64,000 nt of DNA from an uncultured Nioella sp. (GTDB lineage: Bacteria > Pseudomonadota > Alphaproteobacteria > Rhodobacterales > Rhodobacteraceae). The stretch is from contig CANLZL010000001.1 of NCBI GenBank assembly GCA_947495575.1, forward strand, positions 558,001 to 622,000, read 5' to 3'. This document shows positions 1 through 64,000 of the stretch, one piece after another (the stretch's first letter is position 1; each line of letters begins with the position of its first letter). Made by a program: the position numbers and the translations under genes. Under the pieces are notes generated by a model. It did not search any database. It had not been told where the DNA came from and worked only from the letters and a program-made list of their open reading frames with translations.

Positions 1-2
1 TT

Positions 3-854
3 CTTTTCGGATTGGGCGCGGCAAAGGCAGGCACAACCTGGCTTTACCGTTACCTCGCCTCGCATCCAGAGGCGAGGCTACCTGCCGTCAAGGAACTGCA
101 TTATTTCGACACCTGCGAAACCGGAAAGTTTGACCGCCAAGTTCAACGCATGAAGCAAGAACGTGCTCGGCGTAAAAACCGCCTTCCGGTTCGCGAAGAG
201 GGGTTGCGCAAACGCCTTTGGCGCGAAATCCGTAGCTATACTGAATGGCTCGATGTGATTGCCGATGGGCAGAATGATTCAGCATATTATGACTTTCTGG
301 CGGAAACGGCAGGCGACGCAAAGCTGACCGCGGATATTACGCCCGCTTATTCGACATTGTCCGCAGACAGCCTGACCCGGATGCAGGAAATGACGCCCAG
401 TGCGAAGTTTATCTTTCTGATGCGCGACCCGCTGGACCGGCTGTGGTCCAATATCCGTATGTCTGCGGCGCGGCAAACGGGTGAGCTGGCCGGCAGAGCT
501 TCTGAAATCCTTGAACGCGTCGTGTCCGATCAGGACGCGACTGTGACCGCACGGTCTGATTACGCGGGTACCTTGGCCCGGATAAACGCCGCGCTGGATC
601 CCAAGTGTGTGTTTCTGGGCTTTTATGAAACTCTGTTTCAATCTGATACCCTCGACAGGCTATGTGCTTTTTTGGGCCTTGCGCCTCATCCGGCCCGGGC
701 TGAGGCCCGTGTGCTGGAAGGCGAGAAACTTGAGATGACAGAGGGGCAACGCGCCCGCGCTTTGGCGTGGCTGGCCCCTCAATATGATGCGGTGGCGCGG
801 GCAATGGGCCCATTGCCAAGCCGCTGGACGGATAACATGGAGGCGCTGGCATGA
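3..854 (+). CDS. Sulfotransferase-family protein (5' end outside window)
   Basis: PAPS-dependent sulfotransferase fold. The visible N-terminus carries the 5'-phosphosulfate-binding loop [10 protein letters not shown], and about 130 residues later comes the 3'-phosphate-binding motif [15 protein letters not shown] with the family's RDPxxRxxS pattern. The reading frame is open to the left edge, and the first in-frame start (TTG at 12) lies inside the P-loop-like motif, so the true start is upstream of the window. The stop overlaps the nuoD start (ATGA at 851-854), which implies translational coupling. Acceptor substrate unknown. A sulfotransferase in this place in a nuo cluster is unexpected; nuoC is normally here. 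Confidence 0.85.
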
Positions 855-2074
855 TGGATGGCGGCAAAGGCTTCGAAGACGCCCTGACAGGCGAACAGAA
901 GATCCGGAATTTTAACATCAACTTTGGGCCTCAGCACCCGGCGGCCCACGGCGTGTTGCGTCTGGTGCTTGAGCTGGATGGTGAGATCGTGGAACGCTGC
1001 GATCCGCATATCGGCCTTTTGCACCGTGGCACCGAGAAGCTGATGGAATCCCGCACCTATCTGCAAAACCTGCCGTATTTTGACCGGCTCGATTACGTGG
1101 CGCCGATGAATCAGGAACATGCCTGGTGTTTGGCGATTGAAAAGCTGACCGGTACCGAGGTGCCGCGCCGCGCGTCCCTGATCCGGGTGCTTTATTCCGA
1201 GATCGGCCGCATCCTTAATCACCTTCTCAACGTCACCACGCAAGCCATGGATGTGGGTGCATTGACCCCGCCGCTGTGGGGCTTTGAAGAGCGTGAAAAG
1301 CTGATGATCTTTTACGAGCGCGCCTGTGGTGCGCGTCTGCACGCGGCCTATTTCCGGCCCGGCGGTGTGCATCAGGATCTTCCCAGTGACCTGCTGGACG
1401 ATATCGAGACATGGGCGAATGAATTCCCCAATGTTCTTGACGATATCGACGGACTCCTGACCGAGAACCGCATCTTCAAACAACGAAATGCGGATATCGG
1501 TATCGTGACCGAGCAGGACATCCTCGATTGGGGTTTTTCCGGTGTCATGGTCCGCGGTTCGGGCATGGCGTGGGATTTGCGGCGTGCGCAACCCTATGAA
1601 TGCTATGATGAGTTCGAGTTCCAGATTCCTGTTGGCAAAAATGGCGACTGCTTTGACCGCTACCTCTGCCGCATGGAAGAAATGCGGCAGTCGCTTTCAA
1701 TCATCCATCAGTCAATCGCCAAGCTTCGCGCCCCCGAAGGGCAGGGTGACATCCTGGCCCGTGGCAAACTGACCCCGCCTAAACGTGGCGATATGAAAAC
1801 CTCGATGGAGGCTCTCATCCACCACTTCAAACTCTACACTGAAGGCTTCCACGTGCCCGCAGGTGAGGTTTATGCAGCGGTTGAAGCTCCCAAGGGTGAG
1901 TTCGGCGTCTACCTTGTCGCCGACGGCACCAACAAACCCTACAAGGCCAAGTTGCGCGCCCCTGGATACCTGCATTTGCAGGCGATGGATCACGTCGCGG
2001 GCGGTCACCAACTTGCGGATGTGGCAGCCATTATCGGCACGATGGATGTCGTGTTTGGTGAAATCGACCGCTAA
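851..2074 (+). CDS. nuoD: NADH-quinone oxidoreductase subunit D (49 kDa)
   Basis: Core subunit of the peripheral arm of complex I that helps form the quinone site together with NuoB. The 407-residue length is normal for alphaproteobacteria. Typical motifs are visible: [19 protein letters not shown] near residue 20, [14 protein letters not shown], and the C-terminal stretch [24 protein letters not shown]-like ending (residues about 384-407). It is not fused to NuoC. ATG at 851 overlaps the upstream sulfotransferase stop. The next gene begins about 200 bases downstream, so downstream expression may involve read-through or another promoter. Confidence 0.98.
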
Positions 2075-2281
2075 TGCTGGTTTCTGTTGGGTTGCCCGGC
2101 CTGATGCTGCTTATCGGTGGCAACCCGGTGGTTGTCGGGCCAGTTATCGCGATTGCAATTCCCCAACTGGTACTGCCGTTCCCGTTCTGAACTGCCGCCC
2201 CGGCGGCAGTTTTCGACGAAAAACGCGAATTGGTGCTATACTCCCTGATATTATTTGATTTTCATTAGGGGGATTTTCGCA

Positions 2282-2854
2282 ATGAAAACTATGAGATGCA
2301 CCGCATCCGTGCTGGGCATGTTTATGGCAGCCTCGTCTGCATTCGCGGACCTTGCACCGCGATTTGATGAGAGCCTTGGCTTTTCGGTATTGGGTGTGAC
2401 CCCGGCGGGCCTTTTGGTCGACAATGCCGGTACATCTTTCAATTGCGGTGTCGATGAAGTTTCTGAACGCGTGTTGGCGCTAAGCCACTGCCAGGCCATT
2501 TTGGGACCCATGGCTGCTGCCGCTGCCGCCGCAGCAGAAGAGAATTGGCTAATGGAGCAAGAAGGTGTGGCCGACCTCCTTGGTGAGCTGCCGGACCAGG
2601 TTTTCGCAGGCGCAATTCGCGCTGTCATGGCCAGGTCAGGATGTGTTCTGGATGGAACGAATGAAGAGGCATTGCGCGCTTGGTTCTTGCCTGCAATGGG
2701 CGTCCAACTTGGCTTGCAGTCACCATTTTCTGAGGATGTCCTTGATGCCCTGGATGACCGGGTAGGGGATGGAGCAGAGATATTGCTGGAAACAGGTGAG
2801 GTTGTCCTGAACGTCGACGACACCATTGCAACTTTGGTCAATTGCACTCAATGA
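2282..2854 (+). CDS. Exported protein with one copy of a two-cysteine module
   Basis: A 190-residue protein of unrecognised family. The start at 2282 is chosen over an upstream TTG (2255) because a purine-rich AGGGGG lies before it and a clean signal peptide follows (residues 1-22, ending SSAFA/D). The mature part has cysteines at 55, 70, 121 and 188 and an alanine run near residues 78-86. The C-terminal half (about 95-190) resembles each of three modules in the protein at 3271: a helix ending GC, a second helix, then an xGxV...LxxC ending. It is followed by a 4-base ATGA overlap with the next gene. Probably periplasmic. Function unknown. Confidence 0.75.
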   Translation: MKTMRCTASVLGMFMAASSAFADLAPRFDESLGFSVLGVTPAGLLVDNAGTSFNCGVDEVSERVLALSHCQAILGPMAAAAAAAAEENWLMEQEGVADLLGELPDQVFAGAIRAVMARSGCVLDGTNEEALRAWFLPAMGVQLGLQSPFSEDVLDALDDRVGDGAEILLETGEVVLNVDDTIATLVNCTQ

Positions 2855-3210
2855 GTCTTGGCGTGATTGTCACAATTTGTGGCGTGATTTCATTTTTGAT
2901 TCTTGCAATGTTGGCCGTCGCTTTTGCAACCAATCCAGAGCGAGGGTTGGAGCAAACAACCCATCGACAGGAAAAACTTCCGTCTGTGATGGCCGATCGC
3001 TACGCGGCCTTTGCTGTTTTGGCGGCGGCGTTCACAGTTTACGGCGACCTAAATGTCATGGCGATGTTTTTTGCGGTCTGTGCGTTCATGGGGTTTGCGG
3101 ATGGCTGGATCTACGCCCGCGCCGGGCATCCACATTGGAAGCATACCAGCTCGGGCCTTTTGTCAACCGGAGCCCTACTGATTGCCCTTGCCGCAATAAT
3201 CGCGGGCTGA
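2851..3210 (+). CDS. Small integral membrane protein
   Basis: A 119-residue hydrophobic protein with about four predicted membrane helices (roughly residues 4-25, 50-68, 70-88 and 100-118). The start ATG at 2851 overlaps the previous stop (ATGA), so the two are probably translated together. The size and helix pattern resemble small DUF4267-type membrane proteins, but that link is only a guess. A conserved-looking segment FADGWIYARAGHPHWKHT lies before the last helix. It sits between two exported proteins that share a module, inside the nuo cluster. No enzymatic motif was seen. Confidence 0.65.
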   Translation: MSLGVIVTICGVISFLILAMLAVAFATNPERGLEQTTHRQEKLPSVMADRYAAFAVLAAAFTVYGDLNVMAMFFAVCAFMGFADGWIYARAGHPHWKHTSSGLLSTGALLIALAAIIAG

Positions 3211-3270
3211 CGCATGGGTGCGACTGGATGGCGGGAACCTCGCTGCAATAAAGTGAAAGGAGACTATCTT

Positions 3271-4338
3271 ATGAAAATCAACGCGCTCCGTACCCTTATT
3301 CTGTACTTTTACATTGGCGTGACTTCGGCCGCCGTGGCCGAAGATATCGATTTTCAGGCCATGACTGACAACTTCGCCGCATACCTCCAGGCACAAGTCA
3401 ACGATTGCCTGCTACCGCCCGACGATCTGGCCGGGATCCTGACCATTACGGCACTCAATATCGAGTTTGGGTACTATTCCAATAATACGGGGATCGATGA
3501 GGCGCAGGCGGCAGACTTGGCTGCCGCGTGGTGGCAGGGATTGCTGGACCGGCAGGAGGTTCTGGATATTGGCGAGGGCACCTATCAACTTCAGACCTGT
3601 CCCCCCCCTAGCGAGGCACAGCGTGTTGAGGCGGCCATTAGCAGGATCGATGCCCTAAGCGATATTGAAGCAATGGCGCTATTTTCGGACTTTATGGGCC
3701 AACAGGGATGTCGCGTGCCCATCGCACTCCAAGACAGGTTTACCGAAATTGGCATCCGCCATGTTGCCACCAGCTTTGGGGTCGATCTGCCTGACCCGAT
3801 GCCATCTGACGCCGATCCGCTCTATACCCGTCTGGTCGAGATCATCTATGACCTGGTCGACTTTGCTGGTGAGGATCTGATACGGGCTGGCGCTCTGACG
3901 GTTGAAAATGGAATTGCCCGTCTGTCGCCCTGCACACCCACTGGTGCCCCGCTCAGGATCGATCCAGTTCATGCCATGGCCGAGGCGAGGGAAATGACGG
4001 CCTTCGAATTATTGGATCATCTTGGAATGTTGATTGAAGCCATTGGCTGCCGGTTGGCCGACGGTCAGATTGACGTGCTGCAACTTCATTTTACCCGAGA
4101 GATTCTGGCCAGCGTCGGCGTCGACCTCGCTCCACCCGACATGCGCCGATACGCCGATACAGGCGACGGGCCCGCGGCGGAATACGGCGCGACGATCGCA
4201 TATCTGCAAGAGCAGTTCGCCGCGGCATTGGAAAGCATGACCGAATTCGCGATGCTTGAGCGTTCAGGTGGGGTGCAAACATTGACCCGTTGCGATGCGC
4301 CAAGCGACCCGTTCGACCTGTCTATTTATGATCTATGA
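3271..4338 (+). CDS. Exported protein with three tandem two-cysteine modules
   Basis: A 355-residue exported protein of no recognised family. Start 3271 is preceded by a strong AAAGGAGA ribosome-binding site, whereas the upstream in-frame ATG at 3214 has none. Residues 1-22 form a signal peptide ending SAAVA/E. The mature chain contains exactly six cysteines in three pairs (46/110, 147/221, 260/341), each pair bracketing an 80-100 residue alpha-helical module that ends with a short xGxxxL-x-C strand-like segment. The neighbouring protein at 2282 carries one such module (121/188). Disulfide formation in the periplasm is plausible. Position before nuoE suggests an envelope role, but this is inference. 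Confidence 0.75.
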   Translation: MKINALRTLILYFYIGVTSAAVAEDIDFQAMTDNFAAYLQAQVNDCLLPPDDLAGILTITALNIEFGYYSNNTGIDEAQAADLAAAWWQGLLDRQEVLDIGEGTYQLQTCPPPSEAQRVEAAISRIDALSDIEAMALFSDFMGQQGCRVPIALQDRFTEIGIRHVATSFGVDLPDPMPSDADPLYTRLVEIIYDLVDFAGEDLIRAGALTVENGIARLSPCTPTGAPLRIDPVHAMAEAREMTAFELLDHLGMLIEAIGCRLADGQIDVLQLHFTREILASVGVDLAPPDMRRYADTGDGPAAEYGATIAYLQEQFAAALESMTEFAMLERSGGVQTLTRCDAPSDPFDLSIYDL

Positions 4339-4506
4339 TCTATGTCCGTTGCATGCCGGAACATAATCGGCCGCCTGCGTCACAAACTCTTTTGCAATCT
4401 GAGCCTGGATGTGACAATTCAAACCCCGTGTAAACATGTGACCCATGGACATTCCGTGCCTGCTCTGGCAGCACGGGGCCCAAGTTGAATCTACGGGAAC
4501 GACCTG

Positions 4507-5628
4507 ATGCTGCGACGCCTCTACCACGACCAGCCCGAAAGCTTTGCCTTCACCGATGCCAACCTCGCATGGGCCGAGGCGCAGATCACAAAGTACCCAG
4601 AGGGTCGGGCGCAATCCGCAATCATTCCGCTCTTGTGGCGCGCGCAGGAACAAGAGGGTTGGCTGACCCGCGCTGCGATTGAACATGTCGCTGAGATGTT
4701 GGGCATCGCGTATATTCGTGCGTTGGAAGTGGCGACCTTCTATTTCATGTTCCAGTTGCAGCCAGTGGGCTCCATCGCACATGTTCAGGTATGCGGGACC
4801 ACTTCCTGCATGATTTGCGGCGCAGAAGACCTGATTGGCATTTGTCAGGACAAGATTGCGGCCAACGCCCATGATTTATCTGCAGACGGCAAATTCTCTT
4901 GGGAAGAGGTCGAATGCCTCGGTGCGTGTTCGAATGCACCGATGGTCCAGATCGGCAAAGATTATTACGAGGATCTGACAGCCGAAAAATTCACTTGGAT
5001 TTTGGATGAACTGGCCGCTGGTCGCGTGCCGACGCCGGGCCCCCAAAACGGCCGTTATGCATCCGAACCGCTTTCTGGTCTGACCTCGCTGACAGAATAT
5101 GAAGCAGGCCGGGATGATCTGAACGCATCTGCCCGCTTGGCCGCGGATATCGGGGATACCGTTAAGCGGATCGATGGAACCGAAGTGCCCCTGTTGGCGC
5201 CGTGGGGTAAGCAATCTGGCAAGGGGGCAGACGCTGAACAGCCACCGACCCCAGCTGAGGAACCCACGCCGAAGCCGGCTCACGCCCAGAAATCTGCACA
5301 GGCAAAAGCCAAGGAATCACCGGGAACTCCGGCAGAAACATCCGAACAACCTGCTGCTCTGGTCGAGGAGGCTGCTGCTGAAACGCAAGAGCAGGAGCCT
5401 GAATTGCTAAGCGCCGCCCGTGAAGGCGGGGCAGATGACCTCAAAAAGATCTCTGGCGTTGGTCCAAAGCTTGAAGGCGTTTTGAACGACCTCGGCTTTT
5501 ATCATTTTGACCAGATTGCAGCCTGGACACCGGAACAGGTGGCCTGGGTGGACGCCCGCCTGAAATTCAAAGGTCGCATCGAACGCGATGATTGGATTTC
5601 GCAAGCGGCGGAGCTTGCTAAAGGGTAA
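4507..5628 (+). CDS. nuoE: NADH-quinone oxidoreductase subunit E with C-terminal HhH-like domain
   Basis: 24-kDa-type subunit of the NADH-oxidising module, carrying the N1a [2Fe-2S] cluster. Residues 1-165 are a normal NuoE with ligands C96, C101, C137 and C141 (CGTTSC and ECLGAC). A further 200 residues follow: a linker, a low-complexity Pro/Ala/Glu/Lys stretch, and at 307-373 a compact domain ([17 protein letters not shown]..., helix-hairpin-helix-like). The 373-residue length is about twice that of classical NuoE. The same domain ends the next two proteins (5788 and 6504). A terminator-like hairpin follows the gene. Confidence 0.96.
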
Positions 5629-5651
5629 ACGCCCGCAAAGTTAATTGATTT

Positions 5652-5682
5652 GGCCCGCAGCGATTGCTCGCGGGCCATTTTT
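5652..5682 (+). terminator. Rho-independent terminator after nuoE
   Basis: GGCCCGC (5652-5658) pairs with GCGGGCC (5670-5676) and is followed by a short T run. It lies 24 bases after the nuoE stop and would end or attenuate a transcript carrying nuoD-nuoE. Confidence 0.75.
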
Positions 5683-5787
5683 CTGCGTCCTCAATGGCAA
5701 TACGCCCCGCAAAATGTCGATTTCTCTTCGTCGAATGTATCATGTCGTGTCTACTGCCTAACCAATATTGTATGGGGAGGAAGCAAT

Positions 5788-6462
5788 ATGTCGGACATGA
5801 CAAGCTGTAGAAAGATGTGCTGGATCATTGCTGCTGCGGCGGGTGTCGTACTTTGGCTGATACTTGCAATGAGCACATCATGGTCCTGGATTGCTTGTTT
5901 GTTGCTGGGTGTCGTTTTGGCAGTGATCCTGGGGATCTTGTTACCTGGTGTCATTTGCGAGGATGATGCGCCCGCGATTGCAGCGCCGCCCGTGGCGGAA
6001 GCCTTGCCAGAGCCAGAACCTGTAGCCAGCCCAACGGAATCACCTGAAGCTGCGGATCCAATTGAGGCCGAGGTCACGCACGAATCTGTCGAGCCAGACT
6101 CTGAGCCCGAAGTGGAACCAGAACCTGAATCCTTACCAGAGCCACAAGAGGACCCGGTTGCGCAAACTGCCATGGAAGGGCCGCCGCAGGGCATGGATCA
6201 GGCGCGTGATGGGGGGGCAGATGACCTTAAAAAAATCAAGGGCATTGGCCCAAAACTTGAAGAAATGCTGCATGCGCACGGTATTTTCCACTTCGATCAA
6301 ATCGCCGGATGGGAGCCGTCGGACGTGGCTTGGATGGATGACAACCTCAAAGGATTCAAAGGTCGCGTGACCCGTGATGATTGGGTTGGGCAGGCGGAAA
6401 CGCTTGCTGAGGGGGGTGCGACAAAATTCTCAAGAAAAGTTGACGATGGTGACGTATATTAG
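5788..6462 (+). CDS. Membrane-anchored protein with NuoE-type HhH-like C-terminal domain
   Basis: A 224-residue protein. Start 5788 is chosen for the GGGGAGG site just upstream; a longer frame reaches 5650 but crosses the nuoE terminator. Two adjacent membrane helices (about 10-28 and 33-55) are followed by an acidic Pro/Glu-rich linker (about 60-140). Residues 142-224 hold a domain nearly identical in pattern to the NuoE tail, with the core KKIKGIGPKLEEMLHAHG and HFDQIAGW. Such domains are often annotated as 5' DNA nuclease-like or HhH domains, but here they probably mediate protein or nucleic-acid contact. No catalytic residues were identified. Confidence 0.8.
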   Translation: MSDMTSCRKMCWIIAAAAGVVLWLILAMSTSWSWIACLLLGVVLAVILGILLPGVICEDDAPAIAAPPVAEALPEPEPVASPTESPEAADPIEAEVTHESVEPDSEPEVEPEPESLPEPQEDPVAQTAMEGPPQGMDQARDGGADDLKKIKGIGPKLEEMLHAHGIFHFDQIAGWEPSDVAWMDDNLKGFKGRVTRDDWVGQAETLAEGGATKFSRKVDDGDVY

Positions 6463-6503
6463 GGGTGGGAGGATGTGTGAAACCATCCAAAAGGAAGACC
6501 TAG

Positions 6504-7133
6504 ATGAAACTCGCAGAAGACATCTGGCTTAAATCTGTCACGGCTCAAAGCAACATTGTTGCAGCGGCCAATTACTCCACCGCTTTCGTTCAGAATGCTG
6601 CGGTGCAGAGTGTTCACGTCACTCTGACGACGCCCATGGTGTTCTGGTCGGCATTCTCGCGTGCATTGGATGCAGAGCTGCCCAGGACGGGCGAAGTCGT
6701 CAACCTCTTCGACGCGCCGAAAGAAACGGATGTTGCAGCCGAACCAGAGAGTGAGGCCGAAACAGAGGTTGCATTGCCGGACATCGATACCGCGGCTGCA
6801 CCCATTGTGGACATTCCTGTAGAGCCTGTGGCCGAGACGCCTGCGCCGGTTGTCGAGGCGGAAGCAGCGCCCGAAGTTGATGACATCCCCGCTGCGAAAC
6901 CCGGTCTTGTTCTTTTGGACGAGCCGCGTGGCGGAAAGGCCGATGATCTGACCGAGATTAAAGGGATCGGGGCCAAAATGTCGGCCAGTCTGACCGATTT
7001 TGGCATTTACCATTTTGATCAGATTGCCGGCCTAGATCAGGACGGCATTGATTGGCTTGATCAGCATCTACCGGGCTTCAAGCGCAATTGCGCCAGGTTT
7101 GACCTGATTGCGTCGGCCAAATCGTTGGTCTGA
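6504..7133 (+). CDS. Protein with NuoE-type HhH-like C-terminal domain
   Basis: A 209-residue protein starting at 6504 behind a GGAAGA site. The N-terminal 60 residues look amphipathic and helical (SVTAQSNIVAAANYSTAF...) rather than strongly membrane-spanning, and are loosely phasin-like. An acidic Ala/Pro/Glu linker spans roughly 70-135. The C-terminal domain (143-209) is the third local copy of the NuoE-tail domain, with ADDLTEIKGIGAKMSASL and YHFDQIAGL. It lies 41 bases after the preceding paralogue and is closed by a strong terminator. Function unknown; co-location suggests a role linked to complex I or its assembly. Confidence 0.8.
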   Translation: MKLAEDIWLKSVTAQSNIVAAANYSTAFVQNAAVQSVHVTLTTPMVFWSAFSRALDAELPRTGEVVNLFDAPKETDVAAEPESEAETEVALPDIDTAAAPIVDIPVEPVAETPAPVVEAEAAPEVDDIPAAKPGLVLLDEPRGGKADDLTEIKGIGAKMSASLTDFGIYHFDQIAGLDQDGIDWLDQHLPGFKRNCARFDLIASAKSLV

Positions 7134-7161
7134 CAGGTCAGATCGACCGAAAATCCAACAC

Positions 7162-7197
7162 AAAAAGCGCCGGGGCCACACCCGGCGCTTTTTCTTT
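7162..7197 (+). terminator. Strong Rho-independent terminator
   Basis: AAAGCGCCGGG pairs with CCCGGCGCTTT across a short loop and runs straight into a T-rich tail (7189-7197). It separates the two HhH-like genes from the DUF5337-nuoF unit. Confidence 0.9.
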
Positions 7198-7283
7198 GAC
7201 AAAACCGGACCATTTCGCGTGCGCTAAGGTGGACATCGCCGCCCGCTCTGCAATAAACGATGCCAAACGCAGATAGGCACGGA

Positions 7284-7514
7284 ATGACCGAAAGCTCCGG
7301 GAAATCGTCTGACCCCAGCCGCAAGGCCCGCGTCGCAGCCATCGTAATGGCCGCAACAATGGTTTTATGGATGGGCGCACAATTCCTGGGTGGACGTTTA
7401 GGTTTGCCCGTGCGTTATGTATTTCTGTTCGACCTTGCGGCAATTGCGGCTCTGGTCTGGGCGCTGATTGTAACATATCAGGTCTGGCAAGCCCGCCGCG
7501 CAGAAAGGGACTGA
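7284..7514 (+). CDS. DUF5337 family small membrane protein
   Basis: A 76-residue protein with two membrane helices. The core [20 protein letters not shown], followed by [19 protein letters not shown], matches what I know of DUF5337, a Rhodobacterales family found beside nuoF. Start 7284 is preferred over ATG 7260 because family members begin with a short hydrophilic segment before the first helix, but the ribosome site is weak either way. The stop lies two bases before the nuoF ATG (7517), implying coupled translation. A role as a lineage-specific complex I accessory or assembly protein is inference. Confidence 0.8.
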
Positions 7515-7516
7515 GG

Positions 7517-8815
7517 ATGCTTCAGGATCAAGACCGTATCTTTACCAATATCTATGGCATGCATGATCGCAATCTGGCAGGCGCCAAAGCGCGCGGCCAT
7601 TGGGATGGCACCAAGGACCTGATTGGTCTGGGCAAAGATAAGATCGTGGAAATCATGAAAGCGTCCGGCCTGCGCGGTCGCGGCGGCGCGGGCTTTCCGA
7701 CAGGTCTGAAGTGGTCCTTCATGCCCAAGGAAAGTGACGGTCGCCCGTCCTACCTGGTCATCAATGCCGACGAATCCGAGCCCGGCACCTGCAAAGACCG
7801 CGAGATTATGCGCAATGATCCCCATACGCTGATCGAGGGGGCGTTGATTGCCTCTTTCGCGATGGGTGCGCATGTCTCCTACATTTATATCCGCGGCGAA
7901 TATATTCGCGAGCGTGAAGCGTTGCAGGCTGCGATTGATGAGGCCTATGAAAACGGATTGCTCGGCAAAAATGCTGCTGGTTCCGGCTGGGATTTTGACC
8001 TTTATCTGCATCACGGGGCAGGGGCTTATATTTGCGGCGAAGAAACCGCACTGATCGAATCGCTGGAAGGCAAAAAAGGTATGCCCCGCATGAAGCCGCC
8101 TTTCCCGGCGGGTGCGGGCCTCTATGGTTGTCCTTCGACTGTAAACAATGTCGAATCGATTGCGGTTGTGCCCACGATCCTACGTCGTGGTGCCGATTGG
8201 TTTGCCGGTTTCGGCCGTCCGAATAATGCAGGTACTAAGCTGTTTGCCATCTCCGGCCACGTGAACAATCCCTGCGTCGTTGAAGAGGCGATGTCGATTT
8301 CTTTCGAGGAACTGATCGAAAAGCATTGTGGCGGTATTCGTGGCGGGTGGGACAACCTCAAGGCTGTGATCCCCGGCGGATCTTCAGTGCCAAGCGTGCG
8401 TGGCGAAAACATGCGCGACGCGATCATGGATTTCGATTACCTGCGCAACGATCTGGGCTCGGGTCTTGGCACGGCAGCTGTCATCGTGATGGATCAGTCG
8501 ACAGATATCATCAAAGCAATCTGGCGTTTGTCGAAATTCTACAAGCATGAAAGCTGTGGTCAGTGCACGCCATGTCGTGAAGGAACCGGCTGGATGATGC
8601 GTGTCATGGACCGTCTGGTCCGTGGTGAGGCGGATCCCGAAGAGATCGATATGCTCTGGGATGTGACCAAACAGGTCGAAGGCCACACCATCTGTGCGCT
8701 TGGCGACGCGGCGGCGTGGCCGATTCAAGGCCTCATCCGCAATTTCCGCGACGAGATCGAAGACCGGATCAAGGCCCAGCAAACTGGACGTGTGAGTGCC
8801 GTCGCCGCCGAATAA
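7517..8815 (+). CDS. nuoF: NADH-quinone oxidoreductase subunit F
   Basis: 51-kDa subunit of complex I: binds NADH and FMN and carries the N3 [4Fe-4S] cluster. Visible features are the glycine-rich nucleotide/FMN loop [16 protein letters not shown] near residue 53, the [12 protein letters not shown] segment, and the cluster ligands C347, C350 and C353 ([14 protein letters not shown]) with the fourth at C393. The length of 432 residues is standard. The start at 7517 comes directly after the DUF5337 stop; a longer frame to 7367 only overlaps that gene. Two tandem terminators follow. Confidence 0.98.
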
Positions 8816-8842
8816 GGCTTTCCGCGCCAGATTGAAGAATTA

Positions 8843-8873
8843 GAAGGCTGGGCCAATGGTCCGGCCTTTTTTT
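8843..8873 (+). terminator. Rho-independent terminator 1 after nuoF
   Basis: AAGGCTGG pairs imperfectly with CCGGCCTT around an AATGG loop and runs into seven T residues. It lies 27 bases after the nuoF stop. Confidence 0.8.
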
Positions 8874-8932
8874 GAGTTGGCTATCCAGTGAACGATTGAC
8901 CAAGGAAACTCACAAACTCTGCCATCACAAGG

Positions 8933-8963
8933 AACCCAAAAGTGACGCCTTTTGGGTTTTTTG
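8933..8963 (+). terminator. Rho-independent terminator 2 after nuoF
   Basis: AACCCAAAA (8933-8941) pairs with TTTTGGGTT (8950-8958) followed by a T run. As a second hairpin within 100 bases it would make termination after nuoF efficient, so nuoG needs its own promoter. Confidence 0.8.
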
Positions 8964-9024
8964 TTGAAACGGAGTTCGCTTTTCCCTATATAGTGTAAAT
9001 CAGACATTATTAATGGGGGTTTAA

Positions 9025-9372
9025 ATGTCCGGACTTCTTCATCGCGCAAAGTCACGCTTTTCTCAGCTCGATCAAAGCTTGATCTCGCCGAGCTCATTCT
9101 TCATCGCAGCCGCGTTCGCGTTTTTCTTTGTGTACCCGGTCCTAGTAGCTGGCTACGAATTGAATGGCATCATGGGCGCGATCGGTCTTTTGATCGTATT
9201 GATTCCAATTGTTGCCATTGCGGTGTTGATGTCTGTGGCAGGCGGAGAAGGTTTCTGGGGCAGTATGGGAGCAATCGCCTTGTTCTTAATTGGAATCTCC
9301 TGCCTGCTTATTTCGGTGCCCATCCTCGTGAACGGTTTCTCACAGCTCTTTTTCGGGGTGGATTGGATTTGA
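9025..9372 (+). CDS. Small membrane protein, unknown
   Basis: A 115-residue hydrophobic protein with three to four membrane helices (about 26-44, 48-72, 80-105). ATG at 9025 follows a GGGGG purine tract in an AT-rich leader. It sits alone between the tandem nuoF terminators and the next membrane protein. No family was recognised. It is probably monocistronic; the AT-rich stretch around 8985-9010 could hold its promoter. Confidence that it is expressed is moderate because no homologue comes to mind. Confidence 0.5.
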   Translation: MSGLLHRAKSRFSQLDQSLISPSSFFIAAAFAFFFVYPVLVAGYELNGIMGAIGLLIVLIPIVAIAVLMSVAGGEGFWGSMGAIALFLIGISCLLISVPILVNGFSQLFFGVDWI

Positions 9373-9746
9373 TTGGTACGCGCTCAGGTCCGGTCTGGAT
9401 CAAACGAGACAGACACCAAAAAACCGGGTTTCTCTCCACAGTCCTCTCCTGAGATCAGAACGCATAGGATTTGCGAATCCAGCGCCGGTCTCGGTGCTGG
9501 GTCAGTGCAAATTGTTCGCCTGTTTCGACAATCCAAAGGCAGGCATTCATTAACGAAAACTGACACAAGCGTCATTTTTAAGTGACGAGGCTGTCACTTT
9601 TGCGGGGCCGAGTCGTCCCTGCAACAGGTTTTCCTTTTGCGAGAACCAGGGAGTTGATGACAAATCGTTAACCACGTATGATCGCTTACAAAATTGGGCC
9701 CGGCTAAGCGGGCCATCTTGGGGCAACCTCTTGGCAGGAGGACAAA
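9373..9746. other. Intergenic region without a convincing gene
   Basis: A short + frame (9373-9585) lacks a ribosome site and a protein-like composition, so no gene is called. The stretch contains an inverted repeat at 9580-9599 (AAGTGAC, 6-base spacer, GTCACTT) and a small hairpin at 9697-9714 (GGCCCG/CGGGCC), either of which may belong to the leader or promoter of the gene at 9747. Confidence 0.5.
9580..9599. promoter_or_regulatory. Inverted repeat, possible operator
   Basis: Perfect 7-base arms AAGTGAC/GTCACTT separated by six bases, about 150 bases before the GTG start at 9747. It could be a binding site for a dimeric regulator or a weak hairpin ending in TTTT. Sequence evidence only. 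Confidence 0.3.
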
Positions 9747-10040
9747 GTGGCAGACTATCAAGCACAGCGTGGGGCCCGTCCGGGTCTGGAAAGCTTTTAC
9801 AAAGCATGGATGACCCTTGTCTTTCTGGGCTTCGCAGGGCTTGGAATCTACCTTGGGTATACGTTTGGTGTCGGCGGCTCTATTCTTGGCGCAGTTCTGG
9901 GCATGATGATGGGTGGCATTGTCATGTTGTTGCTCAACACACCCGAAAAGCTTGAGGGCGCAATATACATGACCCTTGGCGTGGCCTTTGTCGTTGGCCT
10001 CATCTACATGATCATCGCGTTTTGGGGCGTACGCCTTTAA
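9747..10040 (+). CDS. Small membrane protein in nuo cluster, unknown
   Basis: A 97-residue protein starting with GTG at 9747, chosen because a perfect AGGAGG lies five bases upstream (9736-9741). Three hydrophobic glycine-rich helices are evident (about 20-40, 42-62, 72-95), with a GLGIYLGYTFGVGGSILGAV stretch typical of tightly packed helices. No family assigned. It is followed by the DUF5333 gene after about 130 bases. Location and size suggest a lineage-specific membrane component associated with complex I genes, but no direct evidence is visible. Confidence 0.7.
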   Translation: MADYQAQRGARPGLESFYKAWMTLVFLGFAGLGIYLGYTFGVGGSILGAVLGMMMGGIVMLLLNTPEKLEGAIYMTLGVAFVVGLIYMIIAFWGVRL

Positions 10041-10169
10041 CGAATATTCCTCAGTAAAATAGGCAATTTCAGGCCGATACTCGCGACTGACACAGCCCTG
10101 TTATTGAATGACAAACCCCTGAGACCTCATATGAATACGAGTTTTCTATCCGATAGAGGTTTTATTCGA

Positions 10170-10574
10170 ATGAAACGTATTCTGTTTGCCCTGACCTTCC
10201 CGGCGCTATTTGCCGCCCCCGCCTTTGCAGATCAATGGGATGCGATGCGGGAAGATGAAAGGATCAGCAACGGTTTGCTGGTTGTCACGATTGGCGCACA
10301 TATTGACGATACCTGCCCCACGATCGAAGCGCGATCGGTTGCTTCGGGCGCCTATATGATGGGGCTTGCACGCCATGCAATGTCGCTTGGCTATTCGCGC
10401 GACGAGATCCGCAGATATGTCGATGACGAAGGGGAGCGCGAAAGGTATCGCCAACTTGCCCTGCGCTATTTTGCGCAACACGGCGTTCATTCCGAAGAGG
10501 ATGTAGAGGGTGCTTGTCGCGTCGGACAAATGGAAATCGACAACCGGTCGACCGTTGGAAGAATGCTGCGATAA
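10170..10574 (+). CDS. DUF5333 family exported protein
   Basis: A 134-residue secreted protein. Start 10170 has an AGAGGT site and opens a clear signal peptide (MKRILFALTF... cleaved after AFA near residue 20); an upstream frame to 10104 adds only leader sequence. The mature part holds two cysteines (in DDTCPTIEAR and EGACRVGQ) and a pattern of helix, SLGYSRDEIRRYVDD, helix that I recognise from DUF5333, a family confined to Rhodobacterales and found beside nuoG. Biochemical role unknown; the two cysteines may form a periplasmic disulfide. Confidence 0.75.
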   Translation: MKRILFALTFPALFAAPAFADQWDAMREDERISNGLLVVTIGAHIDDTCPTIEARSVASGAYMMGLARHAMSLGYSRDEIRRYVDDEGERERYRQLALRYFAQHGVHSEEDVEGACRVGQMEIDNRSTVGRMLR

Positions 10575-10811
10575 ACCCAATATTTTGGTCATGCGTCAAC
10601 GCGTCCGCCCCCAAAAGGCGGGCGCGAATGCGTTTTTGGGAACATAAGTCCCGAAAATCCGTCATTTCCGCGGAAAAAATCCAATCGGTCGCGTTGCAAA
10701 TTCCCGCGCGGCACGGCACTAGGGGGCAAGGGAAATTTCCGCGTGAATCCGGGCGGGGCTTGCGTTAGACAGCTACGCAAACCGGCCCCCGCGATGCGCA
10801 AAGGTGAAGCC

Positions 10812-12830
10812 ATGACCGAGCTACGCAAAATCATCATCGACGACAAAGAAGTTGAGGTGGATCCCGCCCTGACTTTGATCCAGGCTTGCGAAGAGGCCGG
10901 GGTCGAAGTGCCGCGGTTCTGCTATCACGAGCGCCTGTCGATTGCCGGCAATTGCCGCATGTGTCTTGTTGAAGTTGTTGGCGGCCCACCCAAACCCGCC
11001 GCCTCTTGTGCGATGCAGGTCAAAGATTTGCGTCCTGGCCCAGAAGGCCAGCCGCCGGTTGTAAAAACCAACAGCCCGATGGTCAAAAAAGCGCGCGAAG
11101 GAGTGATGGAGTTTTTGCTCATCAACCACCCGCTGGATTGCCCAATCTGCGACCAGGGTGGCGAATGCGACCTGCAGGATCAGGCAGTGGCCTATGGTCT
11201 GGCTGATTCCCGTTACACCGAGGTAAAACGCGCCTCGGAAGATCTGGATCTCGGTCCGCTTGTCGCAACGACCATGACGCGCTGCATTTCCTGCACCCGC
11301 TGCGTCCGCTTCACAACCGAGGTCGCTGGAATCCACCAGATGGGCCAGACCGGCCGCGGCGAAGACAGCGAGATTACCAGCTACCTGAATCAAACGCTCG
11401 ATTCGAATTTGCAGGGCAATATCATTGACCTCTGCCCGGTCGGCGCGTTGACTTCAAAACCATACGCCTTTACCGCCCGCCCATGGGAATTGACCAAGAC
11501 CGAGACCATTGACGTGATGGACGCGCTTGGCTCGAACATCCGTGTTGATACCAAGGGTCGCGAAGTGATGCGCATTTTGCCGCGCAACCATGATGGCGTG
11601 AATGAAGAGTGGATTTCTGACAAAACCCGGTTCGTCTGGGATGGCTTGCGCCGTCAGCGTCTGGATCGTCCCTACATCCGCGAAAACGGCAAATTGCGCC
11701 CGGCCACTTGGCCCGAGGCCCTGACCAAAGCAGCCGAAGCCATGAAGGGTAAGAAAATCGCCGGCCTGGTGGGCGATCTGGTCTCGGTTGAAGCCGCATT
11801 CGCACTGAAGCAGTTGATCGAAGGGCAGGGCGGCAACGTCGAATGCCGGACAGATGGCGCAAAACTGCCTGCTGGCAACCGTTCGGCCTATGTCGGCAAT
11901 GCCACGATCGAGGATATCGACAGCGCCAAAGCCATCATGCTGATTGGCACCAACCCGCGTGAAGAAGCGCCCGTGCTGAACGCCCGTATCCGCCGCGCAT
12001 GGCTGAATGGCGCGAAGATCGGCGTCGTTGGTCCAGCGCTTGACCTGACATACGAATATTTCCACGCTGGAACCGGGCGCGACGCATTGGCAAAAATGGC
12101 GTCTGCCCCGCATTCTGACGCGATTGGCAAAGAGACTTTGGTCATCGTCGGCCAAGGCGCTCTGCAAGAAGCCGATGGCGAGGCTGTGCTGGCCAATGCG
12201 ATGAAATTCGCGGAGATCACCGAATCTAAATTCCTCGTTCTTCACACCGCTGCTGCGCGGGTTGGAGCTATGGATATCGACGCGACAACGGAAGGCGGCA
12301 TCACCGCTGCCATCGATGGCGCGGACGTTATCTACAATCTTGGCGCCGACGAAGTGGATATCGACGCTGGTGCCTTCGTGATCTACCAGGGCAGCCATGG
12401 CGATCGCGGTGCGCATCGGGCCGATCTGATCCTGCCGGGCGCAGCCTATACAGAGGAACAAGGCCTGTTCGTGAATACAGAAGGCCGTCCGCAACTGGCC
12501 CTGCGCGCCGGATTCGCGCCGGGCGAGGCCAAGGAAAATTGGGCCATTTTGCGTGCTTTGTCGGCCGAATTGGGTGCGGCTTTGCCTTTCGACTCGCTGA
12601 CGGCCTTGCGCCAGGCGATGGTTGAGGCCGCACCGCACCTGGCCATGGTGGACGAGGTTCCGGTCAATGAAGGTGAGGCCCTGACCCGGATGGACATGGG
12701 TGACGCGGATTTCCGTGTTGCGGTTAAGGATTTCTACCTGACCAACCCAATCGCAAGGGCGTCGACCCTTATGGCGGAGCTGTCTGCCAACGCCAAAGCG
12801 CGTGCGCAAGCACCCATGGCTGCGGAATAA
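10812..12830 (+). CDS. nuoG: NADH-quinone oxidoreductase subunit G
   Basis: 75-kDa subunit of complex I, the iron-sulfur wire of the peripheral arm. The N-terminal ferredoxin fold has C37, C48, C51 and C66 (N1b), followed by the His-Cys cluster motif [17 protein letters not shown] (N5) and CISCTRC...CPVGAL (N4), then a molybdopterin-oxidoreductase-like domain. The length of 672 residues is typical of alphaproteobacteria and lacks the extra N7 motif region of longer homologues as far as I can see. ATG 10812 is preferred to GTG 10743 because [10 protein letters not shown] matches family starts and AAGGTGA precedes it. Confidence 0.97.
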
Positions 12831-12838
12831 GGCCGATC

Positions 12839-13249
12839 GTGCGGGGGCGTCCACATATCCTGTCGCTTTGCGGGGTTGCGGTCTTGGCCGTTGCTGCCTG
12901 TGCGCAAGACGCTCAAGTGTCACGCAATGCCCCTGCGGCCCTATTCCAATACGGACCAATTGAGACCCGCCTTCTGGATGAAGGGCTGGTTAATTTTCAC
13001 GTCGAAATGCGCGGTGCACGCACCGGCGAAGACGTGGCGAACTATGCGGAATGCGCTGCAGCGCAGTACACGCTGATCCGAGGTTTCGGATTTGCGCGAC
13101 ACGTCCGCACAAATGTGCAGGAAGAGGCTGGCCTTTGGCGGGCAGATGCGGTTTACACCGTCTCACCGGCACTCCCACGAGGGCTACAGACCATCGACGC
13201 CGAAGTTGTCGTCGCTGACTGTGCTGAGCAAGGCATACCGACGGTGTGA
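12839..13249 (+). CDS. Lipoprotein in nuo cluster, unknown
   Basis: A 136-residue protein with GTG start at 12839, eight bases after nuoG. The N-terminus is a type II signal peptide with lipobox VAAC at residues 18-21, so the mature protein should be lipid-anchored in the envelope. Two further cysteines (in YAECAAAQ and VADCAEQG) are spaced to form a disulfide. The body is mixed alpha/beta with no recognised motif. nuoH follows seven bases after the stop, placing this gene in the same transcript as nuoG-nuoH. Possibly a lineage-specific complex I accessory factor. Confidence 0.7.
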   Translation: MRGRPHILSLCGVAVLAVAACAQDAQVSRNAPAALFQYGPIETRLLDEGLVNFHVEMRGARTGEDVANYAECAAAQYTLIRGFGFARHVRTNVQEEAGLWRADAVYTVSPALPRGLQTIDAEVVVADCAEQGIPTV

Positions 13250-13255
13250 GGAAAT

Positions 13256-14296
13256 ATGGTTGAATTCTTTACGACCACGACTTTGGGCATAGGGCTTTTG
13301 ATGCTGGGGCAGATCCTGCTTCTGGTGTTGCCCCTCATGGTCGCTCTGGCGTTTTTGATGTACGCAGACCGCAAAATCTGGGCTGCGGTCCAGATGCGCA
13401 AAGGCCCCAACGTTGTTGGTGTCTTTGGCCTTTTGCAAAGTTTCGCGGATTTCCTGAAATACATCGTCAAAGAGGTGGTGATCCCCGCTGGCGCAGACAA
13501 GACAGTTTACTTGCTGGCGCCGCTGATCAGCCTTGTGATGGCCCTGATCGCCTGGGCGGTGATCCCGTTCAACGATGGCTGGGCAATCTCTGACCTGAAC
13601 GTCGCCATTCTTTATGTCTTCGCCATATCGTCGCTTGAGGTTTACGGAGTGATCATGGGGGGCTGGGCGTCCAACTCCAAATATCCGTTCCTCGGCTCGT
13701 TGCGCTCTGCCGCGCAGATGATTTCTTACGAAGTTTCCATCGGCCTGATCATCATCGGTGTGATTATTTCGACCGGCTCGATGAATTTTGGTGACATCGT
13801 CCGGGCGCAAGATGGCGATTACGGCTTCCTCAGCTGGTACTGGCTGCCGCACTTCCCAATGATGTTCCTCTTCCTGATCTCAGCATTGGCTGAGACAAAC
13901 CGCCCGCCATTCGATTTGCCCGAGGCTGAATCCGAATTGGTTGCCGGCTATCAGGTTGAATATTCCTCCACGCCGTTCCTCCTCTTTATGATTGGAGAAT
14001 TGGTGGCCGTGGTTTTGATGTGCGCGCTTGTTTCGCTCCTTTTCCTTGGTGGCTGGCTCAGCCCGGTTGGGTTCCTGCCCGATGGTGTGTTGTGGATGGT
14101 CGGCAAGATGCTGTTTGTCTTCTTCATCTTCTCGATGGTGAAGGCGATCACGCCGCGTTACCGCTATGACCAGCTGATGCGTATCGGTTGGAAGGTCTTC
14201 CTGCCCATGTCGCTGGCCTGGGTTGTGATCGTAGCCTTCCTTGCAAAATTCGAAGCTTTCGGCGGCGCCTATGCCCGCTGGATGATTGGGGGCTGA
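13256..14296 (+). CDS. nuoH: NADH-quinone oxidoreductase subunit H
   Basis: ND1-type membrane subunit that joins the membrane arm to the peripheral arm and forms part of the quinone tunnel. 346 residues with eight predicted helices. Family motifs visible include [19 protein letters not shown] in the first loop and the acidic loop [21 protein letters not shown] (split across the fifth and sixth helices). ATG 13256 lies after a GAGGA site. It is tightly packed between the lipoprotein gene and nuoI (4-base spacing). Confidence 0.98.
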
Positions 14297-14299
14297 TTG

Positions 14300-14794
14300 A
14301 TGACACAGATCGACTACACCCGCGCGGCAAAATACTTTCTGCTGACGGATTTCATCAAAGGCTTCCAGTTGGGATTGAAGTATTTCTTCTCGCCCAAATC
14401 GACGCTGAATTACCCGCATGAAAAAGGCCCGCTTTCCCCGCGCTTTCGGGGTGAGCACGCGCTGCGCCGCTATCCCAATGGCGAAGAGCGCTGCATTGCC
14501 TGCAAATTGTGTGAGGCCGTGTGCCCCGCGCAGGCCATCACCATCGACGCCGAACCGCGCGAGGATGGCAGCCGCCGTACCACGCGTTATGACATCGACA
14601 TGACGAAGTGCATCTATTGCGGTTTCTGCCAAGAGGCTTGCCCGGTGGATGCAATCGTTGAAGGCCCGAATTTCGAGTTTGCCACCGAAACCCGTGAGGA
14701 GCTGTTCTACAACAAAGAAAAGCTTCTGGAAAACGGCGCCCGGTGGGAGGCCGAAATAGCCCGTAATTTGGAAATGGATGCGCCCTACAGATGA
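14300..14794 (+). CDS. nuoI: NADH-quinone oxidoreductase subunit I
   Basis: TYKY-type subunit with two [4Fe-4S] clusters (N6a, N6b). 164 residues with the paired motifs [12 protein letters not shown] (C65, C68, C71, C75) and [12 protein letters not shown] (C104, C107, C110, C114), each followed by proline. The N-terminal amphipathic segment ([18 protein letters not shown]) lies along the membrane in known structures. Start ATG 14300 is preferred over TTG 14297. The stop overlaps the next gene (ATGA), coupling translation to the carboxymuconolactone-decarboxylase-like protein. Confidence 0.98.
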
Positions 14795-15204
14795 CAGACA
14801 ATTCCAACAACCCGTTCGCCGCGATGTTCGCTCAAACGCAGGAAATGGCAAAGGAATTTGCCAAATCCGTGAATCCCGCTCTGGGCAGTTTCACGCCAAA
14901 GGGCTTTGAAAACCTCTGGCCGACCATGCCCGCCGAAATGATGGAAGCCCTGATGGGCAAGCAGTTCAACCCCGACGGGTTGGACGCAAAAACGCGTCTG
15001 TTGCTGACCTTGCAAGCGCTGACCATTCAGGGCGCGATTGCCGAACCTCAGATCCGCACCACCGTTCGCCATGCGATCACGGCGGGCGCAACGAAACAAG
15101 AGATTGCCGAGACTATCGCGCAGGCGGCCGTGTTTGCCGGTGTGCCCGCGATGACCAAAGCGATGGAGCTGGCCCGTGAGGCCATCGACGGAGACGAGGA
15201 ATAA
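14791..15204 (+). CDS. Carboxymuconolactone decarboxylase-like protein without CxxC
   Basis: A 137-residue helical protein. Residues about 65-130 ([20 protein letters not shown] and the following [20 protein letters not shown]) match the AhpD/CMD core fold. No cysteine is present anywhere, so the peroxidase-type CxxC is absent and classic AhpD chemistry is excluded. The N-terminal 60 residues ([18 protein letters not shown]...) are amphipathic. It overlaps nuoI by four bases and precedes nuoJ by three, so it is firmly embedded in the operon. A structural or assembly role is inference. Confidence 0.85.
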
Positions 15205-15207
15205 TCC

Positions 15208-15822
15208 ATGGGTATTGTCGACCTCACCTTTTACCTCTTCGCCATCACCACCGTTCTGGCCGGTTTCATGGTTGTTGTGGCGCGCAACCCGGTCCACTCG
15301 GTTCTGTGGCTGATCCTTGCCTTCCTGAGCTCTGCGGGTCTTTTCGTCCTGATCGGGGCTGAATTTGTCGCGATGCTGCTGATCATCGTTTATGTGGGCG
15401 CGGTGGCCGTTCTCTTCCTCTTCGTTGTGATGATGCTGGATGTGGATTTCGCCGAGTTGAAGGCCGAGATGGCCAAGTATGTGCCTCTTGCGGGTCTCAT
15501 CGGGATCGTGATCCTGATGCAGCTTGGCATGGCGTTTGGCGATTGGGTGCCGGGCGCGGGCGTTGAGATGCTGGCCCAACCCAATGCGACGCCTGCGGGC
15601 GAAGCGCATAACACCGCCGCTTTGGGTGGCGTGATCTACGACGATTACTTCCTGATTTTCCAACTAGCCGGTCTGATCCTGCTGGTCGCCATGATTGGCG
15701 CCATTGTTCTGACCCTGCGCCACCGCAGCGACATCAAACGCCAGAACGTACTGGCCCAGATGTATCGCGATCCGGCCAAAGCGATGGAATTGAAAGACGT
15801 GAAACCGGGGCAGGGCCTTTAA
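15208..15822 (+). CDS. nuoJ: NADH-quinone oxidoreductase subunit J
   Basis: ND6-type membrane subunit of complex I; its third helix carries the pi-bulge linked to proton transfer. 204 residues with five helices; [20 protein letters not shown] and [20 protein letters not shown] are characteristic. The C-terminal tail after the fifth helix is hydrophilic ([19 protein letters not shown]). The start at 15208 is three bases past the preceding stop. An 88-base gap containing a short GGGGC/GCCCC hairpin separates it from nuoK. Confidence 0.97.
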
Positions 15823-15910
15823 GGCGCTGCCAACGGCTGAAAGAAAAATGCGCCTGTGAAAGGCGTGACACGATGCAAAACCAAGGGGCAATCGGCCCCG
15901 GAGGGACGAG

Positions 15911-16219
15911 ATGAGTATCGCACTTGAACATTACCTGACGGTGGCCGCCGCGCTATTCGTTATCGGGATTTTCGGGATATTCCTGAACCGCAAGAACGTC
16001 ATCATTATCCTGATGTCGGTCGAGCTGATGCTTTTGGCGGTCAATATCAACCTCGTCGCCTTTTCGTCTTACCTGGGGGATCTGACTGGTCAGATCTTTA
16101 CCCTCTTCGTCCTGACGGTTGCAGCGGCTGAGGCGGCCATTGGTCTTGCAATCCTCGTCTGCTTCTTCCGGAACCGCGGCACCATCGCCGTGGAAGACGT
16201 CTCGAATATGAAGGGCTGA
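15911..16219 (+). CDS. nuoK: NADH-quinone oxidoreductase subunit K
   Basis: ND4L-type membrane subunit with three helices and conserved membrane glutamates. 102 residues, normal length. The motif [20 protein letters not shown] contains the first key glutamate, and [20 protein letters not shown] the second. A GGAGGGACGAG ribosome site precedes ATG 15911. Five bases separate it from nuoL, so the distal antiporter-like block nuoK-L-M-N is contiguous. Confidence 0.98.
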
Positions 16220-16224
16220 GCGCA

Positions 16225-18447
16225 ATGGAAACCATCCTCCTCTTTGGCCCGCTTGTTGGTGCAGTCATTTGCGGCTTTTCCTGGCGCCTGATCGGTGAAA
16301 CTGCCGCCTGCGCCGTGGCGACGGGCTTCTTGTTCCTGTCCTGCCTGCTCAGCTGGATCACCTTCCTTGGGTTTGGTGGCGAAACCGAAGTGCGCGAGCT
16401 GTTCACCTGGATCGCGTCGGGTACATTGGATGCGTCCTGGTCTGTTCGGATCGACCGCCTGACTGCAATCATGTTGATCGTGATCACCAGTGTTTCGGCC
16501 CTCGTGCACCTTTATAGCTTTGGCTACATGGCGCATGACGATCATTTCCGCGAAGGCGAGAGCTATCGCCCGCGTTTCTTCGCCTATCTGTCCTTCTTTA
16601 CATTCGCCATGCTGGCGCTGGTGACAGCCGATAACCTCTTGCAGCTGTTCTTTGGCTGGGAAGGCGTGGGCGTCGCTTCGTACCTCCTGATCGGGTTTTA
16701 TTTTCGCAAACCAACGGCTGGCGCGGCGGCAATCAAGGCGTTCGTGGTCAACCGTGTCGGCGACTTCGGTTTCCTTCTGGGTATCTTTGCGATCTACAAA
16801 TTGACGGACACGATCAATTTCGACGTCATTCTTAGCACAGGCCCGCAGCTGGCCGAGACGACCATCTCGTTCCTCGGGTATGAGCTGAACGCGGCCAATA
16901 CCATTGGTATGCTGCTCTTTGTCGGTGCCATGGGTAAATCGGCGCAATTGTTCCTGCACACCTGGTTGCCTGACGCAATGGAAGGCCCGACGCCTGTGTC
17001 GGCCCTGATCCACGCCGCGACCATGGTAACCGCCGGCGTCTTCCTGGTCTGCCGCATGTCGCCGATCTATGAATACGCCCCTTATGCCACCAACTTCATC
17101 ATCATTGTCGGCGCAGCAACAGCATTCTTTGCCGCCACCGTAGGGCTGGTTCAAAACGACATCAAACGCGTGATCGCATATTCGACCTGTTCGCAGCTTG
17201 GCTATATGTTCGTGGCCGCGGGCGTAGGTGTCTACTCGGTCGCGATGTTCCACCTCTTTACCCACGCCTTCTTCAAAGCGATGTTATTCCTTGGCGCAGG
17301 ATCGGTCATCCACGCGATGCATCACGAGCAGGATATGCGCAACTATGGCGGTCTGCGGAAGAAAATCCCGCTGACCTATGCCGCGATGCTAATCGGGACA
17401 CTGGCCATTACCGGTGTCGGTATTCCGCTGACCCATATCGGCTTTGCGGGCTTCCTGTCGAAAGACGCGGTTATTGAAAGCGCCTTTGCCTTTGGCGGCG
17501 GTCTGGGCCTCTATGCCTTCTGGGCGCTTGTCGTGGCCGCCTGTTTCACCAGCTTCTATTCCTGGCGCCTGATTTACCTAACCTTCTTTGGCAAACCTCG
17601 TGGCGACAAACATGCCCATGACCACGCGCATGAAAGTCCGATGACCATGGTCGCGCCACTTGGTGTACTGGCGGTCGGAGCAGTCTTTGCCGGTATGGTC
17701 TGGTACCAGCCCTTCTTTGGCGATCATGACCGTGTAAACCAGTTCTTTGGCATTCCGGCCCATCACGCCGTAGAAGCGCATGGTGAAGATCACAGCGATG
17801 ACCATGGTGTTGCTGAAACGCATGAAGAAGATGGTCATGCGGAAGTGGCCGCCCACTCGGAAGAGGCGGATCACGGCGACGAGGCCGTGATGGCAGAAGC
17901 CGCACATGGCGATGACGCGCATGACGAGGGCATGGATCATGCTGCTGCACATGCTGATCCCGAACATGCCGATGAGATGGCCGCGCATCATTTCGAAGTG
18001 GTTGGCGCCATTCACATGGCCCCTGACAATCACGTCATGGATGACGCCCACCATTCGCCAAACTGGGTAAAAGTCTCGCCCTTCATTGCAATGCTGATTG
18101 GCTTCCTGACCGCAACTTATTTCTACATCATCGCACCCAAAACACCGGCCCGACTGGCCGAGCTGTTCCAGCCGCTTTACCAGTTCCTGCTGAACAAATG
18201 GTACTTCGACGAGATCTACAATGTGGTCTTTGTCATCCCAGCCATGTTCATCGGGCGCTTCTTCTGGAAACGCGGCGACGGCAATGTGATCGACGGCGGA
18301 ATCAACGGATTGGCCATGGGCATTATCCCGTGGTTCACCAAGATGGCCGGCCGGGCGCAGTCTGGCTACCTCTTCCACTATGCCTTTGCCATGGTTCTTG
18401 GCATCGCGCTTCTTATTACCATCGTCACCCTGAGCTTCGGGGGCTGA
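16225..18447 (+). CDS. nuoL: NADH-quinone oxidoreductase subunit L with His-rich insert
   Basis: ND5-type antiporter-like subunit at the distal end of the membrane arm, including the lateral helix. 740 residues, longer than most homologues. The proton-antiporter core ([20 protein letters not shown] near residue 250) is intact. Residues about 513-589 form an inserted loop rich in His, Asp, Glu and Ala, with roughly 16 histidines (for example [16 protein letters not shown]), placed after the core helices and before the C-terminal lateral-helix region. A further small His cluster follows (DDAHHSPNW). The insert could bind metal or be a flexible spacer. Confidence 0.97.
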
Positions 18448-18457
18448 GAGCAGAGAT

Positions 18458-20011
18458 ATGGAACAAAGTCTTCTTTCCATCGTAACCTTCCTGCCGCTCG
18501 TCGCTGCCGTCGTCATGGCGCTGTTCTTGCGCGGTGAGGATGAGGCCGCACAACTTGGCGCGAAACGCATGGCGTTTTTCGTCACAACGGCGACATTCCT
18601 GATCTCGCTGGCGATCCTTGTCCAATTCGATCCGTCAAACCCCGGTTTCCAACTGGTGGAAGAGGGCGAATGGATGCTGGGCCTGACCTATAAGGTTGGC
18701 GTCGACGGCATCTCGGTCCTCTTCGTGCTGCTGACCACCTTCCTGATGCCGCTGGTGATCGCGGCCTGTTGGGGGGTTGATCACCGCGTCAAAGAATACA
18801 TGATTGCGCTGTTGCTTCTGGAAAGCCTGATGATCGGCGTCTTTGTCGCGCTGGATCTGGTGCTGTTCTACCTCTTCTTCGAAGCAGGCCTGATACCGAT
18901 GTTCCTGATCATTGGTATCTGGGGCGGCGCGAACCGTATCTATGCGTCGTTCAAATTCTTCCTTTACACTTTCCTCGGCTCGGTCCTGATGCTGGTCGCA
19001 ATGATCGCGATGTATGTGGATGCGGGCACCACCGATATCCCAACCCTGCTGACGCATCAGTTTAGCGCAGGCACCATGGAGATCATGGGCATGCAGGTTG
19101 TGGGTGGAATGCAGACAATCCTGTTCCTCGCCTTCTTTGCCAGCTTTGCCGTGAAGATGCCGATGTGGCCGGTCCATACCTGGTTGCCGGATGCCCACGT
19201 TCAGGCGCCGACTGCAGGCTCGGTCGTTCTGGCGGCGATCCTTTTGAAGATGGGTGGATATGGCTTCTTGCGGTTCAGCCTGCCAATGTTCCCTGTCGCC
19301 TCTGACCTGATGGCGCCGTTCGTGATGTGGCTTTCTGTCATTGCGATCATCTACACCTCTCTGGTGGCGATGGTGCAGGAAGACATGAAAAAACTGATCG
19401 CCTATTCATCCGTTGCCCATATGGGCTACGTGACGATGGGTATCTTTGCGGCGAACCAGCAAGGGATCGATGGGGCCATCTTCCAGATGATCAGCCACGG
19501 CTTTGTCTCCGGCGCGCTCTTCCTATGCGTGGGTGTTATTTATGACCGGATGCACACCCGTGAGATTGACGCCTATGGCGGTCTGGTTAACCGGATGCCC
19601 GCCTACGCGTTGGTCTTCATGCTCTTCACCATGGCCAATGTCGGTCTTCCCGGCACCTCGGGCTTCGTCGGCGAATTCCTGACCCTGATGGGTGTGTTCC
19701 AGGTCAACACCTGGATCGCGGTTCTGGCCGCAACCGGCGTGATCCTCAGTGCAGCCTATGCGCTTTGGCTTTACCGCCGGGTGGTCTTTGGCGACCTGAT
19801 CAAGGAAAGCCTGAAATCCATCACTGACATGACCCCGCGTGAGCGCCTGATCTTTGCGCCGCTGATTGTCATGACGCTTTTGTTGGGTGTGTATCCCAGC
19901 CTCGCCCTCGACGTGATCGGCCCTGCGGTCGAGAACCTCGTTCACAATTACGACCTGGCGCTTGAGCACTTTGTGCCCGACACCGCCGTCGCAGCAACCG
20001 CCAGCCACTGA
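18458..20011 (+). CDS. nuoM: NADH-quinone oxidoreductase subunit M
   Basis: ND4-type antiporter-like subunit. 517 residues with about 14 helices. Visible motifs: [20 protein letters not shown] (key glutamate), [19 protein letters not shown] (key lysine of the antiporter fold precedes it) and [19 protein letters not shown]. The start at 18458 is ten bases after nuoL. nuoN follows with 11 bases between stop and start. Confidence 0.98.
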
Positions 20012-20022
20012 GGTTATTGACG

Positions 20023-21459
20023 ATGTTTTCCGCTGATATCGCCGTCATCCTGCCCGAGATCGTTCTAGCCGTCTTTGCGATGGTGGGTTTGCTTGCGGCT
20101 GTTTACACCTCAAAAGACGGGCTTGCCGGTCTCTTGGTCTGGCTGACCGCTGGCCTGCTTGGCTTGATGGGGCTCTATATCGCCTTCACCGGTTCGGGCA
20201 CACAGGAAGCCTTTGGCGGTATGCTGATCAATGATGGATTTGCACGCTTTGCCAAAGTTGTGATCCTGCTGTCTGCGTCCGCCATTTTGCTCGTTGGCAA
20301 GGACTACATGGCGCGCGACGGGCTGATGCATTTTGAATACCCGGTGCTGATCACTCTGGCCGCTATCGGCATGATGGTCATGGTTTCTGCGGGCGACCTG
20401 ATGACGCTTTACATGGGCCTCGAACTTCAGTCGCTGTCACTATACGTAATTGCCGCCATGCGCCGAGATAGCGTGCGCTCAACTGAGGCTGGTTTGAAAT
20501 ACTTCGTGCTTGGCGCACTCAGCTCGGGCTTGCTGCTCTATGGTGCTTCGCTGACCTATGGTTTTGCCGGAACCACCAATTTCGCAGGCATTGTTGAGGC
20601 TGCAGACGGCGGCGCATCGCTTGGCCTGATCTTTGGCCTTGTGTTCATGTTTGCCGGTCTTGCTTTCAAAGTGTCGGCCGCGCCGTTCCACATGTGGACG
20701 CCGGATGTTTATGAGGGCTCGCCCACACCGGTCACGGCCTTCTTCGCCACCGCGCCCAAGATGGCGGCGATGGCGCTATTTGCCCGTCTCGCCCATGACG
20801 CGTTCGGCGGCGTGGTTGGCGATTGGCAACAGATCGTTGCGCTCTTGTCTGTCTTCTCCATGGCCCTTGGTGCCGTTGCAGCCATTGGGCAAACCGACAT
20901 CAAACGTCTGATGGCCTATTCCTCCATCAGCCATATGGGTTTTGCCCTTATGGGTCTTGCAGCTGGCGATGATCAGGGCGTCAGCGCGATGCTGATCTAT
21001 ATGGCCATCTATGTGACTATGAATATCGGCACCTTTGCTTTCATCCTCTCGATGGAAAAAGATGGTCGCCACGTCACCAATATTTCCAGCCTCAAGGCTT
21101 TTGGTTCGAAAGAACCCACCAAAGCATTGGCGATCCTTTTGCTCATGTTCTCTCTGGCCGGTGTTCCGCCGCTGGTGGGCTTCTTCGGCAAATACGCCGT
21201 GTTGCTGGCCGCTGTGAATGCAGGGCTCACTTGGTTGGCCATCCTGGGTGTGATCGCCTCGGTCATCGGTGCGTTCTATTACCTGCGCATCGTCTATTTC
21301 ATGTATTTCGGTGAAGACACCGACGGGCTCGACGGAAAAATGTCGGCGCTCAGCTATGCAGGTCTGATGTTTGGCGCGCTGGTAATGCTGCTTGGTGTTT
21401 TCAACCTCTTCGGTGTCGACGATATGGCGCTGGCCGCTGCGGCCACGCTGGTAAACTAA
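20023..21459 (+). CDS. nuoN: NADH-quinone oxidoreductase subunit N
   Basis: ND2-type antiporter-like subunit. 478 residues, 14 predicted helices. [20 protein letters not shown] and [20 protein letters not shown], followed by [18 protein letters not shown], mark the family. ATG 20023 is chosen over TTG 20017; GAGG at 20009-20013 supplies the ribosome site. It is the last complex I gene; birA begins only four bases after the stop, suggesting the transcript continues into birA-coaX-rnj. Confidence 0.98.
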
Positions 21460-21463
21460 GCGC

Positions 21464-22213
21464 ATGATGGACTGGCCCCAGGGCGTGGGGCGCAGAGTTC
21501 TGGCATCCGTCGACAGTACAATGGCCGAGGGCGCACGGGTTGCGCCCTCTCTCATGGGGCCAGAGTGGATCCTGACTCATGAGCAGACAGCGGGCCATGG
21601 GCGCCGGGGCAGGGCGTGGGCCTCACCATCAGGCAATTTCATGGCCTCACTGGTATTGCGCCCGTCCGAGCCACCCGATCAAGTTGCTCTGCGCAGCTTT
21701 GTGGCGGCCCTTGCGCTCCGCGAAGCCTTCGTCGCCGCGACCGGCAGAGAAAACGCGTTCAAACTGAAATGGCCCAATGACGTTCTTCTGAACGGTGGGA
21801 AAGTTGCAGGCATCTTGCTGGAAAGCATCGGGGCCGGGATGCAGGTAGATCACCTGATCATCGGTATCGGCGTTAATCTGGTGGCCGCACCGTCGCCCGA
21901 ACAGGTGGAAGAAGGTGCGACATCGCCTGTCAGCCTGTTGAAAGAAATGGGCACCCGCTTGACGCCCGAGGCCTTCCTTGACCTTCTTGCACCGGCCTAT
22001 GCCCGATGGGAGGCAAGCTTTACCACCTATGGATTCGGCCCGATCCGAACTGCGTGGCTGAAAGATGCAGCGCGCGTGGGCGAGGTTATCACCGCGCGCA
22101 CAACCAAGGAGAGCCGCACAGGCACCTTTGAAACCGTGGACGAGGCCGGTAACCTGATCCTCAAAACAGCCAAGGGCCGTGAGGTGATCACCGCGGCCGA
22201 GATATTTTTCTAA
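21464..22213 (+). CDS. birA: Biotin-[acetyl-CoA-carboxylase] ligase, monofunctional
   Basis: Attaches biotin to the biotin carboxyl carrier protein via biotinyl-AMP. 249 residues with the adenylate-forming loop GHGRRGRAWASPSGNF and the KWPNDVLLNGGKVAGILLE core; the C-terminal SH3-like domain is short (residues about 200-249). There is no N-terminal winged helix, so unlike the E. coli protein it should not repress transcription. ATG 21464 or the adjacent ATG 21467 could serve as start. Located between nuoN and coaX, probably in the same transcript. Confidence 0.95.
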   Translation: MMDWPQGVGRRVLASVDSTMAEGARVAPSLMGPEWILTHEQTAGHGRRGRAWASPSGNFMASLVLRPSEPPDQVALRSFVAALALREAFVAATGRENAFKLKWPNDVLLNGGKVAGILLESIGAGMQVDHLIIGIGVNLVAAPSPEQVEEGATSPVSLLKEMGTRLTPEAFLDLLAPAYARWEASFTTYGFGPIRTAWLKDAARVGEVITARTTKESRTGTFETVDEAGNLILKTAKGREVITAAEIFF

Positions 22214-22231
22214 CGCGAGAGGGGCAGGACC

Positions 22232-23014
22232 ATGCTTCTGGCTATCGACACTGGCAATACCAACACCGTGTTCTCGATCTGGGATGGAGAAGACATCCTC
22301 GCAACCTTCCGCACCACGACCGAGCATCAGCGAACGGCCGACCAGTATTTCGTCTGGATGTCGACCTTAATGCGGCATAGTCGGTTGGAAGATGTGGTGA
22401 TCACCGACTGCATTATTTCATCGACCGTACCCCGCGTGGTTTTCAATTTGCGGGTTCTTTGCGACCGATACTTCAATTGTCGTCCTTTTGTAGTAGGCAA
22501 ACCCGATTGCCTTTTGCCACATGCCCCGCGCGTGGATGAGGGCACGCAGATCGGCCCGGACCGGCTGGTCAACACGGCCGCGGCTTATGACAGGCATGGT
22601 GGCAATCTGATCGTTGTCGATTTCGGCACGGCCACCACATTCGACGTCGTGGCGGAAGACGGCGCCTATGTCGGCGGCGTTATCGCTCCCGGCGTAAACC
22701 TCAGCCTTGAGGCACTGCACCACGCTGCTGCTGCCCTGCCCCATGTGGATGTCACCAAGCCACAAGCAGTAATTGGCACCAACACGGTGGCTTGTATGCA
22801 ATCAGGAGTATTCTGGGGCTATGTTGGTCTGATCCAAGGTATATGCAGCCGCATCCGTGCCGAATATGACGCGCCAATGCGGATTATCGGCACCGGGGGC
22901 CTCGCCCCATTGTTCTCGCAAGGTGATGTGCTATTTGACCTGATCGAAGATGATCTGACGATCCACGGTCTGACCGTGATCTATAAATATAACAAGGATA
23001 ACGAGCAGACATGA
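22232..23014 (+). CDS. coaX: Type III pantothenate kinase
   Basis: Phosphorylates pantothenate in the first step of coenzyme A synthesis; the CoaX type needs a monovalent cation and is not inhibited by CoA. 260 residues of the ASKHA fold: phosphate-1 loop AIDTGNTNTVF at the N-terminus, GPDRLVNTAAAY near residue 109, and the second phosphate loop VVDFGTATTFDVV near 130. GAGGGGCAGG precedes ATG 22232. The stop overlaps the rnj start by four bases (ATGA). Confidence 0.96.
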   Translation: MLLAIDTGNTNTVFSIWDGEDILATFRTTTEHQRTADQYFVWMSTLMRHSRLEDVVITDCIISSTVPRVVFNLRVLCDRYFNCRPFVVGKPDCLLPHAPRVDEGTQIGPDRLVNTAAAYDRHGGNLIVVDFGTATTFDVVAEDGAYVGGVIAPGVNLSLEALHHAAAALPHVDVTKPQAVIGTNTVACMQSGVFWGYVGLIQGICSRIRAEYDAPMRIIGTGGLAPLFSQGDVLFDLIEDDLTIHGLTVIYKYNKDNEQT

Positions 23015-24690
23015 GCGCCCAATCACGGCTGATCTACCTCCCCCTCGGCGGCGCGGGTGAGATCGGAATGAACTGCTACGTCTACGGCTATGGTCCGAAA
23101 GGGTCCGAGCGCTTTATCCTTGTCGATCTGGGCGTCAGCTTTCCCGATATGGATGGCACGCCGGGCGTTGATCTGATCCTGCCGGATGTGGCTTGGTTGG
23201 TTGAGCGTGTGGACCGTCTGGACGGTATCTTCATCACCCATGCGCATGAAGATCACGTGGGCGCCGTTGGCCATCTCTATCGCCATTTCCCGCGCGTGCC
23301 GGTTTATGCGCGGCCCTTCACCGCCTTCCACGCCCGCCGCAAGATGGAAGAAGCAGGGCATGATCCCGATATGGTCATCACCGCTCCGGTGTGGCCGGAA
23401 ACGGTCTCGGCTGGAGATTTCACGGTTGGATTTGCGCCAACGTCGCATTCCATCCCCGAGGCTTCGGCGCTGGTCATCGACACACCAGACGGCCGGGTTG
23501 TGCATTCTGGTGATTTCAAAATCGACAAGGATCCGCGCGTAGGTGAACCGTTTGACGAGGCAATGTGGGAAACCATTGGCGCAACCGGCGTGCGTGCGTT
23601 GATTTGTGATTCCACCAATGTCTTTTCGCGCCATCCCGGTCGCAGTGAAAGCGAACTGCCCGAGCCGATCACCGAGCTGGTGGCCAATGCGCGGGGCATG
23701 GTGGTTGCGACCACATTCGCCTCGAACATCGCACGTCTGAAAACACTGGCCGAGGCTGGCAAGGCGGCTGGCCGTACAATCGTGCTAATGGGACGCGCGA
23801 TGAAGCGTATGGTGACGGCAGGCGTCGAAACCGGCGTTTTGACCGACTTCCCCTCGACCGTCAGCCCCGAAGAAGCGACCCAGATCCCGCGTGAGAACCT
23901 GATGTTGATCGTAACCGGTAGTCAGGGTGAGCGTCGAGCAGCCTCTGCTGGATTGGCCCGTGGGAAATACTTGGGTCATGAGTTGAAAGAGGGCGATCTG
24001 TTCCTCTTTTCTTCGAAAACCATTCCCGGGAACGAAGTAGGCGTCGCCCGCATTCAAAATGCATTGTCCGAAAAAGGCGTTGATATTGCCGATGAGCAAT
24101 CGGGGTTCTTCCACGTCTCCGGCCACGCAAACCGACCCGACCTGCACAAGATGCATTCCTTGCTCAAGCCGCAATTTCTGGTCCCAAATCACGGCGAACA
24201 CCGTCATCTGCGCGAACATTGCAAGCTTGGGGCAGAGAGCGGCACAACACCCATTCTGGCCCCTAATGGCTCGCTCGTGCAACTGTCTGGCAATGCTCCC
24301 GGTGTGGACGAATATATTGAGGTGTCACGCACTTACCTGGATGGTTCACGCCTGATTGGAGCCTTTGATGGTGTCGTGCGCGACCGGATGAAGCTGGCCC
24401 TCAATGGGTTGGTTGTGGTGGCGCTGATCATAGATGAGGATGACGAGCCGTTCGAGGATTGCTGGGTTGCCCTGCGTGGCTTGCCGGAAACTGTAGGTAA
24501 GGGCGCCGGTTTGCAGGACGTGCTAGAGGATCAGCTGGCAGACCTGATGCCGCGTCTTGATCGCAAGACCGTGCGCGATGATGACAAACTGGAAGAGGCC
24601 GTACGCCGTCTGGTGCGACAGGTCTGCGTATCTGATATCGGGCGCAAGCCCGAAGTGACAGTTATCATATCTCGCTTGATGGCGGCCTAA
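23011..24690 (+). CDS. rnj: Ribonuclease J
   Basis: Metallo-beta-lactamase/beta-CASP ribonuclease with 5'-3' exo- and endonuclease activity, acting in rRNA maturation and mRNA turnover. 559 residues. The zinc site HAHEDH is at residues 77-82; HSGDFKIDKDP and the beta-CASP segment VSGHANRPDLHKMH are present, and the C-terminal domain (about 450-559) is complete. It overlaps coaX by four bases and converges with the SRPBCC gene, sharing four bases at the stops. RNase J alongside other RNases is usual in alphaproteobacteria. Confidence 0.96.
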   Translation: MSAQSRLIYLPLGGAGEIGMNCYVYGYGPKGSERFILVDLGVSFPDMDGTPGVDLILPDVAWLVERVDRLDGIFITHAHEDHVGAVGHLYRHFPRVPVYARPFTAFHARRKMEEAGHDPDMVITAPVWPETVSAGDFTVGFAPTSHSIPEASALVIDTPDGRVVHSGDFKIDKDPRVGEPFDEAMWETIGATGVRALICDSTNVFSRHPGRSESELPEPITELVANARGMVVATTFASNIARLKTLAEAGKAAGRTIVLMGRAMKRMVTAGVETGVLTDFPSTVSPEEATQIPRENLMLIVTGSQGERRAASAGLARGKYLGHELKEGDLFLFSSKTIPGNEVGVARIQNALSEKGVDIADEQSGFFHVSGHANRPDLHKMHSLLKPQFLVPNHGEHRHLREHCKLGAESGTTPILAPNGSLVQLSGNAPGVDEYIEVSRTYLDGSRLIGAFDGVVRDRMKLALNGLVVVALIIDEDDEPFEDCWVALRGLPETVGKGAGLQDVLEDQLADLMPRLDRKTVRDDDKLEEAVRRLVRQVCVSDIGRKPEVTVIISRLMAA

Positions 24691-25196
24691 GCCGCCATCT
24701 TGTCGTCGCGTTCCATGCGGGTCGCCCAAGCGCGACCAAGATCCGACAGGACCTTGCTGAACTTCTTGGGGGCCACCCAAAACAAAAGCTGCTTTTGTAT
24801 CCAGTTTCCTTTGGGCTGAAGTTCGACCCGTATTCCAAAGCCGGGGCTGGCCCTTGTCGTGTCGACAAACCAACGTCCCTCCAGGCTGGAAAAGGGATAT
24901 GGGTAATCAGCGGCTTCGGTGTGGACCCTAAAATCGAACGCCACGCCCTCTTCATGGGCGATACAGGTCTCGCGCCAGCTTTCGCCTTTTGGACCTGCGC
25001 ATTCGCGTATCATGCCTATACCTTTGCCGGAGATGACAGAAACCCGGCTCAAGTTCGCTGCAACATCGGCATATCTCGGATGGTCATTCATCACACGCCA
25101 AATCGTGTCTGCCGATGCATTTACCGGCTGGCGTAGTTCAAAGATCAGTCCATTTGATGGTGTTCGGTGGCAGTTGACCGTTCCTGACTGGGTCAT
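24687..25196 (-). CDS. SRPBCC-family protein
   Basis: A 169-residue protein with the START/Bet v1-like (SRPBCC) fold signature: N-terminal strand IFELRQPVNASADTIWRVMNDHPRYADV followed by a loop and SVISGKGIGMIRECAGPKG, typical of polyketide cyclase/dehydrase-like members. These bind hydrophobic ligands, but the ligand here is unknown. Start 25196 lies behind GGAGAT on the - strand. It converges on rnj with a 4-base overlap. Probably a single-gene unit, with the DEAD-box gene's terminator upstream of it. Confidence 0.75.
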   Translation of the reverse strand: MTQSGTVNCHRTPSNGLIFELRQPVNASADTIWRVMNDHPRYADVAANLSRVSVISGKGIGMIRECAGPKGESWRETCIAHEEGVAFDFRVHTEAADYPYPFSSLEGRWFVDTTRASPGFGIRVELQPKGNWIQKQLLFWVAPKKFSKVLSDLGRAWATRMERDDKMAA

Positions 25197-25233
25197 GGCT
25201 TATCTCCAATTTTAGTTGCGTTGGAAATGATAA

Positions 25234-25255
25234 AAGGGCACCGCAAGGTGCCCTT
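25234..25255 (-). terminator. Rho-independent terminator of the DEAD-box gene
   Basis: AAGGGCACC and GGTGCCCTT pair around a 4-base loop. Read on the - strand it is followed by TTTTAT and lies about 27 bases after the helicase stop. Confidence 0.8.
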
Positions 25256-25282
25256 CAATTACGTCAGAGGTAGGCGTGCCGA

Positions 25283-26764
25283 TTATGCGGCGTCTTCGTT
25301 GCCTTCAGGCTCGGCCACTTCGGCTGCCGTCTCTTCCTTGGTGGTTTCGACGGGCTTTCCGAGGTTGCGGCGTTCAGCAAAGCTATAGGCGATGAATCCT
25401 GGTGTATGCTCGCCCATGCCGACGATCTGGGCACCACCACGTCCGCCATGCGACCGCGAATTGTCCGTTTTCTTGCGTCCACGTGACCGAGGGGCAGGTT
25501 TCTTTTCCTCCCGCGACTCTTTTACCTCGGGCGTTGTTGGGGCGGCGGCTTTAGTCTGCTGAGGCGCGGCATCAGCTGCCTTCGGCTTAGCGCGGGATGT
25601 GCTGCGCGCAACCGGTTGCCAGGGCGCTTCAACGCGTGGAACGGGCTGTCCGATCAGCGCCTCAATTGCATTGAGGTACTTATCGTCGGATGGAACAGCC
25701 ATCATTACAGTTGTGCCCTTGCGGCCCGCTCGGCCAGTTCGGCCGATGCGGTGAACGTAATCTTCTGCATGGCTGGGCACATCATAATTGATGACGTGGC
25801 TGACATTCGGAATATCCAAACCACGCGCCGCAACATCAGAGGCGACGAGGAATTTGATGGAGCCATCACGGAACCCATCCAGCGTCCGCGTCCGGTGACT
25901 TTGATCTAAATCGCCATGGATCGGATGCGCGTTATAACCGTGTTTGGACAAGGATTTGGCAACGATATCGACATCAACCTTGCGGTTGCAGAAGATGATC
26001 GCGTTGGTGCATCCGTCACCCTCGCCATTGATGATCGCCCGCAGCATTTCGCGTTTTTGCTTAGCTGTCTGATCGCGGCGGGTGGGTTTGAACTCGACCA
26101 ATTTTTGCGTGATCGTGTCTGACGTTGTCGATTGACGGGCCACTTCGATCCGCTCTGGGTTCGACAGGAAAGTGTTGGTGATCCGTTCAATTTCGGGCGC
26201 CATGGTGGCCGAGAAAAAGAGCGTTTGGCGCGTAAAGGGCGTTAGACCAAAGATGCGTTCAATGTCGGGGATGAACCCCATATCCAGCATCCGGTCGGCC
26301 TCATCAACCACCATGACCTTTACGTCAGAGAGGATGAGCTTGCCGCGTTCGAAATGGTCCAGAAGACGACCAGGCGTGGCGATCAGAACGTCAACGCCCT
26401 TATCAATCAGCGTGTCCTGTTCTTTGAAACTGACCCCGCCGATAAGCAGCGCCTTGGTCAATTTCATATGTTTGGTGTATGTGTCGAAGTTTTCGGCCAC
26501 CTGCGCTGCCAATTCGCGCGTCGGGCACAGCACAAGGCTGCGCGGCATGCGGGCGCGGGCGCGGCCCCGGGCCAACAATGTGATCATCGGAAGCGTGAAG
26601 CTTGCGGTTTTCCCTGTGCCGGTTTGGGCAATTCCCAAAACGTCGCGGCCTTCGAGCGCAGGGGGGATGGCCCCAGCTTGAATCGGGGTGGGAGTTTCAT
26701 AGCCGGCCTCAGAGACGGCTTTCAGAACCTTGGGATTAAGGTTTAAGTCAGTGAACTTGGTCAT
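25283..26764 (-). CDS. DEAD-box ATP-dependent RNA helicase
   Basis: RhlE-like RNA helicase of 493 residues. The helicase core is complete: Q motif TPTPIQ, motif I AQTGTGKT, PTRELAAQ, DEAD, SAT, and motif VI HRIGRTGRAGR. The C-terminal 120 residues are Ala/Lys/Arg-rich and disordered (RSRGRKKTDNSRSHGGRGG), a common RNA-binding tail. Start 26764 (MTKFTDLNL) is chosen over an upstream extension to 26839, which lacks a family match. Likely acts in ribosome assembly or RNA decay and cold adaptation. Confidence 0.93.
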   Translation of the reverse strand: MTKFTDLNLNPKVLKAVSEAGYETPTPIQAGAIPPALEGRDVLGIAQTGTGKTASFTLPMITLLARGRARARMPRSLVLCPTRELAAQVAENFDTYTKHMKLTKALLIGGVSFKEQDTLIDKGVDVLIATPGRLLDHFERGKLILSDVKVMVVDEADRMLDMGFIPDIERIFGLTPFTRQTLFFSATMAPEIERITNTFLSNPERIEVARQSTTSDTITQKLVEFKPTRRDQTAKQKREMLRAIINGEGDGCTNAIIFCNRKVDVDIVAKSLSKHGYNAHPIHGDLDQSHRTRTLDGFRDGSIKFLVASDVAARGLDIPNVSHVINYDVPSHAEDYVHRIGRTGRAGRKGTTVMMAVPSDDKYLNAIEALIGQPVPRVEAPWQPVARSTSRAKPKAADAAPQQTKAAAPTTPEVKESREEKKPAPRSRGRKKTDNSRSHGGRGGAQIVGMGEHTPGFIAYSFAERRNLGKPVETTKEETAAEVAEPEGNEDAA

Positions 26765-26919
26765 ATGTGTCCAGTCTGGCGGGTGGCAGCCCGCGTCGGG
26801 TGTTCGGAGCACATTTTCCAGGCGCCCCACGGAAGGCATCCCGCGCGCGTCGCGGGGTGCAGGACAGGCTCATACTGCAATTGGGCCTCAGCGTCAAATG
26901 AAGGTGAATTTTTCGGGGG

Positions 26920-27396
26920 TTAGCCGGTGCCGGGTTGCAACGCCAACACCTCCTGAAACAGGGATGGTGGGGCAAAAACATCAATTGACCCATCTGGCCC
27001 ATATAATGTGGCGTTGAAGCCCTCCAAGGTGGCACGTCGGACCATGTCGGCGCTGAAGTTGATCATTCCGATCGACCGGTCCCGACAATCGCGCCCGCAA
27101 TAAACCCGTCGGTGCAGGGATCTGTAGGGCAGGGCACGCCCGTCTTGATATGCCTCACGATAGATCAACCTGTGAACGCCGTCACGCCGTTGATCTATGA
27201 CAAGGGCAAAAACGGCATCCGTGCCACGACGGACATGAGCGATATGGCCAACCAATACGTGATGAGGGTGATCTGTGATGACCAAGTTTCGCGTGGCCAC
27301 ACCGGCAACCGCACCGTTGGATTGCTGGGGCAGGGTCACTGCCGCCGGCATGCAGGCCGCAAGAGCAAAACAAATTAGGATCAACACGCGCACCAT
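26920..27396 (-). CDS. Lipoprotein, unknown
   Basis: A 158-residue protein with a type II signal peptide and lipobox LAAC (residues 12-15), so predicted lipid-anchored. Two internal cysteines (YCGRDCRD near residue 100) are close together. The body has alternating strands (NLVITDHPHHVLVGHIAHVR). No family recognised. It starts 41 bases downstream of the gene at 27437 and may share its transcript with prfC. No clear ribosome site precedes ATG 27396. Confidence 0.6.
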   Translation of the reverse strand: MVRVLILICFALAACMPAAVTLPQQSNGAVAGVATRNLVITDHPHHVLVGHIAHVRRGTDAVFALVIDQRRDGVHRLIYREAYQDGRALPYRSLHRRVYCGRDCRDRSIGMINFSADMVRRATLEGFNATLYGPDGSIDVFAPPSLFQEVLALQPGTG

Positions 27397-27436
27397 TGGT
27401 GCAGGCTAGATCGCTCTTGGTTAATGCCCGATTAAT

Positions 27437-28156
27437 CTAGCGGTCGCGTGCTGCACGCATCTGTCGCAGCCGCGCAAAAACTGTCCGGGGGTCTTCCATA
27501 AGGGGCAGGATCAGCGCCTCAACCAGGGATATGGCCACCGGGTCGCCAAATGCGTCGCGCCACAAGCGTGTAAGTAAGACACGGTCCAGGTCGCCGCTCA
27601 TAATCGCGTAAGGCGAAATCCCCAACATCAACTCCTCGCTTTGCCGCTTGCCACGAAAGGGGGCGTCCGGCGCACGAGGTGAGAATAGGCGTTCACTTTC
27701 TGAGAGCTTCAGAGCTCCAAACAGAGTCGCGAGGCTTGCGCCGGTCCTGCGTTGGATTTCTGTCGCGCCGTGATCGGCCAGGGTTTGAGCAGATGAGATC
27801 AGCCAGCGTGGCGACAGCACTGCCGTGAGTGTTGCGTGGTGATCGATCCAAAGGCGTTGAAAGAGGTTGGCCACATGTGTCGGTGGGTCCCGACGACGCA
27901 GTAGAATGATCAACTTGGCGTTAATTAATTCCAGATTCGCCCGCCCTTGAAACTGGCGCGCCAGGTTTCGCGCCCGTGCAGCGAAATCGTCAAAGGAAGG
28001 ATCTTCCATTGGGCCTGAAGGAGCGACCACAACTCGGGTGGCCGCTGCATTCATATCCAAATCTTCGGGCGGAATTTCACCTTCAAAAATGCGAAACGGC
28101 CGTTCCGCTTGATCTTGCAGGGCCAACCATTCCGTCAAGTGCGCCCTGCCATCCAT
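27437..28156 (-). CDS. Hypothetical protein downstream of prfC
   Basis: A 239-residue soluble, arginine-rich, mostly helical protein with no recognised family. It begins immediately after the prfC stop (start at 28156, prfC ends at 28158), so it is probably co-translated. No signal peptide or membrane segment. The middle stretch (INAKLIILLRRRDPP) looks like a buried helix. The tight coupling to release factor 3 is the only functional clue. Confidence 0.7.
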   Translation of the reverse strand: MDGRAHLTEWLALQDQAERPFRIFEGEIPPEDLDMNAAATRVVVAPSGPMEDPSFDDFAARARNLARQFQGRANLELINAKLIILLRRRDPPTHVANLFQRLWIDHHATLTAVLSPRWLISSAQTLADHGATEIQRRTGASLATLFGALKLSESERLFSPRAPDAPFRGKRQSEELMLGISPYAIMSGDLDRVLLTRLWRDAFGDPVAISLVEALILPLMEDPRTVFARLRQMRAARDR

Positions 28157-28157
28157 G

Positions 28158-29768
28158 TCAGATCATCATTTCTTTGGTCGCGGTCAGTTTGACGTCAGGA
28201 TAATCCCGCGCCACGCGGTCGATATCCCATTGAAGACGCGTCAGAAAGACCGGGTCACCATCATTATCCGTTGCCATGTGTTGCTTGTTGGCGGACGCAA
28301 ATTTATCCACCGCCTCCTGATCACCTTGAACCCAACGGGCCGAGGTGAACTGAGAGTTTTCAAAGCGCACGGGAAGGCCATATTCCAGCTCGATCCGGCT
28401 GGCCAGAACCTCAAACTGCAACGCTCCAACGACGCCCACGATAAAGCCGGACCCAAAAGAGGGTTTGAAAACTTTGGCCGCGCCTTCTTCGGCAAATTGC
28501 ATCAACGCCTTGTCGAGATGTTTGGCCTTCATCGGGTCGCCTGCGCGGCAATTTCTAAGCAACTCCGGCGCGAAGGAAGGGATGCCTGTAAAGCGCAGTG
28601 CTTCCCCTTCGGTCAGCGCGTCACCGATACGCAACTGGCCGTGGTTTGGAATGCCGATAATGTCGCCGGCCCAGGCTTCTTCCGCCAATTCGCGATCTGC
28701 TGCCAGAAACAAAACCGGGTTCGACACGGCCATCGGTTTCTTGGATCGCACATGGGTCAGCTTCATCCCGCGCTTGAAATGGCCAGAGACCAAACGGACA
28801 AAGGCCACGCGGTCGCGGTGCTTGGGGTCCATGTTGGCCTGCACCTTGAAAACAAAGCCCGAAACTTTCTTTTCTTCCGGCGCAACCTCGCGTGGATTTG
28901 CGTTTTGCACCTGTGGTTCGGGTCCGTACCCGGCAATCCCGTCCATCAGTTCTCTCACACCAAAGCTGTTGATTGCTGAGCCAAACCAGATCGGGGTCAA
29001 CGTGCCATCAAGGAAGGCTTGGCGGTCCATCGCAGGCAGCAATTCGCGGGCCATTTCGACCTCTTCGCGCAGCTTCTCCAGAAGGTCGGCGGGGATGTGT
29101 TCATCGAGCTTGGGGTCGTCCAGCCCCTCGATGGCGATGCTTTCTGCAACCTTGTTCCGGTCTGCGCGATCCATCAGTTCAAGGCGGTCGCGGATCAGGT
29201 CATAGCAGCCAAGAAAATCGCGACCCACACCAATGGGCCAACTGGCCGGCGTCACGTCAATGGCAAGGTTTTCTTGAATTTCATCAATGATATCAAATGT
29301 ATCCCGGCTTTCGCGATCCATCTTGTTACAGAAGGTCAGGATCGGCAGATCGCGCAGGCGGCAAACTTCAAACAATTTCTGGGTCTGGCTTTCGACGCCC
29401 TTGGCGCCGTCAATCACCATGATGGCCGCATCCACGGCGGTCAGGGTGCGATAAGTGTCTTCGGAAAAGTCAGAGTGGCCGGGTGTGTCGACAAGATTGA
29501 ACCGATATTTCTCCAGATAATCGAACGACATGGCCGAGGCCGATACCGAGATCCCGCGATCCTGCTCCATCTTCATGAAGTCGGAACGTGTCCGCCGCGC
29601 CTCACCTTTTGCGCGCACTTGGCCCGCCATCTGAATGGCGCCACCATAAAGAAGGAATTTTTCCGTCAGGGTCGTCTTGCCGGCGTCGGGGTGCGAGATG
29701 ATCGCAAAGGTCCGACGACGGGCAATTTCGGGCGGCAATTCTGGGCGGTTCGTGGCGGTGTCTAACAT
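28158..29768 (-). CDS. prfC: Peptide chain release factor 3
   Basis: Translational GTPase that recycles RF1/RF2 from the ribosome after peptide release. 536 residues. G1 SHPDAGKTTLTEK, the switch region DRGISVSASAMSF, G3 DTPGHSDF and G4 NKMD are visible, followed by the beta-barrel domain II and the RF3-specific domain III. Start 29768 (MLDTATNRPELP) is chosen because the longer frame to 29867 overlaps the uspA-type gene by 31 bases and lacks homology. Coupled to the unknown gene at 27437. Confidence 0.95.
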   Translation of the reverse strand: MLDTATNRPELPPEIARRRTFAIISHPDAGKTTLTEKFLLYGGAIQMAGQVRAKGEARRTRSDFMKMEQDRGISVSASAMSFDYLEKYRFNLVDTPGHSDFSEDTYRTLTAVDAAIMVIDGAKGVESQTQKLFEVCRLRDLPILTFCNKMDRESRDTFDIIDEIQENLAIDVTPASWPIGVGRDFLGCYDLIRDRLELMDRADRNKVAESIAIEGLDDPKLDEHIPADLLEKLREEVEMARELLPAMDRQAFLDGTLTPIWFGSAINSFGVRELMDGIAGYGPEPQVQNANPREVAPEEKKVSGFVFKVQANMDPKHRDRVAFVRLVSGHFKRGMKLTHVRSKKPMAVSNPVLFLAADRELAEEAWAGDIIGIPNHGQLRIGDALTEGEALRFTGIPSFAPELLRNCRAGDPMKAKHLDKALMQFAEEGAAKVFKPSFGSGFIVGVVGALQFEVLASRIELEYGLPVRFENSQFTSARWVQGDQEAVDKFASANKQHMATDNDGDPVFLTRLQWDIDRVARDYPDVKLTATKEMMI

Positions 29769-29836
29769 GCCGCGCGTATAGGCAGGCGCGGGCGAAATGG
29801 CAAGATGAACCGCCATCCGTCCGCATCTGCATTTAC

Positions 29837-30673
29837 CTATCGCGGCCTGGCGATCAGGACGTCGCAAGGTGGCATCCGCATAAGATCTGTCGCGATGCTG
29901 CCAAGCATGGCGCGCCCTTGTCCGACACGACCATGGGCGCCTGCAACAATCAGCGTCGCATCAAGTGAGTTGATTTGACTATGAAGCACCTGAAATACGC
30001 TGCCCGATGTCACCACGGTTTCGGCGCAACTTTCCGGCAAAACCTCCATTTCGCGCCAATGGGCGTCCTCCTTCATGGCGTCCCGCAATTCCGCCCGTTC
30101 CATCGCGTTCATATCCTGCCCACTGGCCGACATCAGGCCATGATAAGGGACGTGAAACGCATGAACGGGGGTGATCTGTACGCCGGGTGATAGCCTTTCG
30201 GCAAGACGAATGGCCGCGGCCGCAGCCGGAGAGAAATCCGTGGCTGCAACAACCGCATCATAGTCGTGATCGTCGCGGCCGGTGACGATCAGGACCGGGC
30301 AGGTTGTCAACCTGGCCACCCGTTGCGCCGTGGTTTCGCGCAAGGCGTCCAGAAAGGCGCGCTGGCGATGGGTGCCCATCACCAGCAGGTCTGGTTCCGC
30401 AGTTTCGATCAACTCCAGCAAGGTCCCGGTGGGATCTCCGGTCACGACGATCAGTTCAGATCCGCCAGTTTCCGAAAGAGTGCCCATGAATCGCGCAAGA
30501 GAGCGTTCTGCAGCATCACGTTGCAACTCACAGATTTCAGCCGCCGGGGCATCATCGACGATGTGACAGACAGTCAGTTTTGCGTTGTTAGCTTCTGCCA
30601 GTTTGCGCGCGCGTTGCAGGGCAAGTTCGCTTCGGGCAGACATATCCGTGGCCACCAAAATGGAATTCAGCAT
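29837..30673 (-). CDS. Tandem universal stress protein
   Basis: A 278-residue protein with two UspA domains (about 1-138 and 143-278). The first begins MLNSILVATDMSARSELAL and has VMGTHRQ; the second begins YDAVVAATDFSPAAAAAI and ends IVAGAHGRVGQGRAMLGS, which keeps the ATP-binding GxxGxG-like pattern. Probably a cytoplasmic stress-related nucleotide-binding protein. An AGAGGGAA ribosome site precedes the start. It lies 68 bases upstream of prfC on the same strand. Confidence 0.9.
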   Translation of the reverse strand: MLNSILVATDMSARSELALQRARKLAEANNAKLTVCHIVDDAPAAEICELQRDAAERSLARFMGTLSETGGSELIVVTGDPTGTLLELIETAEPDLLVMGTHRQRAFLDALRETTAQRVARLTTCPVLIVTGRDDHDYDAVVAATDFSPAAAAAIRLAERLSPGVQITPVHAFHVPYHGLMSASGQDMNAMERAELRDAMKEDAHWREMEVLPESCAETVVTSGSVFQVLHSQINSLDATLIVAGAHGRVGQGRAMLGSIATDLMRMPPCDVLIARPR

Positions 30674-30919
30674 GTTGTATTCCCTCTCTCATGAATAGCT
30701 TACTATTTATGTGGGAATTGCTTGCGCCCACTCAAGATTTGAGCCGCGAGTCGCGATCGGATTTGAGATTTGACGCAGCGTAAAAAGGAAGGGGAAGCCA
30801 GGCCGTCGTCGAAGGAGCAGAGGCGCTGCTGACCGCGGTAGATTAGAATTTTTGCGGCCCCGCGGTTGCCTGACACCAATCTAGACCTATTAATAATGGT
30901 TAACGAAAGGTGAATGCTG

Positions 30920-31645
30920 ATGGCCAAGCGGGTTCTGGTACTGGGCAGCGGCCCCAACGCGGTTGATTGTGTCGATTGGGACCTTTCGGGGTTCGACGCG
31001 ATTGTTGCGATTAACAACGCGTGGCAGGTCAGGCCTGACTGGACCCACTTGATCCATCCTGAAGACTTCCCCGAAGAGCGTCGCCCAAAAGCGATCAGCT
31101 CCGATCAGGCAATCGTTACAGCAGCAGACTATGTGCCCTGCCAGAACAACTGGGGCGGTTTTGTCTATGCGGGCGGTACGATGGCCTTTACCGCCGGTTA
31201 TTGGGCGTTGGATGCAATGCGGCCAGAGGTCATGGCATTCCTTGGCTGCGACATGGTCTATTCCAGCAGTGGAAACACCCATTTTTACGGGACTGGCGCG
31301 GCCGATCCGTTGCGGGAAGATATCACTTTGCAAAGTCTTGAGGCGAAATCGGCCCGCCTGATGCTGCTGGCTGCAGGGGCCGGTTGCGCCTGCGTCAACC
31401 TCTCGTCGGCGTCCCATTCCCGGCTTGTTTTTCCGCGTGCGTCCGTCGCAAGCAGTGACCAGACTTGGGGCCAAGCCCGCGAAAGGCACGGCCAGTTCGA
31501 GGATGTTTTGCGGCAAGAGGAGCGGCTTGGGTATTCTGTTCCTTCCGGACGGTACTGGCAGGAGCTGGATCGCTTTGATCCTGCGGAACTGCGCAAACTG
31601 GATGCGGCCTGGCTTGAGGCGATGAAAGAACCAGCGCTGGCCTAG
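30920..31645 (+). CDS. Uncharacterised Rossmann-like protein
   Basis: A 241-residue protein beginning MAKRVLVLGSGPNAVDC, a glycine-rich nucleotide-binding-like turn, then AIVAINNAW and a WGGFVYAGGTMAFTAGYWAL segment. This resembles the N-terminus of proteins related to DUF115 or sialyltransferase-like GT-A enzymes, but I cannot assign a family. ATG 30920 is chosen for spacing to AAAGGTGA at 30906; ATG 30914 is too close. It converges with the Hint-domain gene, overlapping by four bases. Confidence 0.7.
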   Translation: MAKRVLVLGSGPNAVDCVDWDLSGFDAIVAINNAWQVRPDWTHLIHPEDFPEERRPKAISSDQAIVTAADYVPCQNNWGGFVYAGGTMAFTAGYWALDAMRPEVMAFLGCDMVYSSSGNTHFYGTGAADPLREDITLQSLEAKSARLMLLAAGAGCACVNLSSASHSRLVFPRASVASSDQTWGQARERHGQFEDVLRQEERLGYSVPSGRYWQELDRFDPAELRKLDAAWLEAMKEPALA

Positions 31646-32643
31646 TCGCTCGATTTTCCGTGGCTTGCACGTGTCAGTTTGGCGGCAGGGTCTTCATCGT
31701 CCTCGAATACCTTGCTCTGCACCTCGATCTCTGAGGCGTCAAACCGATCTGCGTCGCGTTGCTTGATCTCAACATCCTCAGGCAGGGCTGCGCGGGTTTG
31801 TGGCGTGACCAACAGGCTTTCAACGGCGACGCCCTCGGCAAAAATGATTTCATGCCCGTCGAAAAGGATTTGGAACGTGTCAACAAACCCACCTTCCTCG
31901 CGCAGAACAGTGTCATCATTGACCAGCGTTTCGGCTTTTACCAAAACTTCAGAGCGCCCCGTGCCAAGTTCATCATTGCGCTGCCAGATGAAGATACGAT
32001 GATGGGGTGAGAGCCTTAGATCTTCAGCAACGTTTAATGTGCCTTTGCGGATGCGAATTGGGGCTAGAGCCCCTGTTGCCCGCTGTACCTGTTGTCCGAT
32101 CCAACGGATCTCTTGCGGTCCATGATCGCGTGTCAGAAGGCGATCGCCAACGCGAAGCTCTTCTACGGCTCGCTGCACGCCGTTGGCCATCGTCAATTGT
32201 GTGCCTGAAAGGAAGCTGACGCAGGCGATATCGGCGAAGCGCTTTGGCGCAGTCTCTGTTTCTGAGGCGACCAGTTCATATTCCCCGCGCGGCTCTAACG
32301 GGGCCAGTGGCAAGATATGGCGGGTCGTGTCATCTGCGCCATCAACCGTCAGCAAAAGCAGGTCAATCAGCGCCCCGTCGGGGGCCATCATGCTATGGCA
32401 CACTTCCAGTGAAACACGGTCGCCCGCACGGCCAACCTCGGATTCGTCCGCAACTTCTGGGCCATCCGGCCCATCCCAAATTGCCAACATCTGTGGCGGC
32501 ACATCGCGGGACAATCGGTAGCTGTCGCCGAGCGCCACATCACCAGCGCCGCCAATCGGGTCTTTTTCATTGGCGCCCCAATGCACGATCAATGCGCTGG
32601 CAGGATATGTCGGAAAACGAAACTGGGCGGTGCGGCGGGCCAT
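31642..32643 (-). CDS. Hint-domain protein
   Basis: A 333-residue protein with a Hedgehog/Intein-type (Hint_2) domain at about 140-300. C141 is the predicted nucleophile (ACVSFLSGTQL), followed by VEELRVGDRLLTRDHGPQEI and the downstream LSPHHRIFIW motif. Such domains are common in Rhodobacterales, often at the ends of secreted or RTX-like proteins; here it forms most of the protein, after a beta-rich N-terminal region of about 130 residues. No signal peptide is evident. Self-processing is possible but not shown. Confidence 0.85.
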   Translation of the reverse strand: MARRTAQFRFPTYPASALIVHWGANEKDPIGGAGDVALGDSYRLSRDVPPQMLAIWDGPDGPEVADESEVGRAGDRVSLEVCHSMMAPDGALIDLLLLTVDGADDTTRHILPLAPLEPRGEYELVASETETAPKRFADIACVSFLSGTQLTMANGVQRAVEELRVGDRLLTRDHGPQEIRWIGQQVQRATGALAPIRIRKGTLNVAEDLRLSPHHRIFIWQRNDELGTGRSEVLVKAETLVNDDTVLREEGGFVDTFQILFDGHEIIFAEGVAVESLLVTPQTRAALPEDVEIKQRDADRFDASEIEVQSKVFEDDEDPAAKLTRASHGKSSD

Positions 32644-32761
32644 CTTAAATCCTTTTTACACGTCGCCTATGGCTAGGCCGGGCAAGGCAGCGGGTCAAGC
32701 TGGCGCGATGTCTGATCAGGTGCTATTTCTAGTGAAACACATGAACGAGCAGGAGGGTGCC

Positions 32762-33541
32762 ATGGATCTGGGCATTGCAGGAAAAACGGCGCTTGTCTGT
32801 GCCTCGTCAAAGGGGCTTGGGCGCGGGTGCGCCGAGATGTTGGCAGCCAATGGTGTAAATCTGGTGCTCAACGCACGGGGCGCTGAGGCCCTTGAAGACG
32901 CGGCAAACGCGATTCGAAAGGCGCATGGCGTTTCCGTCGTTGCTGTGGCAGCCGATATCACCAGTGAAGAGGGCCAAGCGGAGGTTTTGGCCGCGGCAGG
33001 CGAAATTGATATCCTGATCACCAATGCAGGCGGTCCGCCCCCTGGATACTGGGAAGATTGGGAACGGGCGGATTTCATCGCCGCAATGGATGCCAATATG
33101 TTGACCCCCATCGCATTGATGAAGGCATTGGTGCCGGGGATGATGGCCCGTGGCTGGGGGCGTGTGGTCAACATCACCTCTGTTTCGGTCAAGGCACCGA
33201 TTGCCCTACTGGGCTTGTCAAACACGGCGCGTACGGGCTTGACAGGATTTGTTGCCGGAACCTCGCGGCAGGTGGCCGATAAAGGTGTCATTATCAATAA
33301 TCTGTTGCCTGGCATCCATGCGACCGACCGGGCTCAGGTTCTGGACAACGCCCGCGCGGCCGAGACGGGCCAACCGGTCGAAAAAGTCGCGGCGGACAGG
33401 GCGGCCACGATCCCCGCAGGGCGCTATGGCACCACAGAAGAATTCGGGGCGACCTGCGCCTTCATGTGTTCACAATATGCAGGCTACATGGTGGGGCAGA
33501 ACATTCTGCTCGACGGTGGTGCAACCTCTGCAACGATATGA
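32762..33541 (+). CDS. SDR-family oxidoreductase with non-canonical active site
   Basis: A 259-residue short-chain dehydrogenase/reductase with an NAD(P)-binding turn (ASSKGLGRGCAEMLA) and the NAG motif (ITNAGGPPPG). The usual YxxxK is replaced: where tyrosine and lysine are expected the sequence reads GLSNTARTGLTGF. This places it in the atypical FabG-like subgroup. ATG 32762 follows AGGAGG. The stop overlaps the next start by four bases, coupling it to the AlkC-like repair gene. Confidence 0.9.
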   Translation: MDLGIAGKTALVCASSKGLGRGCAEMLAANGVNLVLNARGAEALEDAANAIRKAHGVSVVAVAADITSEEGQAEVLAAAGEIDILITNAGGPPPGYWEDWERADFIAAMDANMLTPIALMKALVPGMMARGWGRVVNITSVSVKAPIALLGLSNTARTGLTGFVAGTSRQVADKGVIINNLLPGIHATDRAQVLDNARAAETGQPVEKVAADRAATIPAGRYGTTEEFGATCAFMCSQYAGYMVGQNILLDGGATSATI

Positions 33542-34677
33542 ACGAAAAGTTTTCGCTGAAGGATCACCTGTTCAATTCGGACAGTTTGGGTGATCTGGCC
33601 CGGGAATTTGCCGCAGGTGTTCCGGGCTTCGATGCAGATGCGTTTCTGGCAGAGGTTTTGCCGGGTCTTCAAGGGCGCGAACTTTTGGAGCGGTTGGAAT
33701 GGATCGCCGATTGCATCGAGGCGCGGTTATCTGACGATTTCATGGTGATGGCCGACCAATTGGAGGCGGCGATGCCGCCCGAATTGGATCCCGCGCAATC
33801 AGACGATGATTTCGGGCGGTTTATTCATGCTGTGCCGGGAATTCTGGCCGTACGCCATGGTATGAGAGCGGAGCATCGGCAAAGGTCAATGGATTTGCTT
33901 CATGCCGCAACCCGCAGATTCTCAATGGAATTCTATATTCGCCCTTTCATCAATGAATGGCCGGATGAGACCTTTGACGTGCTTGCGTCCTGGGCCAGTG
34001 ATCCCAATTATCACGTCCGCAGATTGGTCAGCGAGGGCACGAGACCAAGGTTGCCATGGGCAAAGGCCATTAAAACCGATCCGTTGCGGCCTTTACCCCT
34101 GCTTGATCAAATCCATGCAGATTCGACCCGATATGTTACCCGATCTGTGGCGAACCATTTGAATGACATCTCGAAAATTGATGCAGAGAAAGTTCTGGAA
34201 CTTTTGGTCAAATGGCAAAAAGAGAGACGCCAGACACAGAAAGAGCTCAATTGGATGTGCCGCCATAGTTTGCGTACATCGGTCAAGAATGGGCATTCCG
34301 AGGCAATGGCATTCCTAGGGTATCAAAAGGACGCCAAACTTGAGGTAAAAACGTTCAGACCCGTACATAAAAGGGTAAGAATTGGGGAAAAACTGACTTT
34401 TGAGGTTTCACTTTTTGCGCAGAAAAGGACACCTGTGATTGTCGATTATCTTATTGAGTTTCATAAACCGAACAAAATTGGCCGTGCGAAGGTTTTCAAA
34501 TTAAAGCAAGCTGAAATTCCTGAAAATTCTCAACTTAATTTGACCAAATCACATTTGATGAAGGGCAACGCCTCTACTTTCCAGCTTGTCCCCGGCCCGC
34601 ACAAGCTGATCTTGCAGGTGAATGGAAAACAGCTGGCGGAGACAGTGTTCGAGCTTGTCGCAGGGTCCGCATCTTGA
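33538..34677 (+). CDS. AlkC-type DNA alkylation repair protein with Ig-like tail
   Basis: A 379-residue protein. Residues 1-260 are HEAT-like helical repeats with the hallmark SDPNYHVRRLVSEGTRPRLP near residue 155, which marks the AlkC/AlkD family of alkylpurine DNA glycosylases. Residues about 265-375 are a beta-sandwich, consistent with the Ig-like domain known for AlkC enzymes. The predicted reaction is excision of methylated purines such as 3-methyladenine. It overlaps the upstream SDR (ATGA). The last 350 bases are visibly AT-richer than the rest. Confidence 0.88.
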   Translation: MNEKFSLKDHLFNSDSLGDLAREFAAGVPGFDADAFLAEVLPGLQGRELLERLEWIADCIEARLSDDFMVMADQLEAAMPPELDPAQSDDDFGRFIHAVPGILAVRHGMRAEHRQRSMDLLHAATRRFSMEFYIRPFINEWPDETFDVLASWASDPNYHVRRLVSEGTRPRLPWAKAIKTDPLRPLPLLDQIHADSTRYVTRSVANHLNDISKIDAEKVLELLVKWQKERRQTQKELNWMCRHSLRTSVKNGHSEAMAFLGYQKDAKLEVKTFRPVHKRVRIGEKLTFEVSLFAQKRTPVIVDYLIEFHKPNKIGRAKVFKLKQAEIPENSQLNLTKSHLMKGNASTFQLVPGPHKLILQVNGKQLAETVFELVAGSAS

Positions 34678-34717
34678 ATTGGGCCTCGCTGCCTGATAGG
34701 CGCAATGCCTGAGATAA

Positions 34718-35812
34718 TTGATCGGATATTGTCCCTTGCCTCATACCCCCCGCCTTGTCGTTGAGCATCTGACCTGCGCCTATGATGGCCGCCGGGTTTT
34801 GCGCGATGTGTCGTTGAGCGTATCTGCAGGTGAGGTCATGTGCCTTTTGGGGCCCTCGGGTTGCGGCAAGACAACCACCTTGCGCGTCATTGCCGGAATT
34901 GAGCGCCAGCAAAGTGGCGCTGTTCGTGTCGATGGTGAAACCTTGGCCGACGGTGCCTTTCATCAACCGCCAGAGGCGCGTGGCGTTGGCCTGATCTTTC
35001 AGGACTTCGCGCTTTTTCCGCATTTGAGCGTCGGACAGAATATCGCCTTTGGTTTGCAAGGGAACAAATCGGACAAAACTGCCCGTGTTCAGGAGCTATT
35101 GAAACGGGTCGACCTTGCCGGTTACGAGGACAAGCCGCCGCATATGCTATCGGGTGGTGAGCAACAGCGTGTCGCCCTGGCACGCGCTCTTGCACCACGG
35201 CCCGGTGTCATGTTGATGGACGAGCCGTTCTCGGGCCTTGATAACCGCCTGCGTGACGGCATTCGCGATGAGACGCTGGAATTGTTGAAAGAAGAGGGCA
35301 CGGCCGTCGTTTTGGTCACTCACGAGCCGGAAGAAGCGATGCGCATGGCCGACCAGATTGCCCTGATGCGCGGCGGCAGGATTGTCCAGCAAGGCGCGCC
35401 ATATAACATCTATAACGCTCCCTGTGACCGTGATGCAGCGGCGTTTTTCTCGGATGTGAATGAGATCACAGGGACCGTGCAGGGCGCGCTGACCGATTCG
35501 GCCTTCGGGCAATTTCTGGCCCCGGGCCACCCTGATGGAACAGAAGTTCAGATTGTCTTCCGTCCGCAGCACGTCAAGATCGACTTTGATCGCGGCGGCA
35601 AGGGACCAAATCCGACGCCGATGGATGGCGTGCCCGCGCGCGGCGTCGTCGAGCGGGCACGGTTCATGGGGCATGAAAGCCTTGTGGAATTCCGTATGGA
35701 TTTCAACAAACAGATCCTGAAAGCAACTGTTCCGGCGGTTTTCCTTCCAAAGCCCGGAATGGCGCTGTGGTTAACAATTCGGCGTGATCGCTGCTTTGTG
35801 TTCAAAAAATAG
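34718..35812 (+). CDS. ABC transporter ATP-binding protein, FbpC-like
   Basis: A 364-residue ATPase with Walker A GPSGCGKTT, the Q-loop (FQDFALFPH), signature LSGGEQQR, Walker B VMLMDEP and the H-loop, then a C-terminal TOBE-type region (about 240-364). It resembles the iron(III)/sulfate/polyamine importer ATPase class. No in-frame ATG or GTG lies at the N-terminus; only TTG at 34718 or 34736 is possible, so the start is uncertain. No permease or binding protein genes are nearby, so the substrate is unknown. Confidence 0.88.
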   Translation: MIGYCPLPHTPRLVVEHLTCAYDGRRVLRDVSLSVSAGEVMCLLGPSGCGKTTTLRVIAGIERQQSGAVRVDGETLADGAFHQPPEARGVGLIFQDFALFPHLSVGQNIAFGLQGNKSDKTARVQELLKRVDLAGYEDKPPHMLSGGEQQRVALARALAPRPGVMLMDEPFSGLDNRLRDGIRDETLELLKEEGTAVVLVTHEPEEAMRMADQIALMRGGRIVQQGAPYNIYNAPCDRDAAAFFSDVNEITGTVQGALTDSAFGQFLAPGHPDGTEVQIVFRPQHVKIDFDRGGKGPNPTPMDGVPARGVVERARFMGHESLVEFRMDFNKQILKATVPAVFLPKPGMALWLTIRRDRCFVFKK

Positions 35813-35954
35813 GTCTGAATTTTTGACCGGTTGGCCTGTTTTATGCAGGCTGTGACAGATTGGGGCTTTGATCCGGTGGCAAGAAACCATACCTATAGCC
35901 CATGACATGACGACAGCGTTGGCCTGAGATCAGCGCTGGATAAGGGAGACTGAC

Positions 35955-36179
35955 ATGCTCAACAATATTGGCCTGCCGGGCATTCTGCTAATTGCGGTTG
36001 TGGTTTTGGTGCTGTTTGGCCGTGGTAAAATCGCCAATCTCATGGGTGAGGTCGGCAAAGGCATCACTGCATTCAAACGTGGCGTCAAAGACGGCACTGA
36101 AGAGATTGAGAACGCCTCGGACGACGCAAGTGAAACCGCACGCGATGTGACCCCAGAACGCGACCGCGAAAACGCCTGA
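35955..36179 (+). CDS. tatA: Twin-arginine translocase subunit TatA
   Basis: A 74-residue protein: one N-terminal membrane helix with the LFGRGKI hinge, then an amphipathic helix ([14 protein letters not shown]) and an acidic tail. It forms the variable pore of the Tat pathway for folded proteins. An AAGGGAGA site precedes ATG 35955. tatB follows after about 40 bases. Substrates in this window include the RR-signal dioxygenase at 51645. Confidence 0.95.
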
Positions 36180-36220
36180 TCGCATAACCGCGGCAGGATT
36201 GTCCCGAGGAAAGGGGTCAA

Positions 36221-36664
36221 ATGTTCGACATCGGCATGTGGGAAATGCTGGTCGTGGGGGTTGTGGCGTTGATCGTCGTCGGCCCGCAGGATCTGCCCAA
36301 AATGTTCCGCACGCTTGGTCAGGTGACCGGGCGGCTGAAAGGTATGGCGCGCGAGTTCCAGACCACGATGAATGCCGCTGCCAGTGACGCGGGCCTGGAC
36401 GAAATGTCGGCCGATTTGCGTAAAGCCACGAACCTGACCCGAGATCTGAAAAAAATGAAGAACCCGGCCAAATTCGGCGCGGACGTCTTGAAAGACGCGG
36501 CCAATGTCGGATTGGAAGGTATCGAAGACGAGATCAAGGATGCGGCCAATCCGTTGCCCTCGTCTTACGCCGCAAAGAAACCCGCGGCCCAGCCAGCCGC
36601 CAGTGAAAATAACATCGCCGCGGCCGAGACCCCCCAGGCGCGCAGTGGATCTTCTGACACATGA
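36221..36664 (+). CDS. tatB: Twin-arginine translocase subunit TatB
   Basis: A 147-residue protein with the family N-terminus MFDIGMWEMLVVGVVALIVV, then the GPQDLPKMFRTLG hinge and a long amphipathic, charged C-terminal region. It forms the TatBC receptor for RR signal peptides. The stop overlaps tatC (ATGA), so the two are translated together. Confidence 0.95.
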   Translation: MFDIGMWEMLVVGVVALIVVGPQDLPKMFRTLGQVTGRLKGMAREFQTTMNAAASDAGLDEMSADLRKATNLTRDLKKMKNPAKFGADVLKDAANVGLEGIEDEIKDAANPLPSSYAAKKPAAQPAASENNIAAAETPQARSGSSDT

Positions 36665-37554
36665 GCAATGAGAATATCGACGATAGTGCCGCGCCGCTGA
36701 TCGAGCACCTGGCAGAGTTGCGGACGCGTTTGATCCGGTCTGTGCTTGCCTTTGTCGTGGCTATGGTGGCCTGCTTCACCGTGGCCGAGCCGATATTGGA
36801 GTTCATGTTCCAGCCGATCTCGACCATTTTGCAGGAACGCGGCGAAGACCCGAGGCTGATTTTTACCGCCCCACAAGAGAAGTTTTTTACCCTGATCCGG
36901 GTCTCGGTTGTCATGGGGTTCATGGTGTCGTTTCCGGTCATCGCGCATCAGATGTGGCGGTTCGTGGCACCGGGGCTTTATAAATCTGAAAAGAACGCCT
37001 TTCTTCCATTTTTGGTGGCCTCTCCGCTGCTATTCCTTGCAGGCGCGGCCTTCGCACATTTTGTGGTCACTCCTTTGGCCATGCGGTTCTTTATTGGTTT
37101 TTCTGACGTCATCCCGACGCTGACGGCGCTTGTGACCGGTGAAGTTCCGGCAGTTGAGCCCGGCTCGGACACTGAGTTGCAAACGGTCTTTCTTGGGTCG
37201 GTTAAAGAGTCACTGGACCTGGAACTGAAGTTCATTTTTGCCTTTGGCATCTGTTTCCAGCTGCCCGTGCTGCTCACTTTGATGGGCAAGGCCGGACTCG
37301 TTTCGGCCGAGGGTCTCCAAAATATGCGGAAATACGCGGTTGTCGGTATTTTGGTTTTGGCCGCACTGGTGACCCCGCCGGATGTGATTACTCAGCTCAT
37401 CCTCTTCGTGGTTGTTTACGGTCTTTATGAAATCTCCATTCAGCTTGTGCGACTTGTCGAGCGCAAACGTGAGAAAGAACTGGCCGAAGACGGCATTATC
37501 CTCGATGATTTTGATGAGGATGAAGACGAGGCTGACAAGGACACCGCCAAATGA
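36661..37554 (+). CDS. tatC: Twin-arginine translocase subunit TatC
   Basis: A 297-residue protein with six membrane helices. The N-terminal PLIEHLAELRTRLIRS carries the conserved glutamate that binds the twin-arginine peptide, and FAFGICFQLPVLLTLMGKAG lies in the fourth helix region. A charged C-terminal extension (about 260-297, DDFDEDEDEADKD) follows the last helix. It overlaps the downstream DUF815 ATPase by four bases. Confidence 0.97.
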   Translation: MSNENIDDSAAPLIEHLAELRTRLIRSVLAFVVAMVACFTVAEPILEFMFQPISTILQERGEDPRLIFTAPQEKFFTLIRVSVVMGFMVSFPVIAHQMWRFVAPGLYKSEKNAFLPFLVASPLLFLAGAAFAHFVVTPLAMRFFIGFSDVIPTLTALVTGEVPAVEPGSDTELQTVFLGSVKESLDLELKFIFAFGICFQLPVLLTLMGKAGLVSAEGLQNMRKYAVVGILVLAALVTPPDVITQLILFVVVYGLYEISIQLVRLVERKREKELAEDGIILDDFDEDEDEADKDTAK

Positions 37555-38393
37555 GCATGTCTGATCCTTTGGAACGGATCGCGGCCGCGTTAGAGCGCTT
37601 GCGCCCCGCACCGGCAGAAGCACCGAATTGGGACGAGGCCAGCGCCTTTGTCTGGCATGCTGATCCGGATCGTCTGGAACCCGTTGCCAATGTAAATCGC
37701 GTCGATCTGGACCTGCTGCTTGGCATCAACCGGGCCCGCGATATCTTGATAGAGAATACACGCCAATTTGCAGATGGCTTTGCCGCCAACAATGCGCTGC
37801 TTTGGGGCTCTCGCGGGATGGGAAAGTCATCCTTGGTCAAGGCCGTTCACGCTGCGATCTCGGGCGACCATCCTCAGCTAAAACTGGTTGAAGTTCAGCG
37901 AGAGGATTTGCCGTCGATCGGGCGATTGCTGACACTGTTGCGTGCGGCGCATGTTCAGATCATCCTGTTTTGCGATGACCTGAGTTTCAGCCATGATGAC
38001 CAGCACTACAAATCGCTGAAGGCTGTGCTGGATGGCGGCGTTGAGGGGCGGCCAGATAACGTGATTTTCTATGCGACCTCGAACCGACGGCATCTCATGC
38101 CAAGGGATATGATCGAGAATGAACGCAGCTCAGCCATCAACCCCTCTGAAGCAGTAGAGGAAAAGGTCTCTCTGTCAGATCGGTTTGGGCTTTGGCTTGG
38201 GTTCCATCCCTGTTCTCAGGATGATTACCTTGCCATGATCCGTGGGTATTGTGACGCTTATGGTGTTGAAATTGCTGACGAAGACCTGAGGGCCGAAGCC
38301 ATTGAGTGGCAGGCGACCCGCGGCGCAAGATCAGGCCGCGTCGCGTGGCAGTATTTCACCGATCTTGCAGGGCGAAAGGGCGTTCGCGTCTAA
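37551..38393 (+). CDS. DUF815 AAA-type ATPase
   Basis: A 280-residue P-loop ATPase: Walker A GSRGMGKSS near residue 90, Walker B-like IILFCDDLSF near 140, and the family motif IFYATSNRRHLMPRDM. DUF815 proteins are distantly related to DnaC/IstB-like ATPases; their cellular role is not established. It overlaps tatC by four bases, and a shared terminator closes the unit. Confidence 0.88.
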   Translation: MSMSDPLERIAAALERLRPAPAEAPNWDEASAFVWHADPDRLEPVANVNRVDLDLLLGINRARDILIENTRQFADGFAANNALLWGSRGMGKSSLVKAVHAAISGDHPQLKLVEVQREDLPSIGRLLTLLRAAHVQIILFCDDLSFSHDDQHYKSLKAVLDGGVEGRPDNVIFYATSNRRHLMPRDMIENERSSAINPSEAVEEKVSLSDRFGLWLGFHPCSQDDYLAMIRGYCDAYGVEIADEDLRAEAIEWQATRGARSGRVAWQYFTDLAGRKGVRV

Positions 38394-38414
38394 CTTGACC
38401 AACCAAACCAATTG

Positions 38415-38443
38415 AAAAGGCCGCCCAACAGGCGGCCCTTTTT
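38415..38443. terminator. Bidirectional Rho-independent terminator
   Basis: AAAAGGCCGCC and GGCGGCCCTTTTT pair across CAACA. The arms begin with A's and end with T's, so it can serve both the DUF815 gene (+) and the convergent nlpD-like gene (-). Confidence 0.88.
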
Positions 38444-39563
38444 ATTGGATGAACGGCGTTGGATCGACGGATTCAAATCCCTGACGCACTTCGAAATGCA
38501 ACGTGGCAGGGTCGCCCGCGCCAACCGTGGCGATGGTCTGCCCACGGGTCACGCGATCACCACGCTCGACGCTGATATCCGCGATATTGGCGTAGACGGT
38601 CAAAAGATTTCCGGGGTGGCGCAGCACAAGGATCGGCACCTGATCGGTGTCGCGGGTGATGGCGGCCACTTCGCCGGCATCCGCCGCGCGAACCGGGGTG
38701 CCAGCACTTGCCGCGAAATCAATGCCTTCATTTCGTCCCGAATAAGGCCGCACGATCGCACCGGGAACCGGGCGTTGCATTTGCGGGCCAGCGTCTTCGA
38801 CAACTTCCTCTGCGGCAGGCGTGGGCGCATCAAGGTCCGGAGCATCGGGTAATTCGGCGGTTTGGATCGCCTCTGGCAACGGTTCAGAGGCGGACGGCGG
38901 AACCGGAGTAATCGAGTCTCCTGGCGCATTGCCATCCGGCGCGGCCGCGCTTTGCCCATTTTCAAGAACCAGAGGGATCAACAGGAATTGGCCTTCGCGG
39001 ATCGTTAAGTCAGGACCAAGGCCATTCCAATCGGCCAGGGCCCGAACAGAAACGCCGTAGAGCCGGGACACGGAATAGGCAGTTTCGCCGCGGGCCACGC
39101 GGTGGCGAACGGGTTCTGCGCCCCCCTGGACTTGAAGGGTCGGGCCTGTTGGAGCAGCGGGCGCATCCGCCTCAGCCCGATCAATGGCAGCGCTGGCGAT
39201 TGACGAAATGTCGGTCGCGGTTGCCGCACCGGGTGGGGTAATGCGACGGGGCAGGGCCAGAACCTCACCCTCGCGCAGTTGATCCGACACAAGCCGTCCG
39301 TTGAAATTGGCCAGTTCCTGCGCATCCATGCCAATGCGGGTGGCCACGTCGGACAGGCTGTCACCACGGCGGGCAAGCGCGACTTGATAGGTTGGATAGG
39401 TGATCAGGCCAAACTGGTCCGGCTCAGGACGTGGCGCCGTTGCAGCGGTAGGCGTTGAATTGGCGATGCCGTTATTGCGGAAGTCAAAATCGAAGCCCGG
39501 TGTCGTACATGCGGCAAGCAGCGGCAAGGTCAGGCCAAGGGCAAGCGCGGGGAAACGGGTCAT
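38442..39563 (-). CDS. nlpD: NlpD-like lipoprotein with LysM and degenerate LytM domains
   Basis: A 373-residue lipoprotein (lipobox LAAC, C19) with two LysM modules (about 58-105 and 155-200), Pro/Ala-rich linkers, and a C-terminal M23/LytM fold (about 270-373). The first zinc histidine is missing: the site reads NEGIDFAA instead of HxxxD, while LHFEVR is kept. Like E. coli NlpD it is predicted to activate amidases rather than cut peptidoglycan. Start 39563 follows a GAGGAT site. It is third in the order surE-pcm-nlpD, as in gammaproteobacteria. Confidence 0.88.
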   Translation of the reverse strand: MTRFPALALGLTLPLLAACTTPGFDFDFRNNGIANSTPTAATAPRPEPDQFGLITYPTYQVALARRGDSLSDVATRIGMDAQELANFNGRLVSDQLREGEVLALPRRITPPGAATATDISSIASAAIDRAEADAPAAPTGPTLQVQGGAEPVRHRVARGETAYSVSRLYGVSVRALADWNGLGPDLTIREGQFLLIPLVLENGQSAAAPDGNAPGDSITPVPPSASEPLPEAIQTAELPDAPDLDAPTPAAEEVVEDAGPQMQRPVPGAIVRPYSGRNEGIDFAASAGTPVRAADAGEVAAITRDTDQVPILVLRHPGNLLTVYANIADISVERGDRVTRGQTIATVGAGDPATLHFEVRQGFESVDPTPFIQ

Positions 39564-39690
39564 TGGCTCGGGTATCCTCAAATTCGTTTTTTCGTAACGG
39601 AACCTATTATCAATGCAGTCCCGTATCGGATGGTCAATTTTGCAATGGTTTTACCAGCAAACCGCGCATCCGCACCAGCCCAAAGGCTGA

Positions 39691-40332
39691 TTACGCGTGG
39701 CCCAGCCCTTCAATAAGCGGAACAAAGCGCACTTTGCACAATTCATCATAGTTCAGACCGTTTTCCGTGCGCGTGACTTTGATCAGGTTTTGAACGGCAT
39801 CGGATTGGCCAACCGGCAAAACCATGATCCCCCCGACCTTTAACTGGGCCAGCAGCGGCCCGGGCGGATCCTCTGCCGCGGCGGTCAGAATGATGCGATC
39901 AAACGGCGCTTGTTCCGGCAAGCCGAAACTACCATCGCCGGTGATGACAGTGATATTGTGCAGGTCCATCTTTGCGAACATCGCCTCTGAATCGCGGGTC
40001 AGGCGGCGGTGGCGGTCTACGGTATACACCCGGCGCCCCAAATGGCTGAGAATTGCGGCCTGATAGCCCGATCCGGTGCCGACCTCTAACACTTTGTCCC
40101 GTGGCTGCACGTTAAGGGCTTGCGTCATCAAACCCACGACAGATGGCTGGCTGATGGTTTGCCCGGAAGAAATCGGCAAAGGCATGTCGTCATAGGCGCG
40201 ATCGGCAAAATGCCCGCGCACGAAATCGCCCCGGTCGACCTTTTCCATGGCACCGAGCGTACGTGCATCGGTCACGCCCTTTGAACGCAGCGTGAACAGG
40301 AATTGCATTTTCTGCTCGGCGTTCCAGCTCAT
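39691..40332 (-). CDS. pcm: Protein-L-isoaspartate O-methyltransferase
   Basis: Repairs isoaspartyl residues in damaged proteins using S-adenosylmethionine. 213 residues. Motifs: [20 protein letters not shown] (substrate site) and the SAM-binding loop [19 protein letters not shown]. Its start overlaps the surE stop by four bases. Together with surE it forms a conserved repair and nucleotidase pair. Confidence 0.96.
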
Positions 40333-41114
40333 TCCAGGCGGGCCTTTAGGTCGGACAGCGTATCATGGGCGGTCAGATCGGCCCGCAAAGGAGTGATCGA
40401 AGTGAACCCATCCAGATTTGCACCCGCGTCGCTATCGTGCGCGGTTTTGCCGTGCTGATTGCCGCCCCTGATCCACAGGAACCGGCGACCATTGGGGGCG
40501 ATATGGGGTTCGGCACTGAAATGCGTCCCCCTACGGAAACCCTGTCGTACAACGCGCCGCCCTTTGACATTCTCCGCTTTCAATGGAGGGAAGTTCACGT
40601 TGTAAAACAAACGATAATCGGCTTCGTCCCAGATCGCATGGTCCAGAAGCGCGCGCACTGTTTCCGCGCCGTGATGGGCGGCCGCCTCAAACGGGTTGTC
40701 CAGCTTTGCGTTTTCAGGGCCGAAATATTGTGACAGGGCAATCGCAGGTAGACCTTGCAATGCCGCCTCCATAGCCGCGCCAATGGTGCCTGAATAAAGT
40801 ACGTTTTCAGCAGAGTTATTGCCCCGGTTCACCCCAGACAGGATCAAATCCGGTGGGCTGTCTTTCATGACGTCATGGATGCCCGCCAAAACACAATCAG
40901 CTGGGGTTCCTTCCGCCGCATAGCGTTGATGGGCCAGTTTCGCGATCATCGTGGGATGCGTGTAGTTGATGCAGTGGCCGACCCCCGATTGCTCAAAGGC
41001 CGGGGCTACAACCCAAACCTCACCATCGGGGCCTGCCACGTCCTTGGCAATTGCTTCAAGCACGGCCAGCCCCGGCGCGTTAATTCCGTCGTCATTGGTG
41101 ATGAGAATGCGCAT
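40329..41114 (-). CDS. surE: 5'/3'-nucleotidase SurE
   Basis: Metal-dependent nucleoside monophosphate phosphatase. 261 residues. The metal site NDDG begins at residue 7 ([15 protein letters not shown]), with [10 protein letters not shown] and [20 protein letters not shown] also present. Start 41114 gives the conserved N-terminus; an extension to 41126 adds four residues without support. First gene of the surE-pcm-nlpD unit. Confidence 0.96.
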
Positions 41115-41277
41115 AAACCTGCCCAAAGCTGAATATTTCGTTGTGTTAGCTGTTGCGCTGGGATCGGTAAAGGCCCGCCGATTGGCTAGTCTGCGATCTG
41201 CCCTCTTTCTTGGTGATCTGGTGCGCGTTAGCCTCGCAAACAGGCAGCCACGACGCGATTAACGAGGGCAATCTGGT

Positions 41278-42402
41278 ATGAAGCATATCGCGATATTCTG
41301 CGACGGAACCTGGAATGCGCCCGGCAAGGCCAAACAAACCCATGTCGTCCGTCTGGCCGAAGCCGTCCGACCGGTCAATTCTAGGGGCGAAGCGCAACAG
41401 GTGATTTACCAGCATGGTGTGGGATCTGGCAAAGGCGGCAACAGGGCCGCACGGTTTTGGGATCGCATCCTGGGTGGCGCGTTTGGGCAGGGTCTGGATG
41501 AGAATATCGCCAGCGCCTATCTCAATCTGATTTTGAATTATGAACCGGGCGATCAGTTGCATGTGTTTGGCTTTTCGCGGGGGGCCTATACGGCACGATC
41601 CCTGGTGGGGCTAATCCGGTCCTGTGGTATTCTGCCCCGATCCAAGCTGCGCATGGTGCCTGACGCGATGGAGCAATACCGCAGCCGAGCAAAAAATACC
41701 CATCCCCGCGATATGGCCTCGATTGCTTGGCGGGCGGCGCATTCACCGATGGTTGCCACATCAAAGGCCGATATCGACTACCGCCAAGCGCATGGGATGG
41801 GCCGACCTGCCTTGCTGCGAGTAGCCTATCTGGGCCTATGGGATACCGTGGGGGAACGTGGTTTGCCCTCGATTGGCGGCGCGTTGGCGCGGGCGTGGAA
41901 CTCGCAATACCTATTTCATGACACCGACCTCAGCTCAATGGTGGCCAAGGCGCGCCATGCTGTGGCCATAGACGAACGGCGTCGGTTATATCCGCCAACG
42001 CTCTGGGGCAATTTGGCGGGTCTGAATGGCGGGCAGGAGGGGCGCGACCGACCTTACCAACAAATCTGGTTTGCCGGCGATCATGCGGCAATTGGCGGGG
42101 GCGGTGACAATCTCGAGCTGTCTGCCCTGACGCTGGATTGGGTGTTGGAGGGAACGGCCGGGCTCGACATAGACCACTTGGCCCTGGCGCGGGAACTGGG
42201 GCAGGCCGATCCGATGGGGCCACTCAACGGACATGCTTCCACCGATTTTCTTGGCAAGCTCATGCGCCTGTGGTTGGCAGATCGAACGGGCGTGAACGGC
42301 CAGCCGGTCGCATGCACTGACATCGCCCCAGCAACACTAGCGCGGGCGGCAAAGGATGGGGGTTATCGCCCTGCCACAATCCGGCATTGTCTTGACGCCT
42401 AA
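41278..42402 (+). CDS. DUF2235 alpha/beta-hydrolase
   Basis: A 374-residue DUF2235 protein. N-terminal IAIFCDGTWNAPG and the nucleophile elbow HVFGFSRGAYTARSLVG (S100) mark the family, which includes type VI phospholipase effectors of the Tle1 group as well as housekeeping members. No type VI genes or immunity gene are nearby, and no signal is seen, so a cytoplasmic lipase/esterase is more likely. Stops overlap by four bases with the convergent TspO-like gene. Confidence 0.88.
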   Translation: MKHIAIFCDGTWNAPGKAKQTHVVRLAEAVRPVNSRGEAQQVIYQHGVGSGKGGNRAARFWDRILGGAFGQGLDENIASAYLNLILNYEPGDQLHVFGFSRGAYTARSLVGLIRSCGILPRSKLRMVPDAMEQYRSRAKNTHPRDMASIAWRAAHSPMVATSKADIDYRQAHGMGRPALLRVAYLGLWDTVGERGLPSIGGALARAWNSQYLFHDTDLSSMVAKARHAVAIDERRRLYPPTLWGNLAGLNGGQEGRDRPYQQIWFAGDHAAIGGGGDNLELSALTLDWVLEGTAGLDIDHLALARELGQADPMGPLNGHASTDFLGKLMRLWLADRTGVNGQPVACTDIAPATLARAAKDGGYRPATIRHCLDA

Positions 42403-43112
42403 TTGCGAGCTCGGGAAAGGGCTTGTCGTCCTGCCCAAACGGAAATCACGATGACGGCGCAGGCCGAAAGGGCCACAAGAACGGCCTGATCTCCGCGCGT
42501 CAAGGCGGACACGGTGACACCGATCAATGCCCATGCCAATGCGATGCCGTATCCGAGCGGCGGGCGCCGAAGTAAGGCCAAGATGCCCACAGTCAAAACG
42601 CCAAATAGCCCAATGAAACTTGCCGCTTGCCCGCTTACCGCAGTGTATCCAGCCAAAGTTGTCGCAGCCGAAACAAAGGCGGCGGCAGTTAACCATCCCG
42701 CATAAAGCCCCAATGGCGTGGCCAGCCAAAGCCTGTCGGTCTTTGGCGCAAGGCTCATGGCCCAGAGCGCGGTGGCCAGCATTATGAAAATCCCGATAGT
42801 CGCCCAGATCGGACTGGCCAGGGCGATCGCAATCCAGAACGTGCCCGGGCCCAACGACAGTATCAGGGGAAGGCGCGTTGCGTCCCAGGCCCCGTCAAGC
42901 CGCCGCGACAGGAACCCGAAAACAGCCGCCACAATCAACCATAGATAGATCACCGCCCAGATCGAAAAGGCATAGCCTGCAGGCTGCAGGGCCAATGGCG
43001 GGGTTGGATAGGGAAAAACATCGGCCTCATAGCCTGTAAATGGCTCTGACAGAAGCGGGGAGACCGAAAAGCCAATGCTGAGGGCCACAACCAATATGGC
43101 CCTCGCCGTCAT
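42399..43112 (-). CDS. TspO/MBR-like multi-helix membrane protein
   Basis: A membrane protein of about 237 residues with seven predicted helices. The motif LQPAGYAFSIWAVIYLWLI resembles the Pro/Trp-rich helix of tryptophan-rich sensory (TspO-related) proteins, but it is longer than classical five-helix TspO. Start 43112 (MTARAILVVALSIGF) begins directly before the first helix and avoids overlapping serS; ATG 43172 would overlap it by 41 bases and adds a hydrophilic leader. Ligand unknown. Confidence 0.75.
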   Translation of the reverse strand: MTARAILVVALSIGFSVSPLLSEPFTGYEADVFPYPTPPLALQPAGYAFSIWAVIYLWLIVAAVFGFLSRRLDGAWDATRLPLILSLGPGTFWIAIALASPIWATIGIFIMLATALWAMSLAPKTDRLWLATPLGLYAGWLTAAAFVSAATTLAGYTAVSGQAASFIGLFGVLTVGILALLRRPPLGYGIALAWALIGVTVSALTRGDQAVLVALSACAVIVISVWAGRQALSRARN

Positions 43113-43131
43113 AGCTTGCGAGGTGGGATTG

Positions 43132-44424
43132 TCAGGCCAAAATTCCGTCTGCGTCGAGTTTTGTTCTACCATTCAGGTAAGGATAGAGCGCTTCGGGCAG
43201 TTGGACAGAGCCATCTTCCTGCTGACCGTTTTCAAGGACAGCAATCAGGCAACGCCCGACCGCAAGACCAGAACCGTTCAGCGTATGAACAAATTCGGGC
43301 TTGCCGCCGCCTTCGGGGCGGAACCGGGCGTTCATGCGGCGCGCCTGAAAATCACCCGCGACCGAGCAGGAACTGACTTCGCGATAGGTGTTCTGACCGG
43401 GCAGCCAGACCTCAAGATCATGGGTCTTGATCATGCCAAATCCCATATCGCCCGAGCACAGCACAACAGTCCGGTAGGGCAGTCCAAGGCGTTCGAGAAT
43501 ATCCTCGGCGCATCGCGTCATGCGGTCATGCTCGTCCATCGAATGATCGGGATGCGCGATTGTGACCATCTCGACTTTTTCAAACTGGTGTTGGCGCAAC
43601 ATGCCGGCTGTGTCGCGACCGGCGCTGCCAGCTTCGGATCGGAAGCAGAGTGAATGCGCGGTCATGCGGCGGGGCAGGCTGGCCTCATCGAGGATCATGT
43701 CATTGACGGTATTTGTCAGGGTGACTTCGGATGTGGGGATCAGCCACCAGCCTTCGCGGGTCTGGTAAGAATCCTCGCCAAATTTCGGCAATTGGCCGGT
43801 GCCATACATCATCTCTTCGCGGACGAGGACGGGGGCGTTGACCTCGGTCAAACCGTTCTCAACTGTATGAGTATCCAGCATAAATTGCGCCAGCGCACGG
43901 TGAATGCGGGCAACACCGCCCGTCAGCATCACAAAGCGCGCGCCGGAGAGTTTGGAGGCGGTTTCGAAATCCATGCCGCCTTTGACGCCTGCGATCTCGT
44001 AATGCTCTTTCGGATCAAACGAAAATTCGCGGGGGGTTCCCCACCGACGAATTTCCGTGTTGTCATTCTCATCGGCCCCGTCGGGCACATCATCATGCAT
44101 ACGGTTGGGAAGACCACCCAGCATGTCGCGCAGGGCGGCAACCTTGGTCTTTGCCTCTTCCTCAAGACGGGCAATTTCTGCTTTCTTATCAGCAACTAAC
44201 GCGCGCAGGCGTTCAAATTCGGCCTCATCGCCCGAGGCTTTGGCCTTACCCACATTCTTGGAGGCCGCGTTGCGATCAGCCTGAGCGGCCTCAGCCGCTG
44301 AGATACAGGCGCGCCGCTCTTCATCAAGGGCCAGAATGGCCGGTGATTGCGGCGCAAGGCCCCGGCGGGCCATGGCGGCATCAAAGGCGGCGGGGTTTTC
44401 ACGGATGGCGCGAATATCGTGCAT
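43132..44424 (-). CDS. serS: Seryl-tRNA synthetase
   Basis: Class II aminoacyl-tRNA synthetase charging tRNA-Ser and tRNA-Sec. 430 residues: an N-terminal coiled-coil arm (about 30-100) that grips the long variable loop, motif 2 [20 protein letters not shown] and motif 3 [15 protein letters not shown]. Start 44424 gives the canonical [11 protein letters not shown]. The upstream region carries a 11-base tandem repeat. Confidence 0.98.
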
Positions 44425-44513
44425 GGGGGCCTCTTTCCGAGTGGGCGTCTTGGCCCTGATCTATGCACCAAAGGGCAGGGGGGTGGAACCCGGAAATTAG
44501 GGCGGCACCCCCG

Positions 44514-44546
44514 GTACACCGGGCGTACACCCCCTGTACACCCCCC
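44514..44546. repeat. Three 11-base tandem repeats, GTACACC core
   Basis: GTACACC occurs at 44514, 44525 and 44536, exactly 11 bases apart, each followed by a C/G-rich 4-mer. It lies between the stop of the pentapeptide-repeat gene and the serS start (both on the - strand). The spacing is one helical turn, which fits a protein binding on one DNA face, though it could be a simple slippage repeat. Confidence 0.7.
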
Positions 44547-44556
44547 GTGCTGACAC

Positions 44557-46005
44557 TCAGTCGGTTTGGCCCCGCCAGTATTGGTACCGCCAGGAGGGGT
44601 CGAAATCGGGCAGGGTATCTTGCCAAGCTCGCCAGCGGAAAAAGAGATCCGCCCAACCAAGTTCGTTATCGTCCCAATGGTCGGGTTGCTGACCATCCGG
44701 CGCGCGCGCCGTACGATCAGCAAAGATTTCCGACCAGAACGGGCGCAAATGAATTACGGTGGTATAATCCACTTCTCTTACAAGAGCGCCTCCAAACAAA
44801 GTGGCCGCGATAGATGTGTTTTTGTCCATCTTCGTACCTCCGAGTATTGCACCTTGAAGTTGCGCCCAACTGAGGTCCGCTCCTTGCATACTCGCTCCGC
44901 TGAGTTCGGCGCCTTGTAACTTCGCACCGATTAGATCTGACCTTCGGATATCCGACCAAGTTAAGTTCACGCCCATCATGTTTGTTCTATCTAGGATCGC
45001 TCCCTGCATCTTCGCCCAGCTGAGGTCTGCCCCCTGCATCTGGACGTCGTTGACGACCGCCCCGTTCATTCGAGCGCCGATGAGGTCTGCCATCTGAATT
45101 CTAGCCCTGCAGAATAGCCCTTGGTCGAAATTCAGATTGCTCAAGTCAAAACTTTGCAAATTTGCCCCGCGCAGGTCGATATCGCCATTTTCAATATTAT
45201 GGCCCGGAATGTCCTGCAGGCGGCCAAGGCTTTGGGCGGCTTTCTCCATATCGGGGCGGCGGACCTGGCGCAGCGATTGCGCCCACGCACGCACTGCGTT
45301 CGGTCTGGCGTCCTCGGGTGGCGATTTGGCGGGAAATTCACGGCTGAGCTCGCGAACATAGATTGACAGCATTCGAGCGATGCGCCCGGCCTCCTCTGGA
45401 CGCTCATTGGCCAGCCCCTCCAGCCGGTCAATGGCACTGGCGCGGGTGACCAGGTCATCTTGCCATTCGGTGAGGATAGCCTCCTTTTCCGTGCCCTGAT
45501 GAACAACCCTTGTGACTTGCCGCCGCGCCGCCAGCCCCTCGGCAGCGGCGTTGATCTTGTCGTTGAACAGCGCCTCGGCGGCGGTGTCGGCCTGTTTGCG
45601 GGTCAGCGTCAGGCGGATCAGCGTGAACGGCAGGGCAACCACGGCCCCCATTGTGGCCGTCAGCGCAGCGAGGGTGATCAATTTGGAGCGCAGGAGCGTC
45701 CAAAGATCGGCGTCCAGTGCCGGTGCATGGAAGGCCGCTGCAAGGATCGTCCATAGCAGACCTGCCGTTAATATTGCGAAAATCAGCCCCCAAATCAGGA
45801 TCGCGCCTTCGAATAACAGGTCGGGCAAGTCGGTCAGGCCAAGGCGGGCCTTGAGCCGGGCGGTGGCGTTCTCACCCTCTCCCTGACGCACGGATTTCAA
45901 CAGCTGATAGGTGGCAACTGTTGCCCCCAAAACAGCGGCCAGAATGATCAGTCCCCAGAAGGTTTGGGGGTTGATCGGCAGCGTTACAAATTCACTCGTT
46001 TCCAT
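44557..46005 (-). CDS. Membrane-anchored pentapeptide-repeat protein
   Basis: A 482-residue protein with three membrane helices (about 15-34, 66-90, 108-132), a helical cytoplasmic stretch (140-270), then a pentapeptide-repeat right-handed helix (about 278-393) with A(D/N)LxxA units such as MQGADLSWAKMQGAIL. The C-terminal 90 residues are Trp/Asp-rich. Some pentapeptide proteins mimic DNA, but the membrane anchoring argues for a scaffold role. No partner gene is obvious; yajC-secDF is divergent from it. Confidence 0.85.
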   Translation of the reverse strand: METSEFVTLPINPQTFWGLIILAAVLGATVATYQLLKSVRQGEGENATARLKARLGLTDLPDLLFEGAILIWGLIFAILTAGLLWTILAAAFHAPALDADLWTLLRSKLITLAALTATMGAVVALPFTLIRLTLTRKQADTAAEALFNDKINAAAEGLAARRQVTRVVHQGTEKEAILTEWQDDLVTRASAIDRLEGLANERPEEAGRIARMLSIYVRELSREFPAKSPPEDARPNAVRAWAQSLRQVRRPDMEKAAQSLGRLQDIPGHNIENGDIDLRGANLQSFDLSNLNFDQGLFCRARIQMADLIGARMNGAVVNDVQMQGADLSWAKMQGAILDRTNMMGVNLTWSDIRRSDLIGAKLQGAELSGASMQGADLSWAQLQGAILGGTKMDKNTSIAATLFGGALVREVDYTTVIHLRPFWSEIFADRTARAPDGQQPDHWDDNELGWADLFFRWRAWQDTLPDFDPSWRYQYWRGQTD

Positions 46006-46185
46006 AGCACAGCCTTCATTGCCTTTTTGCCTTTCGCCACCATATGCAAATGGAATGCAAAAAGGGGAGGGTTATTCGCGGGCATCGCCTTGCGCTCCTC
46101 TTGTTCCAACAGTAACGTGCCGCCGATTTCTAAGGGGGCGACGTGGCCCTCATCGGCCACCAGACAAAGAAAAAAGGGACGCCCT

Positions 46186-46467
46186 ATGGAAGGTATCGCC
46201 AGTTTTGTACCTCTGATCGCGATCATCGCGATTATGTATTTCCTCATGATCCGCCCGCAGCAGCAGCAGCGCAAGCAGCATCAGGCCATGATCGAGGCCC
46301 TGCGCCGTGGCGATCAGGTCATCACCTCGGGTGGGTTCATCGGCAAGATCACCAAGGTTAAGGATGACGATGAGCTTGAGGTCGAGATCGCCGATGGCGT
46401 CAAAGTCCGCCTTGTGCGCAACACCATTTTGCGTGTTGTGAACAAGACCGAACCGGCTTCGGAATAA
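46186..46467 (+). CDS. yajC: Preprotein translocase accessory subunit YajC
   Basis: A 93-residue protein with one N-terminal membrane helix followed by the conserved MIRPQQQQRKQHQ and GDQVITSGGFIGKI. It works with SecDF at the SecYEG translocon. ATG 46186 follows AAAGGGA; an upstream frame to 45964 runs into the divergent gene's leader. secD follows after 22 bases. Confidence 0.96.
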   Translation: MEGIASFVPLIAIIAIMYFLMIRPQQQQRKQHQAMIEALRRGDQVITSGGFIGKITKVKDDDELEVEIADGVKVRLVRNTILRVVNKTEPASE

Positions 46468-46489
46468 CCCCTAAAAACAAGGCGCGACG

Positions 46490-48154
46490 ATGCTCAACAT
46501 CCCTCTCTGGAATCGGGTGCTGATCTGGGGCCTCGTCGCCCTGGGCCTCGCCTTTGCGATGCCCAACCTGTTTTACCCGCGTGTCGAGCTGCATAATGAT
46601 GCGGCTGCTGAGATCGAGCTGACGGGCGCCACGACGGATGAGCTTGAGGCCGATCTTGGCCAATGGCCGTCTTTCCTGCCGTCTTCTCTGGTCAATCTGG
46701 GGCTTGATCTGCGCGGCGGGGCGCATCTGTTGGCGCAGGTGCATGTCGAGGATGTGTATCAGGCGCGGATGGATAGCCTGTGGCCCGCCGTGCGCGATGC
46801 GCTGCGCGAGGTGCGCGATGAGGTGGGCACGATCCGCCGTCAGGATGCGCCCGATGGTGAATTGCGGGTCCGGATTTCGCAGGCTGATGGCGCGGCGGTT
46901 GCTGTGGCTGCCGTGAGGGAGTTGTCGCAACCCGTGGTCAGCCTGACCGGCGCTGGGGCCTCGACGTTGGATATCCGGGCAGAAAATGATGTGATCATCG
47001 TCACTCTGTCCGAGGCCGAACGCGCGGCCACCGATGACCGCACCATGCAGCAATCGCTGGAAATTGTGCGCCGCCGGGTGGATGAGGCGGGCACGCGAGA
47101 GCCCACCATTCAACGGCAGGGCACAGACCGGATCCTGATCCAGGTGCCGGGGATTGATTCCGCAGAAGAGCTGAAGCGCCTGATCGGCACCACCGCGCGG
47201 CTGACCTTTCACCCAGTGACGGGCCGGGCCGATGGTTTGGATGACAGCGCAGGCGCGCGGGAGATCATTGTCCCCGATATGGAAGAGGGTGCGGGTTTCT
47301 ACCGCCTTGAACAAAGCCCTGTCATGTCAGGGGAAAACCTGACGGATGCGCAACCGGGATTTGATCAGAATGGGCGGCCCTCGGTCACATTCCAACTGGA
47401 CACCACCGGCTCGCGGACCTTCTGCTCTTATACGCAAGATAACACCGGATCGCTGTTTGCAATTGTGCTGGATGACGAGGTGGTCACCGCCCCGCGGATC
47501 AATGAAGCGATTTGTGGCGGGTCAGGTCAGATTACGGGCAACTTCACTGTAGCAAGTTCCACCGAATTGGCGGTTTTGTTGCGGGCAGGTGCGTTGCCGG
47601 CCGAACTGACCTTCCTCGAAGAACGTACAATCGGCCCGGAGCTGGGCGCGGATAGCGTTGAAGCCGGCCGGATTGCGGCCATGGTCGCGGGCGTTGCAGT
47701 TCTGGTCTTTATGGGGCTTAGCTACGGCCTATTTGGTCTTTTCGCCAATGTGGCGCTGATCGTAAATGTCGGCCTGATCTTCGGCCTCCTTAGCGCCATT
47801 GGCGCGACGCTGACCCTGCCGGGGATTGCGGGCATCGTGTTGACCATCGGCATGGCGGTGGATGCCAATGTGCTGATCTTTGAGCGGATCCGCGAGGAAT
47901 TGAAAACCGCCAAAGGACCAAGCCGCGCGATCGAGCTTGGCTATGAAAAGGCCCGTTCGGCCATTTACGATGCCAATATCACCACGTTCATCACCGCCGT
48001 GATCCTTTACACAATGGGCTCTGGCCCTGTGCGCGGCTTTGCCATCACGTTGGGCCTGGGTATTGTCACATCGGTCTTTACCGCGCTCTATGTCACCAGG
48101 TTGCTTGTCATCATCTGGTTCGAGCGTCGTCGTCCCAAGAAAATCGAGGTATAA
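46490..48154 (+). CDS. secD: Protein translocase subunit SecD
   Basis: RND-type subunit that uses the proton gradient to pull preproteins across the inner membrane. 554 residues: helix 1, a large periplasmic P1 region (with LDLRGGAHLLAQV near residue 68), then five more helices with GIVLTIGMAVDANVLIFERI in the fourth. secF follows three bases after the stop. Confidence 0.98.
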   Translation: MLNIPLWNRVLIWGLVALGLAFAMPNLFYPRVELHNDAAAEIELTGATTDELEADLGQWPSFLPSSLVNLGLDLRGGAHLLAQVHVEDVYQARMDSLWPAVRDALREVRDEVGTIRRQDAPDGELRVRISQADGAAVAVAAVRELSQPVVSLTGAGASTLDIRAENDVIIVTLSEAERAATDDRTMQQSLEIVRRRVDEAGTREPTIQRQGTDRILIQVPGIDSAEELKRLIGTTARLTFHPVTGRADGLDDSAGAREIIVPDMEEGAGFYRLEQSPVMSGENLTDAQPGFDQNGRPSVTFQLDTTGSRTFCSYTQDNTGSLFAIVLDDEVVTAPRINEAICGGSGQITGNFTVASSTELAVLLRAGALPAELTFLEERTIGPELGADSVEAGRIAAMVAGVAVLVFMGLSYGLFGLFANVALIVNVGLIFGLLSAIGATLTLPGIAGIVLTIGMAVDANVLIFERIREELKTAKGPSRAIELGYEKARSAIYDANITTFITAVILYTMGSGPVRGFAITLGLGIVTSVFTALYVTRLLVIIWFERRRPKKIEV

Positions 48155-48157
48155 GAG

Positions 48158-49126
48158 ATGCGTTTGAAGCTTGTTCCCTCGAATACGGCCTGGGATTTTT
48201 TCAAAATCACTCCGATCACTTTTGGCGCCTCGGCGTTGGCGGTGATTGCCTCGATCGTTCTTTTCTTTGTTGTCGGCCTGAATTTCGGCATCGACTTCCG
48301 TGGCGGCACGACCATCCGGACCGAGGCCACGACCCAAGTGGATGTCGGGGCTTATCGCCAGGCCCTGGCCGGTATGGATTTGGGCGATGTTTCCATCACC
48401 GAAGTGTTCGACCCAACTTTCGACGATGATCAATTTGTGGCCTCGATCTCGATCCAGGCGCAGGATGGCGATGAGGCGATCAGCCCTGACGCCATCGCGG
48501 CCATCGAAGCCGCATTGCAGGGGGTCGACCCGTCGGTCACTTTCCCCTCGGTCGAAAGCGTTGGCCCAACGGTGTCGGGCGAATTGGTTCAAACAGCAAT
48601 TATCGCAGTGGTTTTGGCCATTGCAGCGGTTCTGGTCTATATCTGGTTGCGCTTTGAATGGCAGTTCTCATTGGGGGCTGTGGCCGCACTGGTGCATGAC
48701 GTTATCCTGACCATTGGCGTGTTCAGCTTGCTGCAAATCCGGTTTGATTTGGCGATTATCGCGGCACTTCTGACCATCGTCGGCTATTCGCTAAACGATA
48801 CCGTGGTGGTCTTTGACCGGGTGCGGGAAAACCTGCGCAAATACAAAAAGAAAGACCTGAAAGAGGTTCTGAACCTTTCGATCAATGAAACGCTCAGCCG
48901 GACGGTGATGACGTCGGTCACCACATTGATTGCGCTGATCGCCTTGTTTGTTCTGGGCGGCGATGTGATCCGGGGCTTTGTCTTTGCCATGATCTGGGGC
49001 GTGATTGTCGGTACGTATAGCTCGGTCTTTGTGGCCTCTGCCGTGCTGTTGCGCCTTGGCGTCAAGCGGGACTGGTCGAAGCCCGACAGCGGCGCGGGCA
49101 CGCAATATGCCAATATAGATGCCTGA
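48158..49126 (+). CDS. secF: Protein translocase subunit SecF
   Basis: Partner of SecD. 322 residues, six helices. The DFRGGTTI motif follows helix 1, and LLTIVGYSLNDTVVVFDRVR lies in the fourth helix region. The 3' end overlaps the start of the TauE-like gene by eight bases in another frame, so both belong to one transcript. Confidence 0.98.
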   Translation: MRLKLVPSNTAWDFFKITPITFGASALAVIASIVLFFVVGLNFGIDFRGGTTIRTEATTQVDVGAYRQALAGMDLGDVSITEVFDPTFDDDQFVASISIQAQDGDEAISPDAIAAIEAALQGVDPSVTFPSVESVGPTVSGELVQTAIIAVVLAIAAVLVYIWLRFEWQFSLGAVAALVHDVILTIGVFSLLQIRFDLAIIAALLTIVGYSLNDTVVVFDRVRENLRKYKKKDLKEVLNLSINETLSRTVMTSVTTLIALIALFVLGGDVIRGFVFAMIWGVIVGTYSSVFVASAVLLRLGVKRDWSKPDSGAGTQYANIDA

Positions 49127-49871
49127 GATCCTGTCCGAGGCCCTTTCGCAAGAGGGCCTTGTCTGGTTGGTGACAGCGGCGTTTGCGGCCGGGGTGGTGC
49201 GCGGGTTTACCGGGTTCGGCACGGCGATGGTCTATTTGCCGATAGCAGGTCAGGTGTTGAGCCCGATCGGCGCACTTGTCTCGCTGACCATCATGGATCT
49301 TTTCGGTCCGCTGCCCAATGTGCCACGCGCGTTGAAAGACGCGCATTTGGGCGATATTGCGCGGCTTTGCGCCGGGCTATTGATTGCTTTGCCGCTTGGG
49401 CTGTTGATCCTGACCAGTGTCGCCCCGGAAGTGTTTCGCTATTCCGTGTCGATCATCGCGTTGATCCTGTTGGCGCTTTTGATCACCGGCTGGCGCTATC
49501 GCGGGGTTCTGACACAGCGCATGGTTTTTGGCACCGGCATGCTGGGAGGATTTCTGTTCGGCGCGGCGGGGCTGTCTGGCCCGCCTGTGATCATGATCTA
49601 CATGGCCTCGACCCATGCGGCCCGTGTTATTCGCGCCAACCTGATGCTTTACCTATTGGGGGCCGATGTTCTGATGGTCCTTATGTTGGGCGGGACCGGG
49701 CGGCTCAGCTGGGTGACGGTTGTCACGGGATTGGTCGTGACGGTGCCCTATCTAATTGGCAATGTGCTAGGCGGCTGGCTCTTCCGGCCGGATCTTGAGA
49801 AGATCTACCGGATCGCGGCCTATGTGATTATTGCCTTTTCAGCCCTGTCGGGCCTGCCCTTTTTCGACTGA
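49119..49871 (+). CDS. TauE/SafE-family permease
   Basis: A 250-residue protein with eight or so membrane helices in the twofold TauE/SafE (DUF81) pattern; GVVRGFTGFGTAMVYLPIAG and GGFLFGAAGLSGPPVIMIYM are the duplicated glycine-rich motifs. Members export sulfite, sulfoacetate or other organic sulfur anions, but the substrate here is not deducible. Embedded between secF and the Mth938-like gene. Confidence 0.92.
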   Translation: MPEILSEALSQEGLVWLVTAAFAAGVVRGFTGFGTAMVYLPIAGQVLSPIGALVSLTIMDLFGPLPNVPRALKDAHLGDIARLCAGLLIALPLGLLILTSVAPEVFRYSVSIIALILLALLITGWRYRGVLTQRMVFGTGMLGGFLFGAAGLSGPPVIMIYMASTHAARVIRANLMLYLLGADVLMVLMLGGTGRLSWVTVVTGLVVTVPYLIGNVLGGWLFRPDLEKIYRIAAYVIIAFSALSGLPFFD

Positions 49872-49884
49872 GGAGAAACGTCAG

Positions 49885-50238
49885 ATGCGGATACAAGAGA
49901 TTGATTACGGCGCAGCCGCACCGATTGATGGCTATGGGCCGGGGTTTTTTCGCATTGGTGGTGAGGTCTTTCAGGGATCGCAGCTCTGCCTGCCGTCCGG
50001 CGTGAAGAGCTGGGATGGAATAGAGGATGTTGCGACCCTGCTGGCCGCGGCAGAGGAAGTTGATGTTTTGCTGCTTGGGATGGGCGCAGAGATCGCGCCC
50101 TTGCCGCGTGAGATCAGGCTGGCCTTTGAAGAGGCGGGTGTTGGAGTTGAGCTGATGGCCTCACCTTCGGCTGCGCGGACCTATAATGTGTTGCTGGCCG
50201 AAGGGCGGCGTGTCGGGGCGGCCCTGATCGCAATATAG
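49885..50238 (+). CDS. Mth938-like (NDUFAF3-related) protein
   Basis: A 117-residue protein with the DUF498/Mth938-like fold: GPGFFRIGGEVFQGSQLCLP, a helix (GIEDVATLLAAAEEVDVLLLG) and the final SAARTYNVLLAEGRRVGAAL. Mitochondrial NDUFAF3, a complex I assembly factor, belongs to the same family. In alphaproteobacteria the gene sits beside secDF, as here. AGGAGA precedes ATG 49885, and a terminator follows the stop. Confidence 0.9.
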   Translation: MRIQEIDYGAAAPIDGYGPGFFRIGGEVFQGSQLCLPSGVKSWDGIEDVATLLAAAEEVDVLLLGMGAEIAPLPREIRLAFEEAGVGVELMASPSAARTYNVLLAEGRRVGAALIAI

Positions 50239-50239
50239 C

Positions 50240-50271
50240 GGGTGGCGGGCCCCGCCCGCCCACCCCTTTTT
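50240..50271 (+). terminator. GC-rich terminator after Mth938-like gene
   Basis: GGGTGGCGGGC (50240-50250) pairs with GCCCGCCCACCC (50254-50265) with one bulged base, followed by a run of five T's. It begins at the last base of the gene's stop region spacing. Confidence 0.85.
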
Positions 50272-50332
50272 GGGGGCGCTGCCCCCGTCGCCGTACCGGC
50301 GCCTCCCCCGAGGTATTTGCAGCAAAGTGAAT
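50272..50332. repeat. Rhodobacterales-style intergenic repeat element
   Basis: GGGGGC-GCT-GCCCCC hairpin, a second GCCG/CGGC pair, then CTCCCCCGAGGTATTTGC and AAAGTGAA. I recognise this CCCCCGAGGTATTT signature as recurring between genes in Rhodobacterales genomes. It lies between two convergent genes. Copy number in this genome cannot be judged from one window; no second copy was noticed here. Confidence 0.6.
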
Positions 50333-50335
50333 AGA

Positions 50336-51016
50336 TCAGGGAGAGAGCTGTCCCAGGATCATGACCCTGAGCTCGCGTTCCAGCTTGCGCCGCATGGCGT
50401 CTTCGAAATGGTCGTGATTGAGGGCATGTTCGACGAAGGAGCCGGGGCCACGGATCACATGCTCTTCGAAATATTGTTCAATCTCACGGCTGGCGCCGCC
50501 AATGGCCAATGCGTTCACGGTGACCCCGTCCAGGGGGAAGTGCTCATAGGCAAGCCGGGGCTGAAACCCGTCGTTGTTTTGCCCATCGCCTGCGATATCG
50601 AGGGTTTGAAACAGGCAGGGCGGGGCCTCGGCAAAAAGTTCGGATGCGAAACCGATGGCGTATCCAATTGCGGTCGGGAACTCACCCGATGTGCGGGGCG
50701 CGGTTTGAAGCGCCTCAACCATGGACAGCAGGTCGGCTTCGGTTTCGATCAACCGCCAGGGCGCGATCACATCTTGCTGGAACCGGCCTGACCATTCGTA
50801 GATCGCAAGGGCGACGGGGCCGGGGCCATTAAAGAGCGGCGCCTGCACCTCGGGGCTGAGAAGCGCCGAGGCTAGGCCGTTGCGCTGGATCAGATGTTCC
50901 CGCTCATCCACTGAGGCCGAGACATCCACCGCCAATAAAAGCGCCAGGCGGCAGTCCTGCGCGGCCACGGGGGTGGCGAGCAAAAGGGCAGCCATGAGCG
51001 CTTTTATGAGGGTCAT
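50336..51016 (-). CDS. DUF1194 vWA-like exported protein
   Basis: A 226-residue protein with an N-terminal signal peptide (cleaved after VAA near residue 20) and a von Willebrand A-type MIDAS start LAVDVSASVDEREHLIQR, with later D and T residues of the metal site (IAGDGQNNDG). DUF1194 proteins are common in Rhodobacterales; function unestablished. Start 51016 (MTLIKALM) is chosen over an extension into the glyoxalase gene. It is coupled to that gene, whose stop is at 51018. Confidence 0.85.
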   Translation of the reverse strand: MTLIKALMAALLLATPVAAQDCRLALLLAVDVSASVDEREHLIQRNGLASALLSPEVQAPLFNGPGPVALAIYEWSGRFQQDVIAPWRLIETEADLLSMVEALQTAPRTSGEFPTAIGYAIGFASELFAEAPPCLFQTLDIAGDGQNNDGFQPRLAYEHFPLDGVTVNALAIGGASREIEQYFEEHVIRGPGSFVEHALNHDHFEDAMRRKLERELRVMILGQLSP

Positions 51017-51017
51017 C

Positions 51018-51467
51018 TTACCAATGGCCGGTATTTTCCATGCTGGACCAGGGCTCTTGCGGGGGAAGGGCATCGCCTTTTTGCAGCAATTCAATGGAGA
51101 TATTGTCGGGCGACCGGACAAAGGCCATATGGCCGTCACGTGGGGGGCGATTGATGGTCACTCCGTTGTCCATCAATTTCTGACAAAGACCGTAAATATC
51201 ATCAACCAAGTAAGCCAGATGACCGAAATGACGGCTGTCCGATGGCATCGCGTCATCACCGTCCCAGTTATAGGTCAATTCCAGCGGGGTTTCTGGCTGC
51301 CCGGGCGCGGCGAGGAAGACATTGGTGTAGCGCCCGGCCTCACTGACTGATCGGCGGATCTCCTCAAGTCCCAGCAAATTATAAAAGGCCAGGCTTTTTT
51401 CAAGATCCAATACGCGGACCATGACGTGGTAGTAGGATATCGACACGGGGTTTTCCCTTTTTATCAT
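51018..51467 (-). CDS. Lactoylglutathione lyase (glyoxalase I) family protein
   Basis: A 149-residue vicinal-oxygen-chelate protein. The four metal ligands of glyoxalase I are all present in order: His in YYHVMVRVLD, Glu in LELTYNWDG, His in FGHLAYLVDD and Glu in ISIELLQKG. It likely detoxifies methylglyoxal via glutathione. Start 51467 (MIKRENPVSISYYH) follows AGGTC; a longer frame extends to 51581 without family match. It ends at the DUF1194 start. Confidence 0.9.
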   Translation of the reverse strand: MIKRENPVSISYYHVMVRVLDLEKSLAFYNLLGLEEIRRSVSEAGRYTNVFLAAPGQPETPLELTYNWDGDDAMPSDSRHFGHLAYLVDDIYGLCQKLMDNGVTINRPPRDGHMAFVRSPDNISIELLQKGDALPPQEPWSSMENTGHW

Positions 51468-51644
51468 GTGTTGACCTGAAAGGTAGCGCGCCAAGGGGCG
51501 GATGTCCTGTGCAATCTGCGAAAACTTCTGCATGAGAGCAAATGCCGACATCACCAATTTGTGACACGGGCGTTTGAACAATCAGAGCGGTTCCCGGGTA
51601 AGCTGCTAATTGGGAAAGCGGACGGCATTGCAGGAGAGAACAAG

Positions 51645-52277
51645 ATGCATAATCCGAAATTGACGCGCCGTGCCATGCTTGGCTCCGGTGCCGCTATGGG
51701 GGCAAGCCTTGCAAGCGGCGTTCACGCGGATGAGGTTACACCGGCCCAACCGGAGGGCCCGTTTTACCCAACTCTTATGCAAGCAGATCGCGACGCTGAT
51801 CTGACCCGGGTCGATGGTCAAAGTGGCATCGCCTTGGGCGAGATTGTTGACGTGTCTGGCATCGTAACGGATCTGGATGGCGTGCCGATTGAGGGCGCGA
51901 TTGTCGATATCTGGCAGGCCAATGCAGCCGGGCGTTATGCGCATGAACGTGATCCGAACCCTGCGCCGCTGGACCCGAATTTCCAAGGTTGGGCAGTGAT
52001 GACGACCGATGCCGAGGGGCGATATGGGTTTCGTACCGTCCGGCCCGGAGCATACCCTGCTGGCGGGTCATGGATGCGGCCGCCGCATATTCATTATCGG
52101 GTGTCGAAACGAGGCTTTCACGAATTGACCACACAGATGTATTTCGCGGGCGAGACGCTGAATACCGGCGACCGGTTGCTGGCGCCTTTGTCACCCGAAG
52201 AACAGGCGCGGTTGATCGCAGAGCGCGCGGGGCCTGATGCGCCCTATCAGTTTGACATCACGCTTGCGCGGGTTTGA
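51645..52277 (+). CDS. Intradiol ring-cleavage dioxygenase-like protein with Tat signal
   Basis: A 210-residue protein. The N-terminus LTRRAMLGSGAAMGAS is a twin-arginine signal, so export by the TatABC system encoded at 35955-37554 is expected. The mature part matches the catechol intradiol dioxygenase fold: EGPFYP near the start, VTDLDGVPIEGAIVDIWQAN, and the iron-ligand region RYAHE and RPPHIHYRV (Tyr, two His). Start 51645 follows AGGAGAG. Most catechol dioxygenases are cytoplasmic, so an exported one is unusual. Substrate unknown. Confidence 0.9.
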   Translation: MHNPKLTRRAMLGSGAAMGASLASGVHADEVTPAQPEGPFYPTLMQADRDADLTRVDGQSGIALGEIVDVSGIVTDLDGVPIEGAIVDIWQANAAGRYAHERDPNPAPLDPNFQGWAVMTTDAEGRYGFRTVRPGAYPAGGSWMRPPHIHYRVSKRGFHELTTQMYFAGETLNTGDRLLAPLSPEEQARLIAERAGPDAPYQFDITLARV

Positions 52278-53128
52278 GGCATGGCAGGCGGCTGGTAGGG
52301 CTCGGGCCTCAGCTGATCGCGCATGACCAGCGTCACCGTGGTGAAACTGACATAAAGCAAAAGATACCATGACCCCAGCATCGAAAGCCCGACAAGTTCA
52401 AATTGTCCCTGTCCCGGATAGGCCCAGGTTCGGGTGAAAGTGCCAACATTCTCGGCCCCCCAGATAAATAGCGCTGAGAGGAGAGCGGCCAGAGGAAGTG
52501 GCATCCAGCGCGGCGTGCCAAGCGGGAAAAACCAGATGCGTGTGCGCCAGAAAAGCAGGACGGTGGCTACAAAAAGCGCAAGCCGAATATCCAGAAAATA
52601 GTGGTGAGTGAAGAAATTCACATAGATGGCTATGGCCAGCGTGACCGTCATCCAGAAGGGCGGGTAGGGGGCTATGACCATGCCGAAAATACGGATGACG
52701 CGCGCGATGTAACTGCCGACACAGGCATACATGAAGCCAGAGAAGAGCGGTACGCCTGCAATTTCTAAAAAGCCATCCTCGGGGTAATCCCATGACCCAT
52801 GGGACAATTTGTAGATCTCCATAATCGTGCCGGTCAGGTGAAAAAGGAAGATCACTTTTACCTCTTCCCAGGTCTCCAGCTTGGCCCAGATAAAGACCAC
52901 CTGAATGGCCAGTGCCACGAAGACGAGAAAATCATACCGATAGAGCGCCCAATCGGGATCCCAGATCAGGGTTGTGATGGTGATTGCCAAAAGAAAAAGA
53001 ATGGAAAAGAACGCGGCCCATGCCTGTTTCACCCAAAAGAGCAGAAACTCGCTCATTCCCTGCGAAAAACGGTCCATCAGCCAGGGGCGCAGGTGCGTTT
53101 GAATGGCCCGTGTGCCGCGATCTTGCAT
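52247..53128 (-). CDS. DUF817 integral membrane protein
   Basis: A 293-residue protein with seven or eight helices. IWAKLETWEEVKVIFLFHLTG and the GSWDYPEDG, VPLFSGFMYACVGSYIARV stretches are family hallmarks. DUF817 function is not established. It converges with the dioxygenase gene, overlapping by 31 bases. The start at 53128 precedes thyX on the opposite strand by 84 bases, so a shared divergent promoter region is likely. Confidence 0.9.
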   Translation of the reverse strand: MQDRGTRAIQTHLRPWLMDRFSQGMSEFLLFWVKQAWAAFFSILFLLAITITTLIWDPDWALYRYDFLVFVALAIQVVFIWAKLETWEEVKVIFLFHLTGTIMEIYKLSHGSWDYPEDGFLEIAGVPLFSGFMYACVGSYIARVIRIFGMVIAPYPPFWMTVTLAIAIYVNFFTHHYFLDIRLALFVATVLLFWRTRIWFFPLGTPRWMPLPLAALLSALFIWGAENVGTFTRTWAYPGQGQFELVGLSMLGSWYLLLYVSFTTVTLVMRDQLRPEPYQPPAMPQTRASVMSN

Positions 53129-53212
53129 AAATGAACCCTTTATGTTGCGGTCGCCCGCTTGAATGAGGCAAAATATAGGTCAGATCGATTCCAATCCGAA
53201 GAAAGATACACC

Positions 53213-54118
53213 ATGCCGCTAAGCGACGATCAACTGGCTGATATCGAAGCCGCCCGTGCCAATGCCAAACCGACCTTGCGGGCGGTGTCTCCGGGGATGG
53301 AAAAGCACCTTTATACGGCGCAGCCGGTGCTGGATCACGGCTTTGTGCGGGTGGTGGATTACATGGGCGATGACAGCGCCATCGTGCAGGCCGCGCGGGT
53401 CAGCTATGGGGCGGGCACCAAACATGTGCAAAGCGATGCGGGCCTCATCCGCTACCTGATGCGCCACTGGCATTCGACGCCGTTCGAGATGTGCGAGATC
53501 AAGCTGCATGTGAAACTGCCGGTCTTTGTGGCGCGTCAGTGGATCCGTCACCGGACGGCCAATGTGAATGAATATTCGGCGCGCTATTCCATCTTGGATC
53601 GGGAGTTCTACATTCCTGAGCCCGACGCGCTGGCCGCGCAATCGGTTGTGAACAATCAGGGCCGGGGTGAGACGCTGCAGGGCGAAGAGGCCGAGCGCGT
53701 TTTGCGGATGCTGAAACAGGACAGCGACCGCGCTTATGATCACTATGAAGAGATGCTGAGCCAGGACGGGCAGGCCGGACTGGCGAGGGAGCTTGCCCGC
53801 ATGAACCTGCCCGCCAATGTCTACACGCAATGGTATTGGAAGGTCGATCTGCACAACCTGTTCCACTTCCTACGCCTGCGCGCCGATGCCCACGCCCAAT
53901 ACGAAATCCGCGTCTATGCCGATGCAATCTGCGAGATGGTCAAGGATTGGGTCCCGGCGGCCTATTCAGCGTTCGAGGATTACCGCATGGGCGGCGTGCA
54001 GATCTCAGGCAAAGGCGTCGAGTGCCTGCGCCGGATGCTGGCCGGTGAGAAGGTCACGCAGGAGACATCCGGGATGAGCAAGGGGGAATGGCGGGAGTTC
54101 GAGGGGATAATAAAATGA
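53213..54118 (+). CDS. thyX: FAD-dependent thymidylate synthase ThyX
   Basis: Makes dTMP from dUMP with FAD, NADPH and methylenetetrahydrofolate, in place of ThyA. 301 residues. The signature [15 protein letters not shown] (RHRxxxxxxxS) is intact near residue 115, followed by a C-terminal domain with [18 protein letters not shown]. Start 53213 ([15 protein letters not shown]) is preferred over TTG-type frames at 53159. A short AT-richer gene follows 11 bases after the stop. Confidence 0.96.
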
Positions 54119-54128
54119 GAGTCTGCAA

Positions 54129-54800
54129 GTGATTTTTTCAGATCAATCGCGACAGGCGTTTCGGCTTGCTTTGTACGAAATATTTAGTGAACCCGACAGT
54201 CCTATTCAATCTGTCCGGGTTGCGAATGAACTAGCGGAACAAGCCCTAAATGAAACAGGTAGGCTGGGTATTTCTCCTGCTCAACTTTGCGTTGATGTCG
54301 CAATGGCAAGCCCGACCGGTGTACCGACGCGAGCGCTCGACAGGGCTGAGGTAGATAAGTTTGTAGAACTTGTAAAAGCTTATTGGGCAATGGCCTATGG
54401 GACCAACACGACATCTTTGGGTGTAGATCACATAGCATACAATCCAAGTTCTCTTTGTGAAATCTTATCCGAGAGATTTGAACATTGGTCCGAACAAACC
54501 GAGAGTCATATAGACAAACGGCGAAAAGAGTTCAGGTTTCATTGCAGATTGCCAGCCAGAAATGATGTTAAATGTGGGCTTAGTTTATGGGGTAGTTATG
54601 TATCGAGGGGAAATATTTCGTGCGCTGTGGGATATGTCAAAGCTGGCGAACTACTTGCAGATGTCAATCTCTCTTGGCTGTTCCTTTGGCCATACCTCAA
54701 AGCCGCCCGTGTAAACACTACTGCCTCCCAAATTCAGCTTGTGGAACTTGTAGATAAGGTATTTGAAATGTCGCTTGCTGCGTCCCGGGTGGAACTCTGA
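54129..54800 (+). CDS. AT-richer hypothetical protein after thyX
   Basis: A 223-residue protein with no recognised family. GTG 54129 is the first start after the preceding stop in frame. The base composition is clearly AT-richer than all neighbours, with many AT-ending codons (for example around 54400-54620), suggesting recent transfer. No signal peptide or membrane helix; mixed helical content with five cysteines. A perfect inverted repeat that could terminate transcription follows. It may have been inserted beside thyX, truncating the gene remnant read on the other strand. Confidence 0.6.
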   Translation: MIFSDQSRQAFRLALYEIFSEPDSPIQSVRVANELAEQALNETGRLGISPAQLCVDVAMASPTGVPTRALDRAEVDKFVELVKAYWAMAYGTNTTSLGVDHIAYNPSSLCEILSERFEHWSEQTESHIDKRRKEFRFHCRLPARNDVKCGLSLWGSYVSRGNISCAVGYVKAGELLADVNLSWLFLWPYLKAARVNTTASQIQLVELVDKVFEMSLAASRVEL

Positions 54801-54803
54801 CAT

Positions 54804-55056
54804 AGAATCTACAACGTACCTCCCGTGCCGCTTGCAGCACGGATCGCGCCCACTCTCGGGTCAGGCGCGATCCTTTGTTGGGGTACATCTCGGCAATGCG
54901 CATTGCATAAGACTGTTTGAAAGCCTGTAGCGCGGGACAAGCCGAAGGCGCCGCGCAATCGACGACGCGCCCCGACGCGGCGGCGATTTGGTTGATGTGA
55001 TCGGCACGATCGAGGGTGTGCGGGCTTGGTTGAGATAAACTCGTGCGACTGAGATG
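54804..55056 (-). pseudogene. Startless ORF remnant, origin unknown
   Basis: Reading the - strand from 55056, the frame begins just after a stop (55057-55059) and gives a plausible helical protein: TLDRADHINQIAAASGRVVD, then CAAPSACPALQAFKQSYAM and YPNKGSRLTREWARSVLQAA. No ATG, GTG or TTG occurs until 54903, in the middle. The composition looks like real coding sequence, unlike the other two frames. It then runs into the 3' end of the gene at 54129. This fits a gene that lost its 5' part, but a chance open frame is possible. Family unknown. Confidence 0.35.
54841..54876 (+). terminator. Perfect inverted repeat after AT-rich gene
   Basis: GGATCGCGCC (54841-54850) pairs perfectly with GGCGCGATCC (54864-54873) across a 13-base loop and is followed by TTTGTTG. 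It is 40 bases past the stop of the gene at 54129. Confidence 0.55.
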
Positions 55057-55130
55057 TCAGATCGCCCCCGCGCGCGTCGTCGATGGCGCTTGTGCCACTG
55101 GGCATAGTTGGCACGATGGACAGTCAAAAG

Positions 55131-55160
55131 AAAACGCCGCACTTCTCAGCGCGGCGTTTT
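55131..55160 (-). terminator. Terminator of the cold-shock gene
   Basis: AAAACGCCGC pairs with GCGGCGTTTT. Read on the - strand it follows the csp stop by about 20 bases and ends in a T run. Confidence 0.85.
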
Positions 55161-55182
55161 GGGTTTTCTGGTCGCGCTTATT

Positions 55183-55389
55183 TCAGAGCTTGACGATATT
55201 GGCCGCCAGCGAGCGGCCATCGCGGCCCTCTTCCAGGTCGAAGCCCACTTTCTCATTATCGGCAAGGCCCGTCAGCCCCGCCCGTTCCACCGCCGAGATA
55301 TGGACGAACACGTCCTTACCGCCGTCATCCGGCGCGATGAATCCAAAACCTTTGGTCGTATTAAACCACTTCACGGTACCCGTGGGCAT
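55183..55389 (-). CDS. Cold-shock protein, CspA family
   Basis: A 68-residue single-stranded nucleic-acid-binding protein with both RNP motifs: KGFGFIAPD (RNP1) and VFVHISAVE (RNP2), and the N-terminus MPTGTVKWFN. Start 55389 follows AAGGAAG; a six-residue extension to 55407 is unlikely. Binds RNA and DNA as a chaperone. Whether it is cold-inducible cannot be told from sequence. Confidence 0.96.
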   Translation of the reverse strand: MPTGTVKWFNTTKGFGFIAPDDGGKDVFVHISAVERAGLTGLADNEKVGFDLEEGRDGRSLAANIVKL

Positions 55390-55603
55390 GTCCGTCTTCC
55401 TTCTCAAGTCCTAGTCCTGCCCCCGAGGGGCGTCGAAATTGACAGAGGATCCCGCGCGGGCCTTCTTGAGAGGCGGTTTTGCCGAAAACCTGTTGTCACT
55501 GGCAAAAGAATGAGGTGATTTGGTCAAAAGGCAAGAAAATTCGCGCAGGCGTCACATGAACTTCATACTGGGGCACGTGCAAAACGCGGGAAAAGAGGGC
55601 GAA

Positions 55604-55930
55604 ATGGAGCTTTTTGGCTTAAAAAACTGCGATACCTGTCGAAAAGCGGTGAAAGCGCTGGCAGCGGCGGGTGTTGATGTGCGGCTGGTGGATGTGCGCG
55701 CGGACCCCGTTTCGCGGGCCGATCTGGAGGCGTTTTCAGCGGCATTTGGAGAGAAATTGCTGAACACACGCTCAACCACATGGCGCGGTCTGTCAGAGGA
55801 GGATCGCGCGCGGGATCCGCTCGATCTGATTGCTGAGCATCCTGCGCTGATGAAACGCCCCGTCATTCGCGGGGAAGACGGGGCGCTTTACCTTGGTTGG
55901 ACGAAAGAGGTTCAGGCGGCGCTCATCTGA
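55604..55930 (+). CDS. ArsC/Spx-family reductase-like protein
   Basis: A 108-residue thioredoxin-fold protein with the family start MELFGLKNCDTCRKAVKAL, holding a CxxC (NCDTC). It matches the YffB/ArsC-related group of unknown substrate rather than true arsenate reductase; no ars genes are near. Start 55604 follows AAGAGGG. Its last 19 bases overlap the convergent DoxX gene. Confidence 0.88.
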   Translation: MELFGLKNCDTCRKAVKALAAAGVDVRLVDVRADPVSRADLEAFSAAFGEKLLNTRSTTWRGLSEEDRARDPLDLIAEHPALMKRPVIRGEDGALYLGWTKEVQAALI

Positions 55931-56481
55931 GGCAGGGCGCGGGCGCGCAGAATTGCATCAACTGAGAGCGGCCCGGCCCCGCGGAAGACCAGATACAGCA
56001 GCACGAAGATCCAGAAGGCGCGTTGGTCAAAGATCAGCGCATCAGGGATCCCGTCAAACCAGCTGCCGCGATCCTCTGCCGCAACGCCATGGCCAAAGAT
56101 ATCAACCCAAGATTGGGCAATGACAAAGCCGATCATGCCAAGGGCTGCAAAACGAGTAAAAAGGCCGATAACCAGAAGCAGGGGCAAAACAAACTCACCA
56201 ATGGTCGCGCCGACCACCAGCAGGCGCCAGAACGCGCCAAGTTGTGATGCGTCGTAATTTACTGCCTCGGACATGCGGGGCAGGATCTGCACATAGGCGT
56301 TGAAATTGGGGCTGAAGAGGCCAAAGATCCCGTCGCCCAGCTTGGTCATCGCCGAGTTCCAGTAATAGACCAGAAGAGTGCCCGCAAAAATCAGCCGGGC
56401 CATGGTGGGCAGGGCGATGGCGGCGACACGCTCCTCCAGCATAGAAAACGTACGGTCATAAAGTGAGATCAGGCTGTTCAT
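55912..56481 (-). CDS. DoxX-family membrane protein of bufferin cluster
   Basis: A 189-residue DoxX-type protein with four membrane helices (about 25-45, 85-105, 110-130, 160-175). The ARLIFAGTLLVYYWNSAMTKL and GATIGEFVLPLLLVIGLFTR stretches are typical. DoxX genes are frequent partners of DUF692/DUF2063 pairs in bufferin clusters, probably as a redox or membrane component. It starts two bases after the DUF2063 stop and is last in the - strand order bufA-bufB-bufC-doxX. Confidence 0.9.
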   Translation of the reverse strand: MNSLISLYDRTFSMLEERVAAIALPTMARLIFAGTLLVYYWNSAMTKLGDGIFGLFSPNFNAYVQILPRMSEAVNYDASQLGAFWRLLVVGATIGEFVLPLLLVIGLFTRFAALGMIGFVIAQSWVDIFGHGVAAEDRGSWFDGIPDALIFDQRAFWIFVLLYLVFRGAGPLSVDAILRARALPQMSAA

Positions 56482-56482
56482 G

Positions 56483-57226
56483 TTATTGGACCTTTCCGGA
56501 TGAGAGGGTCAGGGCGGCAGAGCCGAGGAAAAGGGTGAGGATCGCGGCGATATCTGCGCGTGGGGCCGCGGCCATGCAGGCCTCAATCGCGCCAGCGATC
56601 GGTGTTTCGCCATCAAGGGCTTGCGCGAAGGCTGCGCCGCCCGTGGGCAAAAGATGTGGCACGGGATCAAAATTGACGCGGGTGACCAGAACGTCTTCGG
56701 CCACGGGCCAGGGTTTTGGCGCGTCCGGCTGCATATTCATCTGCCAGATGCCGAAGATCGGGAAGCGCGAGGTGAGCACCTGGGTTGCTGGTGCAAGCCG
56801 GGGCGTCAGCGCCATCAAGGCTTCTGGATCAAGGCCAGCAGCGTCCAGCGGCGCGCTGTCGGCGGCATGATAAGAGGCGCGAATGGCAAGCTCCAACCGG
56901 GCGACATCGGCCAGATAGGGGAGGGATTTCAACGGCTTAAATCCCTCAAGAAAACCGGGCATCGCATCGCCATATTGGCTAAGCGCGCGCGATGTCGGCG
57001 GGTTGGCCCGCAAAAACAGCGTTGCCAGGGTTTTGAAACTGTCTTGGCCCAACAGTTTTTGCAGAACCGGAAAGCCCGTTTCCAGTGCCGCGATCAGCGA
57101 TGAGGTGACATTGTTGCGGTAGACATCAAACCGTTTGCCTGCCGGGCGCCCCTGAGGATCTTTGAGGCCTGCCGGGGTCGGCAAGTCGGGGTTCAAGATG
57201 GCGGCGGTGAAATCGGTTTGCGACAT
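56483..57226 (-). CDS. DUF2063 partner of MNIO enzyme (BufC-like)
   Basis: A 247-residue protein. N-terminal KRFDVYRNNVTSSLIAALE and FPVLQKLLGQDSF, then FLRANPPTSRALSQYGDAMP, are hallmarks of DUF2063, which forms a complex with the DUF692 enzyme and recognises the precursor's leader. It follows the DUF692 gene by four bases. In characterised MNIO systems (MbnC/BufC) this partner is needed for modification. Designated BufC by context. Confidence 0.92.
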   Translation of the reverse strand: MSQTDFTAAILNPDLPTPAGLKDPQGRPAGKRFDVYRNNVTSSLIAALETGFPVLQKLLGQDSFKTLATLFLRANPPTSRALSQYGDAMPGFLEGFKPLKSLPYLADVARLELAIRASYHAADSAPLDAAGLDPEALMALTPRLAPATQVLTSRFPIFGIWQMNMQPDAPKPWPVAEDVLVTRVNFDPVPHLLPTGGAAFAQALDGETPIAGAIEACMAAAPRADIAAILTLFLGSAALTLSSGKVQ

Positions 57227-57230
57227 CGGT

Positions 57231-58085
57231 TCACGCCTCGACCGGTGTCAGGATCGCGTCGGCGCGGGCGGCTTCTTCACGCAGAACGGGAAACTCGGGT
57301 ACGTCATTATCCCACTCTATTAGAGTCGGTTTTTGACCGCCGGTTCTGATCGTATGCGCATATAACACCCAGACCGGGTCAATAACTTCCCGTCCGTGGC
57401 TATCAATCAAAAGCGGTGCGCCATGTTCATCTTCATCCTCGTCATGGCCGCCCAGATGGATCTCGCCGACAAGGTGATGTGGGAATTTGTTAATGTAATC
57501 AATTGGGTCCCAGATCTGATTTGTGCAGGACACAAAGACGTTGTTGACGTCGAGCAGCAGGCCACACCCGGTGCGTTTCGCGATTTCGGTCAGGAACGTG
57601 ACCTCATCCATCGTGCTTTCTTCAAACGCCAGATAGGTCGACGGGTTTTCCAGCAGCATCGGGCGACCAACGGCGTTTTGTACCTCGTCGATATGGTCGG
57701 CCACGCGGGCCAGGGCGGCCTCGGTATAGGGCAGGGGCAGTAAGTCGTTCAGGAAATGCGCGTCATGGGTGGACCAGGCCAGATGTTCGGAAAAACTGGC
57801 AGGGTTCAGCCAGTCGCAGAGATGTTTCAGGCGCGCGATATGGTCCTTGTCCAGGGGGCCTTCGCCGCCAATGGACAGGCCAACACCATGAACTGAGATG
57901 GGAAACTGTTCGGCCAACGCGCGCAACTGTGCCAGTGGTCTGCCGCCATCGCCCATGTAGTTTTCCGCGTGGATCTCCAGCCAGTTTACCGGGCCCGGTT
58001 CGGTCCGCAGCTCAGCAAAATGCTGAGGTTTGTAGCCGATGCCAGCGGTCTTGGGCAGGCCAGAGGAAGAGACGAAATCATACAT
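57231..58085 (-). CDS. DUF692 multinuclear iron oxidase (BufB-like)
   Basis: A 284-residue TIM-barrel of the multinuclear non-heme iron oxidase (MNIO) family. Metal-site segments are all visible: [60 protein letters not shown] and [16 protein letters not shown]. In bufferin pathways these enzymes oxidise cysteines of the precursor to thiooxazoles that bind copper. The spacer to the precursor gene has two stem-loops. The assignment to BufB rests on the precursor type and gene order. Confidence 0.95.
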
Positions 58086-58109
58086 ATCAGGCGATCCTGT
58101 TTAGCGGCG

Positions 58110-58145
58110 ACGGGCGTTCGCGGGCGGAGAACCCGGAACGCCCGT
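58110..58145. promoter_or_regulatory. Stem-loop 2 between bufferin precursor and DUF692 genes
   Basis: ACGGGCGTTC (58110-58119) and GAACGCCCGT (58136-58145) are perfect 10-base complements around a 16-base loop. It lies just upstream of the DUF692 start on the - strand. No T run follows, so it may stabilise or pause rather than terminate. Confidence 0.6.
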
Positions 58146-58166
58146 ACTATACCCGAAAATCGGGGG

Positions 58167-58210
58167 TGTGGCTGCGCCGAGGTTTGTAGGGGGCCATCGG
58201 CGCAGCCACA
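58167..58210. promoter_or_regulatory. Stem-loop 1 after bufferin precursor gene
   Basis: TGTGGCTGCGCCGA and TCGGCGCAGCCACA are perfect 14-base complements with a 16-base loop, 16 bases downstream of the precursor stop on the - strand. It has no T tail. It likely protects the upstream mRNA end and reduces read-through, giving more precursor than enzyme. Confidence 0.75.
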
Positions 58211-58225
58211 TGAGGAAAGGAAGGC

Positions 58226-58600
58226 TTAGCCGTCCATCATCATGTCAAGGTCGCGGTAACCGGCGAGAACGTCGTCGGACAGGCCTTCGGGCAGGTCACG
58301 GTTCAGACCGTTGTAACCGTCAGCTTCCAGCGAGGCCTCGGCTTCGCCGTGGCGGCCGTCAGGCAGTTCGATATCGGCGCAGGTGCCTGCAGGAACGAGG
58401 GTCCAGGCGTTGCCTTGGTAGTCGATGGTCGACGTGCCGGCACAGGTGGTGCCGGGGCCTGCGGCGCAGCCGTTTTCACCGGCCAGAGATACGCCGTAGC
58501 ACTTTTCCATTTCCTGAGCGGACACAGAGGTGGTGGAAACAGCGCCAAGTGCAGCAGCAACAGCGCCCATCAGGGCCAGAGATTTCATTTGGGTCGACAT
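58226..58600 (-). CDS. Bufferin-type precursor peptide (DUF2282) with long acidic tail
   Basis: A 124-residue precursor. A signal peptide (about 1-28, cleaved after VSA) is followed by the core with four cysteines C34, C45, C53, C74 in the DUF2282 pattern: [21 protein letters not shown] and LVPAGTC. In bufferins, the cysteines are converted by the DUF692/DUF2063 pair and bind copper. Residues about 75-124 form an acidic tail ([18 protein letters not shown]) that is longer than in the bufferins I know. A GGGAG site precedes the start. First gene of the four-gene unit. Confidence 0.88.
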
Positions 58601-58956
58601 TTGGGGTGCTCCCGTAAGACAGTTAAAATTCAGTAGTCGTTGCCCGTTGTCGGGCTGACACCGAAAGAATTAACGGCTGATTTCCACACGAACCAATCAC
58701 AGGCTCGTCAAGCACACGTGCGTGAGCATTCGTCAGGTGCGTGTGAGGAATTCGTGAGCGCCGAAAATTCACTAAGCCTATTTATTTCAGTGGCTTGTCT
58801 GAAAGTAACCGCTTTGAAGTTTAACCTTTCTGTCACGAACTGCACCCGCATAACGGGTAAATGTTACAGCGCTTTCCGTGGGAATTTCCTTGGATATGGT
58901 CCCGTCTATGCCTATGTCACGCCTTGAGCAGGCAAATCACAGGAGAATCCAGCCTC
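58601..58956. promoter_or_regulatory. Divergent leader region of bufferin and 58957 genes
   Basis: No convincing gene; a + frame at 58640-58927 has no ribosome site. It should hold the bufferin promoter on the - strand and that of the gene at 58957 on the + strand. Imperfect direct repeats GTGCGTGAGCATTCGT (58718) and GTGCGTGTGAGGAATTCGT (58737) may be regulator sites. A T/A-rich stretch lies near 58770-58835. Confidence 0.4.
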
Positions 58957-59325
58957 ATGCGTAACGCAGCCCTCGTTTTGGGAATCATTGGCGGCATCCT
59001 AGGGATGATCGTCGGCTTTTTTGGCTACGGCTATGTTGAGTTTGTCGAATGGTTCGGAGAAGTGCCCGATCTGGCCGAACAGGTGGATAACCCTGACCTG
59101 ATCCAAGCCGCCTCGATCCTTTCGCCCATTCTGGCTCTGGCGGGCGGCGCCATGGCGCGGGCCCGTGCGCTATGGGGTGGTGTTCTGATGCTGATCTCGG
59201 CCGCGGGGATGTATTATGCCTTTGGCTTTGGTGTGTTCACCATGTTCCCGATTGCCCTGACCGGGCTTGGCGGCATTCTGGGTGTGGCGGCTGGACGTCC
59301 TGATGAAGAGGTCAGCCACTTTTGA
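58957..59325 (+). CDS. Small membrane protein, DUF4064-like
   Basis: A 122-residue membrane protein with about four helices. The N-terminal LGIIGGILGMIVGFFGYGYV and AAGMYYAFGFGVFTMFPIAL resemble DUF4064-type small membrane proteins with glycine-rich packing. ATG 58957 follows AGGAGA. It is divergent from the bufferin gene and converges on the lipocalin-like gene with a 14-base overlap. Function unknown. Confidence 0.7.
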   Translation: MRNAALVLGIIGGILGMIVGFFGYGYVEFVEWFGEVPDLAEQVDNPDLIQAASILSPILALAGGAMARARALWGGVLMLISAAGMYYAFGFGVFTMFPIALTGLGGILGVAAGRPDEEVSHF

Positions 59326-59764
59326 TGGAGCCGCTTTGGGATGGCGCCGCGCGTTCCCATTCAAGATAGGCTGTGATGGGTTTGCCCTGAAATACCGCGC
59401 CACTTGCACTTAGGCGCAAATAGGTTCCATTGAATTGGAGTTTGCGCACCTGGCTTGTTCCGACCCAGTTCGGGAAAGAGGCGTGATCGACAAAATGTGT
59501 CACCACATCGCCTTGGCGCTCATATCGGCCCGCATATGTGATCTGAGATTTCATTGCGGCCGAGTCTTCCTCGGCGGTGCCGCCATAAGGATCGTTCAGC
59601 ACATAATGCGCGCGCTCAGGTGCTGAGATATGGACAAAGACAAACCCATCCGCGCTGTAACTGATATAGCCGGTCGCGTCTTGACCCATCGGATAGATCT
59701 GTTGACCGTCTTCGGTCTCGTTATACCAGCTGCGAAGGGACCAGGTTCCAGTAAGCTCTGTCAT
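59312..59764 (-). CDS. Lipocalin-like domain protein
   Basis: A 150-residue protein of the lipocalin-like (Lipocalin_5 type) group: start TELTGTWSLRSWYNETEDG, then YMxxxTGYISYSADGFVFVHIS and TFxD-like strands ending YLEWERA. No signal peptide. Ligand unknown. Start 59764 (MTELTG) is chosen over a five-residue extension. Converges with the membrane gene at 58957. Confidence 0.8.
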   Translation of the reverse strand: MTELTGTWSLRSWYNETEDGQQIYPMGQDATGYISYSADGFVFVHISAPERAHYVLNDPYGGTAEEDSAAMKSQITYAGRYERQGDVVTHFVDHASFPNWVGTSQVRKLQFNGTYLRLSASGAVFQGKPITAYLEWERAAPSQSGSIKSG

Positions 59765-59866
59765 GTCGCGCCGTCCCATGTTTTTGCATGTCAGGCAGGG
59801 TAGGGTGCAAATGGCGCCGATGACAAAGAAAATCTGCCTGATCTTACATATTTGACAATTTCAAAG

Positions 59867-59896
59867 AAAAGGCCGCGGATTGCGCCGCGGCCTTTT
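59867..59896 (-). terminator. Terminator of thrS
   Basis: AAAAGGCCGCGG pairs with CCGCGGCCTTTT. Read on the - strand it follows the thrS stop by about 20 bases with a T run. Confidence 0.85.
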
Positions 59897-59917
59897 GCAT
59901 TATGCATTTCGGGTTGT

Positions 59918-61864
59918 TCAGCGCAGATCGGGTGCCACGGCATCCGCGTTAAGGCTGGCGATGACTTCGTCCAGCGCAACTACCTGCGTCTGTTTTTCAC
60001 CGAGGCGTCGGATGGTCACAGTGCGATCCTCTACTTCTTTGCGGCCAATGGCCAAGATCACTGGCACTTTGCCAAGCGAATGTTCGCGGACCTTATAGTT
60101 GATCTTTTCATTCCTGAGATCGGTCTCGGCCCGGACGCCTGCCGCTTTCAATGCGGCTACGGCCTCTCGGCAGAAATCATCGGCATCGGACACGATGGAG
60201 GCCACAACCACCTGACGCGGCGCGATCCAGAAGGGCAGTTTGCCGGCGTGTTCTTCGATCAGAATCCCGATGAAACGTTCAAACGACCCAAGCGTCGCGC
60301 GGTGCAACATCACGGGCCGGTGCTTGGCGCCATCCTCACCGATATAGACTGCGTCCAGACGTTCAGGCAGCACGAAATCCACCTGATGGGTGCCGCATTG
60401 CCAATCACGGCCAATCGCGTCGGTCAGCACAAATTCCAGTTTTGGACCATAAAAAGCACCTTCGCCGGGGTTCATTTCCGGCTCATAACCCGCCGCACGC
60501 GTGGCTGAGAGCAGCGCCGCCTCAGCCTTGTCCCAAACCTCGTCTGACCCCGCGCGCTTCTCTGGCCGGTCAGAGAATTTCACTGAGAATTTTTCGAAGC
60601 CCAGATCTTTGTAGATCATGCTCAGAAATTCGATGAATTCAGCGGTCTCAGACTCAATCTGATCTTCGCGGCAGAAGATATGGCCATCATCTTGGGTAAA
60701 GCCACGCACACGCATGATGCCATGCAATGCGCCCGACGGCTCATAGCGGTTGCACGAGCCGAACTCTGCCATCCGCAACGGCAGGTCGCGATAGGATTTC
60801 AGGCCCTGGTTGTAGACCTGCACGTGGCAGGGGCAGTTCATCGGCTTCAGCGCGTTCACGGCCTTTTCGCGGGCATGTTCCTCGTCCACTTCGACGATGA
60901 ACATGTTTTCCTGGTATTTTTCCCAGTGGCCCGAGGCCTCCCACAATTTGCGGTCGACAACCTGCGGCGTGTTCACCTCGACATAGCCGCCGCGGCGCTG
61001 CTGACGGCGCATGTAATCCTGTAACTCGGTGTAGATCGTCCAGCCATTCGGGTGCCAAAAGATCTGACCCGGCGCCTCTTCCTGCATATGGAACAGGTCC
61101 ATTTCTTTGCCCAGTTTGCGGTGGTCGCGCTTTGCGGCCTCCTCCAGCATGGTCAGATGCGCCTTGAGGTCCTGCTTGTTCTTGAAGGCCACGCCATAGA
61201 TACGCTGCAACATCGCCCGGTTGCTGTCGCCACGCCAATAGGCACCGGCGACGTTCATCAGTTTGAACGCGTCGGCGGGCACTTGGCCGGTGTGCTGCAA
61301 ATGCGGACCGCGGCAGAGATCCTGCCAATGCCCATGCCAATACATGCGCAATGGTTCGTTGCCGGGGATCGAGTCAATCAGCTCTACTTTATAGGGCTCG
61401 TTATTGGCCTCGTAGAATTTCACCGCGCGGTCGCGCTCCCAGATCTCGGTTGTGACCGGTTCGCGCTTGTTGATGATTTCACGCATCTTGGTTTCGACCT
61501 GGGCGAGGTCCTCTGGCGTGAAGGGTTCTTCGCGATCAAAGTCATAATACCAGCCGTTTTCGATAACCGGGCCAATGGTGACTTTGACGTCTGGCCAAAT
61601 CTCTTGCACGGCGCGCGCCATGATATGGGCGCAGTCATGCCGGATCAGTTCCAGCGCTTGCGCGTCGTCTTTCAGCGTGTGGATCGCGATTGAGGCATCG
61701 GATGGGATCGGCCATTGCATGTCCCAATGTTGGTCATTCACCGTCGCGGAAATGGCTTTCTTGCCAAGCGAGGTTGAGATCGAGGCCGCGACCTCGGCAG
61801 GCGTTACGCCAGCCTCATAATCACGTGCATTGCCATCGGGGAATTTAAGGGAAATCTGGGCCAT
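59918..61864 (-). CDS. thrS: Threonyl-tRNA synthetase
   Basis: Class II synthetase of 648 residues with the TGS domain (1-60), the editing domain with HxxxH ([15 protein letters not shown]) at about 65-240, the catalytic core with zinc ligands ([17 protein letters not shown]), and the C-terminal anticodon-binding domain. A GAGCTAGAGG-like leader precedes the start. No obvious structured leader was seen in the 250 bases upstream. Confidence 0.98.
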
Positions 61865-62114
61865 CGGCCTCTAGCTCCTCGTCAGTTTGGCGCCCACGGA
61901 ACGCCCGGTTGCGGGTATATGGTTTCAGCGGCCAGAGGTGGCGGAGCGGGCGCAAATAGTCAAGCCTTCTGACCGTAAAAACCAGCGAGGCTTGACGCAG
62001 CGGGCTGGGCCTGACGGAATGGCCAGACCGGGTTTTAATAGGGGATGTCCCACATTTCGCGCTTAGTTGAGGGATGGTACCGCGTTTCGGAATCTGAAAA
62101 GGAGGAGACTAGTG

Positions 62115-62282
62115 ATGATATTCAGATCACTGTTTTTCGTATTCGTGGCCTTCTCTCTGCCCTTCAACGCACAGGTCGATGAGGCGGCAGATGGTTTAGG
62201 GACGGCGATCGCCCAATGCATTCAGGTTGTGTGCCAAGCCCCAAATTCAGTGCCGAACCAAAGCGCTGCAGAGTATAGTTAA
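62115..62282 (+). CDS. Small secreted peptide, unknown
   Basis: A 55-residue protein. ATG 62115 (or the adjoining GTG 62112) follows a strong AAAAGGAGGAGA site. Residues 1-19 form a signal-like hydrophobic segment (IFRSLFFVFVAFSLPFNA), then a short polar tail with two cysteines (QCIQVVCQ). Too short for family matching by eye. It stands alone between thrS and the MAPEG gene. May be a secreted or periplasmic peptide. Confidence 0.45.
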   Translation: MIFRSLFFVFVAFSLPFNAQVDEAADGLGTAIAQCIQVVCQAPNSVPNQSAAEYS

Positions 62283-62462
62283 TGCACGGGGGGCGACAGG
62301 GCCTGAGGGCCTTTGGCCGAAACATGCCTGACTATCACTCTGACGTGCGAAAGGGAATGCACACGGGATCCGTTAGTTATGCTGGAGAATAACAGATGAA
62401 GCCGGACAACGGGGGGCAGCCCCCCCGCCGGTCGGATTGCCAAAGGCCATTCGAAACCCGTT

Positions 62463-62882
62463 TCAGGTCAGGCGTGCCGCAAATACGGCATACCCCATCA
62501 GCAAGACGCAAACCCAACCCATTGAATAGAGGATGGGACGGATCGGCATGCGGGCCAGGCCCGAAATCATACCCACGGCATGCACCACTCGGATCCAGAA
62601 GAACGCAATCGCCGTCCAATAGGTGAGGGCTGTGAACCCATCGACGCGATCCAGGATCAGGATCAGAATGGCAAAGGGAATACCTTGCTCAAGCAGGTTC
62701 AAATGGGCCCGATTGGCGCGTTGGACCCATGGGCGCAGATTGGGGATCTGGGCGGGCCGGCCAAACGCATCTTCGCCACTGGGGTCAGCGGCCAGCCCGA
62801 TCACATAGGGCATCCACATCGAGGCGGCGAAAAGCATCAGGCAGGTCAGGACGCCCAATTCGGTTGGAAAGCTCTCCATCAC
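62463..62882 (-). CDS. MAPEG-family membrane protein
   Basis: A 139-residue protein with four helices and the MAPEG signature: RANRAHLNLLEQGIPFAIL and WIRVVHAVGMISG. Related proteins are membrane glutathione transferases or similar. Its start overlaps the stop of the upstream ArsR-type gene (62879-62882), so the two are co-expressed. Confidence 0.88.
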   Translation of the reverse strand: MMESFPTELGVLTCLMLFAASMWMPYVIGLAADPSGEDAFGRPAQIPNLRPWVQRANRAHLNLLEQGIPFAILILILDRVDGFTALTYWTAIAFFWIRVVHAVGMISGLARMPIRPILYSMGWVCVLLMGYAVFAARLT

Positions 62883-63628
62883 ATCGCCCCCATATCGGAA
62901 TAACGTGTGGCCTCACCGGTTTCGAGCCATGTCTTGATGCCTGACAGCAAGCGCTCCCAACCGTCAATGACGCCTTCCTGACCTTCGGGAATGTCGAAAT
63001 GCTCTACCGTCAGGCGCATGAAGCCTTCGCGCGGCTCAAGGATATAGACACATCGAGAGCTGGCCATTTCCGGGCCCCAATGCGGATGAAATTCAAACTC
63101 CAGCCGGGTCTTTGGAGTGGCTTTGGTTGTGCGGATCTCAAGCATCTTATTGTCCTGCACATAGTAGATGGCCCCGTCCTCGCGGGTCAGGTGGCCTTCG
63201 GCACGGGTGGCCATGAAATGGTATTGCACGACCTGTGCGGGATCGGTCAGCGCATCCCACAGCGCGTCTTGGGTGCAGCGGATAAAGGTGCTCATTACAA
63301 AATCGGGTTTCGACATATCTTTTCCCTCCAGGCGAGTTTTCAGGTCCAGAACAGACCGGGCAGCGGGTCCCACAATCAGCGGTTCGATCCAGCGATCGAC
63401 CACTTCCTGCAGGGGTAACGCGTTGAGGTAATGGTATTTGAACCGGCCCTCACGGCGCGTGGTGATCAGACCGGCCTCTTCCAAGACACCCAAATGTTTC
63501 ATGACGCCAAACCGTGTCATGTCCAGCCGGGGTTCAAGGTCGCTCAGCGACTGTCCGTCTTTCTCGCGCAGGCAATCGAGAAGGTCGCGACGGGCAGGGT
63601 CGTTCAGAGCTTTGAAGATCAAGTCCAT
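62879..63628 (-). CDS. ArsR-type regulator fused to SRPBCC domain
   Basis: A 249-residue fusion. Residues 1-85 are an ArsR winged helix (FKALNDPARRDLLDCLREKD, then MTRFGVMKHLGVLEEAGLIT), without metal-binding cysteines in the recognition region. Residues about 105-240 are an AHSA1/SRPBCC ligand-binding domain (VMSTFIRCTQDALWDALTDP). Such fusions likely sense a small hydrophobic ligand. A 40-bp palindrome lies in its promoter region, so it probably represses itself and the divergent hydrolase gene. MAPEG follows in the same unit. Confidence 0.92.
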   Translation of the reverse strand: MDLIFKALNDPARRDLLDCLREKDGQSLSDLEPRLDMTRFGVMKHLGVLEEAGLITTRREGRFKYHYLNALPLQEVVDRWIEPLIVGPAARSVLDLKTRLEGKDMSKPDFVMSTFIRCTQDALWDALTDPAQVVQYHFMATRAEGHLTREDGAIYYVQDNKMLEIRTTKATPKTRLEFEFHPHWGPEMASSRCVYILEPREGFMRLTVEHFDIPEGQEGVIDGWERLLSGIKTWLETGEATRYSDMGAM

Positions 63629-63638
63629 TTTTCAATAA

Positions 63639-63678
63639 TAGGTGATTAGATAGTCACGTGACAAGACAGTCACCTATA
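63639..63678. promoter_or_regulatory. 40-bp palindromic operator between arsR-type and hydrolase genes
   Basis: Outer arms ATAGGTGA/TCACCTAT and inner GTCACGTGAC share one centre (between 63658 and 63659). Across 20 + 20 bases, 15 of 20 pairs match. It sits 11 bases upstream of the regulator's start and about 75 bases before the hydrolase GTG, so it can block both promoters. Confidence 0.75.
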
Positions 63679-63750
63679 AAATGATCCACGACCCTTCCAA
63701 CCCCCTGTAATTTCTGGCCTAATATGCCCCATCAGCAGAGGAGAATCCGG

Positions 63751-64000
63751 GTGACGCATAGCCTGACAACACGCCAAGGGCGCCGAATCGCATTCAACCA
63801 AAGCGATGGCGAGGGGCCGGGGATCGTCTTTCTGGGCGGGCTGAAATCCGACATGGAAGGCACCAAGGCTATTCATCTTGAGGCTTGGGCCAAGGCACAG
63901 GGAAGAGCGTTCCTGCGATTTGATTATTCCGGGCATGGTGAAAGTTCGGGCGAATTCACCGATGGCTGCATTGGTGATTGGGCCGAGGATGCTGAGGCGG
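63751..64000 (+). CDS. Alpha/beta-hydrolase, 5' part (runs off window)
   Basis: Starts GTG 63751 behind AGAGGAGA. The visible 83 residues match ABHD10-like serine hydrolases: IVFLGGLKSDMEGTKA, RFDYSGHGESSGEF and IGDWAEDAE. The nucleophile serine lies beyond the window. Divergent from the ArsR-SRPBCC regulator and likely under the same operator. Confidence 0.88.
   Translation, partial: MTHSLTTRQGRRIAFNQSDGEGPGIVFLGGLKSDMEGTKAIHLEAWAKAQGRAFLRFDYSGHGESSGEFTDGCIGDWAEDAEA

Follow-up and report, generated by a model that had tools for sequence, protein, structure and literature searches.

The window analysed here, 64,000 nucleotides of a contig from an uncultured Nioella sp. of the Rhodobacteraceae, encodes on its minus strand, at positions 55912-58600, what is, as judged from gene content and conserved residues, a complete Buf1 bufferin cluster, a system of an already known type. 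The explanation that best accounts for the whole, to which we assign a probability of about 0.85, is that this Buf1 operon yields a modified, copper-buffering product and is regulated through an upstream operator and a hairpin. The testable sequence-level features of Buf1 were found, in support of the first-pass annotation, which had read these genes as a bufferin pathway; modification, copper binding and copper induction of the product itself are predicted by analogy with homologues. The cluster is ordinary for its family, and the analysis adds three features that accompany it: a candidate operator, the hairpin, and a methionine-rich tail of the precursor.

Gene content and conservation of the cluster

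The cluster consists of bufA (58226-58600), encoding a Buf1 precursor of 124 aa (DUF2282, 82 bits, cut-off 22.4); bufB (57231-58085), encoding an MNIO maturase of 284 aa (MNIO_BufB, 376.8 bits, cut-off 310); bufC (56483-57226), encoding a DUF2063 partner protein of 247 aa (86.1 bits); and a gene for a DoxX-family membrane protein of 189 aa (55912-56481; PF07681, 33.3 bits, cut-off 23.6). All four genes are on the minus strand, with intergenic gaps of 140 nt (bufA-bufB), 4 nt (bufB-bufC) and 1 nt (bufC-doxX). The Pfam matches all exceed their cut-offs, with E-values of 3e-23 for DUF2282, 1.4e-104 for MbnB_TglH_ChrH, 2e-24 for DUF2063 and 7.5e-08 for DoxX. The host genome (3.68 Mb, 26 contigs) contains a single DUF2282 match and a single MNIO match, both within this cluster.

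Comparisons were made across 82 sequences. Besides the window and L032, its genus mate, these were 80 named loci, 457 candidates having been ranked by their similarity to the window and the best 80 retained; the set therefore leans towards the kin of the window. Among these best 80, the gene order is ABCX in 70 loci, ABC in nine, where the stretch examined contained no match to the DoxX protein of the window, and AB in one, where the contig ends. The E-values together with the ABCX order in 70 of these 80 loci exclude chance, and the arrangement originally proposed, four genes forming one minus-strand unit in bufferin order, is confirmed by the positions, the Pfam matches and the order common to the relatives. 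Counting the genome under study, bufA is present in 140 of 198 genomes of the family and in 36 of 61 mixed relatives; the nearest named relatives of BufB come from Nioella and Alterinioella.

The metal site of the MNIO enzyme had been described as intact, and the alignment agrees: the nine iron ligands of TglH (His71, His107, Glu151, Asp184, Asn187, His216, Asp229, His231 and Glu258; PMC10880893) all align with identical residues of BufB (H66, H101, E146, D179, N182, H210, D228, H230 and E257). The residues of the third site correspond in role to N175, D242 and H244 of HvfB, replacement of which abolished activity (PMC13419390). A search of BufC against PDB chains by sequence gave no match; the fold of its AlphaFold2 model (pLDDT 95) matches those of TglI (8hci_A, E 1.0e-06) and of the gonococcal protein 3dee (E 2.8e-04).

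The precursor and its methionine-rich tail

BufA has four cysteines, C34, C45, C53 and C74, which are invariant in a 49-row alignment, and exactly four cysteines follow residue 22 in all 82 precursors (the best 80 of 457, the window and L032), so that the earlier description of these residues as intact holds. The N-terminus, approximately aa 1-28, looks by eye like a signal peptide, with Lys, a hydrophobic run and V-S-A before Q29, A28 being invariant in the same alignment; if this reading is correct, the mature part comprises 96 residues. The DUF2282 Pfam domain spans residues 31-79, and no NCBIfam model matched BufA. The structure model is weak (pLDDT 61), and its C-terminal part scores above the cysteine core.

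Outside the Pfam domain, residues 101-104 form an RDLP motif, and a similar motif is present near the C-terminus of 81 of the 82 precursors (best 80 of 457, window and L032), most precursors of this set having their end at RDLP or slightly beyond. The window precursor continues into an acidic tail (aa 105-124; 58229-58288, minus strand), the last residues of which are DMMMDG. Long tails, defined as at least 8 residues past RDLP and actually 10 to 24 residues in length, are found in 18 of the 82 precursors (best 80 of 457), including that of the window. Met accounts for 30 of 292 residues in these tails versus 22 of 1278 in the cores of the same proteins; the figure for the 64 other precursors of this set is 106 of 4288. 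An MM pair occurs in seven of the 18 long tails, and six contain no Met.

On one point the first-pass annotation has to be corrected. It had expected a mass loss on each of the four cysteines; in the characterised Buf1, only the central pair carries the modification, the outer pair being joined in a disulphide (PMC12452194). Formation of each 5-thiooxazole corresponds to -4 Da (PMC13419390). From the published cysteine pattern, about -4 Da would be expected at each of C45 and C53, and a further -2 Da from a disulphide between C34 and C74.

Proposed function

In the proposed pathway, BufB-BufC would bind the precursor in the cytoplasm via its signal peptide, perhaps with the near-invariant RDLP motif as a further contact, which is our own suggestion, and would oxidise Cys45 and Cys53 to 5-thiooxazoles. 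Sec would export the modified precursor, the Cys34-Cys74 disulphide would form, and the 96-residue product would buffer copper in the periplasm. For regulation, a putative trans-acting regulator would bind a tandem palindrome next to the bufA promoter and take the role that the sigmaF/NrsF switch has in Caulobacter; a hairpin past bufA would keep the precursor mRNA above the enzyme mRNA.

A genuine thiooxazole protein could instead have its main job in another stress (other soft metals, oxidative, sulphur), with copper in second place. Dichromate led to the discovery of the Caulobacter operon, and the sigmaF response spans several stresses (PMC3511200); gold-induced operons and roles beyond copper are raised in PMC12452194, and the DoxX protein in the cluster likewise points to non-copper stress. 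However, Caulobacter Buf1 is a chelator of Cu(I) as well as Cu(II), and growth under copper excess is better with it (PMC12452194); we consider a principally non-copper role unlikely, albeit far from negligible. That the cluster represents a methanobactin- or oxazolin-type pathway is, by comparison with the models of those enzymes, extremely improbable. They belong to the same superfamily as BufB, which reaches 240.2 bits with the HvfB model, but this is below the cut-off of 360, the MbnB score is 45.1 bits (cut-off 325), and the NCBIfam models for ApyH and ChrH stay below their cut-offs as well, whereas BufB exceeds the cut-off of its own model. BufC (43.3 bits with HvfC, cut-off 142) and the DoxX protein (26.5 bits with HvfX, cut-off 80) are likewise below the Hvf cut-offs, and the precursor is a DUF2282 protein without the EGKCG repeat. 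The reading as a Buf1 operon with a copper-buffering product is the one followed below. Points that weigh against it, including its regulatory part, are these sub-threshold scores of BufC and the DoxX protein, the lack of a PDB match for BufC by sequence, the three departures of the operator from the strict pattern, the small number of events behind the exchange of operator and NrsF, and the seven of 21 operator-negative relatives that have neither.

Hairpins between bufA and bufB

The bufA-bufB gap contains two hairpins on the minus strand, the first, of 16 pairs, past the end of bufA (58167-58210) and the second at 58102-58149; the whole 140-nt gap folds at -72 kcal/mol (z -7.6). Among the relatives (best 80 of 457; the count omits three of the 82 rows, in which the gap is undefined or outside 20-400 nt), a stem of at least 9 pairs follows the bufA stop codon in 75 of 79, compared with 41% of shuffles, with a median z of -3.0 and values below -2 in 59 of 79. 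By the same criterion and in the same set, stems are detected after doxX in 35 of 70 loci and far upstream in 30 of 79; those inside bufA, although found in 59 of 79, are shuffle-like (median z 0.16). In the distant loci L059-L062, the bufA-bufB gap is only 9-47 nt and lacks a stable hairpin. No known RNA family was detected in 55500-59400 at the gathering threshold.

An intrinsic terminator at this hairpin was considered and rejected: none is listed there in the window, and most relatives lack a T tract, with at least 5 T in the 8 nt past the hairpin in five of 75 and at least 4 T in 11 of 75 (best 80 of 457). Neither large hairpin includes the nucleotides immediately ahead of bufB, so concealment of its ribosome site is not suggested. 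Hairpins that keep one mRNA in excess occur in other operons. We infer that the hairpin past bufA likely serves to keep the precursor mRNA in excess over the enzyme mRNA.

A tandem palindrome upstream of bufA

A 33-bp candidate operator (58693-58725, minus strand; 34.7 bits) lies 92 nt ahead of the start codon of bufA and consists of two 14-bp palindromes (TSACG-N4-CGTGA) at a spacing of 15 bp, with TGG after them. Motif positions 1-14 and 16-29 form two dyads, whose half-sites are invariant and whose centres vary. In the scan of the window, the reverse strand of the site itself scores 14.4 bits, and the next best place 2.1 bits. The motif is present upstream of bufA in 61 of the 82 sequences (best 80 of 457, window and L032), with scores of 22.4 to 44.6 bits against at most 3.8 for shuffles, the matrix being fitted to the same set. 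A held-out matrix, built on the 43 hits that do not belong to the long-tail group, scored every one of the 18 long-tail members at 20.8 to 42.9 bits, the window at 26.8 bits, and 3600 shuffles at no more than 8.2.

In its own genome, the operator is the sole match to the window-variant pattern at one mismatch; looser matches to this pattern number 17, versus 16 for the control, and the single palindrome TSACG-N4-CGTSA occurs in 23 places (control, 8). The strict consensus with at most one mismatch is matched in 34 of 120 family genomes, and the reversed pattern in one of 120. The strict consensus misses the operator of the window, which departs at three positions. In 31 of the 34 matching genomes, the match is located 40-200 nt upstream of bufA. 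The other three have strict sites elsewhere: upstream of a YkuD gene (G137), on a contig other than that of bufA and close to a frame that by eye looks MsrA-like (G143), and between bufA and bufB (G088), where a weaker site of 14.2 bits lies upstream of bufA. The class-wide scan matched three of 289 genomes, with one match for the control.

A promoter-like pair, TTGGTT and TTAATT spaced by 17 nt (58668-58696, minus strand), overlaps the end of the operator; it is imperfect and a guess by eye, and a sigma-70 promoter scan listed none. A TAnnnT/G element starts 21-22 nt past the motif in 32 of the 61 operator-positive relatives (best 80 of 457), a spacing which suggests that the candidate operator abuts the presumed -35 region, as would suit an activator or a blocking repressor. 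In the 81 loci, with flanks of up to 5 kb, no regulator gene formed a conserved cluster beside the operon, as seen with a simple ORF picker that loses genes and, of bufB itself, brought together only the copies of 59 of the 81 loci. An ArsR-AHSA1 protein encoded at 62879-63628 was tried as the reader of the operator and rejected; it is found in eight of 50 genomes, all eight operator-positive, but is missing from 21 of the 29 genomes that have the operator.

Both elements admit other explanations. The upstream motif might be a quirk of the promoter of this operon, or a feature of its DNA structure, rather than a regulator site, which would fit its contact with the presumed -35 region, the lack of a conserved regulator gene in the 81 neighbourhoods and the failure of the sole candidate tested, the ArsR-AHSA1 protein; but two separate dyads, constant in their half-sites and variable at their centres, resemble protein contacts, and the strict matches precede bufA in nearly all matching genomes (31/34), which leads us to regard this explanation as unlikely. 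We are equally sceptical of the possibility that the hairpin divides two transcription units, with bufBCX transcribed from its own promoter and not on the bufA transcript. The position directly 3' of bufA in 75 of 79 loci (best 80 of 457), the T-containing minority of 11 of 75, and G088, where the best-scoring operator match falls in the bufA-bufB gap, are in line with such a division, whereas most of the hairpins have no T tract, the terminator scan of the window lists none there, and PMC3511200 treats the Caulobacter operon as a single unit. A regulator site upstream of bufA and a hairpin that sets mRNA ratios within one operon remain our preferred interpretation.

Operator and NrsF among the relatives

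In Caulobacter, CC3254-CC3257 are controlled by sigmaF (GTAACC-N16-CGAA) and the negative regulator CC3252 (PMC3511200), which we equated with NrsF through the Pfam name; the NrsF search was positive in Caulobacter, used as a control, and gave no match in the genome of the window. The test covered 50 of the 80 named loci (best 80 of 457): NrsF was over the cut-off in 14 of 21 operator-negative relatives versus none of 29 operator-positive ones, the genome of L090, which is operator-positive, having a match below the cut-off. Seven of the 21 operator-negative relatives have neither the operator nor NrsF. In Loktanella salsilacus, which is operator-negative, genes for an ECF sigma factor and NrsF lie divergently beside bufA. 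When the 220 nt upstream of bufA were scanned for TGTAAC/GGTAAC-N15..18-CG[AT][AC], the window was not among the matches; the TGTAAC form was found in seven of 21 operator-negative versus two of 61 operator-positive relatives (best 80 of 457), in the latter about 206-210 nt upstream.

Fisher's test for NrsF (14/21 versus 0/30) gives 9e-08, the relatives being non-independent. On the tree, where 17 of 78 inner branches are starred, each trait changes four times, with one independent pair on well-supported branches; three Celeribacter loci in which the operator appears altered are counted among the 21 operator-negative ones and do not enter the reading of the tree. The exchange of operator and NrsF is a clade-wide pattern that reflects few events, is not independently repeated and may have run in either direction. 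It is conceivable, at somewhat less than even odds in our estimate, that in many Rhodobacteraceae, including the host of the window, an undescribed regulator reads a tandem palindrome that is nearly specific to bufA and replaces the sigmaF/NrsF switch.

Comparison with known systems

The operon CC3254-CC3257 of Caulobacter vibrioides encodes, like the window, DUF2282, DUF692, DUF2063 and DoxX proteins in the same order (PMC3511200). It is under sigmaF/NrsF control, whereas the window has the tandem palindrome instead, with neither NrsF nor a matched sigmaF promoter, and a precursor with a long tail, unlike Caulobacter Buf1. Buf1 clusters in general, as described in PMC12452194, share with the window the core genes, the four cysteines and an MNIO enzyme with a PME-type 1 partner, and have a signal peptide on the precursor, to which the signal-peptide-like N-terminus of BufA would correspond; DoxX is common in such clusters without being universal. 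A word search of the text of that survey gave no instance of promoter, hairpin or terminator. The HvfABC and FonABC systems for oxazolin/captophorin (PMC13097082, PMC13419390) share a related MNIO enzyme, the DUF2063 partner and the 5-thiooxazole chemistry, but their precursors carry EGKCG repeats, and the proteins of the window are under the Hvf equivalog cut-offs. The cutF-cutO-cutG operon of Rhodobacter capsulatus (PMC9973294, PMC8456105), from the same bacterial group, is a copper-response operon for which a stem-loop is discussed, but its proteins are unrelated to those encoded here. The literature search, with the original bufferin report outside its coverage, returned no account of the operator, its link to NrsF absence, the hairpin or the methionine-rich tail.

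Three of the features provide testable hints: the methionine-rich tail, of a possible second Cu(I) site; the RDLP motif, on how the maturase recognises a substrate that still bears its signal peptide; and the hairpin, on the ratio of precursor to enzyme. In the portions of the literature covered here, control of bufferins is described only for the sigmaF/NrsF switch of Caulobacter. The conserved operator offers a concrete handle on how the stress answered by bufferins is sensed in these bacteria, and a defined 33-bp bait turns the question of what switches bufferins on into a pull-down experiment.

Operator copies outside the usual position

The putative operator, a 33-bp site with two palindromes, usually lies upstream of bufA, the gene for the DUF2282 bufferin precursor, and three relatives carry copies away from this place. 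In genome G088, the top operator match (L222:2720-2752; 35.4 bits) is located between bufA and the MNIO maturase gene bufB, and a second, weaker match (14.2 bits) lies upstream of bufA. Genome G143 contains an operator with one mismatch (L216:3948-3976) that is not on the contig carrying bufA, and lies near reading frames that, by eye, were named aminotransferase-like and MsrA-like. The copy in genome G137 (L215:4317-4345), likewise with one mismatch, precedes a gene for a YkuD (L,D-transpeptidase) protein and may be a chance match; no bufA match was listed for this genome in the bufA search of the family genomes. Visual inspection of five related loci (L089, L090, L091, L095 and L098) showed an additional GTGA repeat about 12 bp past the last half-site of the operator, on its downstream side; in the window, this downstream repeat is only partial by eye. 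Tandem bufA matches, two in each case, occur in genomes G008 (C18:55402-56011) and G125 (C45:5446-6142).

Neighboring genes

Upstream of thrS, the window encodes a fusion of an ArsR-type HTH domain with AHSA1 and, after it, a MAPEG protein (62463-63628, minus strand); the ArsR-AHSA1 protein was examined as a candidate reader of the operator and rejected. The bufferin operon itself is flanked by a divergent gene (58861-59325, plus strand), whose small product contains membrane-like segments and matches no Pfam family, and by a convergent gene for an ArsC/Spx-like protein (55520-55930, plus strand), the frame of which shares 19 nt with the end of doxX. The ArsC/Spx-like family is found downstream of the bufferin operon in 32 of the 81 loci.
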